Assembly (NCBI GenBank): GCA_017619375.1
Contig: JAFZSL010000055.1
Coordinates: 1 to 46,615 of the forward strand
Direction of reading: 5' to 3'
From: Prevotella sp.
GTDB taxonomy: Bacteria; Bacteroidota; Bacteroidia; Bacteroidales; Bacteroidaceae
DNA: 46,615 nucleotides
A model generated the notes under the pieces. The model did not search any database and had not been told where the DNA came from. It saw nothing but the letters and a program-made list of their open reading frames with translations. This document shows, one piece after another, positions 1 through 46,615 of this stretch (its first letter is position 1; the number at the start of each line of letters is the position of its first letter). Made by a program: the position numbers and the translations under genes.

Positions 1-290
1 AGTCTGCATCCTTCTGAATGACAATAAATTAAAAAAACGCTTCGCTTAAGAAAAAGAAATAAAAAGTTTGAAAATATCTTGTTTATGAAGAAATAAAAAA
101 ACGCAAGCGTTTCTGAAAAAGGAAGAAAAAGGTGAGAACAAGCGAGACAGATTGCCCTGTACTGATTTTGGATGACAGTTTTGTTTGTTAAAAACTAAGT
201 TGGTTTACACTTCAACTTGACCGTGTGTTCACCTTTTTCACCCTTTTTGAGAGTGCCTTGGCACTTTTTCCATCTTTATTTTTGGATAAA

Positions 291-350
291 TCGCTCTCGC
301 TCGGCAAACTGAAAACAAGCTTGGTCTGCTCTCGCTTAATCGCAACTTTC
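291..350. repeat. Dispersed palindromic repeat, copy A (degenerate)
   Basis: This matches the other copies in the right half (cttggtctgctctcgctta then atcgcaacttt) but its left arm is eroded, so the hairpin is poor. It is the least conserved of the five copies in the window. The other copies lie at about 2171, 5081, 17225 and 17290. Confidence 0.6.
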
Positions 351-516
351 CTGCTTTTTATATCTTTTTCCTCCTTTTTTAATAATATTCTTCTTTATTG
401 CAATCATTAACATCTTGAGAATCAAAGGTATAAGAGATGTGTATAAAGAAGATTAGACCTCGAGGGGAGGGGAAGGGGTGGGGTCTTTGAATAATAGTGC
501 TAAAAAGACAAATGCC

Positions 517-645
517 GTTTCTGTTGACAGAAACCGACAATCTGACAACAGAACATATCATAGAGCACGAAAGAAATGATGTGGGAAGGCTGCTCACAGA
601 AACGGGGTTTTTGACAACAGAAACGGCGTTTCAGCAAACAGACAG
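517..645. repeat. Cluster of gacaacagaaac repeats with a perfect palindrome
   Basis: Positions 517-534 read as a perfect inverted repeat (gtttctgt, two-base centre, acagaaac). Related strings follow at about 545, 596 and 613-626 ('tgacaacagaaacgg'). No ORF spans the cluster. It could be a regulator-binding array or a decayed repeat; the sequence alone does not decide. Confidence 0.45.
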
Positions 646-748
646 TACGCAATAGTATAATAAGAGAGTATAGATAATTAAAAATTATCTTCTTTCGTCG
701 TCGACATCCGCGCGCGTGAAAGGAAAGTCGAATGCAGAATCAGCAGTT

Positions 749-961
749 ATGGTTGACAACAACGCACAGGATGACGACACTCCGTCGCTCGCCGGAAGGG
801 TGTTGGAAATCATGGGGGCGGGGCAACAGCCTGTCACGACACCAACGACCACTGTCGTCGCAATGGCGGAAAATGATGACATCACCCCCTGGGTATGTGC
901 CGAGGTGGAACAGCTGAAGGTCTTTTGGTCACGGCGAAAAGTATTGGTCATGGCAAAATGA
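749..961 (+). CDS. Possible small hypothetical protein (70 aa)
   Basis: This is an ATG-started frame (also open back to a GTG at 716) in an island that is clearly richer in G+C than the preceding 700 bases and whose codons favour G/C at the third position, like the real genes around it. The product begins MVDNNAQDDDTPSLAGRV and ends with a basic segment (WSRRKVLVMAK). I recognise no family, no signal peptide and no membrane segment. The opposite strand is also open over 685-951, which weakens the case. It could be a real short gene, the 3' remnant of a longer one, or chance. Confidence 0.3.
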   Translation: MVDNNAQDDDTPSLAGRVLEIMGAGQQPVTTPTTTVVAMAENDDITPWVCAEVEQLKVFWSRRKVLVMAK

Positions 962-1028
962 CATTGTTTTTAGTGCAGGCATCACTATTTTTGCTGAGTG
1001 ATTCTGCGCGTATGTCGTATTAAAGTTG

Positions 1029-1036
1029 TAATTTTG
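1029..1036 (+). promoter_or_regulatory. Putative -7 element (TAATTTTG) of mltG
   Basis: TAATTTTG fits the Bacteroidetes -7 consensus TAnnTTTG and would place the start of transcription about 65 bases before the mltG ATG. No good TTTG lies 19-21 bases upstream, so this is a half-supported promoter. Confidence 0.35.
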
Positions 1037-1108
1037 CATCGCGAAGGCGTCGCATGCTTCACACAGAGGTGAAACATCGGTGTCTATCGAATCAAAACAT
1101 CCATTATC

Positions 1109-2149
1109 ATGAGTAAGAAAAAGAAGAAGAACACCTGGCTGAAGGTGGTGGCAGGCATCGTGGTCCTGTTGGGTTTGGCAATTCTCTGTCCGGCCTATTA
1201 TTTCCTGAAGACTTCGATGCTGACAAAGGAGGAGACACAATACATCTACGTGGACCGCGATGACAACATCGACTCGGTCTATGTCAAACTGGACAGCATC
1301 ACGACCCCCCAAGCGATGAAAGGTTTCAAGTTTGTTGCCAATTACAAGGACCTTGCATCCAGCCTCAAGCGCGGGCGTTATGCCGTGGACACCAAAACCA
1401 GCGCATGGGACTTCTTCAACACCCTCAAACGAGGAGAGCAGACACCGCTCAACGTTCCCATCCCCTCGGCGAGGACGATGGACAAGTTGGCTGTCGCCGT
1501 GTCGAAGAAACTGGAACTCGACAGCCTCGAACTGCTTAGCGCCTTGACGGACTCCACCGTCTGCGCCCACTATGGGTTCACATTGCAGACCATCCCCGCC
1601 ATGTTCATCCCCGACTCCTACAACATGTACTGGACGGTATCCGTAAATGAATTCCTGGACAGGATGAAAAAGGAGTTCGACAACTATTGGAACGACGAGC
1701 GCAAGTCGAAAGCGAAGGCCTTAGGCCTCTCACCCGTGGAGGTGAGCACGCTTGCCAGCATCGTGACGGAAGAGACACGCGCCACCAAGGAGAAGCCCAC
1801 CGTGGCAGGTCTCTACCTCAACCGCCTGAAGAAAGGCATGCTGCTGCAGTCGGACCCGACAGTGAAGTTCGCCATGCAGGACTTCGGTGTGCGCCGCATC
1901 CTCAACCGCATGCTTACCATCGACAACCGCTACAACACGTACAAGTATGCGGGACTGCCTCCCGGACCCATCCGCATCCCATTGAAAGAGGACCTGGAAG
2001 CCGTGCTCAACCCCGAGAAGCATGACTACATCTACATGTGCGCCAAAGAGGATTTTAGCGGCACCCACAACTATGCTCGCACAGAAGCAGAGCACCGTGC
2101 CAACGCTGCAAAATACCACAAAGCCCTCAACGAAAGGGGGATTAGGTAA
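1109..2149 (+). CDS. mltG: Endolytic peptidoglycan transglycosylase MltG (YceG-like)
   Basis: MltG cuts nascent glycan strands at the outer face of the inner membrane and is thought to set glycan chain length. The 346-aa product has a lysine-rich N terminus, one membrane segment (about residues 12-34) and a periplasmic domain. The family's catalytic region is clear at residues 215-255: LASIVTEET, then VAGLYLNRL and LQSDPTVKF; the glutamate before Thr (E222) is the likely catalytic residue. Near the C terminus AGLPPGPI and EDFSGTHNYA are also typical. The length is normal for the family. The start follows at a sensible distance from a -7-like box, and the stop codon directly abuts a copy of the dispersed repeat. 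It stands alone as a transcription unit. Confidence 0.93.
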   Translation: MSKKKKKNTWLKVVAGIVVLLGLAILCPAYYFLKTSMLTKEETQYIYVDRDDNIDSVYVKLDSITTPQAMKGFKFVANYKDLASSLKRGRYAVDTKTSAWDFFNTLKRGEQTPLNVPIPSARTMDKLAVAVSKKLELDSLELLSALTDSTVCAHYGFTLQTIPAMFIPDSYNMYWTVSVNEFLDRMKKEFDNYWNDERKSKAKALGLSPVEVSTLASIVTEETRATKEKPTVAGLYLNRLKKGMLLQSDPTVKFAMQDFGVRRILNRMLTIDNRYNTYKYAGLPPGPIRIPLKEDLEAVLNPEKHDYIYMCAKEDFSGTHNYARTEAEHRANAAKYHKALNERGIR

Positions 2150-2246
2150 ATTGAAGATTGACCTACGGTCGAAGTTGCTCACGCTCGGCAGACTCCAAGC
2201 ACGCTTGGTCTGCTCTCGCTTAATCGCAACTTTGAAAATTGAAGAA
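2150..2246. repeat. Dispersed composite repeat, copy B
   Basis: Directly after the mltG stop codon come two ATTGAAR-type heptamers (2151-2164), then the palindromic core 2171-2233 (outer arms gaagttgc / gcaactt, inner arms gcagac / gtctgc and ccaagc / gcttgg), then gaaaattgaag. This is the best-preserved copy with outer arms. It sits where a terminator for mltG would be expected, and the hairpin may do that job. Confidence 0.8.
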
Positions 2247-2277
2247 ACGTATTTATGTTATAGAGCATAAAAAAATA

Positions 2278-2309
2278 TTTGTCAGAAAGACGAAAAAATC
2301 GTACTTTTG
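2278..2309 (+). promoter_or_regulatory. Strong Bacteroidetes promoter without a downstream ORF
   Basis: TTTG (2278-2281), exactly 20 bases, then TACTTTTG (2302-2309). This is an essentially perfect match to TTTG-N19/20-TAnnTTTG. No start codon follows before the hairpin at 2370-2395, so the promoter seems to drive a short non-coding transcript. Confidence 0.75.
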
Positions 2310-2314
2310 CAACC

Positions 2315-2409
2315 GTTATCCTGAATACAATCTTTTTACCTTAAAAAAAACTAATACCTTAAGATAAAGCCGTCCCCTCTGAGAAGAGGGGGCGGTTTGC
2401 TGTTTTATA
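2315..2409 (+). ncRNA. Candidate free-standing small RNA (about 95 nt)
   Basis: The unit is bounded by a near-consensus promoter and a GC-rich hairpin with a broken T run. It contains no ATG and no frame of useful length. Inside are two direct copies of taccttaa (about 2337 and 2356), 11-12 bases apart. The start is inferred as 6-7 bases after the -7 box and the end as the T run. The alternatives are the orphan leader of a deleted gene, or a long leader reading antisense into trmO. I do not recognise a named RNA family. Confidence 0.45.
2370..2409 (+). terminator. Intrinsic terminator of the candidate small RNA
   Basis: An 11-bp stem (ccgtcccctct / agagggggcgg, one G-T pair) has a 4-base loop and is followed by tttgctgtttt. 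The T run is interrupted, so termination may be incomplete. Confidence 0.6.
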
Positions 2410-2410
2410 A

Positions 2411-2486
2411 GAGGTGATAGGAGGTCTTAGGAGATAATGGGAGGGAATAAAAGACTTTAGGAGGGAATAGGAAATTTTAGGAAGGT
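2411..2486. repeat. Degenerate purine-rich tandem repeat
   Basis: Loose repetitions of 'taggagg(g)aata' and 'ttttagga' fill the space between the terminator and the trmO stop codon. No ORF is present. Similar low-order repeats of different sequence occur at 5011, 11901, 17161 and 23361. Confidence 0.5.
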
Positions 2487-2487
2487 T

Positions 2488-3165
2488 TCATGATAGTTTG
2501 GTGATTTCCACGACGAGCAGTTTTCGTCCTTCCACGCGGAAGCGGATGTCGACATTGCGGAAAGGCATGCCGTAGACCCTCGCCGGATCATCGTGAAAAT
2601 GCGGGCGTGGGTCCAAGGAGAGAATTTGTGTCACCACTTCCCGGTCATTTTCGGTGAGGCAGTCCCCCACCCCTTCAGCGAAGGCCACATCAAGGCATTC
2701 CCATTCACGCTGGTCGACAAAGCCACTTCGCACTCCCACATGGCTGTCGGCATACTCCACATAGGGTTTGATGTCAAAGATGGGCGTTCCATCCATCAAG
2801 TCAGCTCCAGCCACCTGTATGACAGGGCCGCGAGAATCGTTGAGGTCGATGCTCACAATGCGCACGGAGGAGAGTCCGATGGGATTGGGCCGATAAGGGG
2901 AACGTGTGGCAAACACCCCCATCGACTTGTTTCCTCCAAGCAACGGCGGTCTCACCGTGGCCGCATGCACCTCATGGCTGTTGGCAGAAAAATCCCAAAG
3001 GAGCCAGATATAGTCGAATCCCTCCAATCCCCTCACATAGTCGGGGTTCCGGTATTCAGGCTGGAAAACAATTTCTCCTACAAGCCCCTCGACAAGACCA
3101 CTCTGACGGGGAATGCCAAACTTTGATGTCAATGGCGAATGAAATGTGGCAATGGGTGTCATCAT
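2488..3165 (-). CDS. trmO: tRNA (N6-threonylcarbamoyladenosine37-N6)-methyltransferase TrmO
   Basis: TrmO (YaeB/TsaA family) uses S-adenosylmethionine to methylate t6A at position 37 of ANN-decoding tRNAs, mainly tRNA-Thr. The 225-aa product begins with the family's 'IATFHSPLTSKFGIPRQSG' segment and carries the conserved core GVFATRSPYRPNPIGLS at about residues 83-99, followed by DLMDGTPIFDIKPY. The length is normal for the longer TrmO form. Two adjacent ATGs (3165 and 3162) are possible starts. It diverges from the ABC ATPase gene with about 70 bases between the two starts, so the two promoters must be close or overlap. Confidence 0.92.
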   Translation of the reverse strand: MMTPIATFHSPLTSKFGIPRQSGLVEGLVGEIVFQPEYRNPDYVRGLEGFDYIWLLWDFSANSHEVHAATVRPPLLGGNKSMGVFATRSPYRPNPIGLSSVRIVSIDLNDSRGPVIQVAGADLMDGTPIFDIKPYVEYADSHVGVRSGFVDQREWECLDVAFAEGVGDCLTENDREVVTQILSLDPRPHFHDDPARVYGMPFRNVDIRFRVEGRKLLVVEITKLS

Positions 3166-3236
3166 CGTTAATTCGTGTTAATTGTCGCCATAGGCGAAAT
3201 ATTATTGTTACCTTCGCAGAACATATCAGCATCAAG

Positions 3237-4022
3237 ATGGAAACAGTAAGACTGGAAAACCTCTCCATAGGCTATGCCTCACGCAAGAACCGCAAGGTGG
3301 TGGCTACAGGCATCAACGCCTCTCTTCACAGCGCGTGCATGACCTGCCTCATCGGTCCCAACGGTGTGGGCAAGTCGACCCTTCTCCGCACACTCTCAGC
3401 CTTCCAACCCCCATTGGGCGGCAAGGTTTTCATCCACGACAGCGACTTGTCCTCGCTCAACGAGAAGCAACTCGCCCGTTTGATCGGCGTGGTGCTCACC
3501 GTCCGTCCCGACGTGCGCAACATGACGGTGGAGGAGATGGTGGCAATGGGTCGCAGCCCTTACACTGGCTTTTGGGGTACGCTTGGCAGCGAAGACCATG
3601 CCATAGTGGACGAGGCCATCGCCATGGTTGGCATCGAGGCCCTTTCCCAACGGATGATACAATCGCTTAGCGATGGCGAGCGCCAAAAAGTGATGATTGC
3701 CAAAGCCCTGGCCCAGCAGACCCCCGTCATCTTCCTTGACGAGCCCACAGCCTTCCTCGACTATCCGAGCAAGGTGGAGATGATGCAGACGCTGCACCAC
3801 CTCAGCCGCACCGCCGACAAGACCATCTTCCTCTCCACACACGACCTGGAACTGGCGCTGCAGATAGCCGACACCGTATGGCTGATGACAGAGGGCAAAG
3901 GCATCAACATCGGTACACCGCGACAACTCGCCGACTCTGGCGTGCTCAGTTCCTTCATCGAGCAGAAAGGCATCGTCTTCGACAAGGAACGGCTCTCTGT
4001 CACCGTCATGCCTCGCTGCTAA
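3237..4022 (+). CDS. FecE/BtuD-type ABC transporter ATP-binding protein
   Basis: This 261-aa ATPase is of the iron-siderophore/cobalamin/haemin uptake type. Walker A is at residues 40-48 (GPNGVGKST), then the signature LSDGERQK, Walker B VIFLDEPTAFLDYP and the switch histidine in STHDLELAL. The frame is open upstream to 2904, but that part overlaps trmO and is not family-like; METVRLENLSIGYA is the proper start. No permease or binding protein is next to it, so its membrane partner must be encoded elsewhere; the substrate cannot be named. The last 17 bases overlap the end of tatC on the other strand. Confidence 0.88.
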   Translation: METVRLENLSIGYASRKNRKVVATGINASLHSACMTCLIGPNGVGKSTLLRTLSAFQPPLGGKVFIHDSDLSSLNEKQLARLIGVVLTVRPDVRNMTVEEMVAMGRSPYTGFWGTLGSEDHAIVDEAIAMVGIEALSQRMIQSLSDGERQKVMIAKALAQQTPVIFLDEPTAFLDYPSKVEMMQTLHHLSRTADKTIFLSTHDLELALQIADTVWLMTEGKGINIGTPRQLADSGVLSSFIEQKGIVFDKERLSVTVMPRC

Positions 4023-4788
4023 CCTCCCGCCCTTTTTTCCGACGGGTAATCCTGACCACGATGATGCTGGCCTCGTAAAGGAGCCATATCGGCAGTGCAA
4101 CGACAAAAAGGGTGAAAGCATCGGTGGTCGGCGTGATGATGGCCGACACCACAAGGATGACCACCAAGGCATGCTTGCGTAGACGTGCCATCTGTTCCCA
4201 GCCGATGATGCCAAGCATTGCCAGCAGCCAACTCACCACGGGCAGTTCGAAGACTATGCCAAGCACCAAGCTCATGGAGATGAGCGTATCGGCATACGAT
4301 TGTATGGTAAGCATGTTGGTCACGTCAGGACTCACCTGGTAGGTGCCAAGAAACCTCACTGTAAGTGGAAAGACAATAAAATAGTTGACCAAGGTGCCCA
4401 GTATGAACATCGCATATGCGCAAGCCACCACTTTCACTGCCGGCCTGCGCTCCTTGTCGTAAAGCGCAGGAGAAACGAAGGCGAAAAGTTCATACAACAC
4501 ATAGGGGGAGGCCATCAACAAGCCACAATAGAAGGCCACCTTCATATGTATCAAGAATTGTTCTGTCAACCCCGTGTTCATCAGATGCAGGGCGAAATGC
4601 TCCACGCCCAGCAATCGATAAGAGATGAAATCGTCACGGCTCGGCGCCAGCACGACATTGAACAACACCTCTTTGAAAAAGAATGCAAGTACAGCCATCA
4701 CCGCCGTCACCAACAGGATGCGGATGATGCAACTGCGCAACTCATCGAGATGGTCCCAGAAGGTCCCCCCTTCTTTCGAGGTGCTCAT
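4006..4788 (-). CDS. tatC: Sec-independent (Tat) translocase subunit TatC
   Basis: TatC is the signal-binding core of the twin-arginine pathway, which moves folded proteins across the inner membrane. The 260-aa product has the usual six membrane segments and the N-terminal motif '[14 protein letters not shown]', where the family has F..HL.ELR. The segment [19 protein letters not shown] and the following [17 protein letters not shown] are also characteristic. The gene begins inside the end of tatA (ATGA overlap), so the two are translationally coupled. A charged C-terminal tail ([12 protein letters not shown]) faces the cytoplasm. Confidence 0.95.
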
Positions 4789-4973
4789 TCCTTCTTTGAC
4801 TCGTCACCTGTTTTCTTTTCTTCGGCAGGGTCTTCAATCTCCTTCATCCCCTCCTTGAAACTCTTCACGCCCTTGCCCAAACCCTTCATCAGTTCAGGAA
4901 TCTTCTTCCCACCAAACAGCAGGAGCACCACCAGGGCGATAATCAATATTTCTTGCGTACCTAATCCAAACAT
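4785..4973 (-). CDS. tatA: Tat translocase pore subunit TatA
   Basis: A 62-aa protein with one N-terminal membrane helix (about residues 8-21), the [16 protein letters not shown] amphipathic helix typical of TatA, and an acidic/lysine-rich tail. No separate tatB is present, as in other minimal TatAC systems. The gene overlaps tatC by four bases and forms an operon with it. The 5' flank holds a -7-like box and then a run of ATTGAAR heptamers. Confidence 0.93.
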
Positions 4974-4995
4974 ACCGTTCTGTTTTTATACGATG

Positions 4996-5003
4996 CAAAA
5001 ATA
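4996..5003 (-). promoter_or_regulatory. Putative -7 element (TATTTTTG) of tatAC
   Basis: On the minus strand TATTTTTG lies 23 bases before the tatA ATG. The -33 region is only T-rich, not a clean TTTG, and overlaps the heptamer repeat. Confidence 0.4.
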
Positions 5004-5010
5004 ATAAAAA

Positions 5011-5150
5011 ATATTGAATATTGAAAATTGAAGATTGAAAATTAAATAATATTGAAAAACTGACCTCCAATCTAATTTTCTCATGCTCGGCAGACTCCAA
5101 GCAAGCATGGTCTGCTCTCGCTTAATCGCATCTTTGAAAATTAAAGATTA
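5011..5150. repeat. Dispersed composite repeat, copy C
   Basis: ATTGAAR-type heptamers fill 5011-5056. The palindromic core follows at about 5081-5135 (cggcagactccaagcaagcatggtctgctctcgctta), then aaaattaaag. The outer left arm is degraded. This copy sits upstream of tatA, so it may influence that promoter. Confidence 0.7.
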
Positions 5151-5318
5151 TTCGGCTATTGCTGTTTCAAGGTGGTCGAAGCAAGTCTTGCTAAAGGGAC
5201 AACGGAAGACACAAGGGAGGTAGGAGGGATTCACATCCGTCCTACCCGAAAAAATAGTCAAGGGATTATTCAAAGAACTGTTGTAAAAATAGTAATGACA
5301 TCTATCAACAAAATGAAA

Positions 5319-5377
5319 CCGTCTTACAATCGCTATTGCTTCAGATTTCTGCTGCAAATATCGCAATTGTAAGACGG
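5319..5377. repeat. Long inverted repeat, possible terminator of the PP2C-like gene
   Basis: Perfect 12-bp arms (ccgtcttacaat / attgtaagacgg) enclose 35 bases, and the pairing continues imperfectly inward (gctattgc against gcaaatatcgc). On the minus strand it follows the PP2C-like stop codon by about 70 bases and is followed by T-rich sequence, which suits a terminator. It could equally be the ends of a tiny mobile repeat. Confidence 0.5.
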
Positions 5378-5386
5378 ATGCAAAAA

Positions 5387-5442
5387 GGAAAAGCCCTATT
5401 TCTATGGTGGGAAAAACCTATTGTAAAAGGGGAAAACCCTAT
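5387..5442. repeat. Three spaced copies of GGGAAAAACCTAT
   Basis: Near-identical 14-mers start at 5387, 5409 and 5429, about 21 bases apart, directly downstream of the PP2C-like stop codon. The spacing of roughly two helical turns would suit a protein-binding array, but no function is known to me. Confidence 0.5.
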
Positions 5443-5446
5443 ATGT

Positions 5447-6829
5447 TCACTCTCCTTCAGGAATCACAGGCCTTGGCTTCACCGTTCCATCGGATTGCGG
5501 AGAAGTGGTTGGCGGCGGTGTGTTCGTTGCCGGCTGAGTGGTCGCCGGTGTCGTCGGCGGTGTAGCGGGCTGTGGCGATGTCGCCGTCTTATCCTGAGCA
5601 GGTGTGGCCGGTGTGTTGGTCACAGTTGAAGATTCGCCAGATACCACCGTCGTCCCCTCATCCATTTTTTCCTGATTAATGGTGATGTTTTCTTTCTTTT
5701 CCTCCTTCTTTTCCTCCTTCTTCTTTTCCTCTTCCTCTTTTATCTTGGTGTCATCTACAGACACCGCCTTTGGCTGAGTGTTCTTAAGGATGTTGATCGT
5801 GTCTTTTTCCTTGGCCTTTCCTTTGTTCTCCACTTCCTCTTGGACAATGGAATCATCGTGCTTCTGTTGCTGTGCCCAGAACCAGATGCCGATGGCGAGA
5901 AGCACTAAGGCGAGAGCAGTGGCTGTCACAATGGGGAACTCACGCTTTCGAGGTTCCTCCCCCGTAGACTCAGGATAGTATTCCTCTTCAGTTTCAGGCT
6001 CTACTTTCCTCGGGTTCTTGTCGGTGTCGGGACGCAGCTTGTCCTGTTTGTCCTTTTCGTCCATCTTGGCATCAGCAGCCAATTTCCTATTTTTCTCGAT
6101 GTCCGCCAGCATGGCAGCCATCAATTTTCCTTCATTCTCGAAGAGGCTCTCGTCCATCGCCTCGCTCATGACACCGCTGATGTGTATGACGCTTGCAGCA
6201 AACCCTGCATCAGAGGCAGATGCCTTTTTCTGCAATCTCACCGACTTTGTCTTGTCATTCACCGGTTCGCACAGCACGTCCATCAGTTCCCGGTCGGAAA
6301 CGACCTGGCCCAGGCTTTTTGACAAGATGACGAAATAATCGCCGTACTTTACATTGGTGATATAGGCCTTCACCGGTTCACCCACGGGCAATTTTCCAGG
6401 AACGAGGGCACATTCGTTATCCTTCGACTTGTAAAGCAACCTTCTTTCCTTGGGTCGCACATGGTAGATGCGCACCTGTCCGGAATGAGCAGCCAGCACC
6501 CCATGCCTATGCAAATAGAGCATGGCACACTGGATGCCTTTGGAATCGGGGCTATCCTCGTCCATCTTGTCCATTGCAGCAAAGAGAGCCTCGTTGAAAA
6601 CATTCTCTTCAAGGGGTTCGTCGGCACAGGTGTTTTGAAACATCTGGTCGGCGAACGTCTGTGTGAAAACCTCGGCCGCCTTTGTGCCAGAAGCATCATT
6701 CCCCTCCGCCAAGATAAACAATTTGTCGTGGATGGTGGCTGTTTCATCGGTGGGGAAGACACATACCTCGTCCTTCCCACTGCTTCCAACGCCAGCAACG
6801 GTTTCTGGTTTTAAGATGTCGAATTTCAT
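5447..6829 (-). CDS. Membrane-anchored PP2C-like protein, probable pseudophosphatase
   Basis: The 460-aa product has a PP2C-like fold signature over residues 1-220, a linker rich in Lys/Asp, one membrane segment (about 298-320), then a K/E-rich stretch and a Thr/Pro-rich tail ending KPRPVIPEGE. The catalytic motifs are altered: where PP2C enzymes have DGMGG there is AEGNDASG (41-48), GDSR becomes SGQVR (116-120), and CSDGL becomes LSKSLG (169-174). So most of the metal-binding aspartates are absent and it is unlikely to dephosphorylate. Topology suggests a cytoplasmic PP2C-like domain and an extracytoplasmic tail. The start is 16 bases after the end of the 98-aa membrane protein gene, so they share an operon. 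The fold call is from motif positions only. Confidence 0.7.
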   Translation of the reverse strand: MKFDILKPETVAGVGSSGKDEVCVFPTDETATIHDKLFILAEGNDASGTKAAEVFTQTFADQMFQNTCADEPLEENVFNEALFAAMDKMDEDSPDSKGIQCAMLYLHRHGVLAAHSGQVRIYHVRPKERRLLYKSKDNECALVPGKLPVGEPVKAYITNVKYGDYFVILSKSLGQVVSDRELMDVLCEPVNDKTKSVRLQKKASASDAGFAASVIHISGVMSEAMDESLFENEGKLMAAMLADIEKNRKLAADAKMDEKDKQDKLRPDTDKNPRKVEPETEEEYYPESTGEEPRKREFPIVTATALALVLLAIGIWFWAQQQKHDDSIVQEEVENKGKAKEKDTINILKNTQPKAVSVDDTKIKEEEEKKKEEKKEEKKENITINQEKMDEGTTVVSGESSTVTNTPATPAQDKTATSPQPATPPTTPATTQPATNTPPPTTSPQSDGTVKPRPVIPEGE

Positions 6830-6845
6830 AACGACAGTTGAAAAG

Positions 6846-7142
6846 TCAGGTGTGCAGCAAATCTCTGAAGGTGAATACTAAAGCAAAGAAGAAAACAGCA
6901 TACACTACCAAAGCAAGTGCAATGGAGATAATCCACGTAAAGACACCTGTCATCCCTTTCTCGCTGAAAGGCTTGGTGAAAAATCCCAATATATTAAGAC
7001 CAGCAATCCACATGATAGGGCAGAAAGCTATCACAATCAATGCCACCATTACGAGGTTGCCCTTATAAAGCCATAGCAATGGGAGCACAGTAATAATGGA
7101 GAGCACCAAGCAAATAGTTCCAAGTTTTTCAAAAGCGTCCAT
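6846..7142 (-). CDS. Small multi-pass membrane protein (98 aa), unknown function
   Basis: Three or so hydrophobic segments (about residues 10-25, 29-55 and 65-92) with short polar links and the N-terminal MDAFEKLGT. No motif that I recognise. It lies just upstream of the PP2C-like gene (16-base gap) and 70 bases after ppdK, all on the minus strand. No clear promoter precedes it, so it may depend on read-through past the hairpin behind ppdK. Confidence 0.7.
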   Translation of the reverse strand: MDAFEKLGTICLVLSIITVLPLLWLYKGNLVMVALIVIAFCPIMWIAGLNILGFFTKPFSEKGMTGVFTWIISIALALVVYAVFFFALVFTFRDLLHT

Positions 7143-7162
7143 CTTTCAATTCTTTTTTGAAA

Positions 7163-7196
7163 GTTTGGCAAGCCGCACTCCTGCGGCCTGCCAAAC
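7163..7196 (-). terminator. Hairpin behind ppdK
   Basis: A two-part stem (gtttggca / tgccaaac and gccgc / gcggc, with a single unpaired base on each side) lies 16 bases after the ppdK stop. On the minus strand it is followed by tttcaaaaaag, so the T run is weak. It may attenuate rather than stop transcription into the next two genes. Confidence 0.5.
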
Positions 7197-7211
7197 ATTA
7201 GTGTTAATAAA

Positions 7212-9938
7212 TCAGTCTTCTTCCACTGCTGCCTGAGCCGCAGCCAGGCGAGCGATAGGCACACGGAATGGTGAGCAGCTGGCATAGTTCATGCCAATCT
7301 TGGCACAGAACTTGACAGAGTTTGGTTCACCACCGTGCTCACCGCAGATGCCGCAACGCAGTTCGGGACGCACCTCGCGGCCATTCTTCACAGCATACTT
7401 GATGAGTTTGCCGACACCATTCTGGTCGAGCACCTGGAACGGGTCAACCTTGAGGATCTTCTTGTCGAGGTATACAGGCAAGAAGGAGGCGATGTCGTCA
7501 CGGCTGTAACCGAAGGTCATCTGTGTGAGGTCGTTGGTGCCGAATGAGAAGTACTCTGCTTCAGTAGCGATGCGGTCGGCGGTCAAAGCGGCACGCGGAA
7601 TCTCAATCATCGTACCGATCTCGAAGTCCACCTTGATGCCATACTCTGCAAACACCTCGGCAGCGACACGCTGGATGATGCTCTTCTGCTGCTTCAACTC
7701 ATAGAGGATGCCGATGAGCGGCACCATGATCTCTGGCATCGGGTTCTTGCCTTCCTTCTTCAGTTCGCAAGCAGCGCTGAGGATGGCACGAGTCTGCATG
7801 GCGGTGATTTCGGGGAAGGTGATGCCGAGACGGCAGCCACGGTGTCCAAGCATCGGGTTGTTCTCTGCGAGAGAGTCAACACGGCGCTTGATATCTTCCA
7901 CGCTGACACCCATTTCATTGGCCATGATTTCCTGACCAGCAGTGTCGTGTGGCACGAACTCATGGAGTGGCGGGTCGAGCAGGCGGATGTTGACTGGCAG
8001 TCCGTCCATTGCCTCGAGGATACCCTTGAAGTCAGCCTTCTGATAGGGGAGCAACTTGGCCAAAGCCTTCTCGCGTCCCTCGGCATCCTTAGCGAGGATC
8101 ATCTCACGCATGGCGATGATCTTCTGATCTTCGAAGAACATGTGCTCTGTACGTGTCAGACCGATACCCTTTGCACCGAAAGCACGAGCAACCTGTGCAT
8201 CATGCGGTGTGTCGGCATTGGTGCGAACCTGCAGTTTGGTGTACTTGTCGCAGAGGTCCATCAACTCCTTGAAATCGCCGGAAAGTTCAGCGGCCTTGGT
8301 GGGCACCTCGCCAGCATACACCTGACCTGTGGTACCGTTCAAAGAGATGTAGTCACCCTCTTTGTAGACGACGCCGTCGATCTCAACGGTCTTCGACTTG
8401 TAATCGACATTCAGAGAACCAACGCCGGAGACGCAGCATTTGCCCATGCCACGAGCCACCACAGCAGCGTGAGAGGTCATACCTCCACGTGCGGTGAGGA
8501 TACCCTCGGCAGCCGACATACCAGCAAGGTCTTCGGGAGAAGTCTCGATACGTACGAGGACCACCTTGTGGCCATCCTCATGCCATTCCTGGGCTTCGTC
8601 AGCGTGGAACACGATTTGTCCACAAGCAGCACCCGGGGAAGCGGGAAGACCCTGAGCAATCACTTTGGCCTTTGCGAGAGCCACCTTGTCGAATACAGGA
8701 TGGAGCAGTTCATCAAGTTTCTGCGGCTCGCAGCGCATGATGGCGGTCTTCTCGTCGATCATACCCTCATGGAGCAGGTCGATGGCGATCTTCACCATGG
8801 CGGCGCCGGTGCGCTTGCCGTTACGAGTCTGAAGGAACCAGAGTTTGCCTTCCTGGACGGTGAACTCCATATCCTGCATGTCGTGATAGTGGTTCTCCAG
8901 TTTGTTCTGGATGCCGTCGAGTTCTTTGTAGATTTCGGGCATGGCTTCCTCCATGGAAGGATATTTAGCGACACGCTCTTCCTCGCTGATGCCAGCACGC
9001 TCAGCCCAGCGCTGTGAGCCAAGTTTGGTGATTTGCTGCGGTGTGCGGATACCAGCCACCACGTCTTCACCCTGTGCATTGACGAGATATTCTCCATTGA
9101 ACACATTCTCTCCGTTGGCAGCGTCACGGCTGAAGCACACGCCAGTAGCGGAGGTGTCACCCATGTTGCCAAACACCATTGCCATGACGGATACGGCAGT
9201 ACCCCATTCGTCGGGAATGCCTTCCATCTTGCGATAGAGGATGGCACGCTCGTTCATCCAGCTGCGGAAGACGGCGCAGATGGCGCCCCAAAGCTGCTCG
9301 ATGGGATCGTTGGGGAAGCTCTTGCCAGTACGCTCCTTGATGGCTTCCTTGAAAAGTTTGACAAGTTTCTTGAGTTCATCGACAGAGAGGTCTTTGTCAA
9401 GCACGACGCCACGCTCTTTCTTCACCTTCTCGATAATTTCCTCGAAGGGGTCGATATCCTCTTTGTTCACAGGCTTCATCTCGAGCACCACGTCGCCGTA
9501 CATCTGAACGAAGCGACGGTAGGAGTCGTATACGAAATGGGGGTTGTTGGTCTTGCGCACCATGCCCTCAGCCACCTCGTCATTGAGACCAAGGTTGAGG
9601 ATGGTGTCCATCATGCCAGGCATGGAAGCCCTGGCACCGGAACGCACACTGACGAGCAGGGGGTTCTCGGAATCACCGAACTTGGAGTTCATCAGACCCT
9701 CGATGTGCTTGACAGCGGCTGTCACGTCATCATTGAGGAGCTCCATGATTTTCTCCTGCCCCACTTCATAATATTCATTGCAACAATCAGTGGTGATGGT
9801 GAATCCCGGGGGAACGGGCACTCCGATAAGATTCATCTCGGCGAGGTTTGCACCTTTGCCACCGAGCTGCTCACGCATTTTAGCATTACCTTCGGCTTTA
9901 CCGTTACCGAAAGTGTAAACTCTTTTTTGTTCGCTCAT
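7212..9938 (-). CDS. ppdK: Pyruvate, phosphate dikinase
   Basis: PPDK interconverts pyruvate + ATP + phosphate and PEP + AMP + pyrophosphate. The 908-aa product has the usual length and order of domains: the nucleotide-binding part starts with GGKGANLAEMNLIGVPVPPG, the swivelling domain carries the phospho-histidine loop LTARGGMTSHAAVVAR, and the C-terminal TIM barrel has FGTNDLTQMTFGYSRDD and CGICGEHGG. There is no PPDK regulatory protein nearby. A full promoter lies 46 bases upstream on the minus strand. With the membrane pyrophosphatase at the right edge, pyrophosphate seems to be a working energy currency in this organism. Confidence 0.97.
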   Translation of the reverse strand: MSEQKRVYTFGNGKAEGNAKMREQLGGKGANLAEMNLIGVPVPPGFTITTDCCNEYYEVGQEKIMELLNDDVTAAVKHIEGLMNSKFGDSENPLLVSVRSGARASMPGMMDTILNLGLNDEVAEGMVRKTNNPHFVYDSYRRFVQMYGDVVLEMKPVNKEDIDPFEEIIEKVKKERGVVLDKDLSVDELKKLVKLFKEAIKERTGKSFPNDPIEQLWGAICAVFRSWMNERAILYRKMEGIPDEWGTAVSVMAMVFGNMGDTSATGVCFSRDAANGENVFNGEYLVNAQGEDVVAGIRTPQQITKLGSQRWAERAGISEEERVAKYPSMEEAMPEIYKELDGIQNKLENHYHDMQDMEFTVQEGKLWFLQTRNGKRTGAAMVKIAIDLLHEGMIDEKTAIMRCEPQKLDELLHPVFDKVALAKAKVIAQGLPASPGAACGQIVFHADEAQEWHEDGHKVVLVRIETSPEDLAGMSAAEGILTARGGMTSHAAVVARGMGKCCVSGVGSLNVDYKSKTVEIDGVVYKEGDYISLNGTTGQVYAGEVPTKAAELSGDFKELMDLCDKYTKLQVRTNADTPHDAQVARAFGAKGIGLTRTEHMFFEDQKIIAMREMILAKDAEGREKALAKLLPYQKADFKGILEAMDGLPVNIRLLDPPLHEFVPHDTAGQEIMANEMGVSVEDIKRRVDSLAENNPMLGHRGCRLGITFPEITAMQTRAILSAACELKKEGKNPMPEIMVPLIGILYELKQQKSIIQRVAAEVFAEYGIKVDFEIGTMIEIPRAALTADRIATEAEYFSFGTNDLTQMTFGYSRDDIASFLPVYLDKKILKVDPFQVLDQNGVGKLIKYAVKNGREVRPELRCGICGEHGGEPNSVKFCAKIGMNYASCSPFRVPIARLAAAQAAVEED

Positions 9939-9983
9939 AATAGGTTATATGGTTTTCAATAAAAAAATAGTATCTTTGGAATG

Positions 9984-10014
9984 CAAAAATACTGCAAATT
10001 CGCGTAATGACAAA
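9984..10014 (-). promoter_or_regulatory. Promoter of ppdK
   Basis: On the minus strand TTTG (10011-10014), 19 bases, then TATTTTTG (9984-9991). This fits the Bacteroidetes consensus very well. The leader to the ATG is about 40 bases. Confidence 0.75.
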
Positions 10015-10184
10015 ACTTTTAGGTCATTTTTTGCAAAAAAAGGGTGTTGTGTGCCATGCAGGGCAGTGGTCTGACAATTCTTGCGGGTGTGCCCGTTCGC
10101 CTCATGTGTTCCTTGATAAAACACTTTTTGCCGGCACGCAGCAAGGCTTTTGGTGAATATGATGAAAAAACATCTTGTAAAACC

Positions 10185-10215
10185 TTGCATATTTCATTCA
10201 ATTTTACGACTTTTG
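10185..10215 (+). promoter_or_regulatory. Putative promoter of the peptide transporter gene
   Basis: TTG near 10185 and GACTTTTG at 10208-10215 have suitable spacing, but the -7 box lacks the TA. The rest of the 340-base gap between ppdK and this gene shows nothing else I can name. Confidence 0.35.
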
Positions 10216-10281
10216 CATTTTGGTAAGAAAGACGATTCTTGCATTATCATGGAAATCTTAAACCATAAAATACAATAGACT

Positions 10282-11835
10282 ATGTTTAAAAACCATCCTA
10301 AGGGATTGCTGCTTGCAGCATTAAGCAACATGGGAGAACGTTTCGGATACTATATCATGAACGCCGTTCTCGCTCTTTTCCTTTGTTCGAAATTCGGATT
10401 ATCCGATGGTCAGAGTGGTTTCATCGCCGCCATGTTCCTAACAGCCATCTACGTATTGAGCCTTGTAGGCGGCATCATTGCCGACCGTACACAGAATTAC
10501 AAGGGGACAATCGCATGGGGCTTGGTTGTCATGGCGCTGGGATATGTCCTATTGGCGATTCCCATCCTTGCCACTCCCGACAACACGTCTTGGCTGTTGC
10601 CGTTCACTATTTTCGCACTGGCACTCATCGCCTGCGGAAACGGCCTTTTCAAAGGCAACCTCCAAGCCATCGTAGGACAGATGTATGACAATTTCGAGGC
10701 AAAGGCAGCCAAGGAAAATCCCGAGAAGCTGAAATGGGCTCAAGGTCAGCGTGACGCCGGATTCCAGATTTTCTATGTCTTCATCAATATCGGTGCGTTG
10801 GTAGCGCCATTCATCGCTCCCATGCTTCGTAGTTGGTGGCTGAAGGTTCACGGACTGACTTACAACGCCGACCTTCCCAAACTTTGCCATGAGTACATTT
10901 CAGGAAACATTGATGCCCAAAGCATGCAAAACCTGACAGACCTGGTGGGCAAAGTTGGCGGCGACGCATCCAACCTGTCTTCCTTCTGCACGCAATACCT
11001 TGACATTTTCAATACAGGCATCCACTATTCGTTCATCGCATCAGTGGTCACCATGCTCATCTCGCTTGCCATCTTCCTTTTCTCCAAACATCTCTTCCCC
11101 ACCCCGGGCAAGAAAGAGGCAGTCGTCACTGAAGGCTACACCTTGGAGGAGAAGCAAGCCATGGCCAAGGAAATCAAGCAACGCATGTACGCTTTGTTCG
11201 CCGTGCTCGGAATCGCCGTATTCTTCTGGTTCTCTTTCCACCAGAACGGCCAGTCCCTCTCCTTCTTCGCACGTGACTTTGTGAAGACAGACACCATAGC
11301 CCCCGAAATTTGGCAGGCCGTCAACCCGTTCTTCGTCATCGTTCTCACCCCCGTCATCATGTGGATTTTCTCTACCTTGACCGCTCGCGGACGTGCCATC
11401 TCCACTCCTAAGAAGATAGCATACGGCATGGGCATCGCCGGCATAGCCTACCTATTCTTAGCCATCTACTCAGCCACGCAGAACTATCCTTCCGCCAACG
11501 AGTTCACCGAGTTGTCCGACTCTGTCAAGGCAGGCTTGAAGGCAGGTCCCTGGGTGCTCATCATCACTTATTTCTTCCTCACCGTGGCAGAGTTGTTCAT
11601 CTCCCCGCTGGGTCTTTCCTTCGTGTCGAAGGTGGCTCCCAAGCACCTGCAAGGCTTGTGCCAAGGACTGTGGCTGGGTGCGACCGCCGTGGGCAACGGC
11701 TTGCTTTGGATAGGCCCGCTGATGTATAACAAATGGCCCATCTGGGAATGCTGGGTGGTGTTCCTCATCATCTGCCTCATCTCCATGGGTGTGATGTGGG
11801 GCATGGTGAAATGGCTGGAACGGGTGACCCAGTAA
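10282..11835 (+). CDS. POT/PTR-family proton-coupled peptide transporter
   Basis: This 517-aa inner-membrane protein takes up di- and tripeptides with protons. It starts MFKNHPKGLLLAALSNMGERFGYY, the family's helix-1 motif, but the first glutamate of the E-x-x-E-R-F proton-coupling motif is Asn here (N16, with E19 and R20 kept). Later conserved parts include GGIIADR in the helix 2-3 loop and the C-terminal GLCQGLWLGATAVGNGL. There are about 12-14 membrane segments, and a long hydrophilic insertion at about 185-250. It stands alone, with a strong terminator shared with the convergent TerB-like cluster. Confidence 0.9.
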   Translation: MFKNHPKGLLLAALSNMGERFGYYIMNAVLALFLCSKFGLSDGQSGFIAAMFLTAIYVLSLVGGIIADRTQNYKGTIAWGLVVMALGYVLLAIPILATPDNTSWLLPFTIFALALIACGNGLFKGNLQAIVGQMYDNFEAKAAKENPEKLKWAQGQRDAGFQIFYVFINIGALVAPFIAPMLRSWWLKVHGLTYNADLPKLCHEYISGNIDAQSMQNLTDLVGKVGGDASNLSSFCTQYLDIFNTGIHYSFIASVVTMLISLAIFLFSKHLFPTPGKKEAVVTEGYTLEEKQAMAKEIKQRMYALFAVLGIAVFFWFSFHQNGQSLSFFARDFVKTDTIAPEIWQAVNPFFVIVLTPVIMWIFSTLTARGRAISTPKKIAYGMGIAGIAYLFLAIYSATQNYPSANEFTELSDSVKAGLKAGPWVLIITYFFLTVAELFISPLGLSFVSKVAPKHLQGLCQGLWLGATAVGNGLLWIGPLMYNKWPIWECWVVFLIICLISMGVMWGMVKWLERVTQ

Positions 11836-11856
11836 TCCCTTCCATCCATCCCAAAT

Positions 11857-11900
11857 CAAGGGGGCGTGCCGAATGTGCCGACACGCCCCCTTGTTTTTTT
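11857..11900. terminator. Bidirectional terminator
   Basis: A perfect 12-bp stem (caagggggcgtg / cacgcccccttg) with a 13-base loop is followed on the plus strand by seven T. It closes the peptide transporter gene and, from the other side, the minus-strand cluster. Confidence 0.85.
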
Positions 11901-11938
11901 AAAGTCTTTAAGGATTTTAAGGTCTTTAAGGTTCTTAG
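11901..11938. repeat. Short CTTTAAGG-type tandem repeat
   Basis: Four loose copies of 'gtctttaagg' fill the gap between the terminator and the TerB-like stop codon. No coding function. Confidence 0.55.
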
Positions 11939-11946
11939 GGGCATCC

Positions 11947-12318
11947 CTACATCCCCACGGCTTTGAGCCATTGGTCGTAGGATGCCACCTCCTTCTCCTT
12001 CACCCTGGAGTCTGAGGCGATGGCCTTGAGGATGAACTGCCTCAACGTGAAGAGGATGGCTTTTCGCTCATCATCGTTGAAGCCCTCCACCAGGCTCAAG
12101 GTCTCATCAATGATTTCCTCCAAGGTGTAGGTGTGGTTGATGGTGTCGGCCACGGCCTCCTTCAACTCCGAAGGGATTTCCCCCACCTCCTCAATGCTGG
12201 AGATGTATCCCTCGACAAACTCTCTCTCCTTCTGGCTGAAATCGCCGTCGCAAGAGGCAAAGAATAGTCCAGCCTTTGCCGTCAGCAAGATGCTGTTACT
12301 CAACTTATCATTCATCAT
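11947..12318 (-). CDS. TerB-like domain protein (123 aa)
   Basis: An all-helical small protein with the TerB/DjlA-N type pattern: AGLFFASCDGDFSQKEREFVEGYI (acidic loop CDGDF near residues 23-27) and, near the end, AIASDSRVKEKEVASYDQWL. In this fold two acidic loops lie in similar positions. The start ATG overlaps the stop of the upstream Ser-rich gene (ATGATGA), so translation is coupled. Function is unknown; tellurite resistance should not be assumed from the fold. Two adjacent ATGs (12318, 12315) are possible. Confidence 0.75.
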   Translation of the reverse strand: MMNDKLSNSILLTAKAGLFFASCDGDFSQKEREFVEGYISSIEEVGEIPSELKEAVADTINHTYTLEEIIDETLSLVEGFNDDERKAILFTLRQFILKAIASDSRVKEKEVASYDQWLKAVGM

Positions 12319-12884
12319 AACGACCTTCCTCCCAACAAGATTGATTTCAAAATACCACCGACGATGTCGCCGATGTTGCCCAAGTTGATTCCTCCCAGGA
12401 TGCTACCCTGGTCTTCAGCTTCTTTTTGCCGTTGCTCGACCTCCTTCTTGGTGGAACGGCGCGTAGTGTTCTCCACCGGTATGTCCTCCTCTTCCTCGAC
12501 GTTGAAGCCTGCACGGCGTTTCATCTCGTTGAGGATGTCGTTGATTCCGCCACTTTCCTTGTTGGATGAAGACGTTCTCGACGATGTTTCACGTGTGGAT
12601 GAATTGGTCTTCGACGATGTTTCACGTGTGGATGTGGAAGAGGATGAAGATTTCCCTGCCTTTCCAGCCTGCCTGCGGATTTCCTCCGCCACGTCATCAA
12701 AGTCACTCGAGTTGCGTGAAGAATTGCCGTAATTGGTGGTCGACGAGGTGTCGCCTCCCATTTTTTTCTGGATTTCCTTCACAATGTCTCCAAAGCCGCC
12801 ACTGTCATCGCTTGATGACGACGACCCGCCACCGAAGACGGATCCCAGTCCGCCCTTGATGATTTCTTCAAAAAAGCTTCCCAT
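12315..12884 (-). CDS. Ser/Gly-rich low-complexity protein (189 aa)
   Basis: The N terminus MGSFFEEIIKGGLGSVFGGG and the C terminus GSILGGINLGNIGDIVGGIL are Gly-rich amphipathic segments; between them are Ser/Thr runs and an 11-residue tandem repeat (STRETSS(K/R)T(N/S)S). The frame is open 10 codons further up, but MGSFF is the likelier start. Together with the overlapping TerB-like gene this recalls YebE/DUF533 proteins, which join a Gly-rich N-terminal half to a TerB-like domain in one chain; that link is inference. It follows pantothenate kinase by 50 bases. Confidence 0.65.
   Translation of the reverse strand: MGSFFEEIIKGGLGSVFGGGSSSSSDDSGGFGDIVKEIQKKMGGDTSSTTNYGNSSRNSSDFDDVAEEIRRQAGKAGKSSSSSTSTRETSSKTNSSTRETSSRTSSSNKESGGINDILNEMKRRAGFNVEEEEDIPVENTTRRSTKKEVEQRQKEAEDQGSILGGINLGNIGDIVGGILKSILLGGRSL
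12578..12634 (-). repeat. Direct repeat inside the Ser-rich gene
   Basis: A 24-base string (tcgacgatgtttcacgtgtg... ending gatg) occurs at 12578-12601 and 12611-12634, 33 bases apart. It encodes the 11-residue Ser/Thr repeat and looks like recent slippage. Confidence 0.7.
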
Positions 12885-12934
12885 AATATAGATATGATTA
12901 TTGATGTATATCATGATGCGAAGGTTCCCTTCGC

Positions 12935-13777
12935 TTATTTCTTACATTTATATATGTAGTCCAGAGCAGCGCCGATGGCCGTGCAGAACTGCGAATATTT
13001 CGGGATGATGTATTTCACCTTGTAAAGTTTCTCCATAATGGGGAACACGTCACGGCACTGAGGAAGCAACGATAGGTTGCCAATCATCACAAACTCCTTG
13101 ATGTCGCTGTTCAGCGATGCCAGCACGGCGGCACTTCCGATGGTCTGCAACACGGTATGTATCAACCCCACGGCGATGTCTTCCTTGGTTGCGTCGGTCT
13201 TGGCGTTGCCGAAAAGCGAAGCCGTCACATTGAGAGGAAGGCCTGGCAGAGGGTGTGCGCTGATGTCGCCGATGGTGAGATTGACGTTGGATATGTCGCC
13301 CTGCATGGCCATGGCGGAGACCTGCTTGATGTCGGAAGTCTTGAGCATGATTCGCGAGAGTCCTGCGAGCGTTCCCCCACCGATGCTGATGCCTCCGATG
13401 TGGCTGATGTCATCTCCATCGCATCTGACGAGAGACGTGCCGGTGCCCATGCTCACCACGATGATGCGGTCAAGCCCCGACTCGAAACGCGCTCCCAGTC
13501 CGTCGGCCACGAACTCATCGCTCTTGCAGGTGGGCAAGCCATACACGGGGCGATCGATGTATGCCGCCCCGACGCCTGTGAGCACCACCTGCTCCACGTC
13601 CTCCAGCTCTATATGGTTTTCATACAAATATTTGCCAAAAGCGCCGTACAGCGATGCCACCGGGTCAGCAGCAGTGATGCGCATGGGAGCCACGACCTGC
13701 ATATCCCGGACGCCTACAATCTTGGTGGTGCTGATGCCCACATCGATACCTATGACAATACTCATTCGCTTGCTCAT
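12935..13777 (-). CDS. coaW: Type II (eukaryotic-like) pantothenate kinase
   Basis: PanK II phosphorylates pantothenate in the first step of coenzyme A synthesis. The 280-aa product has the acetate-kinase-superfamily phosphate loop GIDVGISTTKIVGV near its N terminus, then VSMGTGTSLV and the GGISIGGGTLAGLSR segment. The length fits bacterial PanK II. An upstream in-frame ATG at 13849 would add a hydrophobic stretch untypical of the family and would overlap the promoter, so MSKRMSIVIGID is taken as the start. It is the first gene of a three-gene minus-strand group. Confidence 0.88.
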   Translation of the reverse strand: MSKRMSIVIGIDVGISTTKIVGVRDMQVVAPMRITAADPVASLYGAFGKYLYENHIELEDVEQVVLTGVGAAYIDRPVYGLPTCKSDEFVADGLGARFESGLDRIIVVSMGTGTSLVRCDGDDISHIGGISIGGGTLAGLSRIMLKTSDIKQVSAMAMQGDISNVNLTIGDISAHPLPGLPLNVTASLFGNAKTDATKEDIAVGLIHTVLQTIGSAAVLASLNSDIKEFVMIGNLSLLPQCRDVFPIMEKLYKVKYIIPKYSQFCTAIGAALDYIYKCKK

Positions 13778-13817
13778 TGTTCTAACCTCAAAAAATAAAT
13801 AAACAACTATCAGGGCA

Positions 13818-13846
13818 CGAAGATACAAAAAAAACGAGAAAGGCAA
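13818..13846 (-). promoter_or_regulatory. Putative promoter of the pantothenate kinase cluster
   Basis: On the minus strand TTG (13844-13846), 18 bases, then TATCTTCG (13818-13825), one base off the consensus. It lies back to back with the GH127 promoter. Confidence 0.5.
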
Positions 13847-13874
13847 CACTTTTTCGCGAAAAAGACCACATTTT

Positions 13875-13906
13875 TTTGTAACTCTCGAATAAAAAGCATA
13901 AATTTG
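13875..13906 (+). promoter_or_regulatory. Promoter of the GH127-type gene
   Basis: TTTG (13875-13878), exactly 20 bases, TAAATTTG (13899-13906): a full consensus match. The leader to the ATG at 13979 is about 65 bases. Confidence 0.8.
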
Positions 13907-13978
13907 CTTCGAGAACTAAGACAATAGTTAAAACACCCTTTCCATTTGTCAAGGAAACCAACCAATTCTATACTCCAT

Positions 13979-16900
13979 ATGAAAAGAAGACACATTCTCA
14001 CAGCGGTCATCGCGGTGCTCACACTCACTGCAACCGCTCAAACCGAACTCTATCCCAAGCACTTCGACTTGGAGCAAGTGACCTTGCTCGACGGCCCTAT
14101 GAAAACAGCCATGGACCTCAATTTCAAGACATTGCTCCAATACGACGTGGACCGCCTCCTCACGCCCTACGTCAGGCAGTCGGGCCTTGCCTCCACCACC
14201 AATACAGCCAGTCCCTATTACAGATGGGAAAGCAAGCATCCCTCATTTCCCAACTGGGGCGACTCCAGTTTCAATCTCGACGGCCACGTGGGAGGGCACT
14301 ACCTCTCCGCCCTCGCACTGGGCTATGCCGCCTGTCACGACAGCGACATGAAAGCACGTCTGAAAGAACGCATGGACTACATGGTGAATATCATGAAAGA
14401 CTGTCAGGACCAGTATGACAACAGCACAGACGGCCTTTACGGATTCATCGGAGGCCAACCCATCAACAACGAATGGAAGACCCTTTTCAGGGGCGACATC
14501 AGCGGCATACGCAACCGCGGAGGCTGGGTGCCCTTCTATTGCCAGCACAAAATCCTGGCCGGCCTGCGCGATGCCTTCCTCTATGGCAACAGCGAGACGG
14601 CAAGGCAACTCTTCCTCAAACTCGCCGACTGGAGCGTGAACGTGGTGGCCAAAGTCAGTTCAGGCGACATGGAGAACATGCTTAACATCGAGCATGGCGG
14701 CATGAATGAAAGTCTGCTCGACGCCTACCAGCTTACCGGAGATGCCAAATACCTCACTGCAGCGAAGAAATACACCCACAAGACGATGCTCAACGGCATG
14801 CAGACGCTCAACACCACCTTCCTCGACGGAAAGCACGCCAACACCCAGGTGCCCAAATACATCGGCATGGAGCGCATCTGCGAGGAGGATGCCACCGCCA
14901 CCAGTTATCAGAAGGCGGCCACCAATTTCTGGACCGACGTTGCACACAACCGCACCGTGTGCATCGGAGGAAACAGCGTCAGCGAGCATTTCCTCGCCAA
15001 AGCCAACTCCAACCGCTACATCGACGTGCTCGACGGACCGGAGTCGTGCAACTCCAACAACATGTTGAAACTCACAGAAATGATGTGCGACCGCACCGGC
15101 GACGCCAGTTACGCCGACTTCTACGAGCAGACGATGTGGAACCACATCCTCTCCACCCAAGACCCGGAGACGGGAGGCTACGTCTATTTCACCACGCTCC
15201 GGCCCCAAGGCTACCGCATCTACTCGCAAGTGAACCAAGGCATGTGGTGTTGCGTGGGCACTGGTATGGAGAACCATTGCAAATACGGACATTTCATCTA
15301 TACCCACGACGGGAATGAAACCCTCTATGTCAACCTCTTCACACCCAGCGTGCTTGAAGACGAAACTTTCGGCATCAAGCAGGAAACCCTCTTCCCCTGC
15401 ATCAATCCGACAGCTTCCGACATCCCCACCCCCTTTACTGCCACCACCACCCTCACAGTGACCAAAGGAGGCACTTACGCCATCGCTGTTAGACACCCGG
15501 CATGGGCAGGGAAAGAATACCAAGTGTCGGTCAACGGAGCCGTTGTCAACGCCGCCGTGACCCAAGGTACCGCCAGTTATGTCACCATCAACCGCACCTG
15601 GGCTGAAGGCGACCGCATCCTCGTCTTGCTCCCCATGGAACTGAGTTATGAGGAATGCCCCAACTATACCGACTATATTGCATTCAAGTTCGGCCCCATC
15701 CTCCTCGGAGCACCCACCACCACCGCATCACAACAAGAAGCAGCAGAAACAGGACTCCGCTACGAACAATTACAAAACGAATATGCCGGAGCAGGCCGCA
15801 TGGACCACGCACCCGGCAGCAGGGCATCGGCCAAAAGCCTCGTCTCCTCTCCATTGCTCATCGGAGAACGCGCCAACGTGCTTGACCGCATCAAGATGAA
15901 GCCTAACAGCGACTTGAGATTCACCATCGACGCCAGCCGTGAAGGCGTGGAGTCCTATGCATGGAACCAACTCGAACTGCGCCCCTTCTACCAGATCCAC
16001 CACGCCCGCTACATGTGCTACTGGTACCAACAAACCGAGGAGAACTACGAGAAGAGCGACATGGCTCTCAGCGAGGCAGCCAACGAAGCATTGGCTCAAC
16101 GCACACTCGACTTCGTCGCACCGGGAGAGCAACAGAGCGAGGCAGGACATGAGGCGAAATACTCCTCAGACTCCAGCACCGGCGACTACAACACCGAGCA
16201 TTATCGCGATGCAAGACAAAACGGATTCATCCAATACACACTCTACAACGAACAGCAGGTGAGCGAGCGACTCAGCGTAATGTTCCGCTTCAATCTTGCC
16301 GACCAGGGAAGAAAAGCCACACTCACCATCGACGGTTCGAAAGTGGCAGATATCACCATCCCCTCCTCTGCCAAGGGCAGCGACGCCAATGGTTTCTACA
16401 ACATCGAATACCCCATCCCCGACAACCTTGTCAAGGACGAAGCCGGGAACGTGAAAAAACAATTTGTCGTGAGACTGACCGCCTCTTCCACCACCCTCTG
16501 CCCGGGTGTCTATTACATCAGGCTTCTCAAAGATTATGAAGAAGAGGCCTACCAAGCCTACCGCTTCGTGGCCAACGAATGGACAACGGGCGACCCCAAC
16601 CGCGTGTCGGCCTCCAACATTACCTACGACAACGAGAAAAACATCATCCATGTCAAGGCCTCGGGTACCAACAACGTGGCACTGATGCTCAAATACCAGG
16701 ACAAGGACTATGCCATCAACAGCGACCAAATCTATCTCGTGGTGAGAGGCACCAACCTGAGCACCGCCACGGGTGCCTCCTACCTGTGGTGGCTCAACGG
16801 TTCGAACCACGGCACACAAGTAGCCCCCACCAAAATCTGCGCCTTGACCGCCGACGGCATCAGCCAAAACGTCGTGGCATGGGACATGACGGCAAGCGGA

Positions 16901-17173
16901 CTATACGAAAACTTTTCCGGAATACATCCCAGCATCTGTGTGGGACAAACCATCTTCGGCCTTACCTCCACCACCGGACAAAGCGACATCCATGACATCA
17001 ATTTCGTCAGCGATGTCGATGCCTATGTGAACAACACCGTGGGAATCGCCATGCCAAAGGCAAGTGCTACAGGTACAGGCAAGGCAAATGCCATCTATGA
17101 CCTGGGAGGAAGACCTGCCAACGGGAACAGCCGCATCGTGCTTACCAAGGGGAGGAAGAAGATTGAAAATTGA
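13979..17173 (+). CDS. Secreted GH127-type glycosidase (beta-L-arabinofuranosidase-like) with extra C-terminal modules
   Basis: The 1064-aa product starts with a signal peptide (MKRRHILTAVIAVLTLTATAQ). The GH127 (DUF1680) catalytic part covers about residues 22-600; the zinc/cysteine site of this family is visible as E355-S-C357 (in GPESCNSNN) and the Cys pair W423-C424-C425-VGTG. A middle region (about 600-860) resembles the beta-rich additions common in Bacteroidetes GH127 proteins. Residues 861-1030 are a module also found twice in the 1633-aa protein of this window. The tail (IYDLGGRPANG...RIVLTKGRKKIEN) looks like a Bacteroidetes C-terminal sorting tail. The likely substrate is arabinofuranose-bearing glycan, but that is family knowledge. 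The stop codon falls inside a heptamer repeat. Confidence 0.85.
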   Translation: MKRRHILTAVIAVLTLTATAQTELYPKHFDLEQVTLLDGPMKTAMDLNFKTLLQYDVDRLLTPYVRQSGLASTTNTASPYYRWESKHPSFPNWGDSSFNLDGHVGGHYLSALALGYAACHDSDMKARLKERMDYMVNIMKDCQDQYDNSTDGLYGFIGGQPINNEWKTLFRGDISGIRNRGGWVPFYCQHKILAGLRDAFLYGNSETARQLFLKLADWSVNVVAKVSSGDMENMLNIEHGGMNESLLDAYQLTGDAKYLTAAKKYTHKTMLNGMQTLNTTFLDGKHANTQVPKYIGMERICEEDATATSYQKAATNFWTDVAHNRTVCIGGNSVSEHFLAKANSNRYIDVLDGPESCNSNNMLKLTEMMCDRTGDASYADFYEQTMWNHILSTQDPETGGYVYFTTLRPQGYRIYSQVNQGMWCCVGTGMENHCKYGHFIYTHDGNETLYVNLFTPSVLEDETFGIKQETLFPCINPTASDIPTPFTATTTLTVTKGGTYAIAVRHPAWAGKEYQVSVNGAVVNAAVTQGTASYVTINRTWAEGDRILVLLPMELSYEECPNYTDYIAFKFGPILLGAPTTTASQQEAAETGLRYEQLQNEYAGAGRMDHAPGSRASAKSLVSSPLLIGERANVLDRIKMKPNSDLRFTIDASREGVESYAWNQLELRPFYQIHHARYMCYWYQQTEENYEKSDMALSEAANEALAQRTLDFVAPGEQQSEAGHEAKYSSDSSTGDYNTEHYRDARQNGFIQYTLYNEQQVSERLSVMFRFNLADQGRKATLTIDGSKVADITIPSSAKGSDANGFYNIEYPIPDNLVKDEAGNVKKQFVVRLTASSTTLCPGVYYIRLLKDYEEEAYQAYRFVANEWTTGDPNRVSASNITYDNEKNIIHVKASGTNNVALMLKYQDKDYAINSDQIYLVVRGTNLSTATGASYLWWLNGSNHGTQVAPTKICALTADGISQNVVAWDMTASGLYENFSGIHPSICVGQTIFGLTSTTGQSDIHDINFVSDVDAYVNNTVGIAMPKASATGTGKANAIYDLGGRPANGNSRIVLTKGRKKIEN

Positions 17174-17222
17174 AGATTGAAGATTGAAGATTGAAAATTG
17201 AAAATTGAAGATTGAAGATTGG
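17161..17222. repeat. Heptamer tandem repeat (ATTGAAR)n
   Basis: Nearly nine units of gattgaa/aattgaa run from 17161. The first units encode the last residues and the stop codon of the GH127-type gene. This array is the left part of the double repeat element D/E. Confidence 0.85.
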
Positions 17223-17224
17223 TC

Positions 17225-17370
17225 TTCGGTAGACTTCAAGCAAGCTTGGTCTACACTCGCTTAAACTCAACTTTGATAATTGCCAATTATCGAAGTTGCT
17301 CATGCTCGGTAGACTTCAAGCAAGCTTGGTCTACACTCGCTTAAACTCAACTTTGGAAATTGGAGATTGT
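17225..17370. repeat. Dispersed palindromic repeat, copies D and E in tandem
   Basis: Two cores (about 17225-17275 and 17290-17356) share ggtagacttcaagcaagctt and then ggtctacactcgcttaaactcaacttt. Each folds as a hairpin around caagcaagcttg with gtagac / gtctac arms. The second copy has the outer arm gaagttgc. Compared with copies A-C the arms carry compensating changes (gcagac/gtctgc to gtagac/gtctac), which argues that base pairing is conserved. Confidence 0.8.
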
Positions 17371-17422
17371 TAAAATTTCCTATAAAACGACAACAAATGT
17401 GCTGTGTTTGAAAAAAAAGGCC

Positions 17423-17430
17423 TACATTTG
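17423..17430 (+). promoter_or_regulatory. Putative -7 element (TACATTTG)
   Basis: TACATTTG lies 43 bases before the ATG at 17474. A TTTG at 17407 is too close (12 bases), so only the -7 part is convincing. Confidence 0.4.
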
Positions 17431-17473
17431 CTGAAATGAAAAACGAATTATATTCACCTAAACATTGATAAAC

Positions 17474-17881
17474 ATGACGTACAAAATTATTGACATCGAG
17501 GGAATCGGCCCTGCTTATGCAGAGAAATTGATTGCCGCAGGCATCAACACCGATGAAGAATTGCTGAAAAAATGTTGCAAACCAGCAGGCCGCAAGGAAC
17601 TGGCAGAGGCAACAGGCATCTCGCCCAAACTCATTCTCACTTGGACCAACCACTGCGACCTAATGCGCATCAACGGCGTTGGCCCGCAGTTCTCCGAACT
17701 TCTGGAAGCCGCCGGTGTGGACACCGTGAAGGAATTCCGCAACCGCAATGCAGAAAACCTTGCTGCCAAACTGGTAGAGGTGAACGAGGCTAAGAATTTG
17801 GTCAACCGCGTTCCCAGCCTGAAGGAAGTGGAGAAGATGATCGCCCAAGCCAAAGAGCTTGAGCCAATGATGGAATATTAA
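17474..17881 (+). CDS. Helix-hairpin-helix protein, DUF4332-like (135 aa)
   Basis: The product begins MTYKIIDIEGIGPAYAEKLIAAGI, and a second copy of the motif appears at about residues 62-75 (MRINGVGPQFSELLEAAGV). The paired GIGP..AEKL and GVGP..SELL hairpins are the pattern of DUF4332/HhH proteins, which are related to non-specific DNA-binding modules. No catalytic domain is attached, and no membrane segment. The frame extends three codons further only through a TTG. It is a single-gene unit with a strong terminator. Role unknown. Confidence 0.8.
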   Translation: MTYKIIDIEGIGPAYAEKLIAAGINTDEELLKKCCKPAGRKELAEATGISPKLILTWTNHCDLMRINGVGPQFSELLEAAGVDTVKEFRNRNAENLAAKLVEVNEAKNLVNRVPSLKEVEKMIAQAKELEPMMEY

Positions 17882-17952
17882 CCCCAGAATCTGAGGAATC
17901 GAAATAATCGGAAGATTAGAATAACAAGTGAAATCTGACCTTTCCGACAGGT

Positions 17953-17998
17953 AGAGTTTCCAGGACTTTTAGAGTTACAAGTTCTGGAAACTCTTTTT
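17953..17998. terminator. Bidirectional terminator
   Basis: A 16-bp stem (agagtttccaggactt / aagttctggaaactct, one mismatch-type pair) with a 10-base loop is followed by a T run. The T run touches the stop codon of the convergent gene at 17997. Confidence 0.85.
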
Positions 17999-18359
17999 AT
18001 TTCCCGTCAACAGGCATGTCAATCGTGCTTTCCGGACTGGCGTCAGGAACCACAGCAGTGCTGTCCTCCTTGGTTCTGGGATTTTCCAACATTCCGGCAA
18101 CCCTTGGACCACACGCCTCGACTGCCACCGCGACTCCCACCGCCATTCCAATGAAAGCAGCCTTGCCTACCACACGTTTCAAGTTGAGCTGACGTTCCAA
18201 ATATCTTACCTCCGCCTCGCATCTCGGACAAGTGCCGGCACAGTCGCCCTTGTGTTTGCACTCAGCAGGTTGATAGGGGATGTCATTTTGGCGAGCCACC
18301 TCCATACGGATTTCCTTCAGTTTCTCGCAAAGCATTTTTCCATATTCCATTGTCTGCAT
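17997..18359 (-). CDS. Small Cys-motif protein with hydrophobic segment (120 aa)
   Basis: Residues 34-47 read CKHKGDCAGTCPRC, three or four cysteines and a histidine set like a metal-binding knuckle, preceded by a helical segment (MLCEKLKEIRMEVARQNDIPY) and followed by EAEVRYLERQL. A hydrophobic Gly/Ala segment lies at about 62-83, then an acidic Ser/Pro tail. The knuckle pattern is one I associate with small uncharacterised Bacteroidales proteins; no named family. The ATG at 18359 or the one three codons later may be used. Confidence 0.7.
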   Translation of the reverse strand: MQTMEYGKMLCEKLKEIRMEVARQNDIPYQPAECKHKGDCAGTCPRCEAEVRYLERQLNLKRVVGKAAFIGMAVGVAVAVEACGPRVAGMLENPRTKEDSTAVVPDASPESTIDMPVDGK

Positions 18360-18549
18360 TTTTACAATTCAACTTCATCTTCCCTTTGCTTATCAAACGG
18401 GTTGCCTCACAAAGTTGGATTCGGTTGCTAAGTTACTTATTTCTTGCGTAAATTCCAAAAAAGCAGTGAAATTTTCACATACTTATGCAAAAAGGCAAGG
18501 TTTTGGAAATAAAAAAAGAAAAATTATGGTTTTTTCTCAAAAAATATCG

Positions 18550-18557
18550 TATATTTG
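18550..18557 (+). promoter_or_regulatory. Putative -7 element (TATATTTG)
   Basis: TATATTTG is a full match to the -7 consensus and lies 28 bases before the ATG at 18586. The -33 region is not a clear TTTG. Confidence 0.5.
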
Positions 18558-18585
18558 CACATTATAAACCAAAACCTATCCAATA

Positions 18586-19032
18586 ATGAAAAAAGCACTC
18601 TTCACCCTGTTAGCAACCTTGATGCTCTGCTTGCCATCACAAGCCCAAGAGATGAACACCTGCCTCCACATCGCCGACTACACCATACGCATGGATGTCA
18701 AAGTCGCCAAAAAAGTGATGAAGAAAGAAGGTTTCAAGAAAGTCACCAGCAGAGACGACGCCATTTATTTCACAAACAAGAAGATGAAAATCGATGCCAT
18801 GCTGGCCATCATAGGCGATCATGTGGACTATATCAAATTCCTCTTCGCCACGGCTCCATCACCTCGTGAAGTGGAAGGCTCAGCCAGGATGTGTGGCTAC
18901 ACTCCTGTCGGCGGCTTGGGTCCGAATCGCAAGTTCATCAAAGAGCCTTATGCCCTCTATACGTCACCCATTCAAAACGACCCCCATTATGTATATGGCT
19001 TTTCCATCAAATACGAGCCTCAGGGTTGGTGA
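18586..19032 (+). CDS. Secreted hypothetical protein (148 aa)
   Basis: A signal peptide (MKKALFTLLATLMLCLPSQAQ) precedes about 127 residues of mixed alpha/beta character with many lysines (VAKKVMKKEGFKKVTS). There are two cysteines in the mature part (C27 and one in MCGYTP). No lipobox, no repeats and no recognised family. It is likely periplasmic or secreted. It stands alone between the Cys-motif gene and the 60-aa peptide gene. Confidence 0.75.
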   Translation: MKKALFTLLATLMLCLPSQAQEMNTCLHIADYTIRMDVKVAKKVMKKEGFKKVTSRDDAIYFTNKKMKIDAMLAIIGDHVDYIKFLFATAPSPREVEGSARMCGYTPVGGLGPNRKFIKEPYALYTSPIQNDPHYVYGFSIKYEPQGW

Positions 19033-19126
19033 TGTGCAACGATAGTCTGAAAAGCGACTTTTAGGCAAGGAAAAAAGGATGACAACCATTTTTTTGGGTG
19101 TCAATTCGTTGTTTTTTAATTTTTTA

Positions 19127-19158
19127 TTTGCATAATAAGAAAAAAAAGCATAATTTTA
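19127..19158 (+). promoter_or_regulatory. Promoter of the 60-aa peptide gene
   Basis: TTTG (19127-19130), 20 bases, then TAATTTTA (19151-19158), one base off the -7 consensus. The leader is about 70 bases. Confidence 0.6.
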
Positions 19159-19236
19159 CGCCCGATTAATGGCTGTTCCGACCAACGCGAAGCCATTTGG
19201 ATTAGCATTCAATATTAAAACAAAAAAATAAAAACC

Positions 19237-19419
19237 ATGAAGAAGTACGTCAAACCCATTACGGAGTGCGTTGAGGGCACCCTCCAACTCCCATTGATGT
19301 TGAGTCTGATTGACGAAATAGGCGATGGACAGTTGAGCAACTCTTTCGATTTTGAAGAAGACGATGGCCCCAAGACCACAGGCGGCGACAGCTACGATCA
19401 TCTGAGCATTGGCTTCTAA
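19237..19419 (+). CDS. 60-aa peptide, acidic C-terminal half, unknown
   Basis: The peptide starts MKKYVKPITECVEGTLQLPL and continues with a strongly acidic Gly/Ser part (SFDFEEDDGPKTTGGD) ending SIGF. MKKYxKPxTE is an opening I recall in many short Bacteroidales ORFs, but that is memory, not a search. The single Cys (C11) and the lack of a signal peptide leave open a peptide precursor, a small regulatory protein or a secreted peptide. It has its own promoter and a strong hairpin 10 bases after the stop, so it forms a complete one-gene unit of about 310 bases. Confidence 0.65.
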   Translation: MKKYVKPITECVEGTLQLPLMLSLIDEIGDGQLSNSFDFEEDDGPKTTGGDSYDHLSIGF

Positions 19420-19429
19420 ATGAAATCAA

Positions 19430-19471
19430 ATGCAAGTCTCCCCCGAACCTAAGTTTGGGGGAGACTTGCAT
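19430..19471 (+). terminator. Strong hairpin behind the 60-aa peptide gene
   Basis: A perfect 15-bp stem (atgcaagtctccccc / gggggagacttgcat) with a 12-base loop. The T run after it is short, so it may end transcription or protect the 3' end. Confidence 0.7.
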
Positions 19472-19511
19472 TATAGTTGCTGTCAGCCTGTCAACGGCAT
19501 GCATTCCATTC

Positions 19512-20330
19512 CTAATACCCATCTTCCTTGGCCCTCTCCCTGAGATGTTTGATGCGTTGGTCGAAATCAGGATGAGAAGAAAATGCCTGCAAGAACTTTT
19601 GATACCGTTTGTCTTGATGCTTTGACAGTTTCTTGAGTTTCTCAAAGAGTTTCACCATGGCCAAAGGGTTTTTCCCATGCGCTTTGAGGAAATCATATCC
19701 ATAGTCATCAGCCTGCGTCTCATGGAACTTGGAATGTGAAGCAGAGAGCACGGCACTGCCCAAAGTTCCAAGAAAGGAGTCAGACATCATAGCCCAGGTG
19801 TCACTCACCGCCCCCAGTGCGTCGGAGGCCGCACTGCGAAGGATGGCGCTCCTCCATGCCTTCTTGGAATGTTTCAAAGCCACATGTCCCAACTCATGTC
19901 CCAGCACCCCCATCAGTTCATCATCGGTGAGTGCATCCATCAAGGCGGAGAATACCCGCACACTGCCATCAGGACAGGCGAAGGCATTGGCCTCGGTAGT
20001 CTTGTAAACCTTGAAATTGAGGCTCACTCCCTCCACGCTGTCGATGCCGCTCATCACCCTATCCAAACGCTTGGCATAATTGCTATTCTCTTTCATCACA
20101 GTGTACTGCTTGTCCATATAAGCCACCTCCTTGCTCACCATTTCTGCCAATTGTTCATCAGTGATGGTGACCGCCTTCCCCACTTTCCAAGCACTGGAGA
20201 GAGCACGCAGCCAATCCACTTGCGCAAAGGTCTTTCCTGGAAGGAATAGCACAAGAATGAGCACGGCCATCGCCCTCGTGGTATTCCAACAATGCGCCAA
20301 CCCATTAACTTTCACTTTTTCTCTCATCAT
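19512..20330 (-). CDS. M48-family metalloprotease, secreted or membrane-attached
   Basis: The product (about 272 aa) has an N-terminal hydrophobic export segment (AMAVLILVLFLPGKTFAQ) and the zinc motif HELGH (residues about 144-148), with the third ligand glutamate in HETQADDYGYDF. This is the M48/Ste24 fold without the multiple membrane helices, as in the BepA/LoiP-like periplasmic proteases that clear misfolded outer-membrane proteins. The frame is open up to 20477 but that part overlaps the promoter. The promoter -7 box ends only four bases before the ATG at 20330, so translation may begin there without a leader, or at the internal ATG near 20270 just before the export segment. Confidence 0.85.
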   Translation of the reverse strand: MMREKVKVNGLAHCWNTTRAMAVLILVLFLPGKTFAQVDWLRALSSAWKVGKAVTITDEQLAEMVSKEVAYMDKQYTVMKENSNYAKRLDRVMSGIDSVEGVSLNFKVYKTTEANAFACPDGSVRVFSALMDALTDDELMGVLGHELGHVALKHSKKAWRSAILRSAASDALGAVSDTWAMMSDSFLGTLGSAVLSASHSKFHETQADDYGYDFLKAHGKNPLAMVKLFEKLKKLSKHQDKRYQKFLQAFSSHPDFDQRIKHLRERAKEDGY

Positions 20331-20334
20331 AAGA

Positions 20335-20365
20335 CAAAGATAATACAAACTTGAGTGAAAGCAAA
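20335..20365 (-). promoter_or_regulatory. Promoter of the M48 protease gene
   Basis: On the minus strand TTTG (20362-20365), 19 bases, TATCTTTG (20335-20342): full consensus. It is unusually close to the annotated start codon. Confidence 0.75.
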
Positions 20366-20411
20366 ATAATACATAAGTTTTTTTCAAAGAAAGAAAAACC
20401 ATATCCCAACA

Positions 20412-20443
20412 TTTGTACATTTCAATAGTTTTTCCTACCTTTG
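20412..20443 (+). promoter_or_regulatory. Promoter of the SusC/SusD-like pair
   Basis: TTTG (20412-20415), 20 bases, TACCTTTG (20436-20443): full consensus. It lies back to back with the M48 promoter, about 45 bases away. Confidence 0.8.
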
Positions 20444-20465
20444 CATTTAGAGAACAGGTATAAAG

Positions 20466-20536
20466 GGAATCTTTCAATTATTCTGAATAATCTGACTCCA
20501 ATCATACCAGATTACTCCGATAAAATCTAAGATTCC
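20466..20536 (+). promoter_or_regulatory. Structured 5' leader of the susC-like mRNA
   Basis: An 8-bp perfect inverted repeat (ggaatctt 20466-20473 / aagattcc 20529-20536) encloses two further possible stems: attatt / aataat (20477-20491) and aatctg / cagatt (20489-20513), which share bases and so compete. This would make a branched leader about 25 bases before the start codon. The biological role is inferred only. Confidence 0.4.
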
Positions 20537-20563
20537 TATAATTCAAGGCACACCATCAATCCT

Positions 20564-23317
20564 ATGAAAAGAAGCATCATCCTACTATCCGTCATGACCC
20601 TGTCGCTTGCGCCACTCGTCACATTAGCCCAGCGCGACATCCCTCTTATCGTCGACCGTCAAAAAAGCAAAGCCATCAACACCCATTTGACAACCACCGA
20701 CACCATACCCAACGCAGCCCATTTCAGTGGCGGTTCCACCGACAAGGTGACAGAAGAACGTATGAACAAAGGTCTGGTCACCAACTCTCTCAGTGCCTTG
20801 AGCGGCCAAGCCGCCGGTGTGCAGGTGTCAAGCGGTGACAACCACATGGCCATGCTCAGCAGCGTGCGTGTGCGCGGCACCACGTCGCTTACAGGTGGCA
20901 ACGACCCACTCGTCATCATCGATGGTGTTGCTTCCGATCTCGCCACCCTCTCCTCCGTCTATCCCGCCGACATCGAGAGTTTCACCATCCTCAAGAACGC
21001 GGCGGAAACCGCCAAATATGGTTCAAGAGGCGCTTCCGGCGTCATCGAGGTGACGACGAAGAAAGGTAAAGAAGGAAAGTTCCACATTTCCTACGATGGC
21101 AATCTCGGTTTCGAGTCCACCTACAAGAAACTCAACATGCTCTCAAGTGACGACTACATCAAGGTCGCAGACGAACTCGGTCTGCAATATGTGTCCAGAG
21201 GATACGATGTGGACTACCAAGACGCCATCACCCGCACCGGTTTCGTACAGAACCACCATGTGGCATTCGGCGGCGGCACCGAGAGCAACAACTACCGTGC
21301 CTCGATAGGCATCATGGACCACAGCACCGTGGTGCGCACCAACGACTACAACAACTTCGTGGCCAAACTCGACATCTTCCAAAAAGCCTTTGACGACCGT
21401 CTCAGCGTGGAACTGGGTGTCTATGGCTCCTCCCAGAAAGCCCACGACATCTTCGACGAACAAGGACTCTTCTATTCCGCCGCTGCCATGAACCCCACCA
21501 TTTCCAAAGACAGAATAGGCAGTGGAGCATGGGAAAAAAACTCCACCGCTTCTCAAATCAACAACCCCATGGCATTGTTGCAAGAGCAAGACCATAAGAA
21601 AAACCTCAATTTCAACACTCACGTGAAACTATCCTATCAGATATGGCCCAACCTTAGCGTGAGCGCCTTCGGATCGTATTCTTTCACCAGCAACGAAAAC
21701 GCACAATTCCTTCCCACCTGGGTGTGGGCTCAAGGACAAGCCTACCGGGGTGAGAGAAAAACCGAGGACTGGTTAGGCAACCTCTCGGCAGACTATTGGT
21801 GGGACTTCAATGCAGAAAACCGCCTCGAACTCACCGGATTAATGGAATATCAGCGCAGCACCATCACTGGGTTCAACACCACCGTCAAAGGATTCACGAC
21901 CAACGAGTTCGGATACAACAACCTGAAAGCCGGCTCCCTACGCCCCTACGGCGGAACGGCTTCCAACTATCAACGCCCCATCCTCGCCTCCTTCATGGCC
22001 AATGCCAAATACCTCCTTCTCCACCGTTACACCTTTGGCGTCACCATGCGCGCCGACGGCAGTAGCAAGGTTGGCAAGAACAACCGTTGGGGATACTTCC
22101 CATCTTTCTCCTTCGAATGGGATTTCCTCAAAGAAACCTTTATCAAACACAGACCATACATCAGTCAACTCAAGTTCCGTCTCAGTTCCGGCATCTCCGG
22201 CAACCTTGGAGGCATCGACTCCTACAACTCACTTGAGATGTACCAACCCATCGCCGTCGTACCGACCTATGACACGCCAAGCGTCACCCTCGGACACGCC
22301 AGCAACGCCAACCCCGACCTGAAATGGGAGACAAGAGGCACCTTCAACATCGGCATGGACCTGGGGCTATGGCGCAACCGCCTCGTAATGACGGCAGAAT
22401 ACTACTATTCCAAAACATACGACATGCTTTATCTCTATGAAGTGAGCGTACCGCCATTCCCTTACAACAAACTGCTGGCCAACCTGGGTTCCATGAGCAA
22501 CCAAGGTTTCGAATTAGGATTGGGAGGAACACCTTTGCAAACCAAGGACATGCAACTCCATGTGAACATGAACCTCTCCTATCAGAAAAACAAACTCATC
22601 TCTCTTTCAGGCAATTACAACGGGGAGCACATGACAGCCAACAACATCACCGCCATTGGTGCGCTCAACGGTGCAGGCTTCCATGGAGGCAACAACGACA
22701 TCGTTTACCAAATCGTGGGGCAACCCATCGGCGTATTCTTCCTACCCCACTGCACAGGAGTGGTGGATTATGGCGACGGCACCTACATGTATGAAATCGC
22801 CGACCTTAACAATGATGGCAAGGCAGACCCCGCTTCCGACAGGTACATCGCCGGGCAAGCCACCCCGAAATGGACATTAGGTTCCAACATCAGTTTCAGG
22901 TACAAGAATTTCGATGTCTCACTGCAAATGAACGGAGCCTTCGGCCACAAGATCTACAACGGCACCACGTTAACCTACATGAACATGGGCTCCTTTCCCG
23001 ACTACAACGTCATGAGCGACGCCCCCAAGAGGATGATCTATGACCAAGTTGCCACCGACTACTACCTGGAAAGCGGCGACTACCTCAATTTCGACTACCT
23101 CACCTTTGGATGGAACATTCCCATCCGCCAATACACGACATATGTCAACACGCTCCGCCTCTCCTTCAGCATCAACAACATCGGCACCATCACCTCCTAC
23201 AGCGGACTGACCCCTATGATCAACAGTTATGTGGTGAGCAACACCCTCGGCATCGACGACAAGCGCTCCTTCCCACCTTATCGATCATACACCTTCGGTG
23301 TCAGCATATCACTCTGA
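20564..23317 (+). CDS. SusC/RagA-family TonB-linked outer-membrane receptor
   Basis: A 917-aa outer-membrane barrel that would import glycan or peptide pieces using TonB energy. After the signal peptide (ending LVTLAQ) there are only about 45 residues before the plug domain; the usual N-terminal carboxypeptidase-regulatory-like domain is missing. The plug is typical: SLSALSGQAAGVQVSSGD, then VRVRGTTSLTGGNDPLVIIDGV and YGSRGASGVIEVTTKKGK. The rest is barrel, ending in a C-terminal strand (YTFGVSISL). SusD-like partner gene follows 96 bases downstream. No sigma/anti-sigma pair, hybrid sensor or glycosidase is adjacent, so the substrate is open. Confidence 0.93.
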   Translation: MKRSIILLSVMTLSLAPLVTLAQRDIPLIVDRQKSKAINTHLTTTDTIPNAAHFSGGSTDKVTEERMNKGLVTNSLSALSGQAAGVQVSSGDNHMAMLSSVRVRGTTSLTGGNDPLVIIDGVASDLATLSSVYPADIESFTILKNAAETAKYGSRGASGVIEVTTKKGKEGKFHISYDGNLGFESTYKKLNMLSSDDYIKVADELGLQYVSRGYDVDYQDAITRTGFVQNHHVAFGGGTESNNYRASIGIMDHSTVVRTNDYNNFVAKLDIFQKAFDDRLSVELGVYGSSQKAHDIFDEQGLFYSAAAMNPTISKDRIGSGAWEKNSTASQINNPMALLQEQDHKKNLNFNTHVKLSYQIWPNLSVSAFGSYSFTSNENAQFLPTWVWAQGQAYRGERKTEDWLGNLSADYWWDFNAENRLELTGLMEYQRSTITGFNTTVKGFTTNEFGYNNLKAGSLRPYGGTASNYQRPILASFMANAKYLLLHRYTFGVTMRADGSSKVGKNNRWGYFPSFSFEWDFLKETFIKHRPYISQLKFRLSSGISGNLGGIDSYNSLEMYQPIAVVPTYDTPSVTLGHASNANPDLKWETRGTFNIGMDLGLWRNRLVMTAEYYYSKTYDMLYLYEVSVPPFPYNKLLANLGSMSNQGFELGLGGTPLQTKDMQLHVNMNLSYQKNKLISLSGNYNGEHMTANNITAIGALNGAGFHGGNNDIVYQIVGQPIGVFFLPHCTGVVDYGDGTYMYEIADLNNDGKADPASDRYIAGQATPKWTLGSNISFRYKNFDVSLQMNGAFGHKIYNGTTLTYMNMGSFPDYNVMSDAPKRMIYDQVATDYYLESGDYLNFDYLTFGWNIPIRQYTTYVNTLRLSFSINNIGTITSYSGLTPMINSYVVSNTLGIDDKRSFPPYRSYTFGVSISL

Positions 23318-23360
23318 ACCCTATTTCAACATCCGTCACCCATTGCAGACCAATCATCAG

Positions 23361-23410
23361 GCTTTAGGACATAGACCTTAAGCATTTAAAATAGACATTA
23401 GACTTTAAGC
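23361..23410. repeat. Degenerate CTTTAAGC/TAGAC repeat between susC and susD
   Basis: Loose repetitions of 'tagac..ttaagcattt' fill the gap just before the susD-like start. They resemble the simple repeats elsewhere in the window but have a different unit. Confidence 0.4.
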
Positions 23411-23413
23411 ATC

Positions 23414-25039
23414 ATGAGACACCACATCATACAATACTGCATCCGACTGACACTTCTCTCCATAGCAGTCTTCACCCTCACCGCCTGCCTCGATGAAGAC
23501 CCAAGAGACAGGATAGATGAAGAAGCCGCTTTCAACACACCCACCGACCTCTACCTCAACACCGTCGCCAGCCTATACAGTTACATAGGCGGAAACACCG
23601 ACAGCCAAGGGTTGCAAGGCACGTCAAGGGGAGTCTATGACCTGAACACCTTCACCACCGACGAAGCCATCATACCCACCCGTGGAGGCGACTGGTATGA
23701 CGGAGGACTATGGCAATCCCTCTACACCCACGATTTCAATGTGGGTCCTGTGGGAGACACATGGAACTACCTTTACATGGTCATCGTGAAATGCAACAAA
23801 GCCATCAACCGCATCGATGCCTACACCGGCCAATATGATGAAAAGGTCCTCAAGGCATGGGAAGCAGAAGTAAGAACTCTTCGTGCCATGTACTACTACT
23901 ACCTGCTCGACCTCTATGGCAGCGTGCCTTATGTCCGCACCGCCACCACGGAACTCAGTGCAGCAGAGCAAGTGAGCCGAAGCACACTCTTCAACAACAT
24001 CTGGGAAGAACTGAGCAACGCACTGCCCTATCTCGCAGACGAACGCAGCAACATACAGGGCGACTACTACGGCCGAATGACACAACACGTTGCATGGTTC
24101 ATTCTCGCCAAGATGTCTCTCAATGCAGAGATATGGCTTGACGATGACTGGACCGACGACTTACGACTTGACGGGAAAGAGATCACCCTCATTTGCGAAG
24201 ACGAGCCCCTCAACGCCTGGGAGGCATGCATATACTGGTGCGACAAACTCACCGCCGCAGGATACGAACTCGAAAAAAATTATTCAGACAATTTCACCGT
24301 CCACAATGAGAACTCCAAGGAGAACATCTTCACCATCCCAATGGACAAGAACCTTTACTCCAACATCTTCATCAACCTTTTCCGTTCCAGGCACTACAAC
24401 CATGGAGCAGCCTGGAGCATGGCCTCTGAAAACGGCACCTCAGCCACGCTGAGTACCGTGCGCACCTTCGGATATGGCACGAATAATGTTGATACGCGTT
24501 TCTGGTACAATTTCTATGCCGACACCATCTATGTGGACGGGAACATGGTGAGGCTTGATACTGGTGAACCTCTCGTCTATCGTCCACTCACCATGGCCCT
24601 CGACCTCACCGGCGAACCTTACGAGAAGACCGCCGGAGCCAGGATGAGCAAGTATGAGATAGACCGCACCGCCTACTCCGACGGTCAACTTCAAGACAAC
24701 GACATCGTGCTTTTCAGATATGCCGACGTACTGCTGATGAAATCAGAAGCCAAGGTGCGTAATGGAGACAATGGCGATTTGGAATTAAATAAGGTTCGCG
24801 CACGCGTAGGTATGCCCGACAAGCATGCCACGCTCTCCACGCTGCTCGACGAGCGGTTGATGGAATTGATGTGGGAGGGTTGGCGCCGCCAAGACCTCAT
24901 CCGATACGACCGTTTCCACCGCAGTTATGACATCAGGCAGCAACGCTCCGACGAGGCAGACCGTCACACCATCGTATTCCCCATTCCCGGAGGTGCCCTC
25001 AATCTCAACACGAGACTCAAGCAAAATCCAGGATATTGA
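23414..25039 (+). CDS. SusD/RagB-family surface glycan- or nutrient-binding lipoprotein
   Basis: The 541-aa product has a lipoprotein signal peptide with lipobox LTAC (C25) followed by LDEDP, an acidic stretch of the kind that directs Bacteroidetes lipoproteins to the cell surface. The helical TPR-like pattern and the conserved YLYMVIVKCNKAINRID and AEVRTLRAMYYYYLLDLYGSVPYV segments identify SusD; the C-terminal end (LFRYADVLLMKSEA, then WEGWRRQDLIRYDRF and KQNPGY) is also typical. It would cap the SusC-like barrel. A terminator follows. Confidence 0.95.
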   Translation: MRHHIIQYCIRLTLLSIAVFTLTACLDEDPRDRIDEEAAFNTPTDLYLNTVASLYSYIGGNTDSQGLQGTSRGVYDLNTFTTDEAIIPTRGGDWYDGGLWQSLYTHDFNVGPVGDTWNYLYMVIVKCNKAINRIDAYTGQYDEKVLKAWEAEVRTLRAMYYYYLLDLYGSVPYVRTATTELSAAEQVSRSTLFNNIWEELSNALPYLADERSNIQGDYYGRMTQHVAWFILAKMSLNAEIWLDDDWTDDLRLDGKEITLICEDEPLNAWEACIYWCDKLTAAGYELEKNYSDNFTVHNENSKENIFTIPMDKNLYSNIFINLFRSRHYNHGAAWSMASENGTSATLSTVRTFGYGTNNVDTRFWYNFYADTIYVDGNMVRLDTGEPLVYRPLTMALDLTGEPYEKTAGARMSKYEIDRTAYSDGQLQDNDIVLFRYADVLLMKSEAKVRNGDNGDLELNKVRARVGMPDKHATLSTLLDERLMELMWEGWRRQDLIRYDRFHRSYDIRQQRSDEADRHTIVFPIPGGALNLNTRLKQNPGY

Positions 25040-25076
25040 ACATTAATAATTCACAAAGGATTATCGGAAAAATATG

Positions 25077-25112
25077 AAGTTCGGCAGAAAGGTGTTTCCT
25101 TCTGCCGAACTT
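25077..25112 (+). terminator. Terminator of the SusC/SusD-like operon
   Basis: A 13-bp perfect stem (aagttcggcagaa / ttctgccgaactt) with a 10-base loop, followed by a short T/A stretch. Confidence 0.75.
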
Positions 25113-25219
25113 TATCACATCATGGTGGCAATACTTCAAAAAGACACGCAGAAATGGCAAAATGTCACGTTTTTCAAGAAAAATGTGACAAAAACTTATC
25201 GTTTTACCTAAAAATATAG

Positions 25220-25227
25220 TAATTTTG
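25220..25227 (+). promoter_or_regulatory. Putative -7 element (TAATTTTG) of the porin gene
   Basis: TAATTTTG lies 68 bases before the porin ATG. No clean TTTG is found at 19-21 bases upstream. Confidence 0.45.
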
Positions 25228-25294
25228 CAAGCGAAAATTTTTAACACAGAACCATTTCAACATGTAAATCATCATTATAGAAATTTTCGCATTC

Positions 25295-26341
25295 ATGAGG
25301 AAACAATTTTTCAAGACCTCATCATTGGCCGTCGCCATGGCTGTTTTCAGTTCGGTGGCGGCCATGGGGCAACAACGTGACAGCCAGTCCATCGACTGGA
25401 TGAAGGAGTTGACCAACCGCATAGAGTTGCATGGCTACGCCCAAGGTGGCTACTCCTACGACGACATCAACGGCAAGACCAACAGTTCGTTCAATTTGAA
25501 GCGCACGCTGTTTTGGGCGAAGGCCCGCGTTACCGATCGTTTCTCTTTCTTGTTCATGCACGACTTTTCGAGCGTTGTTCAAGAGTATTACCTCGACTAC
25601 CGTTTCTCCAACGACAAGTCACTCAACGTCAGATTAGGTCAGTTCAAGCACAGTTACAGCATGGAGAACCCGCTCTCCCCCACGATGCTTGAACTCATCG
25701 ACGTCTATTCCCAAGCCGTCCTCTTCCTCGCTGGTGAAGGCCCCGACCCCCTCAATGGCGTCAATTACGGTCGTGACCTTGGCATGATGCTTTACGGCGA
25801 CCTTTTCAACGACAAGGTGCATTATGAGTTGGCCTTGATGAACGGCCAGGGCATCAACCGCAAGGACGGGAACTCCGACAAAGACCTCATCGTCCACTTG
25901 GAATACAAGCCCACCGAGCAATTCCGCATTGTGGGAACCGCCCAGAAAGGTCGCGGCCATGCCGTGGGCACCGCCGCATGGAACCCCGGCGTGCAAGTAG
26001 GCGACGACTACCGTCGCGACCGCGTGAGCCTTGGTGCGGAGTGGAAGAGCAAGGACATCAACATCCGTGCTGAATACCTTGCAGGCAAGGACGGCGATGT
26101 GGACAGCCACGGTGGTTATATCACCACAAGCATCCCCGTAGCCAAAGGTTTGGACATTGTGGCTTCCGCCGACTATTACGACCGCAACACCAAGATGGAC
26201 TACTACCAAACCAACCTCACCGGCGGCCTCCAATACTGGTTCTTCAAGAAATGCCGTCTGCAATTGCAATACACCCGTTGCCTCAGCCATTTCAGCGACG
26301 ACTACAACTGGCTTCAGGGCCAGGTGCAAGTGGCATTCTAA
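25295..26341 (+). CDS. OprP/OprO-like outer-membrane porin
   Basis: A 348-aa protein with a signal peptide (ending SSVAAMGQ) and alternating beta strands ending in a C-terminal aromatic strand (QGQVQVAF). The pattern 'LHGYAQGGYSYDD', 'SFNLKRTLFWAKARVTDRFSFLFMHDF' and 'VRLGQFKHSYSMENPLSP' is that of the phosphate-selective porin O/P family. Real specificity in Bacteroidetes members is uncertain. The SSS symporter gene follows 60 bases later on the same strand, so uptake across both membranes may be linked. Confidence 0.82.
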   Translation: MRKQFFKTSSLAVAMAVFSSVAAMGQQRDSQSIDWMKELTNRIELHGYAQGGYSYDDINGKTNSSFNLKRTLFWAKARVTDRFSFLFMHDFSSVVQEYYLDYRFSNDKSLNVRLGQFKHSYSMENPLSPTMLELIDVYSQAVLFLAGEGPDPLNGVNYGRDLGMMLYGDLFNDKVHYELALMNGQGINRKDGNSDKDLIVHLEYKPTEQFRIVGTAQKGRGHAVGTAAWNPGVQVGDDYRRDRVSLGAEWKSKDINIRAEYLAGKDGDVDSHGGYITTSIPVAKGLDIVASADYYDRNTKMDYYQTNLTGGLQYWFFKKCRLQLQYTRCLSHFSDDYNWLQGQVQVAF

Positions 26342-26401
26342 AAGACTTCATACTTTAGGAACTTCAACAATCATTCATCAACCCAAAACAAGGAAAAGGA
26401 T

Positions 26402-27925
26402 ATGCTCATCAAAATATTGCTCACCGTCATTTTCGTGGTCGTGATGGTAGGCGTGGGACTATACTCACGCAAACAGGCCAGGACAGTGGAAGGATTCGTG
26501 CTTGGCGGCCGCACCGTCGGTCCCTGGCTCACCGCTTTCGCATTCGGCACCAGTTATTTCTCTGCAGTGGTGTTCGTAGGATATGCCGGACAGTTCGGAT
26601 GGAAATATGGTCTCTCCTCTTCGTGGATAGGCATCGGCAACGCCGTGATTGGCTCGTTGCTTGCGTGGATATTGCTTGGAAAGCGGACGAAACTGATGAC
26701 CCAGCACATCGAAAGCCGCACCATGCCCGACTTTTTCGGCACCCGTTTCCAGAGCGAATGGCTCCGCGTGACGGCTTCCATCATCGTTTTTGTTTTCCTC
26801 ATACCCTACACAGCCGGTGTCTATAAAGGCATCTCCACTCTTTTCGAGATGGGTTTCGGCATACCCTATGAATACTGTGTCATCTTCATGGCCATCCTCA
26901 CCGCCGTCTATGTCATTTTAGGTGGCTACAAGGCAACGGCAATGAACGACTTCATACAAGGCATCATCATGCTCATCGGCATCGTGGTGGTGATAGCCGC
27001 CGTGCTCAACGCCCAGGGCGGTTTTTCCGCCGCCGTGGAAAAGATGGCCGCCTTGCCCAGTGATGAAAATCCGTCAGTCAACGGCGGTTTCGCCACCCTT
27101 TTCGGCCCTGAGCCATGGGACTTGGTAGGCGTGGTCGTGCTCACCTCGCTCGGCACATGGGGACTCCCCCAGATGGTGGGCAAATTCTACTCCATCACCG
27201 ATGAGAAAGCCATACACCGCGGCACCGTCATTTCCACCATCTTCGCCTTCGTCGTTGCAGGAGGATGCTATTTCCTCGGAGGTTTCGGAAGACTGTTCGG
27301 GACACCTCCCACACTGCCCAACGGGCGTCTCGACTTCGACTCCATCGTGCCATCCATGCTCACCACCCTCCCCGACATCCTCATCGCCCTCGTGGTGCTT
27401 TTGGTATTGTCCGCATCGATGTCCACATTGGCCTCGCTGGTGCTCACCTCCTCCTCCACCATGACACTCGACCTCATCTACCGAGACAAGAAGTCGATGC
27501 CTGGCGAAGTGAACGAGGGTTCCATCGACGACATGGTGTCGGAGAAGATAGAGCATCGCAAAGTGGTGGTGATGCGTGTGCTCATCATGTTCTTCATCGC
27601 CATCTCGCTGCTCATCGCCCTCAACCCACCCACGTTCATCGCTCAGCTGATGGGCATCTCATGGGGAGCATTGGCAGGAGCCTTCCTCGCCCCCTTCATG
27701 CTCGGTCTCTACTGGCGCGGTGTCACGAAAGCCGCCGTGTGGGCCTGCTTCGTCTGGGGCGTAGGACTCACCGTCGTCAACATGCTCATCGGCAATCCCA
27801 TCAACCCCATCAACTGCGGCGCCATCGCCATGTGCGGCGGTTTCGTAGTGGTGGCCATCGTCAGCCTCTTCACCCATAAGCTTCCTGAAAAGGATGTGGA
27901 GAAGATTTTCGAGTGCTACGATTAA
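26402..27925 (+). CDS. Sodium:solute symporter (SSS family)
   Basis: A 507-aa inner-membrane protein with about 13 membrane segments. The first lines are family-like: VGLYSRKQARTVEGFVLGGRTVGPWLTAFAFGTSYFSAVVFVGYAG, and the sodium-site helix has VLSASMSTLASLVLTSSSTMTLDL. The conserved GGYKATAMNDFIQGIIM is also present. Its substrate cannot be read from the sequence (proline, pantothenate, sialic acid and sugar transporters all share this fold). It is probably co-transcribed with the upstream porin and ends at a strong terminator. Confidence 0.9.
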   Translation: MLIKILLTVIFVVVMVGVGLYSRKQARTVEGFVLGGRTVGPWLTAFAFGTSYFSAVVFVGYAGQFGWKYGLSSSWIGIGNAVIGSLLAWILLGKRTKLMTQHIESRTMPDFFGTRFQSEWLRVTASIIVFVFLIPYTAGVYKGISTLFEMGFGIPYEYCVIFMAILTAVYVILGGYKATAMNDFIQGIIMLIGIVVVIAAVLNAQGGFSAAVEKMAALPSDENPSVNGGFATLFGPEPWDLVGVVVLTSLGTWGLPQMVGKFYSITDEKAIHRGTVISTIFAFVVAGGCYFLGGFGRLFGTPPTLPNGRLDFDSIVPSMLTTLPDILIALVVLLVLSASMSTLASLVLTSSSTMTLDLIYRDKKSMPGEVNEGSIDDMVSEKIEHRKVVVMRVLIMFFIAISLLIALNPPTFIAQLMGISWGALAGAFLAPFMLGLYWRGVTKAAVWACFVWGVGLTVVNMLIGNPINPINCGAIAMCGGFVVVAIVSLFTHKLPEKDVEKIFECYD

Positions 27926-28005
27926 AAGAGAGGTTGAGGAATCGGAACAATCGAAGTAATCGGAAAACTTTGGTTTGCCAAGACCACTCCCCTTCATAAA
28001 ATGTG

Positions 28006-28050
28006 AATCCCGGAAGATTCGGATATTCCAAATCTTCCGGGATTTTCTTT
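28006..28050. terminator. Bidirectional terminator
   Basis: A perfect 14-bp stem (aatcccggaagatt / aatcttccgggatt) with a 10-base loop and a T-rich end. It separates the symporter gene from the convergent C1 peptidase gene. Confidence 0.85.
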
Positions 28051-28079
28051 TTCCTGTATCAGGAACAGTCAGACAAATC

Positions 28080-29483
28080 CTATTCGTCTTCCATGAAGAG
28101 CGGGTCGTCTGGCATGACCATGACTGGTTTCAATTTTTCAGCCTCGAGAATATTTTCCGGAACATATTTCTTGTCCACCACCAGTCGGAACATGTACTCG
28201 CGGAACCACGGGTCGGTCATGATGAGATATCCTGCTTTCCCGGAAGAGGTGCCCCAACTGTTCTCCACCTTCCATTTCAAGGCCTTCCCATTATCATCGA
28301 CATCCACGGCAGTAAGTGTCATGGCATGGGTGGAACCACTGTCGAACGTCATGATGCGCTGCGCCTTGTCCATGGGGAAAGTTGTGCCAAAGAGCGTCCC
28401 ATAGTCATAGATGTCGACATCGAGGAATCCGTTTTTGCGGTCGAACTGCTTGCCCACGTCATAGGAGGAGTATAATTTGGTGCCATCCTTGATGGATGCG
28501 ATGGCAAGTTTCTCGATGTCATCCATGGGGAGGTTGATGTATTTCCAGTTGTGTCCATCATAGGTGTGCCTGTCCCATTCCACCTCATAAGTCTTATAGT
28601 ATTCCCGTCTTGGGTCGTTCATGGCCATGATGAAGGTGCCGTTGAGAGGTCCCCCCACCGTCTCCTTGTAGAACTCCAATGGCGTGTAGGTTTTCTTCTC
28701 CGACACCGCCTTCCCTTTTTTGTTGACGAAGGTATAAGAGAATTCCTTTACAGGCTCCCCGAGAGAGATGGAAAGGATGTGGTAGATGGTGGCGAGCATT
28801 TCCGTCTTGCGTTCCTTGATGGCTTTCGGTTTCTTCTTGTCGGCGGCCATCTGCCTGAGTTCAAGGCCGTACTCCCTCAATTTGGAGTCGATGAGCCTCG
28901 ACATGCGGCTGGTGTTGTCGGCGGAATAGGTTTCCGGCTGCACGCTCTTCGGCACCAGTCCGTATTTTTCCGCCAGGTCGGCCACACCGCAGAAGGTGCC
29001 ACCATCGCTGATGGGTGACTTGAAAAGCATGCGCACAAGTTTGTCGTCCATAGGTTTGTCAGCCAGGTCTACAGCCCCTTGCAGCATGAGGTTGGCCTTT
29101 TCCAACTGGTCATAGAAGAAGAGGTATGCCTGGGAGAACTCCACGGTCATCGTGTCTTTGTGCATCTTGGCGAAATTGGCCCTCAGCACGTTGAGGCCGC
29201 TAAACAACCAGCATCTCCCGCTGCTTTGTTGGTCGTGGATGGACTGGCTGGGTGTCTCGTATTTGAAATTGGTGTTTTCTGGGCCATGATTGGCAAAATT
29301 CTTTGCCAGATTGTCGATGGAGTTGGCGGCGATGGCGTTGAATAGAGCCTTGTCGGTAGCGCCGGTGGTTTGCATGCCCTCTATCCGGGACAGCATATCG
29401 GCAGAGATGCCTCCCTCCGACTTTTGGGCCATGGCCGATGAAGCCAACAAAGCCCACATGATGATGATGGTTGCTTTTTTCAT
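28080..29483 (-). CDS. C1-family (bleomycin hydrolase/PepC-like) aminopeptidase, exported
   Basis: A 467-aa cysteine peptidase with a signal peptide (MKKATIIIMWALLASSAMAQ), so probably periplasmic although classical PepC is cytosolic. The active-site motif QSSGRCWLFSGLN puts the nucleophile at C91; the histidine is in GSTHAMTL and the asparagine in VENSWG near the C terminus. Length and order match bleomycin hydrolase-type enzymes. It likely trims peptides taken up from outside. A -7-like TATTTTTG (minus strand, 29508-29515) precedes the ATG. Confidence 0.92.
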   Translation of the reverse strand: MKKATIIIMWALLASSAMAQKSEGGISADMLSRIEGMQTTGATDKALFNAIAANSIDNLAKNFANHGPENTNFKYETPSQSIHDQQSSGRCWLFSGLNVLRANFAKMHKDTMTVEFSQAYLFFYDQLEKANLMLQGAVDLADKPMDDKLVRMLFKSPISDGGTFCGVADLAEKYGLVPKSVQPETYSADNTSRMSRLIDSKLREYGLELRQMAADKKKPKAIKERKTEMLATIYHILSISLGEPVKEFSYTFVNKKGKAVSEKKTYTPLEFYKETVGGPLNGTFIMAMNDPRREYYKTYEVEWDRHTYDGHNWKYINLPMDDIEKLAIASIKDGTKLYSSYDVGKQFDRKNGFLDVDIYDYGTLFGTTFPMDKAQRIMTFDSGSTHAMTLTAVDVDDNGKALKWKVENSWGTSSGKAGYLIMTDPWFREYMFRLVVDKKYVPENILEAEKLKPVMVMPDDPLFMEDE

Positions 29484-29853
29484 AATTCATAAAGTGGTAA
29501 GTTGTTGCAAAAATAAGCAAAAAAAACGAGATGCCGCATAACAAGTATGAAAAAAGATGTGGGATTTCTTGTTTCTTAAGCAAACTGGCTGCAAGCGTCG
29601 GTTTGCCAACCGATGCATGCATGACAACCATTGTTTCCAAAAGTCCTGATATTCAATGAGTAATTTCCCCAGGAGCACCCGAGTCAACCCGATGGACGAG
29701 CGTTTGTTTTTTGGTGTTTTTCATCACCCATCATATGGCAAGTGAAAAATAAACGAGCAAAAAAGAATGTCAATTCAACAAATATCACTATCTTTGCAAA
29801 TCACAATGACAATGTCGAGCCGTCAGCCAATGGCCGCTCTGCAATGAAGCAAA
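29484..29853. other. Divergent regulatory gap (C1 peptidase / dxs)
   Basis: No gene is supported here. It holds -7-like boxes for both flanking genes (29508-29515 on minus, 29789-29796 on plus) and a short gcaaac / gtttgc inverted repeat near 29580-29607. Nothing else was identified. Confidence 0.5.
29789..29796 (+). promoter_or_regulatory. Putative -7 element (TATCTTTG) of the dxs operon
   Basis: TATCTTTG matches the -7 consensus and lies 57 bases before the dxs ATG. The -33 region is poor. Confidence 0.45.
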
Positions 29854-31752
29854 ATGAAAGAACTGACATACGAGATACTTAACAAGATAGAAACACCCTC
29901 CGACCTGCGCAAGTTGAAAATTGAGCAGCTGCCCAAATTGTGCGAAGAACTACGTGACGACATCATCCACGAGTTATCCGTCAACCCCGGGCACCTGGCA
30001 TCCAGTCTTGGCGTGGTGGAATTGACCGTGGCGTTGCATTATGTCTATGACACGCCAGAAGACCGCATTGTATGGGACGTGGGGCATCAGGCCTACGGTC
30101 ACAAGATCCTCACCGGGCGGAGGAAGACGTTCAACACCAACCGCAAGTTGCATGGCTTGCGACCTTTCCCCTCTCCTGCGGAAAGTGAATACGACACCTT
30201 CACCTGCGGCCATGCTTCCAACTCCATCTCAGCCGCCATCGGCATGGCTGTTGCTGCCAAGGCTTTAAACAAGAAGCGCAAGGTGGTGGCCGTCATCGGC
30301 GATGGAGCTATGAGCGGTGGATTGGCCTTCGAGGGTTTGAACAATGTCTCGTCCACTACCAACGACATCCTCATCATATTGAACGACAACAACATGAGCA
30401 TCGACCGTTCGGTGGGTGGAATGAAACAGTATCTTTTGAACCTGAATACGACTGAGACTTACAACAATGTTCGCCACCGCATCGCCAAATGGCTTCGCGG
30501 CAAAGGGATGCTCAGCGACCAACGCAAGCATGGCCTCATCCGCTTCACCAACGCCTTGAAGTCAGCCATCAGCCAACAACAGAATGTGTTCGAGGGAATG
30601 AACATCCGCTATTTCAGTCCTCCTATCGATGGTCACGATGTGATAGAGATCGTTCGCGTGCTGCGTCAGTTGAAGGATTTTGAAGGGCCGAAATTGCTCC
30701 ATCTTCACACCGTGAAAGGCAAAGGTTACAAACCCGCCGAGGAAAACGCCATCGCTTGGCACGCCCCCGGGAAATTCGACGTGGACACCGGCGAGCGCAT
30801 CGTGAGCGAGAGCGAAGGCCAACCCTTGAAGTTCCAGGACGTTTTCGGTCACACCCTCTTGGAACTGGCGAAGAGCAATGAGCGCATCGTGGGCGTGACC
30901 CCCGCCATGCCTTCCGGCTGCTCCCTCAACATCATGATGAAAGAGTTGCCCGACCGTTGTTTCGACGTAGGCATCGCCGAAGGTCACGCCGTCACCTTCT
31001 CCGCCGGCATGGCCAAAGACGGACTCACCCCTTTCTGCAACATATACAGTGCTTTCGCCCAGCGAGCCTATGACAACATCATCCATGATGCAGCCATTCT
31101 TGGCCTTTCCATGGTCATCTGCCTCGACCGCGCCGGACTGGTGGGCGAGGACGGCCCCACTCATCATGGAGCCTTCGACATCGCATCATTACGCGTCATC
31201 CCTGGCCTCACCATTGCGTCGCCCATGGATGAATGCGAACTGCGACATCTGATGTATACCGCGCAATTGCCTGACAAGGGTGTTTTCGTCATCCGCTACC
31301 CACGTGGTCGCGGCGTATGCCCCGACTGGCGATGCCCGATGAAGGAAATCACCGTAGGCACCGGCCGTCGTCTCCGTGAAGGCTCAGATGTGGCAGTGCT
31401 GAGTCTCGGCCCCATCGGCAACAATGTCACAGGCGCCATCAAATCTCTCGAAGAAGAAGGTTCCAACCTCTCCGTAGCCCATTATGACATGCGTTTCGCC
31501 AAGCCCCTCGACAGCGCTTTGCTGGAAGAGGTGTCCGCTCGTTTCGACCGCATCATCACCATCGAGGACGGCTGTATCGCCGGCGGTTTCGGCAGTGCGG
31601 TGGCGGAATGGCTTTCCGACCACGGCAAGCATGCGAAGCTGCACCGTCTCGGCCTTCCCGACCAGTTTGTGGAGCACGGCAAAGTGAGCGAGCTTCAGCA
31701 GTTGGTCGGCATCGATGTGGAATCCATCAAGAAAACCATCCTCAGCCTATGA
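29854..31752 (+). CDS. dxs: 1-deoxy-D-xylulose-5-phosphate synthase
   Basis: DXS joins pyruvate and glyceraldehyde 3-phosphate using thiamine diphosphate, the first step of the MEP isoprenoid route. The 632-aa product has the family order: [17 protein letters not shown] and [16 protein letters not shown] at the start, the ThDP-binding [16 protein letters not shown], then the C-terminal [18 protein letters not shown] and RYPRG. The last codons overlap the start of trkA by four bases (ATGA). Confidence 0.97.
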
Positions 31753-33095
31753 GAATCATCATTGCCGGAGCCTCCGCCATCGGCTCCCACCTCGCCCGCA
31801 TGCTGTCGCGCAGCAACCACGACATCGTGCTGATGGATGAAGCCGAAGACAAGCTTGACGCCATCAGCAGCGAGTATGACCTGATGACGCTTGTCGGCTC
31901 TCCAACGGAGGTGAAGACCCTGCAGAACGCCGATGCCGACCTGGCTGACATCTTCATCGCCGTCACCCCCGATGAGAACATCAACATCACCAGTTGTGTC
32001 ATGGCCCATGTGATGGGTGCAAAGAAAACCGTCGCCCAGGTGAGCAATTACGAGTTGGTGAATCCCGACAACGCTTCCCTCATCCGAAGCATGGGCATCA
32101 GCAACATCATCCACCCTGAGAAACTCGCCGCCGACACCATCGTGAAAAGTCTCAAACTCAGTTGGGTAAGACAAAGATGGGACGTGCACGGAGGCTCGTT
32201 GGTGATGCTGGGCATCAAGCTGCGAGAGACATGCGAGATACTCAACCAACCTCTCCGTCTGCTCTGCGGTCCCCAAGACCCCTATCACATCGTGGCCATC
32301 AAGCGAGGCAACGAAACCATCATCCCCGGAGGCAACGACGAATTGAGGCTCTTCGACATCGTCTATTTCATGACGACCACCCAATACATCGCATACATCC
32401 GCAAGATTGTGGGAAAAGAGCATTACGCCGACGTGAAGAACCTCATCATCATGGGCGGCGGGAAGACGGCCACACGTGCTGTCAAGCAAATGCCGCCCTT
32501 CATCAACACCAAGATCATCGAAATCGACGGCAAGCGATGCGACAGGCTCAACGAGGAACTTGACCACACCAAGGTGATGGTGATACATGGCGACGGGCGC
32601 GACCTCAACCTGCTGAAGGAAGAGAACATCAAGAACACCCAAGGCTTCGTCGCCCTCACCGGCAACGACGAGATCAACATCCTGGCATGCCTATCCGCCA
32701 AGAAATTAGGAGTCAGAAAGACCATCGCGATGATCAACAACTCCAATTACCTGAGCATGGCCGAAAGCCTGGACATCGGCACAGTCATCAACAAGAAGGT
32801 CCTCTCAGCCAGCAACATCTACCAGATGATGCTGAATGCCGATGTCCAAAACATCGGTTTCCTGCCTTCCGTGAACGCCGACGTGGCAGAGTTCACCGCC
32901 CAGGAAGGCTCCAAAGTGACCAAAAAGAAGGTGTACGAACTCGGTCTTCCCCGCGGTTGCACCATCGGCGGCCTGGTGCGCGGCAAGGAGGGCATGCTCG
33001 TCTCTGGCGGCACGCAGATAGAGGCGGGCGACAAGGTGGTGGTCATCTGCTATGACCTCGACCTCAAGAAATTGGAAAAGTTTTTCACGAATTGA
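31749..33095 (+). CDS. trkA: Trk potassium uptake regulatory protein TrkA
   Basis: TrkA is the peripheral cytoplasmic NAD(H)-binding partner of TrkH. The 448-aa protein has two RCK units: the first starts [19 protein letters not shown], the second [17 protein letters not shown] at about residue 232. Both have Rossmann glycine patterns. The frame is open upstream within dxs, but MRIII is the family start and begins in the dxs stop (ATGA overlap). The stop overlaps the trkH start. Confidence 0.94.
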
Positions 33096-34636
33096 TGCTC
33101 AACAACAAACTCATAGCCAAGGTTCTCGGGTCGCTCCTCATTTTGGAGGCTGCGTTCATGCTGCTTTGCATTGTGACGGCGCTATACTACCGTAACGTCG
33201 ACTTCTGGCCTTTCTCCATCTCCTTCCTCATCACTTCGGGGGTGGGCATGGGATTGGTGCGAATAGGACGGGACGCACCCACGGTGATGACCCGCCGCGA
33301 CGCCTACACAATCGTCACCCTCACGTGGATCACCTTCAGCATCTTCGGCTCCCTTCCCTACCTTTTCGGCGGTTTCTTCGGCAGTGCCGACTTCTTGGAC
33401 ATCGAAGGGCAGCTTGCCGTCACCACGGATGCCTTTTTCGAGACGATGTCAGGTTTCACGACCACGGGAGCCTCGATGCTCAACGATGTGGAATCCCAAC
33501 TCGACACCCACCATGCCATGCTGGTATGGCGTTCGCTGTCACAGTGGATTGGCGGTTTGGGAATCGTGTTCTTCACCATCGCCATACTTCCATCAATGGT
33601 TGGCAACTCGATGAAAGTGTTCTCTGCCGAAGCGACAGGCCCCGTCCGTTCAAAGATGCATCCCCGCCTCAGTGCCACGGCCATGCGCATCTGGTGGGTG
33701 TACATCATACTTACCGTAGGTTGCGGCATCTGCTATGCATTGGCCGGCATGGACGGTTTCAGTGCCATCAACTATGCCATGACCACCACCGCCACGGGTG
33801 GCTTTTCCATCCATAACGACAGCATCGGCCATTTCCACTCCGCCGCCATAGAGTACATAGCCATCATCTTCCAGTTTCTCTCCGGCATCAATTTCTCCAT
33901 GCTCTTCATGGTGATAGCCAAGCGCAAGTTGTCCAGTTGGAAGGAGTTCAAGCGTAGTGAGAAGAACAAATGGAACGAGTTCTTCAGCAATGAAGAGACA
34001 CGTTTCTACATCGTGGTTGTCGGAATATGCACGGCATTGGTCACCATCATCCTCATGACAAGCAACGGCTACCAGACGGAGTTAGCCATCAGGAAGTCTC
34101 TTTTCCAAGTGGTGTCGATGATGACGACGACCGGCATTTTCTGCGACAATGTTGGCATGTGGCCTCACATCACATGGATCATCCTCGCCATCCTCATGTT
34201 CATCGGCGCCTGTTCCGGTTCCACCACCGGTGGTTTCAAGAGTTCCCGCGCCCTGATGATCATCAAGGTGATGCGCAATGAGTTCGTGCGCATGATGCAC
34301 CCTCGTGCCGTGTTACCGGTGAAATTGAACGGCAGAGCCATCCCCACGCAGATGGTCTACAGCCTTCTTGCGTTTTTTGCTATTTACATCCTGGCATGCC
34401 TTGGCACGGTGGCCTTGATGATGGCCATCGACATCGACATCACCAATTCCGTCATCATCTCGCTCAGTTGCATGAGCAATGTGGGCTTGCCGCTCGACGT
34501 GATGGGGCCCGACATGACTTGGAGCGCCCTTCCCCTATGGACGAAATGGGTATGCACCGTCCTCATGCTCCTTGGACGTTTGGAGATTTTCAACGTATTC
34601 ATACTTTTCACCACGCCCTATTGGAAAGACAACTGA
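33095..34636 (+). CDS. trkH: Trk potassium uptake channel subunit TrkH
   Basis: The 513-aa membrane protein forms the potassium-conducting pore. The four pore loops are visible, for example FETMSGFTTTGASML, MTTTATGGFS, MTTTGIFCDN and SLSCMSNVGLPL, and GACSGSTTGGFKSSR is also typical. The start is the ATG that shares one base with the trkA stop (TGATG), so the pair is translationally coupled. Confidence 0.95.
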   Translation: MLNNKLIAKVLGSLLILEAAFMLLCIVTALYYRNVDFWPFSISFLITSGVGMGLVRIGRDAPTVMTRRDAYTIVTLTWITFSIFGSLPYLFGGFFGSADFLDIEGQLAVTTDAFFETMSGFTTTGASMLNDVESQLDTHHAMLVWRSLSQWIGGLGIVFFTIAILPSMVGNSMKVFSAEATGPVRSKMHPRLSATAMRIWWVYIILTVGCGICYALAGMDGFSAINYAMTTTATGGFSIHNDSIGHFHSAAIEYIAIIFQFLSGINFSMLFMVIAKRKLSSWKEFKRSEKNKWNEFFSNEETRFYIVVVGICTALVTIILMTSNGYQTELAIRKSLFQVVSMMTTTGIFCDNVGMWPHITWIILAILMFIGACSGSTTGGFKSSRALMIIKVMRNEFVRMMHPRAVLPVKLNGRAIPTQMVYSLLAFFAIYILACLGTVALMMAIDIDITNSVIISLSCMSNVGLPLDVMGPDMTWSALPLWTKWVCTVLMLLGRLEIFNVFILFTTPYWKDN

Positions 34637-34711
34637 CATCATAGGATGTAAAAAACAAAAAGCCCCACGAACATTCCAACCCTAAAGAAACATCGAAAAC
34701 AGACATCAACC

Positions 34712-35668
34712 ATGTTGAAATTCAAACCAATCCTGAAATCCACCATCTGGGGTGGAGACAAGATAGTCAAATTCAAGCGGATGGATTCCCAGCAGTCCCA
34801 TGTGGGCGAGAGTTGGGAGATTTCCGGCATTCCCGGCTTTGAAAGCATCGTCAGCGAAGGCGAGCATGCCGGGTTGTCGCTCAACCAGTTGGTGTCACAG
34901 ATGGGTGATAGGCTGTTGGGTGCCGACAACCACCAGCGTTTCGGCAATGCATTCCCCCTCCTCGTCAAATTCATCGACGCCTGCGACGACCTTTCCATCC
35001 AGGTGCATCCCGACGAGGAAACCGCCCGTCGCCAAGGAAAAGGAGATGGGAAGACGGAGATGTGGTACGCACTTCAGTCCGAACCCGAAGCCTATCTTTA
35101 CAACGGGCTTCGCCAAGCCATCACCCCTGAATGCTGCAAGTCGATGGCGACCGACGGCACCATCTGCGACGCCCTGGTCCGTTACGGGGTGAGCGAGGGC
35201 GAGGTGTTCTACATCCCTGCGGGTTGCATCCATTCCATCGGCAAGGGGTGCTTCGTCGTGGAAATCCAGCAGGCCAGCGACGTCACCTATCGCCTCTTCG
35301 ACTTCATGCGTCGCGGGAAAGACGGAAAGCCCCGTGAGCTCCATCTTGACGAGGCGGCAGAAAGCATCCACTACCAATCCATGCCCGAAAACCATGTCCA
35401 TTATTCCCAAAAGAAAAACGAAGGTGTGGAACTGGTGAGATGCCCTTGGTTCACCACATCCGTCTACGACCTTGACGAACCCATGGTGATAGACTACAGC
35501 GACCTCGACAGTTTCGTCATCCTCATCGGTGTGAAAGGCAACGGCGTTGTTGTCGACGACGAAGGGCACAGCACGTCGCTATGTGCCGGTGAAGTTGTCC
35601 TGCTCCCGGCATGCACCAATGAAATCAAAGTGGAAGGAGAGGTGAGATTTTTGGAAACTTATGTGTAA
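34712..35668 (+). CDS. manA: Class I mannose-6-phosphate isomerase
   Basis: ManA interconverts mannose 6-phosphate and fructose 6-phosphate. The 318-aa zinc enzyme has the N-terminal 'KSTIWGGDKI', the metal motif FIDACDDLSIQVHPDEETA and the C-terminal VEIQQASDVTYRLFDF. Length fits the short bacterial form. It starts 75 bases after trkH with no terminator seen between them, so it may be the last gene of the dxs-trkA-trkH group. Confidence 0.93.
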   Translation: MLKFKPILKSTIWGGDKIVKFKRMDSQQSHVGESWEISGIPGFESIVSEGEHAGLSLNQLVSQMGDRLLGADNHQRFGNAFPLLVKFIDACDDLSIQVHPDEETARRQGKGDGKTEMWYALQSEPEAYLYNGLRQAITPECCKSMATDGTICDALVRYGVSEGEVFYIPAGCIHSIGKGCFVVEIQQASDVTYRLFDFMRRGKDGKPRELHLDEAAESIHYQSMPENHVHYSQKKNEGVELVRCPWFTTSVYDLDEPMVIDYSDLDSFVILIGVKGNGVVVDDEGHSTSLCAGEVVLLPACTNEIKVEGEVRFLETYV

Positions 35669-35691
35669 TCTCTATTTTTTTCAAACTTTTT

Positions 35692-35723
35692 GTTGCAAAA
35701 TACAAATTTTCATGCTATTTTTG
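35692..35723 (+). promoter_or_regulatory. Promoter of the 1633-aa protein gene
   Basis: GTTG (35692-35695), 20 bases, TATTTTTG (35716-35723). The leader is long, about 220 bases, and contains a short ORF. Confidence 0.65.
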
Positions 35724-35772
35724 CGGTAACATTGTGAAAACCCGAATCGCAATACCACAAATCAGAAATCCA

Positions 35773-35856
35773 ATGAACAAACTACTACTTCTCTTGCCCT
35801 CACCCTCCGCCGTCCACATGCACTCCCAAGACGGCACCACGCCCCAATGCCCTTGA
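35773..35856 (+). CDS. Possible leader ORF (27 aa)
   Basis: ATG at 35773 opens a frame encoding MNKLLLLLPSPSAVHMHSQD and seven more residues, ending at a TGA in the 5' leader of the large secreted protein. The opening looks like a shortened signal peptide. It may be a leader peptide, a decayed gene or chance. Confidence 0.25.
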   Translation: MNKLLLLLPSPSAVHMHSQDGTTPQCP

Positions 35857-35950
35857 GGTGAAACTTTTAGTGAGAAAAACACAAGAGACGCCATCTCGTT
35901 GAACATATCTACATTAAATACCTTAATCAACCAACCTAATTATTCACTTT

Positions 35951-38900
35951 ATGAAAAAAACTACATGGATCATCCTTGGGTTCCTACTCTCCGTCATCGG
36001 AATACAGGCCCAAGAGTTCAGCGTGACCTATGCCGTTCAGGAGGGTGACACCCATCCCTCCGGAGACGTTGTTTCCGTGGCCTCCAACGGCACGGAAGTG
36101 GCGACGCTCACCTTTGGTGAGGCAGACGGCACAGAGACATTCCAAGCAGGAGCTGCCGACAGTCATATCGACGGCTTCGTAGCCTACACTCCTGGAAACG
36201 GCGTCAACGGCAACAAGCCCGGCGGCACCTTCTACACCATCAAACCGGCATACGACGGCAAGGTGACGATAGGTGTCGTGCTCAACGCCAACAAGAATTT
36301 CTTCATCGAAGAGGACGGGACTCCCCTGGAGGCCTTCAACGGCATCACCGTGGATGAGAAATACTACGGCACTTTCGACTTCGACGTCAAGGGTGGCAGT
36401 AGTTACAAGTTCTACTGCGCTGGTTCGAAACTCGGCTTCTACGGTTTCACCTACACCGGCGTGATGGGCGGTTCGCAACCCGAGCCCATCTTCATCGAGA
36501 CCGACCTGACCAGCCAGTTCGGCTCACTCACCGAGTACACCAACTGGGTGGGAGCCAGCGGCTATGCCACTTGGGCGGCACCCCAGGTGACCACCAATGA
36601 TGGCAAGACCGTCTATATGTGCGAGAGGTATGACACCAACTGCGAAACCATCGGCGACGTGTTCTACCAGAACCTCACCGGGCTGACTCCAGGCACCTAC
36701 AAGATTGAACTTTACGGTTCGGCAGCCTTCACATTCGGGCGTGGCTTCACTTCCGAAGCCTTTGCAGAGGGTGACACTCCCGAAGACCCGATTACCGAGA
36801 ACACCGGCATCAAGCTTTATGCCCAAACCAGCGAAGGCACCGTGGCCCAGGAGATTGCCGCCTACAAGGCGACCTCGTTCTCCGAAGTGTCCACAGCCAC
36901 CCTCGATGGTGTGGTAGTGGGCGAGGACGGTGCCATGAAACTCGGCATGGACAAGTCCACGAAGTACACCAACTGGCACATCGTTCAGTTGAAGGGTGTC
37001 ACCGCAAAAGTGAATGCCTCCGAACTCTACGCCTCTTACGTAGCCCAGGCACAAGCTCTTGTCGCCGAGCCGATGAACGGTGCGGTACTCGCTCAACTGC
37101 AAGGTGCGATGGTGGATGACAGCGGCTTCACCACCGCCGAGGAATACGAGGCAGCCATCAGCAACCTCGCTTCCGCCATCCAAGTGGCCAACACTTCCAT
37201 CAATGTTTACAAGGAAGTGAAGGCAGCCCTTGACGAATACGCCGCCAAGGCAGCCAACCTCGACGCCTCCGGACAATCGGCCTACGACGTATCTGCCATC
37301 CAGAAGGCCTATGACGACCGCACGCTTGAAAACAACCTCGTCGTGGCCGACATCAAGGCAGCCTACATCGCAGCCGTGAAAGCCCAGACCACTCCAGGCT
37401 CCGACTTCACCGATGCCGGCGGCAAGTTGCAAAGTGACTGGATTGGCGCCACCGGAATCTACCAAGGTGCTTATCCCGAGCGCTTCGGCGAGGAAATGCC
37501 CGCCGACACCATCATGCACCAGACCATCAGCGGCCTGAAGGCAGGCACCTACAAGGTGGAACTCTACGCCGTGGCCAGCCAGGCTTGGAACAGTGCCGCC
37601 ATAGGCAACGACATCACCGTGGCCTACGCCAACGACGGCATCTACCCGCTTGAGGTCATCGCCCAAGTGGCTTGCGACCCCACAGCATCCGTTGCCACGA
37701 TGGAAGCCACCGTGGGCAGCGACGGCTTGCTCGACATGGGCATGCGCAACCTCACCAACGGCGGCAACTGGTTTGTCATCCAGTTGAAGTCCATCACCCT
37801 CGAGAGCCTGAAGGCAGAGGTGGGAGCGCCCCTCGTGCTCAACATCGAGAGCGGAAAGGACATCTATTCCGAAGTGACAACAGCCCTTGAAGGCAACCCC
37901 AACCCCGAGAGCATTGAGATCAACCTCGCTGCAGGCGGTGAATACACTGTCAGCGGCACCATCGAGACTGCAGCCCCGCTCTTGCTCCGTGGCGACGACA
38001 TGGCCACCATCGATGCCTCGGCGCTCACCGCTCCGATGTTTGCCCTCCGGACGACGTTGTATGACAGTTACCTCAACCCGGCCAACAACTTCTACGCCAT
38101 CGGCGACATCAAATTCATGAACATCAAGGTGAAGGGCCTCACCCAGCAATTGTTCTACGGCAACAAGATGCGGGCATACATCCCCAACTTCTCCGTGGAG
38201 AACTGCATCATCGAGGTCGCCGGCGGCAGCAAGACCACCATCGACTTCAACGGCGGCGGCGTGGTGGAGAACTTGTCCATCAGAAAGTCGACCATCTACG
38301 GCAACCCGCAGCACACAGGACAGCTCTATAGTTCACAAAGCGGCCAGAAGGTCACAGAGGTGTCAGAAGACAAGACCCAGACCATCTCCATCCTCAACTC
38401 CACCCTCTACAACCTCGCCTATGGCAAGAACGTGATGACCCACAGGCAATCCAACCAGAAGTGGCTCACTTACGAGTTGAAATACAGCATCATCCTCGAC
38501 TGCGGCAAGGAAGGACAATTCGTCAAGGGTCTCAATGGCGGCCAAGGTGGCGCAAATCCCGTTTGGAGAATAGAGGACAACGCTTTCCAGCGCATTGTTG
38601 ACGGTGTCATCACCGACATGAGCGCCAACGAATCCACTGGCGACGACGAAGAACCTGTCAACTTCAATGTTGATGGCGCCCTGGTCTTCACAGGGGACTT
38701 TGCTTCCGGTGACTTCACCCTTGGCGACTGCAAGCAAAAGGAAATGAACATCGGCGACCCACGCTGGTTGACAGGTGAAGCAAGCAGCGACATCGTGCTG
38801 ACTCTTGAAAGCGGCAAGGACATCACCACCGAACTGGCAGCAGCCCTCGCAGTCACACCGGCTCCCGAAAGCATCACCATCAACCTTGCAGCAGGCGGTG

Positions 38901-40852
38901 AATACACCGTCAGCGGAACCCTTGAGACGGCAGCTCCACTGACCATCACCGGCGACGAAGAGGACATCGCCACCATCGATGCCTCCTCACTCACCAGCCC
39001 GATGACGGCCATCAGCCTCACACCGTATGAAAGCTCTCTCGACGCCAACAACAACTTCTACAACATCGGCGATATCGAATTCAGCAACCTGAAGGTGAAA
39101 GGCCTCACCCAACCGCTCATCTACGGCAACAAGGTGCGCGCCTTCATCCCGAGGCTAAGTGTTGACAACTGCGTTATCGAGATTGCCGGAGGCAGCAAGT
39201 CGACGTTCGACTTCAACGGCGGTGGAGTTGTAGGCATTCTTGACGTGCTCAACTCCACCATCTACGCCAACCCGCAACACACAGGCCAACTCTACAGCTC
39301 ACAGAGCGGACAGAAGGCCACCGAAGTAAGTGAAGACCTAGTTCAGACCATCTCTCTGCAAAGCAGCACCTTCTACAACATCTCTTACGGAAAGAATGTG
39401 ATGACCCACCGCCAGTCCAACCAGAAATGGCTCAAATACGTGGTATCGAGCTGCCTCGTTGTCGACTGTGGCAAGGACGGACAGTTCGTCAAGGGTCTCA
39501 ACGGCGGCCAAGGCGGCGCGAATCCCATCTGGGAAATCGAATCCAACTCCTTCCAGCGCATCGTTGACGGCGTATTCACCGACATCAGCGCCAAGGAGGA
39601 AACCGGCGATGCCGACGAGCCTGTCTCCGAAAACATTGAAGGCGTAGTGGTCTTCACTGGCGACTATGCCAACGGTGACTTCACGTTGGGCTACTGCCCG
39701 CAGGACATCTACTGGGTAGGCGACCCACGCTGGTTCAGCGGTGATTTGTACTATGCTTTCGAAGCCAACGAGTGGATTGCCGGCGACCCAGGACGCATCA
39801 GTCCCGACCAGGTGAGCGTCAACGAGGAACAGAACACCATCACCGTCAGCCAAACCGGCCAGAACAACGTCAACCTGCTCTTCCGCTCTGAAAATGTATA
39901 CACAGTGCCCGCTGACTTCCGCTACTTCGTCATCAGCGCCACAGGTCTCTCCACCAACGACGGCGACAGCTACCTCTGGTGGCTGAACAACACCAACAAC
40001 GGCGGCCAGCACAAGCCCACCGCCATCTTCGAGCTTGACGGCGAGACCGTCTTCGCATGGGATGTCAACCTCCTCCCCATCGGAGGTGATTTAGGAAAGG
40101 TCACCACGGAGTTCAAGGACGATGGTGGTTGGAGCACCACGTTCGGCATGACTTTGGCCGACCCGTCGGTTCCTGCCGTCATCTCCTACATCGGCTTCAC
40201 CGACCAAATCCAGCAACCTACCGAGGAGGCAGAGTATGCATGGGACGCCAACCTGTGGGTTGCCGGCGACCCGGGCCGCATCTCACCCGACAAGGTAGTT
40301 GTTGACGAAGCAGCAAACACCATCACCGTCAGCCAGACCGGTGACAACAACGTTGCATTGCTTTACAAGACCGACAAGATTCTCTATGTGAACGACGCCA
40401 AGTACTTCGTCATCCAAGGCAAGGGTCTCTCCATCGCCGACACGAAGTCCTACCTCTGGTGGCTGAACAACACCAACAATGGCACCCAGGTAGCGCCCAA
40501 CATCGCAGTGAAGGACGCCGACGGCACCGTCACCCTCGTATGGACCATCGCCGACACCGGCCTTGGAGCCTCCTTCGAGAGCGGCAAGACCTACCTCGTA
40601 GGCACTGCCGACTGGAACACCACCTTCGGTCTCACCCTTGACGACGAGAACGTGCCGGCTGTCATCAGCTACATCGGATACGACGGCATCGACTCCGAAA
40701 TCGTGAAGCATGCCGAGGAACTCTCCGGCATCACCACCGTGCGCATGGACGTCGTCAACGGCGACATCTACGACCTCATGGGCCGCAAGGTGACCACTCC
40801 GGTGAAAGGCGGCATCTACATCCAGAATGGAAAGAAGTATGTCGTGAAGTAA
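35951..40852 (+). CDS. 1633-aa secreted multidomain protein with tandem beta-helix-like repeats
   Basis: A signal peptide (ending GIQAQ) is followed by a beta-rich domain (to about 170), a carbohydrate-binding-like sandwich (about 175-355), helical linkers of the FIVAR type (about 356-475) and a second similar sandwich (about 480-625). Residues 628-947 and 948-1267 are a tandem duplication with turns typical of right-handed beta-helix proteins (INLAAGGEYTVSG, GNPQHTGQLYSSQSGQK, FVKGLNGGQGGANP). Then come two copies of the module shared with the GH127 enzyme (1268-1425 and 1429-1583) and a tail GDIYDLMGRKVTTPVKGGIY. No catalytic residues are recognised. It may bind or present a glycan at the cell surface; DUF4957/DUF5123-like families come to mind for the helix part. 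Confidence 0.8.
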   Translation: MKKTTWIILGFLLSVIGIQAQEFSVTYAVQEGDTHPSGDVVSVASNGTEVATLTFGEADGTETFQAGAADSHIDGFVAYTPGNGVNGNKPGGTFYTIKPAYDGKVTIGVVLNANKNFFIEEDGTPLEAFNGITVDEKYYGTFDFDVKGGSSYKFYCAGSKLGFYGFTYTGVMGGSQPEPIFIETDLTSQFGSLTEYTNWVGASGYATWAAPQVTTNDGKTVYMCERYDTNCETIGDVFYQNLTGLTPGTYKIELYGSAAFTFGRGFTSEAFAEGDTPEDPITENTGIKLYAQTSEGTVAQEIAAYKATSFSEVSTATLDGVVVGEDGAMKLGMDKSTKYTNWHIVQLKGVTAKVNASELYASYVAQAQALVAEPMNGAVLAQLQGAMVDDSGFTTAEEYEAAISNLASAIQVANTSINVYKEVKAALDEYAAKAANLDASGQSAYDVSAIQKAYDDRTLENNLVVADIKAAYIAAVKAQTTPGSDFTDAGGKLQSDWIGATGIYQGAYPERFGEEMPADTIMHQTISGLKAGTYKVELYAVASQAWNSAAIGNDITVAYANDGIYPLEVIAQVACDPTASVATMEATVGSDGLLDMGMRNLTNGGNWFVIQLKSITLESLKAEVGAPLVLNIESGKDIYSEVTTALEGNPNPESIEINLAAGGEYTVSGTIETAAPLLLRGDDMATIDASALTAPMFALRTTLYDSYLNPANNFYAIGDIKFMNIKVKGLTQQLFYGNKMRAYIPNFSVENCIIEVAGGSKTTIDFNGGGVVENLSIRKSTIYGNPQHTGQLYSSQSGQKVTEVSEDKTQTISILNSTLYNLAYGKNVMTHRQSNQKWLTYELKYSIILDCGKEGQFVKGLNGGQGGANPVWRIEDNAFQRIVDGVITDMSANESTGDDEEPVNFNVDGALVFTGDFASGDFTLGDCKQKEMNIGDPRWLTGEASSDIVLTLESGKDITTELAAALAVTPAPESITINLAAGGEYTVSGTLETAAPLTITGDEEDIATIDASSLTSPMTAISLTPYESSLDANNNFYNIGDIEFSNLKVKGLTQPLIYGNKVRAFIPRLSVDNCVIEIAGGSKSTFDFNGGGVVGILDVLNSTIYANPQHTGQLYSSQSGQKATEVSEDLVQTISLQSSTFYNISYGKNVMTHRQSNQKWLKYVVSSCLVVDCGKDGQFVKGLNGGQGGANPIWEIESNSFQRIVDGVFTDISAKEETGDADEPVSENIEGVVVFTGDYANGDFTLGYCPQDIYWVGDPRWFSGDLYYAFEANEWIAGDPGRISPDQVSVNEEQNTITVSQTGQNNVNLLFRSENVYTVPADFRYFVISATGLSTNDGDSYLWWLNNTNNGGQHKPTAIFELDGETVFAWDVNLLPIGGDLGKVTTEFKDDGGWSTTFGMTLADPSVPAVISYIGFTDQIQQPTEEAEYAWDANLWVAGDPGRISPDKVVVDEAANTITVSQTGDNNVALLYKTDKILYVNDAKYFVIQGKGLSIADTKSYLWWLNNTNNGTQVAPNIAVKDADGTVTLVWTIADTGLGASFESGKTYLVGTADWNTTFGLTLDDENVPAVISYIGYDGIDSEIVKHAEELSGITTVRMDVVNGDIYDLMGRKVTTPVKGGIYIQNGKKYVVK
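37832..39751 (+). repeat. Tandem 960-bp internal duplication in the large secreted protein
   Basis: Two 320-codon units (37832-38791 and 38792-39751) lie end to end in frame. Protein identity is high over motifs such as YSSQSGQK and NVMTHRQSNQKW, but the DNA has drifted at many third positions, so the duplication is not recent. Confidence 0.85.
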
Positions 40853-40877
40853 TCCACAGGCACTCTACAAGTACATT

Positions 40878-40912
40878 GTGGGGAAATGGCAGTGCCATTT
40901 CCCCACTTTTTC
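40878..40912 (+). terminator. Terminator of the large secreted protein gene
   Basis: A 13-bp stem (gtggggaaatggc / gccatttccccac) is followed by ttttt. Confidence 0.85.
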
Positions 40913-40984
40913 ATTTTTTTCATCAAAAAACACCATTTTCTTGCATTTGTCGATGAAAAAAGCGCTGATATGCCATTTTTTTCC

Positions 40985-40992
40985 TATTTTTG
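40985..40992 (+). promoter_or_regulatory. Putative -7 element (TATTTTTG) of the ATPase-DUF4435 operon
   Basis: TATTTTTG lies 24 bases before the ATG at 41017. There is no TTTG at the right distance, only one 35 bases upstream. Confidence 0.4.
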
Positions 40993-41016
40993 CATCACAC
41001 AGAAAAACATCACGCC

Positions 41017-41838
41017 ATGCAGAAATACGCCGACTACATCGAGCAGATAGAAATCGACTCCCTATGGAGCGGCCGACGCCACATCATATGGAATCTCGAC
41101 CAACATGTCAACATCCTCAGCGGGACCAACGGACAAGGAAAGAGCACCATCATCAACAAGGTGGTCAAGGGTCTTGCCGCCGGAGGTGAATACCCCAGCC
41201 ACTTGCTCAAGGGCGTACACTTGAAAGTGTATCCCGCTGAAGCGAAATGGATCAGGTACGATGTCATCAGGTCTTTCGACCGCCCCTTGATGAATCTCGA
41301 CACCTTGGCGAAAATGGACATGAGCCTCGCCACGGAACTCGACTGGCAACTCTTCCAACTGCAAAGGAAATACCTGGACTACCAAGTGAACATCGGCAAC
41401 CGCATCATCGAGGTGCTTCAGAGCGGTGATCCTGATGCAGCACAAAAGGCGCAAGAAATCTCCGCCCCCAAGAAGCGTTTCCAAGACCTCATGGACGACC
41501 TCTTCTCAGACACGGGAAAGAAAATCGTGCGCACCGCCAATGAAATATTCTTCTCCCAAATCGGCGAGACCCTCGTCCCCTACCAACTCTCCAGTGGCGA
41601 GAAGCAGATGCTGGCCATCCTACTCACCGTCCTGATACAAGACAACAAGCCCGCCGTGCTCTTCATGGACGAACCGGAAGTCAGCCTCCACATCGAGTGG
41701 CAGAAACGTCTCATCGACATGGTGCTTGAACTGAACCCCAACGTCCAAATCATCCTCACCACCCACTCCCCGGCGGTGGTCATGAACGGATGGATTGACC
41801 ATGTGACCGAAGTTTCCGACATCACCGACAGTTTCTGA
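41017..41838 (+). CDS. ABC-type AAA ATPase (AAA15/OLD-like), partner of DUF4435 protein
   Basis: The 273-aa soluble protein has Walker A GTNGQGKST (36-44), an ABC-like signature LSSGEKQ (191-197), Walker B AVLFMDEPEVSLH (213-225) and a switch histidine in LTTHSP. This set, with the short insertion between Walker A and the signature, is that of AAA15/OLD-type ATPases such as AriA of the PARIS phage-defence system, although AriA is longer. The frame extends nine codons upstream, but MQKYADYIEQIEI is the natural start after the -7-like box. The DUF4435 gene begins 34 bases downstream, so the two are made together. Confidence 0.82.
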   Translation: MQKYADYIEQIEIDSLWSGRRHIIWNLDQHVNILSGTNGQGKSTIINKVVKGLAAGGEYPSHLLKGVHLKVYPAEAKWIRYDVIRSFDRPLMNLDTLAKMDMSLATELDWQLFQLQRKYLDYQVNIGNRIIEVLQSGDPDAAQKAQEISAPKKRFQDLMDDLFSDTGKKIVRTANEIFFSQIGETLVPYQLSSGEKQMLAILLTVLIQDNKPAVLFMDEPEVSLHIEWQKRLIDMVLELNPNVQIILTTHSPAVVMNGWIDHVTEVSDITDSF

Positions 41839-41872
41839 CCCTCATCAAGCATTCCCACGAATTCTCAGGAAA

Positions 41873-42919
41873 ATGCCCAAGCGCCTGACAGACAATCTCA
41901 ACTCCGACTATTTAAGCGCTGCCAACAAGTTGAAGCCGAAGACAGCGCGACGTCGCATCGTGGCTTATGTGGAAAGCTACGATGACATCTATTTCTGGCG
42001 CACCGTACTCAGCGAGTATGAGAACGACACCTTGTATTTCGAAGTGATGCTTCCTTCGAAGGTGAATCTGTCCAAAGGGAAGAAGCAAGTCCTAATGAAT
42101 CTCATCGGTGACAACATCGGTGAAGACATGATAGCATGCGTGGATGCCGACTACGATTTCCTGGTGCAGGGTGTGACGAAGACCTCCGAGAAGGTCATCC
42201 ACAACCCCTACGTCTTCCACACCTATGTCTATGCCATAGAAAACTACCAATGCTACGCCCCATCGCTTCACAACGTATGCGTCATGGCCACCCTCAACGA
42301 CCATATGATATTCAATTTCGAGGAATACCTGCGGCAATTCTCCCAAGCCATCTTCCCTCTCTTCGTATGGAGCATCTGGTATTATCGCTCACCGAAATAC
42401 ACAGAATTCTCCATCACCGATTTCAACAGGGTGATAGAGACGGGTCATTTCACGTTGGCAAAAGCCGCCGAAGGCATTGCCAACGTCCGGCACAAGGTGG
42501 GAAGGAAAATCATACAACTTCAAAGGGAGAATCCCGATGCCAAAGAGTCCTACCTCGCCTTGAAAGAGGAGTTGAAAGCGCTCGGTGTCACACCCGACAG
42601 CACATACCTCTACATCCAAGGGCACCATCTATACGACAACGTGGTGTCTCCCATGCTGGGCAAGGTGTGCGACAAGTTGCGGCGGGAGCGCGAGATGGAG
42701 ATTCACAACAAGGCGGTTCACAACACACAGATGCGCAACGAACTGTCGTGCTACGAGCACAGCATCGAGAGTGTCGCTGCCATGCTGAAGAAGAACACGG
42801 GATACGTCAAGTCGCAACCTTATGCCAAACTCAAGTCCGACTTGGAGCATTTCCTCTCCACGCTCAATCCCAAGGAGGAGACTCCTGCCGAAGAGCCAGA
42901 ACAGCCCACAAAAGAATAA
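41873..42919 (+). CDS. DUF4435 (TOPRIM-like) protein, AriB-like
   Basis: The 348-aa product has the TOPRIM-type acidic residues: E34 in VAYVESYDDIYFW and the D-x-D set D91-A-D93 in ACVDADYDFL, then a helical middle part and a Glu/Pro-rich end. DUF4435 proteins are the effector AriB in PARIS, where a TOPRIM nuclease is released when the ATPase senses phage anti-restriction proteins; the same domain also pairs with ATPases in other Bacteroidetes loci of unknown job. All acidic residues look intact. It is 34 bases after the ATPase and 4 bases before the next gene. Confidence 0.78.
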   Translation: MPKRLTDNLNSDYLSAANKLKPKTARRRIVAYVESYDDIYFWRTVLSEYENDTLYFEVMLPSKVNLSKGKKQVLMNLIGDNIGEDMIACVDADYDFLVQGVTKTSEKVIHNPYVFHTYVYAIENYQCYAPSLHNVCVMATLNDHMIFNFEEYLRQFSQAIFPLFVWSIWYYRSPKYTEFSITDFNRVIETGHFTLAKAAEGIANVRHKVGRKIIQLQRENPDAKESYLALKEELKALGVTPDSTYLYIQGHHLYDNVVSPMLGKVCDKLRREREMEIHNKAVHNTQMRNELSCYEHSIESVAAMLKKNTGYVKSQPYAKLKSDLEHFLSTLNPKEETPAEEPEQPTKE

Positions 42920-42923
42920 TGTT

Positions 42924-43310
42924 ATGGAAATGAAAATCACCTCCATAGAGACCGCACGATTGCTGCGCAAACACCGCTTCAACGAGCCTACCACCAGTTA
43001 TTATGATGTCGACGGCATCCTGCGCACCATTGGCGAAGGTGAAGCCACCTGTTGGAACAGCCCTGCTCATGACAAGAGCATACGCCACAAGGTATATGCC
43101 GCCCCCACGCTGGCTTTGGCTCAAAAATGGCTTCGTGAGAAGAAACATTACGACGTGCTTGTGGACCGCGACTATCTTTTCGGCAAGGTGGGAAAATACT
43201 TCGCCAAGATCATTCGTTTGAAAGACGGTGCCATCAGCGAGGCGATGCATTGCCGTAGTTACGAGAAAGCCTTGGAGCATGGCATCAAGAAAGCCCTGCG
43301 CACCATGTAA
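42924..43310 (+). CDS. Small Bacteroidales-type protein (128 aa), third gene of the ATPase-DUF4435 operon
   Basis: The product begins MEMKITSIETARLLRKH and contains APTLALAQKWLREKKHYDV and a C-terminal SYEKALEHGIKKALRTM. Strings of the type 'AQKWLRE...YEEALEAGIxEAL' are what I remember from short hypothetical proteins of Bacteroidales phages and conjugative elements; this is recollection, not a search. It has no signal peptide and no metal motif. It starts four bases after the DUF4435 stop, so it is probably translated with it, and a long hairpin closes the operon. The frame is open upstream within the DUF4435 gene, but that part is not used by the family. Confidence 0.7.
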   Translation: MEMKITSIETARLLRKHRFNEPTTSYYDVDGILRTIGEGEATCWNSPAHDKSIRHKVYAAPTLALAQKWLREKKHYDVLVDRDYLFGKVGKYFAKIIRLKDGAISEAMHCRSYEKALEHGIKKALRTM

Positions 43311-43329
43311 ACAGGAAACGCCATTTCAC

Positions 43330-43371
43330 GCCAACGCCCCCGGAAGCAGTCATTCTTCCGGGGGCGTTGGC
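43330..43371. terminator. Hairpin between the DUF4435 operon and cysK
   Basis: A perfect 17-bp stem (gccaacgcccccggaag / cttccgggggcgttggc) with an 8-base loop. There is no real T run on either side, but the stem is very strong and is placed between convergent genes. Confidence 0.7.
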
Positions 43372-43382
43372 TGAGAAGCGGT

Positions 43383-44330
43383 TTACAGGGGATATTCCTC
43401 GAATGCGTAGAGCACGGTGGAGAGATAACGTTCGCCTGTGTCAGGCAGCAGCACCACGATGTTCTTACCCTTGTTTTCCGGGCGTGCAGCCACTTGTGCA
43501 GCGGCAAATGCTGCAGCTCCCGAGGAGATGCCCACAAGCAGGCCCTCCGTCTTTGCCAGCAAGCGTCCCGTGCGGATGGCATCGTCGTTCTCCACGTCCA
43601 CCACCTCGTCGATGATATCAGCGTTGTAGGTGTCGGGGACGAATCCCGCTCCTATGCCCTGTATCTTGTGGGGACCGCTCTTTCCTCCGTTGAGCACAGG
43701 TGATGAAAGAGGCTCCACGGCGATGATCTTCACCTTTGGATTACGTTCTTTCAGCAGTTTGCCCACGCCGGAGATGGTGCCTCCCGTTCCAACGCCTGCC
43801 ACGAAGATGTCGACTTTTCCATCTGTGTCATCCCAAATCTCACGTCCTGTGGTGAGATAGTGTTTTTCTGGATTCGAAGCGTTCTCGAATTGTTGCAGTA
43901 TGATGCTACCCGGTATGGCATCCCTCAGTTCCTGTGCGGCCTTGATGGCTCCAGGCATTCCGTCCTTTCCGCTGGTGAGTCTCACCTCCGCGCCATAGGC
44001 TTTGACGAGGTTTCGCCTTTCCACACTCATGGTTTCCGGCATGGTGAGGATGAGTTTGTATCCCTTGACGGCCGACACGAGTGCCAGTCCGACGCCAGTG
44101 TTTCCACTTGTAGGTTCGATAATGGTTCCACCAGGTTTGAGAAGTCCCTTCTTCTCAGCATCCTCTATCATGGAGAGTGCGATGCGGTCTTTGACGCTCC
44201 CGCCGGGGTTGAAGTATTCCACTTTGGCCACCACGGGCTTTTCAAGTCCTTTTTCTGCTGAGAATTTGTTGAGTTCCAACAATGGTGTTCCACCTATGAG
44301 TTCTGTCAATACTTTTGCTATTTTTGCCAT
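43383..44330 (-). CDS. cysK: Cysteine synthase (O-acetylserine sulfhydrylase)
   Basis: CysK makes cysteine from O-acetylserine and sulfide with pyridoxal phosphate. The 315-aa product has the PLP lysine K47 in [11 protein letters not shown], the phosphate loop [13 protein letters not shown] and the C-terminal [11 protein letters not shown]. Length is normal. It lies 43 bases after metY on the same strand, so both are probably on one mRNA for sulfur assimilation. Confidence 0.96.
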
Positions 44331-44373
44331 GGTTATCTTGTTTTATGATTGTTAATGATGTTGATGTTGAATA

Positions 44374-45663
44374 TCAGATGGCCTTGAATGCGTCTTCGAG
44401 TGCCTCAATGATGTCGTTGATGTTCTCTATGCCGATGCTGAGCCTGATGGTGGAGGGATAGATATGCTGTTGTTCCAACTCCTCGGGTGACATCTGCGAG
44501 TGTGTGGTGGTGGCTGGATGGATGACGAGCGATTTCACGTCGGCCACGTTGGCGAGCAGCGAGAAGATTCTCAGGTTGTCGATGAACGCCCATGCCTCTT
44601 TCTCTCCTCCCTTGACCTCGAAAGTGAAGATGGAGCCTGCTCCGTTGGGGTAGAGTTTCTTGTAGAGTTCGTGGTCAGGATGCGAAGGCAGTGCGGGATG
44701 GTTCACCTTAGCCACCTTGGGATGGTTGGCGAGGAAATCCACGACCTTGAGTGTATTTTCCACATGACGCTCCACCCTGAGGCTGAGAGTCTCCAAGCCT
44801 TGGAGCAGCACCCATGCGTTGAAGGGGCTGATGGCAGCACCGGTGTCTCTCAGGATGACGGCACGGATGCGTGTGACGAAGGCAGCCGGTCCCGCCACGT
44901 CGGCGAAGATGGCACCATGGTAGCTGGGGTCTGGTTTTGCCAATGTGGGGAATTTGTCGGCATTGGCCTTCCAGTCGAAATTCCCAGAATCGACGATGAC
45001 TCCTCCTAATGAACTGCCATGTCCTCCGATGAACTTGGTGGCAGAATGCACGACGATGTCGGCTCCGTGCTCGATGGGCCTGATGAGATAGGGCGTGCCG
45101 AAGGTGTTGTCGATGATGAGCGGAATGTTGTGCCTGTGTGCGATATCCGCCAACTTGTCGATGTCGGTGACGTCAGAGTTGGGATTTCCGAAAGTCTCTG
45201 CATAGATGGCTTTGGTTTCGGGCAGGATGGCCTCCTCGACGGCTTTGAAGTCCGACACGTTGACGATGGTGTTTTTCACCCCTTGGCTTGCCAGCGTATG
45301 GGTGATGAGGTTGAAAGACCCGCCATAGAGATTGTCTGCCGCCACCAGATGGTCTCCTGGGAGCAGGATGTTCTGCAGCGAATAGGTGATGGCGGCGGCT
45401 CCTGAAGCCACAGCCAGTCCGGCCACGCCCCCTTCCAGGGCTGCGACGCGGTCTTCAAAGACTCCCTGTGTTGAATTGGTGAGTCTTCCGTAGATGTTTC
45501 CACTGTCTCGCAGTCCGAAGCGGTCGGCTGCATGTTGTGAGTTACGGAACACATATGATGTTGTCTGGTAAATGGGCACGGCGCGTGCGTCTGTTGCCGG
45601 ATCGGCCTGTTCTTGTCCTACATGAAGTTGGAGTGTCTCGAATCGATAGTTCTTCTTGCTCAT
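44374..45663 (-). CDS. metY: O-acetylhomoserine sulfhydrylase / aminocarboxypropyltransferase
   Basis: MetY adds sulfide or methanethiol to O-acetylhomoserine, giving homocysteine or methionine. The 429-aa product has the Cys/Met-metabolism PLP fold: [20 protein letters not shown]-type segment ([14 protein letters not shown]), and the PLP lysine K210 in [12 protein letters not shown]. The long form and the opening [30 protein letters not shown] favour MetY over MetB/MetC. It is the first gene of the pair metY-cysK. Confidence 0.95.
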
Positions 45664-45720
45664 GATGATATTTTTTAGTTATTGAATAATCGCAACTTGG
45701 TGTTGTTTGTATTTCGTTGG

Positions 45721-45728
45721 CAAAGGTA
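45721..45728 (-). promoter_or_regulatory. Putative -7 element (TACCTTTG) of metY-cysK
   Basis: TACCTTTG on the minus strand lies 57 bases before the metY ATG. The -33 part is TTCC, not TTTG. The leader is too short for a known SAM riboswitch. Confidence 0.5.
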
Positions 45729-45880
45729 CGGCGGAAAATTGGAGTGGGAAATAGCACATTGAGGGCATTTGTACTACCTCAAATGTGGTATTTGTGCATG
45801 GAAGGGGGTGAAAAAGGTGCAAAATGACATTTATTAACATAAATTATTACGTTACATGCCGATTTTTTTCCAAATTAAAT

Positions 45881-45888
45881 TAATTTTG
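45881..45888 (+). promoter_or_regulatory. Putative -7 element (TAATTTTG) of hppA
   Basis: TAATTTTG lies 40 bases before the hppA ATG. The -33 region is only T-rich. Confidence 0.45.
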
Positions 45889-45928
45889 CGTGTGAAAGCG
45901 ACAATTGTTTATTTTATATAAATTTAGT

Positions 45929-46615
45929 ATGAGTATTCCTGTAGTTTTTTGGCTTGTTCCCATTGCCTCGGTGTGCGCATTGGGCATGGCCTGGTTTTTC
46001 TTCAAGCAAATGATGCAAGAAGAAGAGGGCACACCACGCATGGCAGAAATTGCTGAGTATGTACGTCGTGGCGCCATGGCTTATTTGAAGCAGCAGTACC
46101 GCGTGGTGCTGATCGTGTTCATCGTCCTGGCCATCATTTTCGCTTTCATGGCATATGTACTCAAGGTTCAGAATCCCTGGGTGCCTTTCGCTTTCCTCAC
46201 AGGCGGCTTTTTCAGCGGCCTTGCGGGATTCTTTGGCATGAAAACAGCCACTTACGCCTCTGCACGCACCGCCAACGCAGCCCGCAAGAGCATGGACCGC
46301 GGCTTGCGCGTGGCATTCCGCAGCGGCGCCGTGATGGGTCTCGTGGTAGTGGGCCTCGGCCTGCTTGACATCGCCCTGTGGTTCCTCATACTCAGCTATT
46401 TTTATAAAGACGACCCGAAGATGCTCATCATCATCACCACGACCATGCTTACCTTCGGCATGGGTGCCTCCACACAGGCATTGTTTGCTCGTGTTGGCGG
46501 TGGCATCTACACGAAGGCAGCCGACGTAGGAGCCGACTTGGTGGGCAAGGTTGAGGCCAACATTCCCGAAGACGACCCCCGCAACCCCGCCACCATTGCC
46601 GACAACGTGGGCGAC
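45929..46615 (+). CDS. hppA: Membrane-bound ion-translocating pyrophosphatase (5' part, cut by window edge)
   Basis: The first 229 codons are present. The family's signature region is seen near the cut: GGGIYTKAADVGADLVG, then EANIPEDDPRNPATIADNVGD, which includes the pyrophosphate/magnesium-binding acidic residues. Four to five membrane helices precede it. The enzyme pumps H+ or Na+ out while splitting pyrophosphate; the ion cannot be told because the deciding residues lie beyond the edge. The start MSIPVVFWLVP follows a -7-like box at a good distance. Confidence 0.95.
   Translation, partial: MSIPVVFWLVPIASVCALGMAWFFFKQMMQEEEGTPRMAEIAEYVRRGAMAYLKQQYRVVLIVFIVLAIIFAFMAYVLKVQNPWVPFAFLTGGFFSGLAGFFGMKTATYASARTANAARKSMDRGLRVAFRSGAVMGLVVVGLGLLDIALWFLILSYFYKDDPKMLIIITTTMLTFGMGASTQALFARVGGGIYTKAADVGADLVGKVEANIPEDDPRNPATIADNVGD

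Follow-up and report, generated by a model that had tools for sequence, protein, structure and literature searches.

A PARIS-type ATPase–DUF4435 gene pair that is probably a fixed core locus of the Bacteroidaceae

Gene organization and protein identity

We analysed three adjacent genes in a 46,615-nucleotide stretch of DNA from Prevotella sp. (contig JAFZSL010000055.1, assembly GCA_017619375.1; hereafter the window), which a sequence-only reading had described as a possible defence operon related to PARIS and OLD (Table 1). All three reading frames are open, with 34 bases between the ATPase and DUF4435 genes and 4 bases between the DUF4435 gene and the third gene. The tandem architecture and spacing, the ATPase motifs (Walker A GTNGQGKST at residues 36–44, LSSGEKQ at 191–197 and DEPEVSLH at 218–225), the acidic residues E34, D91 and D93 of the DUF4435 protein and the 17-bp hairpin were all confirmed where that reading had placed them. 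The 17-bp hairpin is missing from the list of T-tailed terminators returned by our scan. The upstream T-tailed hairpin would set the gene for a 1633-aa protein apart from the ATPase–DUF4435 pair, a weak indication by itself since the scan returned six terminator-like sites in the window against a shuffle mean of 2.7 (s.d. 1.7).

Table 1 Features of the three-gene unit and its flanks, in window coordinates
Feature	Position	Strand	Evidence or context
AriA-type ABC/AAA_21 ATPase, 273 aa, compact form	41017..41838	+	Pfam, PADLOC, PDB, Foldseek
AriB-type DUF4435/TOPRIM protein, 348 aa; nuclease by homology	41873..42919	+	Pfam, PADLOC, conserved residues
Third gene, 128 aa, clade-specific add-on, phage protein family	42924..43310	+	phrog_12005, tblastn
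Perfect 17-bp inverted repeat, 8-nt loop	43330-43346 / 43355-43371		Between convergent third gene and cysK
T-tailed hairpin behind the upstream 1633-aa gene	40878..40906	+	Terminator scan

Profile searches supported the suspected kinship with PARIS. The ATPase matched Pfam AAA_21 at 1.3e-21 (78.4 bits, cut-off 27) and AAA_15 at 7e-18 (65.8 bits), and its partner matched DUF4435 at 5.9e-60 (203 bits, cut-off 27). These scores lie above the thresholds of the PARIS detection rule as worded in the relevant passage of PMC9122126, namely at least 32 bits for AAA_15 or at least 27 bits for AAA_21, together with 27 bits for DUF4435. Among PADLOC profiles the best matches were AriA for the ATPase (9.9e-57) and AriB for the DUF4435 protein (2e-66). 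The description of the pair as a shortened relative was not sustained: the AriA model that the ATPase matches best has only 253 positions, and the compact protein shows no special shortening.

The closest PDB sequence match of the ATPase was AriA (8ux9_B, 2.6e-13). When its AlphaFold2 model (pLDDT 85.9) was compared with known structures by Foldseek, chains of AriA 8v45 took ranks 1–4 (E from 2.3e-12 to 2.6e-11; TM-score by query 0.55–0.58), with PtuA and further AriA chains close behind. The DUF4435 protein had no PDB sequence match, and its best model (pLDDT 83.9; 66.5–83.9 across five) had no PDB fold match at E ≤ 0.001; entries for the AriA–AriB complex are in the library, and no AriB chain was listed. 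Attempts at direct alignment with E. coli AriB gave no believable PDB sequence match for any of the proteins used (P0002, A1, P0004, A4 and the AriB-type protein of a phage). Because the DUF4435 model is without a PDB match, its identity as an AriB rests on profile and residues, not on fold. We conclude that assignment of the two proteins to the AriA/AriB (PARIS) type is supported by profile, by catalytic residues and, for the ATPase only, by predicted fold.

The ATPase also shares its fold and motifs with PtuA of Septu and retron systems (PtuAB), whose Foldseek matches are mixed with and follow those of AriA. PtuB is an HNH nuclease, whereas the partner here is a DUF4435 protein, and no HNH family was found among the Pfam matches of the three proteins. 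OLD nucleases similarly join an ABC-type ATPase functionally to a TOPRIM nuclease; the OLD family carries both in a single polypeptide, whereas the window has two separate reading frames and a DUF4435 variant of TOPRIM. The closest likeness is to the two-gene form of PARIS, in which an AAA_15/AAA_21 ATPase directly precedes a DUF4435 TOPRIM protein; the AriA-like fold, the retained catalytic residues and the PADLOC matches all belong to this likeness. The pair differs in size and in inheritance: the ATPase has 273 residues against 464 in E. coli AriA, and the known system is borne by phages and satellites, whereas the pair described here is core and apparently vertically inherited. According to PMC11455837 and PMC12409363, a hexamer of AriA holds AriB, which is freed or activated when anti-restriction proteins are sensed; AriB then forms dimers that cleave tRNA-Lys and a small number of further tRNAs. 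Its active site is described in PMC12409363 as resembling that of RNase M5.

Conservation, distribution and descent of the pair

Residue conservation was assessed on 102 loci with both genes, reduced to 88 by removal of identical DUF4435 proteins and to 84 by exclusion of four distant copies. Invariant in all 84 ATPases were G36, N38, G39, G41, K42, L191–E195, Q197, D218–E221 and H250, with the substitutions S43T in five, T44S in one and K196R in two. The DUF4435 proteins were equally uniform at E34, D38, D91, D93, D95, E123, G250 and H251 (84/84), and the TOPRIM glutamate and D-x-D pair were also invariant in 12 divergent DUF4435 proteins. A degenerate or dead TOPRIM domain is therefore rejected. 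The signature YVE-x-x-DD-x-x-FW and the D-x-D motif are common to the DUF4435 protein and the AriB-type protein of a P2-like phage. A basic patch, (K/R)GK(K/R) at residues 68–71, has K70 in all 84 proteins and K or R at position 68 in 84 and at position 71 in 83. Judged by spacing only, this patch may correspond to the region of E. coli AriB that contains K60 and K64, which are described in PMC12409363 as holding the anticodon loop.

Selection on the pair is purifying, with dN/dS between 0.02 and 0.08 in five comparisons (one with dS above 1). We compared mean identity to the window across three sets of genomes: 67% for the ATPase, 57% for the DUF4435 protein and 69% for Dxs in 10 genomes; 76%, 58% and 80% for the ATPase, the DUF4435 protein and CysK in 6 genomes; and 72% for the ATPase against 49% for TrkH in 6 others. 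Conservation of the ATPase is thus on the level of a housekeeping enzyme, and that of the DUF4435 protein is lower. Within the ATPase, the core of the helical arm (residues 111–130, the first arm helix) has low entropy and is among the most conserved stretches. The arm flanks (91–110 and 131–150) are variable, and the arm is not universal, its middle region being shortened or diverged in three loci (L024, L091 and L092).

By protein search, a DUF4435 match is present in 192 of the 199 genomes sampled from the family of the window, covering 22 of 22 genera; we take this family to be the Bacteroidaceae as defined by GTDB, since its named relatives are Prevotella and Bacteroides shows the same gene order. 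Most of these (172/192) have a single match; the other 20 have two or three, the extra copies being mostly unexamined. In the genus of the window, 35 of 36 genomes have a match (window included). Since the copy in G012 is a distant one and the sole genome with no match is 56% complete, we count the orthologue in 34 of the 36. The match in G064 is likewise a distant form (29% and 31% identity, outside the core clade described below). Matches become sparse further out, with 38 of 195 genomes in the wider order, from which three listed members of the family were left out, and 11 of 293 in a phylum-wide sample, each count including one match below the Pfam cut-off. Divergent DUF4435 genes are patchy in family and phylum, as in G012 and in the second copy of G024 (L062).

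Seven family genomes gave no match (G222, G148, G157, G173, G228, G103 and G198). In G222 the ATPase is kept at a contig end, which makes this absence an assembly edge. Four near-complete genomes of one genus, probably Bacteroides judging by gene order, also lack the pair: G157, G173 and G228, each a single contig, and G148, in about 40 contigs. All four still have the genes for alpha-2-macroglobulin, DUF1573 and MeaB at the locus, and their 14-kb regions yielded no remnant of the pair. Because the same genes follow in each, gene order, compared here without a tree, suggests one clade-wide loss at a single shared, rearranged locus. The pair thus seems dispensable.

We compared descent of the pair with that of rpoB in 29 genomes from 14 genera (30 were searched; G165 was dropped for a split rpoB). 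The joined pair tree has 19 of 26 splits in common with the rpoB tree, and there were no conflicts among the splits with support of at least 95 (13 in the pair tree, 18 in rpoB). Taken singly, the DUF4435 and ATPase trees have 17 and 12 of 26 splits in common with rpoB, again with no supported conflict. The pair tree is compatible with vertical descent. In a DUF4435 tree, the 23 core proteins used group in a single clade (bootstrap 90) that excludes the distant copies L062, L096, L099 and L100. Closest outside it lie a second family of the order (f107) and the copy of G064, with joint support of 100, and other distant copies lie further out; 17 of the 37 loci offered from other families were placeable.

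With the distant copies L062 and L096 set aside, 39 regions were compared, the window's own among them; in all 39 the DUF4435 gene is closely preceded by the ATPase gene in the same orientation. Around the pair the neighbourhood drifts but repeats, and neighbour genes differ between genera. Recurrent neighbours are a DMT transporter gene (15 regions), trkA and dxs (11 each), and trkH, cysK and a helicase gene (7 each), and the order helicase–DMT–pair–trkA–dxs occurs in L086 and L087. An annotated record bears out the DMT label; the helicase, trkA and cysK labels were given by inspection. Neighbours taken from gene lengths to be tRNA-modification genes were dropped as candidates, the recurrent two being the DMT transporter and a superfamily-1 helicase. 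In the window itself the neighbours are dxs, trkA, trkH, and genes for mannose-6-phosphate isomerase, the 1633-aa protein (DUF4957/DUF5123), CysK and an enzyme of Cys/Met metabolism; no known defence protein was found among ten window proteins scanned against defence models at 1e-5.

Several other families of the order carry a DUF4435 stretch within an open frame of about 520–545 aa. The two frames checked against Pfam (L240 and L246) are AAA_21–DUF4435 fusions, and L240 matches the PADLOC model of the AriAB fusion (PDLC02982) at 2.2e-121. Like the pair, fused AriAB combines AAA_21 with DUF4435 among ordinary genes (UbiA downstream of L240 and also of L251, a peptidyl-arginine-deiminase-like gene downstream of L246). 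It differs in being one gene of about 520 aa rather than two and is too divergent for the DUF4435 tree. In the family to which L246 belongs, DUF4435 is present in 7 of 7 genomes, within open frames 522–545 aa long, so PARIS-type genes may be core in more than one family of the order.

We also searched for copies on phages and plasmids. Among 50,697 phage records, none matched the DUF4435 protein at 1e-5, and one, of a P2-like phage, matched the ATPase distantly (55% over 65 residues). The viral_contigs set, scanned with seeds from A1 as a limited test, gave 12 pattern matches, none of them a relative. On these scans we reject a phage-borne core copy. Of three matches in plasmid-labelled records, one is a distant pair on an Enterobacter plasmid; the other two (H1 and H2, from Phocaeicola and Bacteroides) hold the pair, are typed as non-mobilizable and have a DMT transporter gene beside it, in H1 with 92% identity to the L076 copy and in H2 together with meaB and DUF1573. 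Since both are non-mobilizable and keep the chromosomal gene order, we read them as pieces of chromosome and reject a plasmid-borne core copy.

A mobile defence framing of the locus does not survive these results: we found no sign of mobility, and neither the patchy presence nor the defence-island or mobile-element context of a mobile cassette. The sequence-only reading had linked a housekeeping role to presence at the same site in nearly all relatives, with no sign of gain and loss, combined with unconserved TOPRIM residues; the pair is indeed present in nearly all relatives, but its exact neighbourhood drifts and its TOPRIM residues are fully conserved. A core pair with intact catalytic residues is an outcome outside those which that reading had listed.

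Mechanism and role

We consider it fairly probable that the ATPase and DUF4435 genes form a PARIS-type two-protein unit that is now a fixed core locus of its bacterial family, and our best reading of its products is an ATPase-gated ribonuclease whose activity is predicted. By analogy with PARIS, the ATPase would assemble into a cage in which the TOPRIM protein is kept inactive. A signal sensed through the ATPase and its helical arm would release the TOPRIM protein, which, as a metal-dependent endoribonuclease, would then cut tRNA or a similar RNA, and translation would stop. Because the ATPase and its arm core are highly conserved, and because the pair is core with no trace of mobility, the signal is probably constant rather than a fast-changing phage protein, and is probably either a conserved feature of infection or a host stress. 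The role of the unit would be anti-phage defence or physiological growth control, and we lean slightly to defence; core status is compatible with this, as a universal guard could be fixed.

Some observations sit less easily with this reading. Near-fixation is unusual for a phage-defence system. At 57%, the DUF4435 protein falls below Dxs (69%) and CysK (80%) in conservation, the arm flanks are variable, and the arm is shortened or diverged in three loci. Also to be weighed are the lack of a fold match for the DUF4435 model, the second or third DUF4435 match in 20 of the 192 family genomes, and the result that none of the ten scanned window proteins is a known defence protein.

The strongest alternative, to which we give somewhat less than an even chance, is a domesticated housekeeping or stress module with no part in phage defence, whose RNA cleavage would serve normal physiology, either as tRNA-based growth control or as a maturation step like that of RNase M5. 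Near-fixation (192/199), a tree without supported conflict with rpoB, an ATPase conserved like Dxs with a conserved arm core, ordinary neighbour genes and the lack of DUF4435 matches in phage records and in the seeded viral_contigs scan all speak for such a module, and the reported resemblance of the AriB active site to RNase M5 points the same way. However, the pair seems dispensable, being absent from four near-complete genomes with no remnant in the searched regions, and we saw no housekeeping partner gene accompanying it; its neighbours change between genera. A related proposal, put forward tentatively, is that the common ancestor of the Bacteroidaceae domesticated a PARIS-type TOPRIM ribonuclease gated by an ATPase, and that this ribonuclease may now act as a core, signal-gated, tRNA-cleaving module of growth control or innate immunity.

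The third gene and wider implications

Searches of Pfam, PADLOC and NCBIfam with the third protein gave nothing at E ≤ 1. Among PHROGs it matched phrog_12005 at 5.6e-9, as did all ten members of the third-gene set (A3); one further hit was at the chance level of 0.19. Relatives with 30–35% identity were found by tblastn in four phage records, three of them from Bacteroides phages, which we take to be crAss-like; in viral_contigs there were 105 pattern matches, none confirmed. Among 80 named related loci, the ten nearest (L112–L121, most of them from rumen Prevotella) have the gene directly downstream of the pair, with an overlap or a spacing of 3–16 bases. The remaining 70 loci, among them L154, whose sequence stops immediately behind the pair, showed no such gene, and neither did 37 of the 39 fetched regions. 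Any homologue was present in 11 of 150 genomes of the genus: the five closest (61–100% identity, window's own included) adjoin the DUF4435 gene, and six genomes have only distant homologues (30–43%), which in G032 and G018 lie on another contig than the pair. Selection on the gene is purifying (dN/dS 0.04–0.16 in five comparisons).

The most plausible reading is a single capture of a phage-type gene downstream of the pair, followed by retention. On this reading one clade acquired the gene later and keeps it under selection, and the pair does not require it; we reject the added third component of the sequence-only reading as a general part of the system, since it lies beside the pair only in one rumen Prevotella clade. 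Within that clade it is possible, although we think it rather doubtful, that the gene is a functional third component acting in immunity, as a trigger or as a regulator. Its position directly downstream of the pair in the nearest loci and close genus copies, its purifying selection and its phage protein family would fit such a function, against which stand its absence from the remaining loci and regions and the separate location of the distant homologues in G032 and G018.

Very improbable is an ordinary mobile PARIS defence cassette that lies at this locus by chance, as the same AriA/AriB profiles, the patchy divergent DUF4435 genes (L062, G012 and the 11 of 293 phylum genomes) and the two plasmid-labelled records might suggest, given the near-fixed, rpoB-compatible distribution, the separation of the core clade from the distant copies, and the non-mobilizable type and chromosomal gene order of H1 and H2.

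In two surveys (PMC10924106 and PMC12135933), such pairs from gut Bacteroidales are already classed as PARIS. A literature search, with most subscription journals outside it, returned no report of a core, vertically inherited ATPase–DUF4435 pair in Bacteroides or Prevotella. If most PARIS calls in the family are one inherited locus, then such calls do not measure gain of defence. If nearly all species of the family keep a gated and potentially lethal ribonuclease, as predicted here, the benefit must be constant, which is testable by deletion of the pair in genetically tractable Bacteroides. A toxin-like pair known elsewhere as a mobile defence against viruses appears here to be inherited in nearly a whole family of gut and rumen bacteria. 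If it was indeed domesticated in their ancestor, and if the fused form was fixed in parallel in sister families, PARIS in this order would be an ancestral cellular system, of which the mobile copies are only a part.

Pairs in phage- and plasmid-labelled records

We found an AriA/AriB-type pair in the record of a P2-like phage (locus L296), where it sits between the baseplate and tail-completion genes and is annotated as an ATPase and a hypothetical protein. The core pair itself, in chromosomal gene order, lies within L265 and L266. These two records carry plasmid labels, from Bacteroides and Phocaeicola, and look like mislabelled pieces of chromosome.

Coordinates of further pairs and of the gene upstream of the core pair
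Feature	Locus	Coordinates
AriA/AriB-type pair in P2-like phage record	L296	1487-3590
Distant second ATPase-DUF4435 pair, genome G024	L062	8823-10676
Gene upstream of core pair; its 1633-aa product matches DUF5123 and DUF4957	window	35951-40852

Second copies and ATPase arm variants

Genome G024 holds the core pair together with the distant second pair, which is surrounded by duplicated genes that, by inspection, are sugar-epimerase-like. The metagenome-assembled genome RUG12087 yielded two loci on two contigs (L147 and L169, whose DUF4435 genes show 63% and 60% identity), reflecting either a second copy or contamination.

Three orthologues of the core pair (L024, L091 and L092) are natural variants in which the middle helical arm of the ATPase is shortened or replaced; the ATPase motifs and the partner gene are retained at these loci.

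DUF4435 elsewhere in the order

In other families of the order, DUF4435 is held within open frames of approximately 520-575 aa (L236, L239, L240, L242-L248, L250, L251, L255 and L260). The two that we checked, L240 and L246, are AAA_21-DUF4435 fusions next to ordinary genes. In one of these other families, DUF4435 was detected in all of the genomes (7/7).
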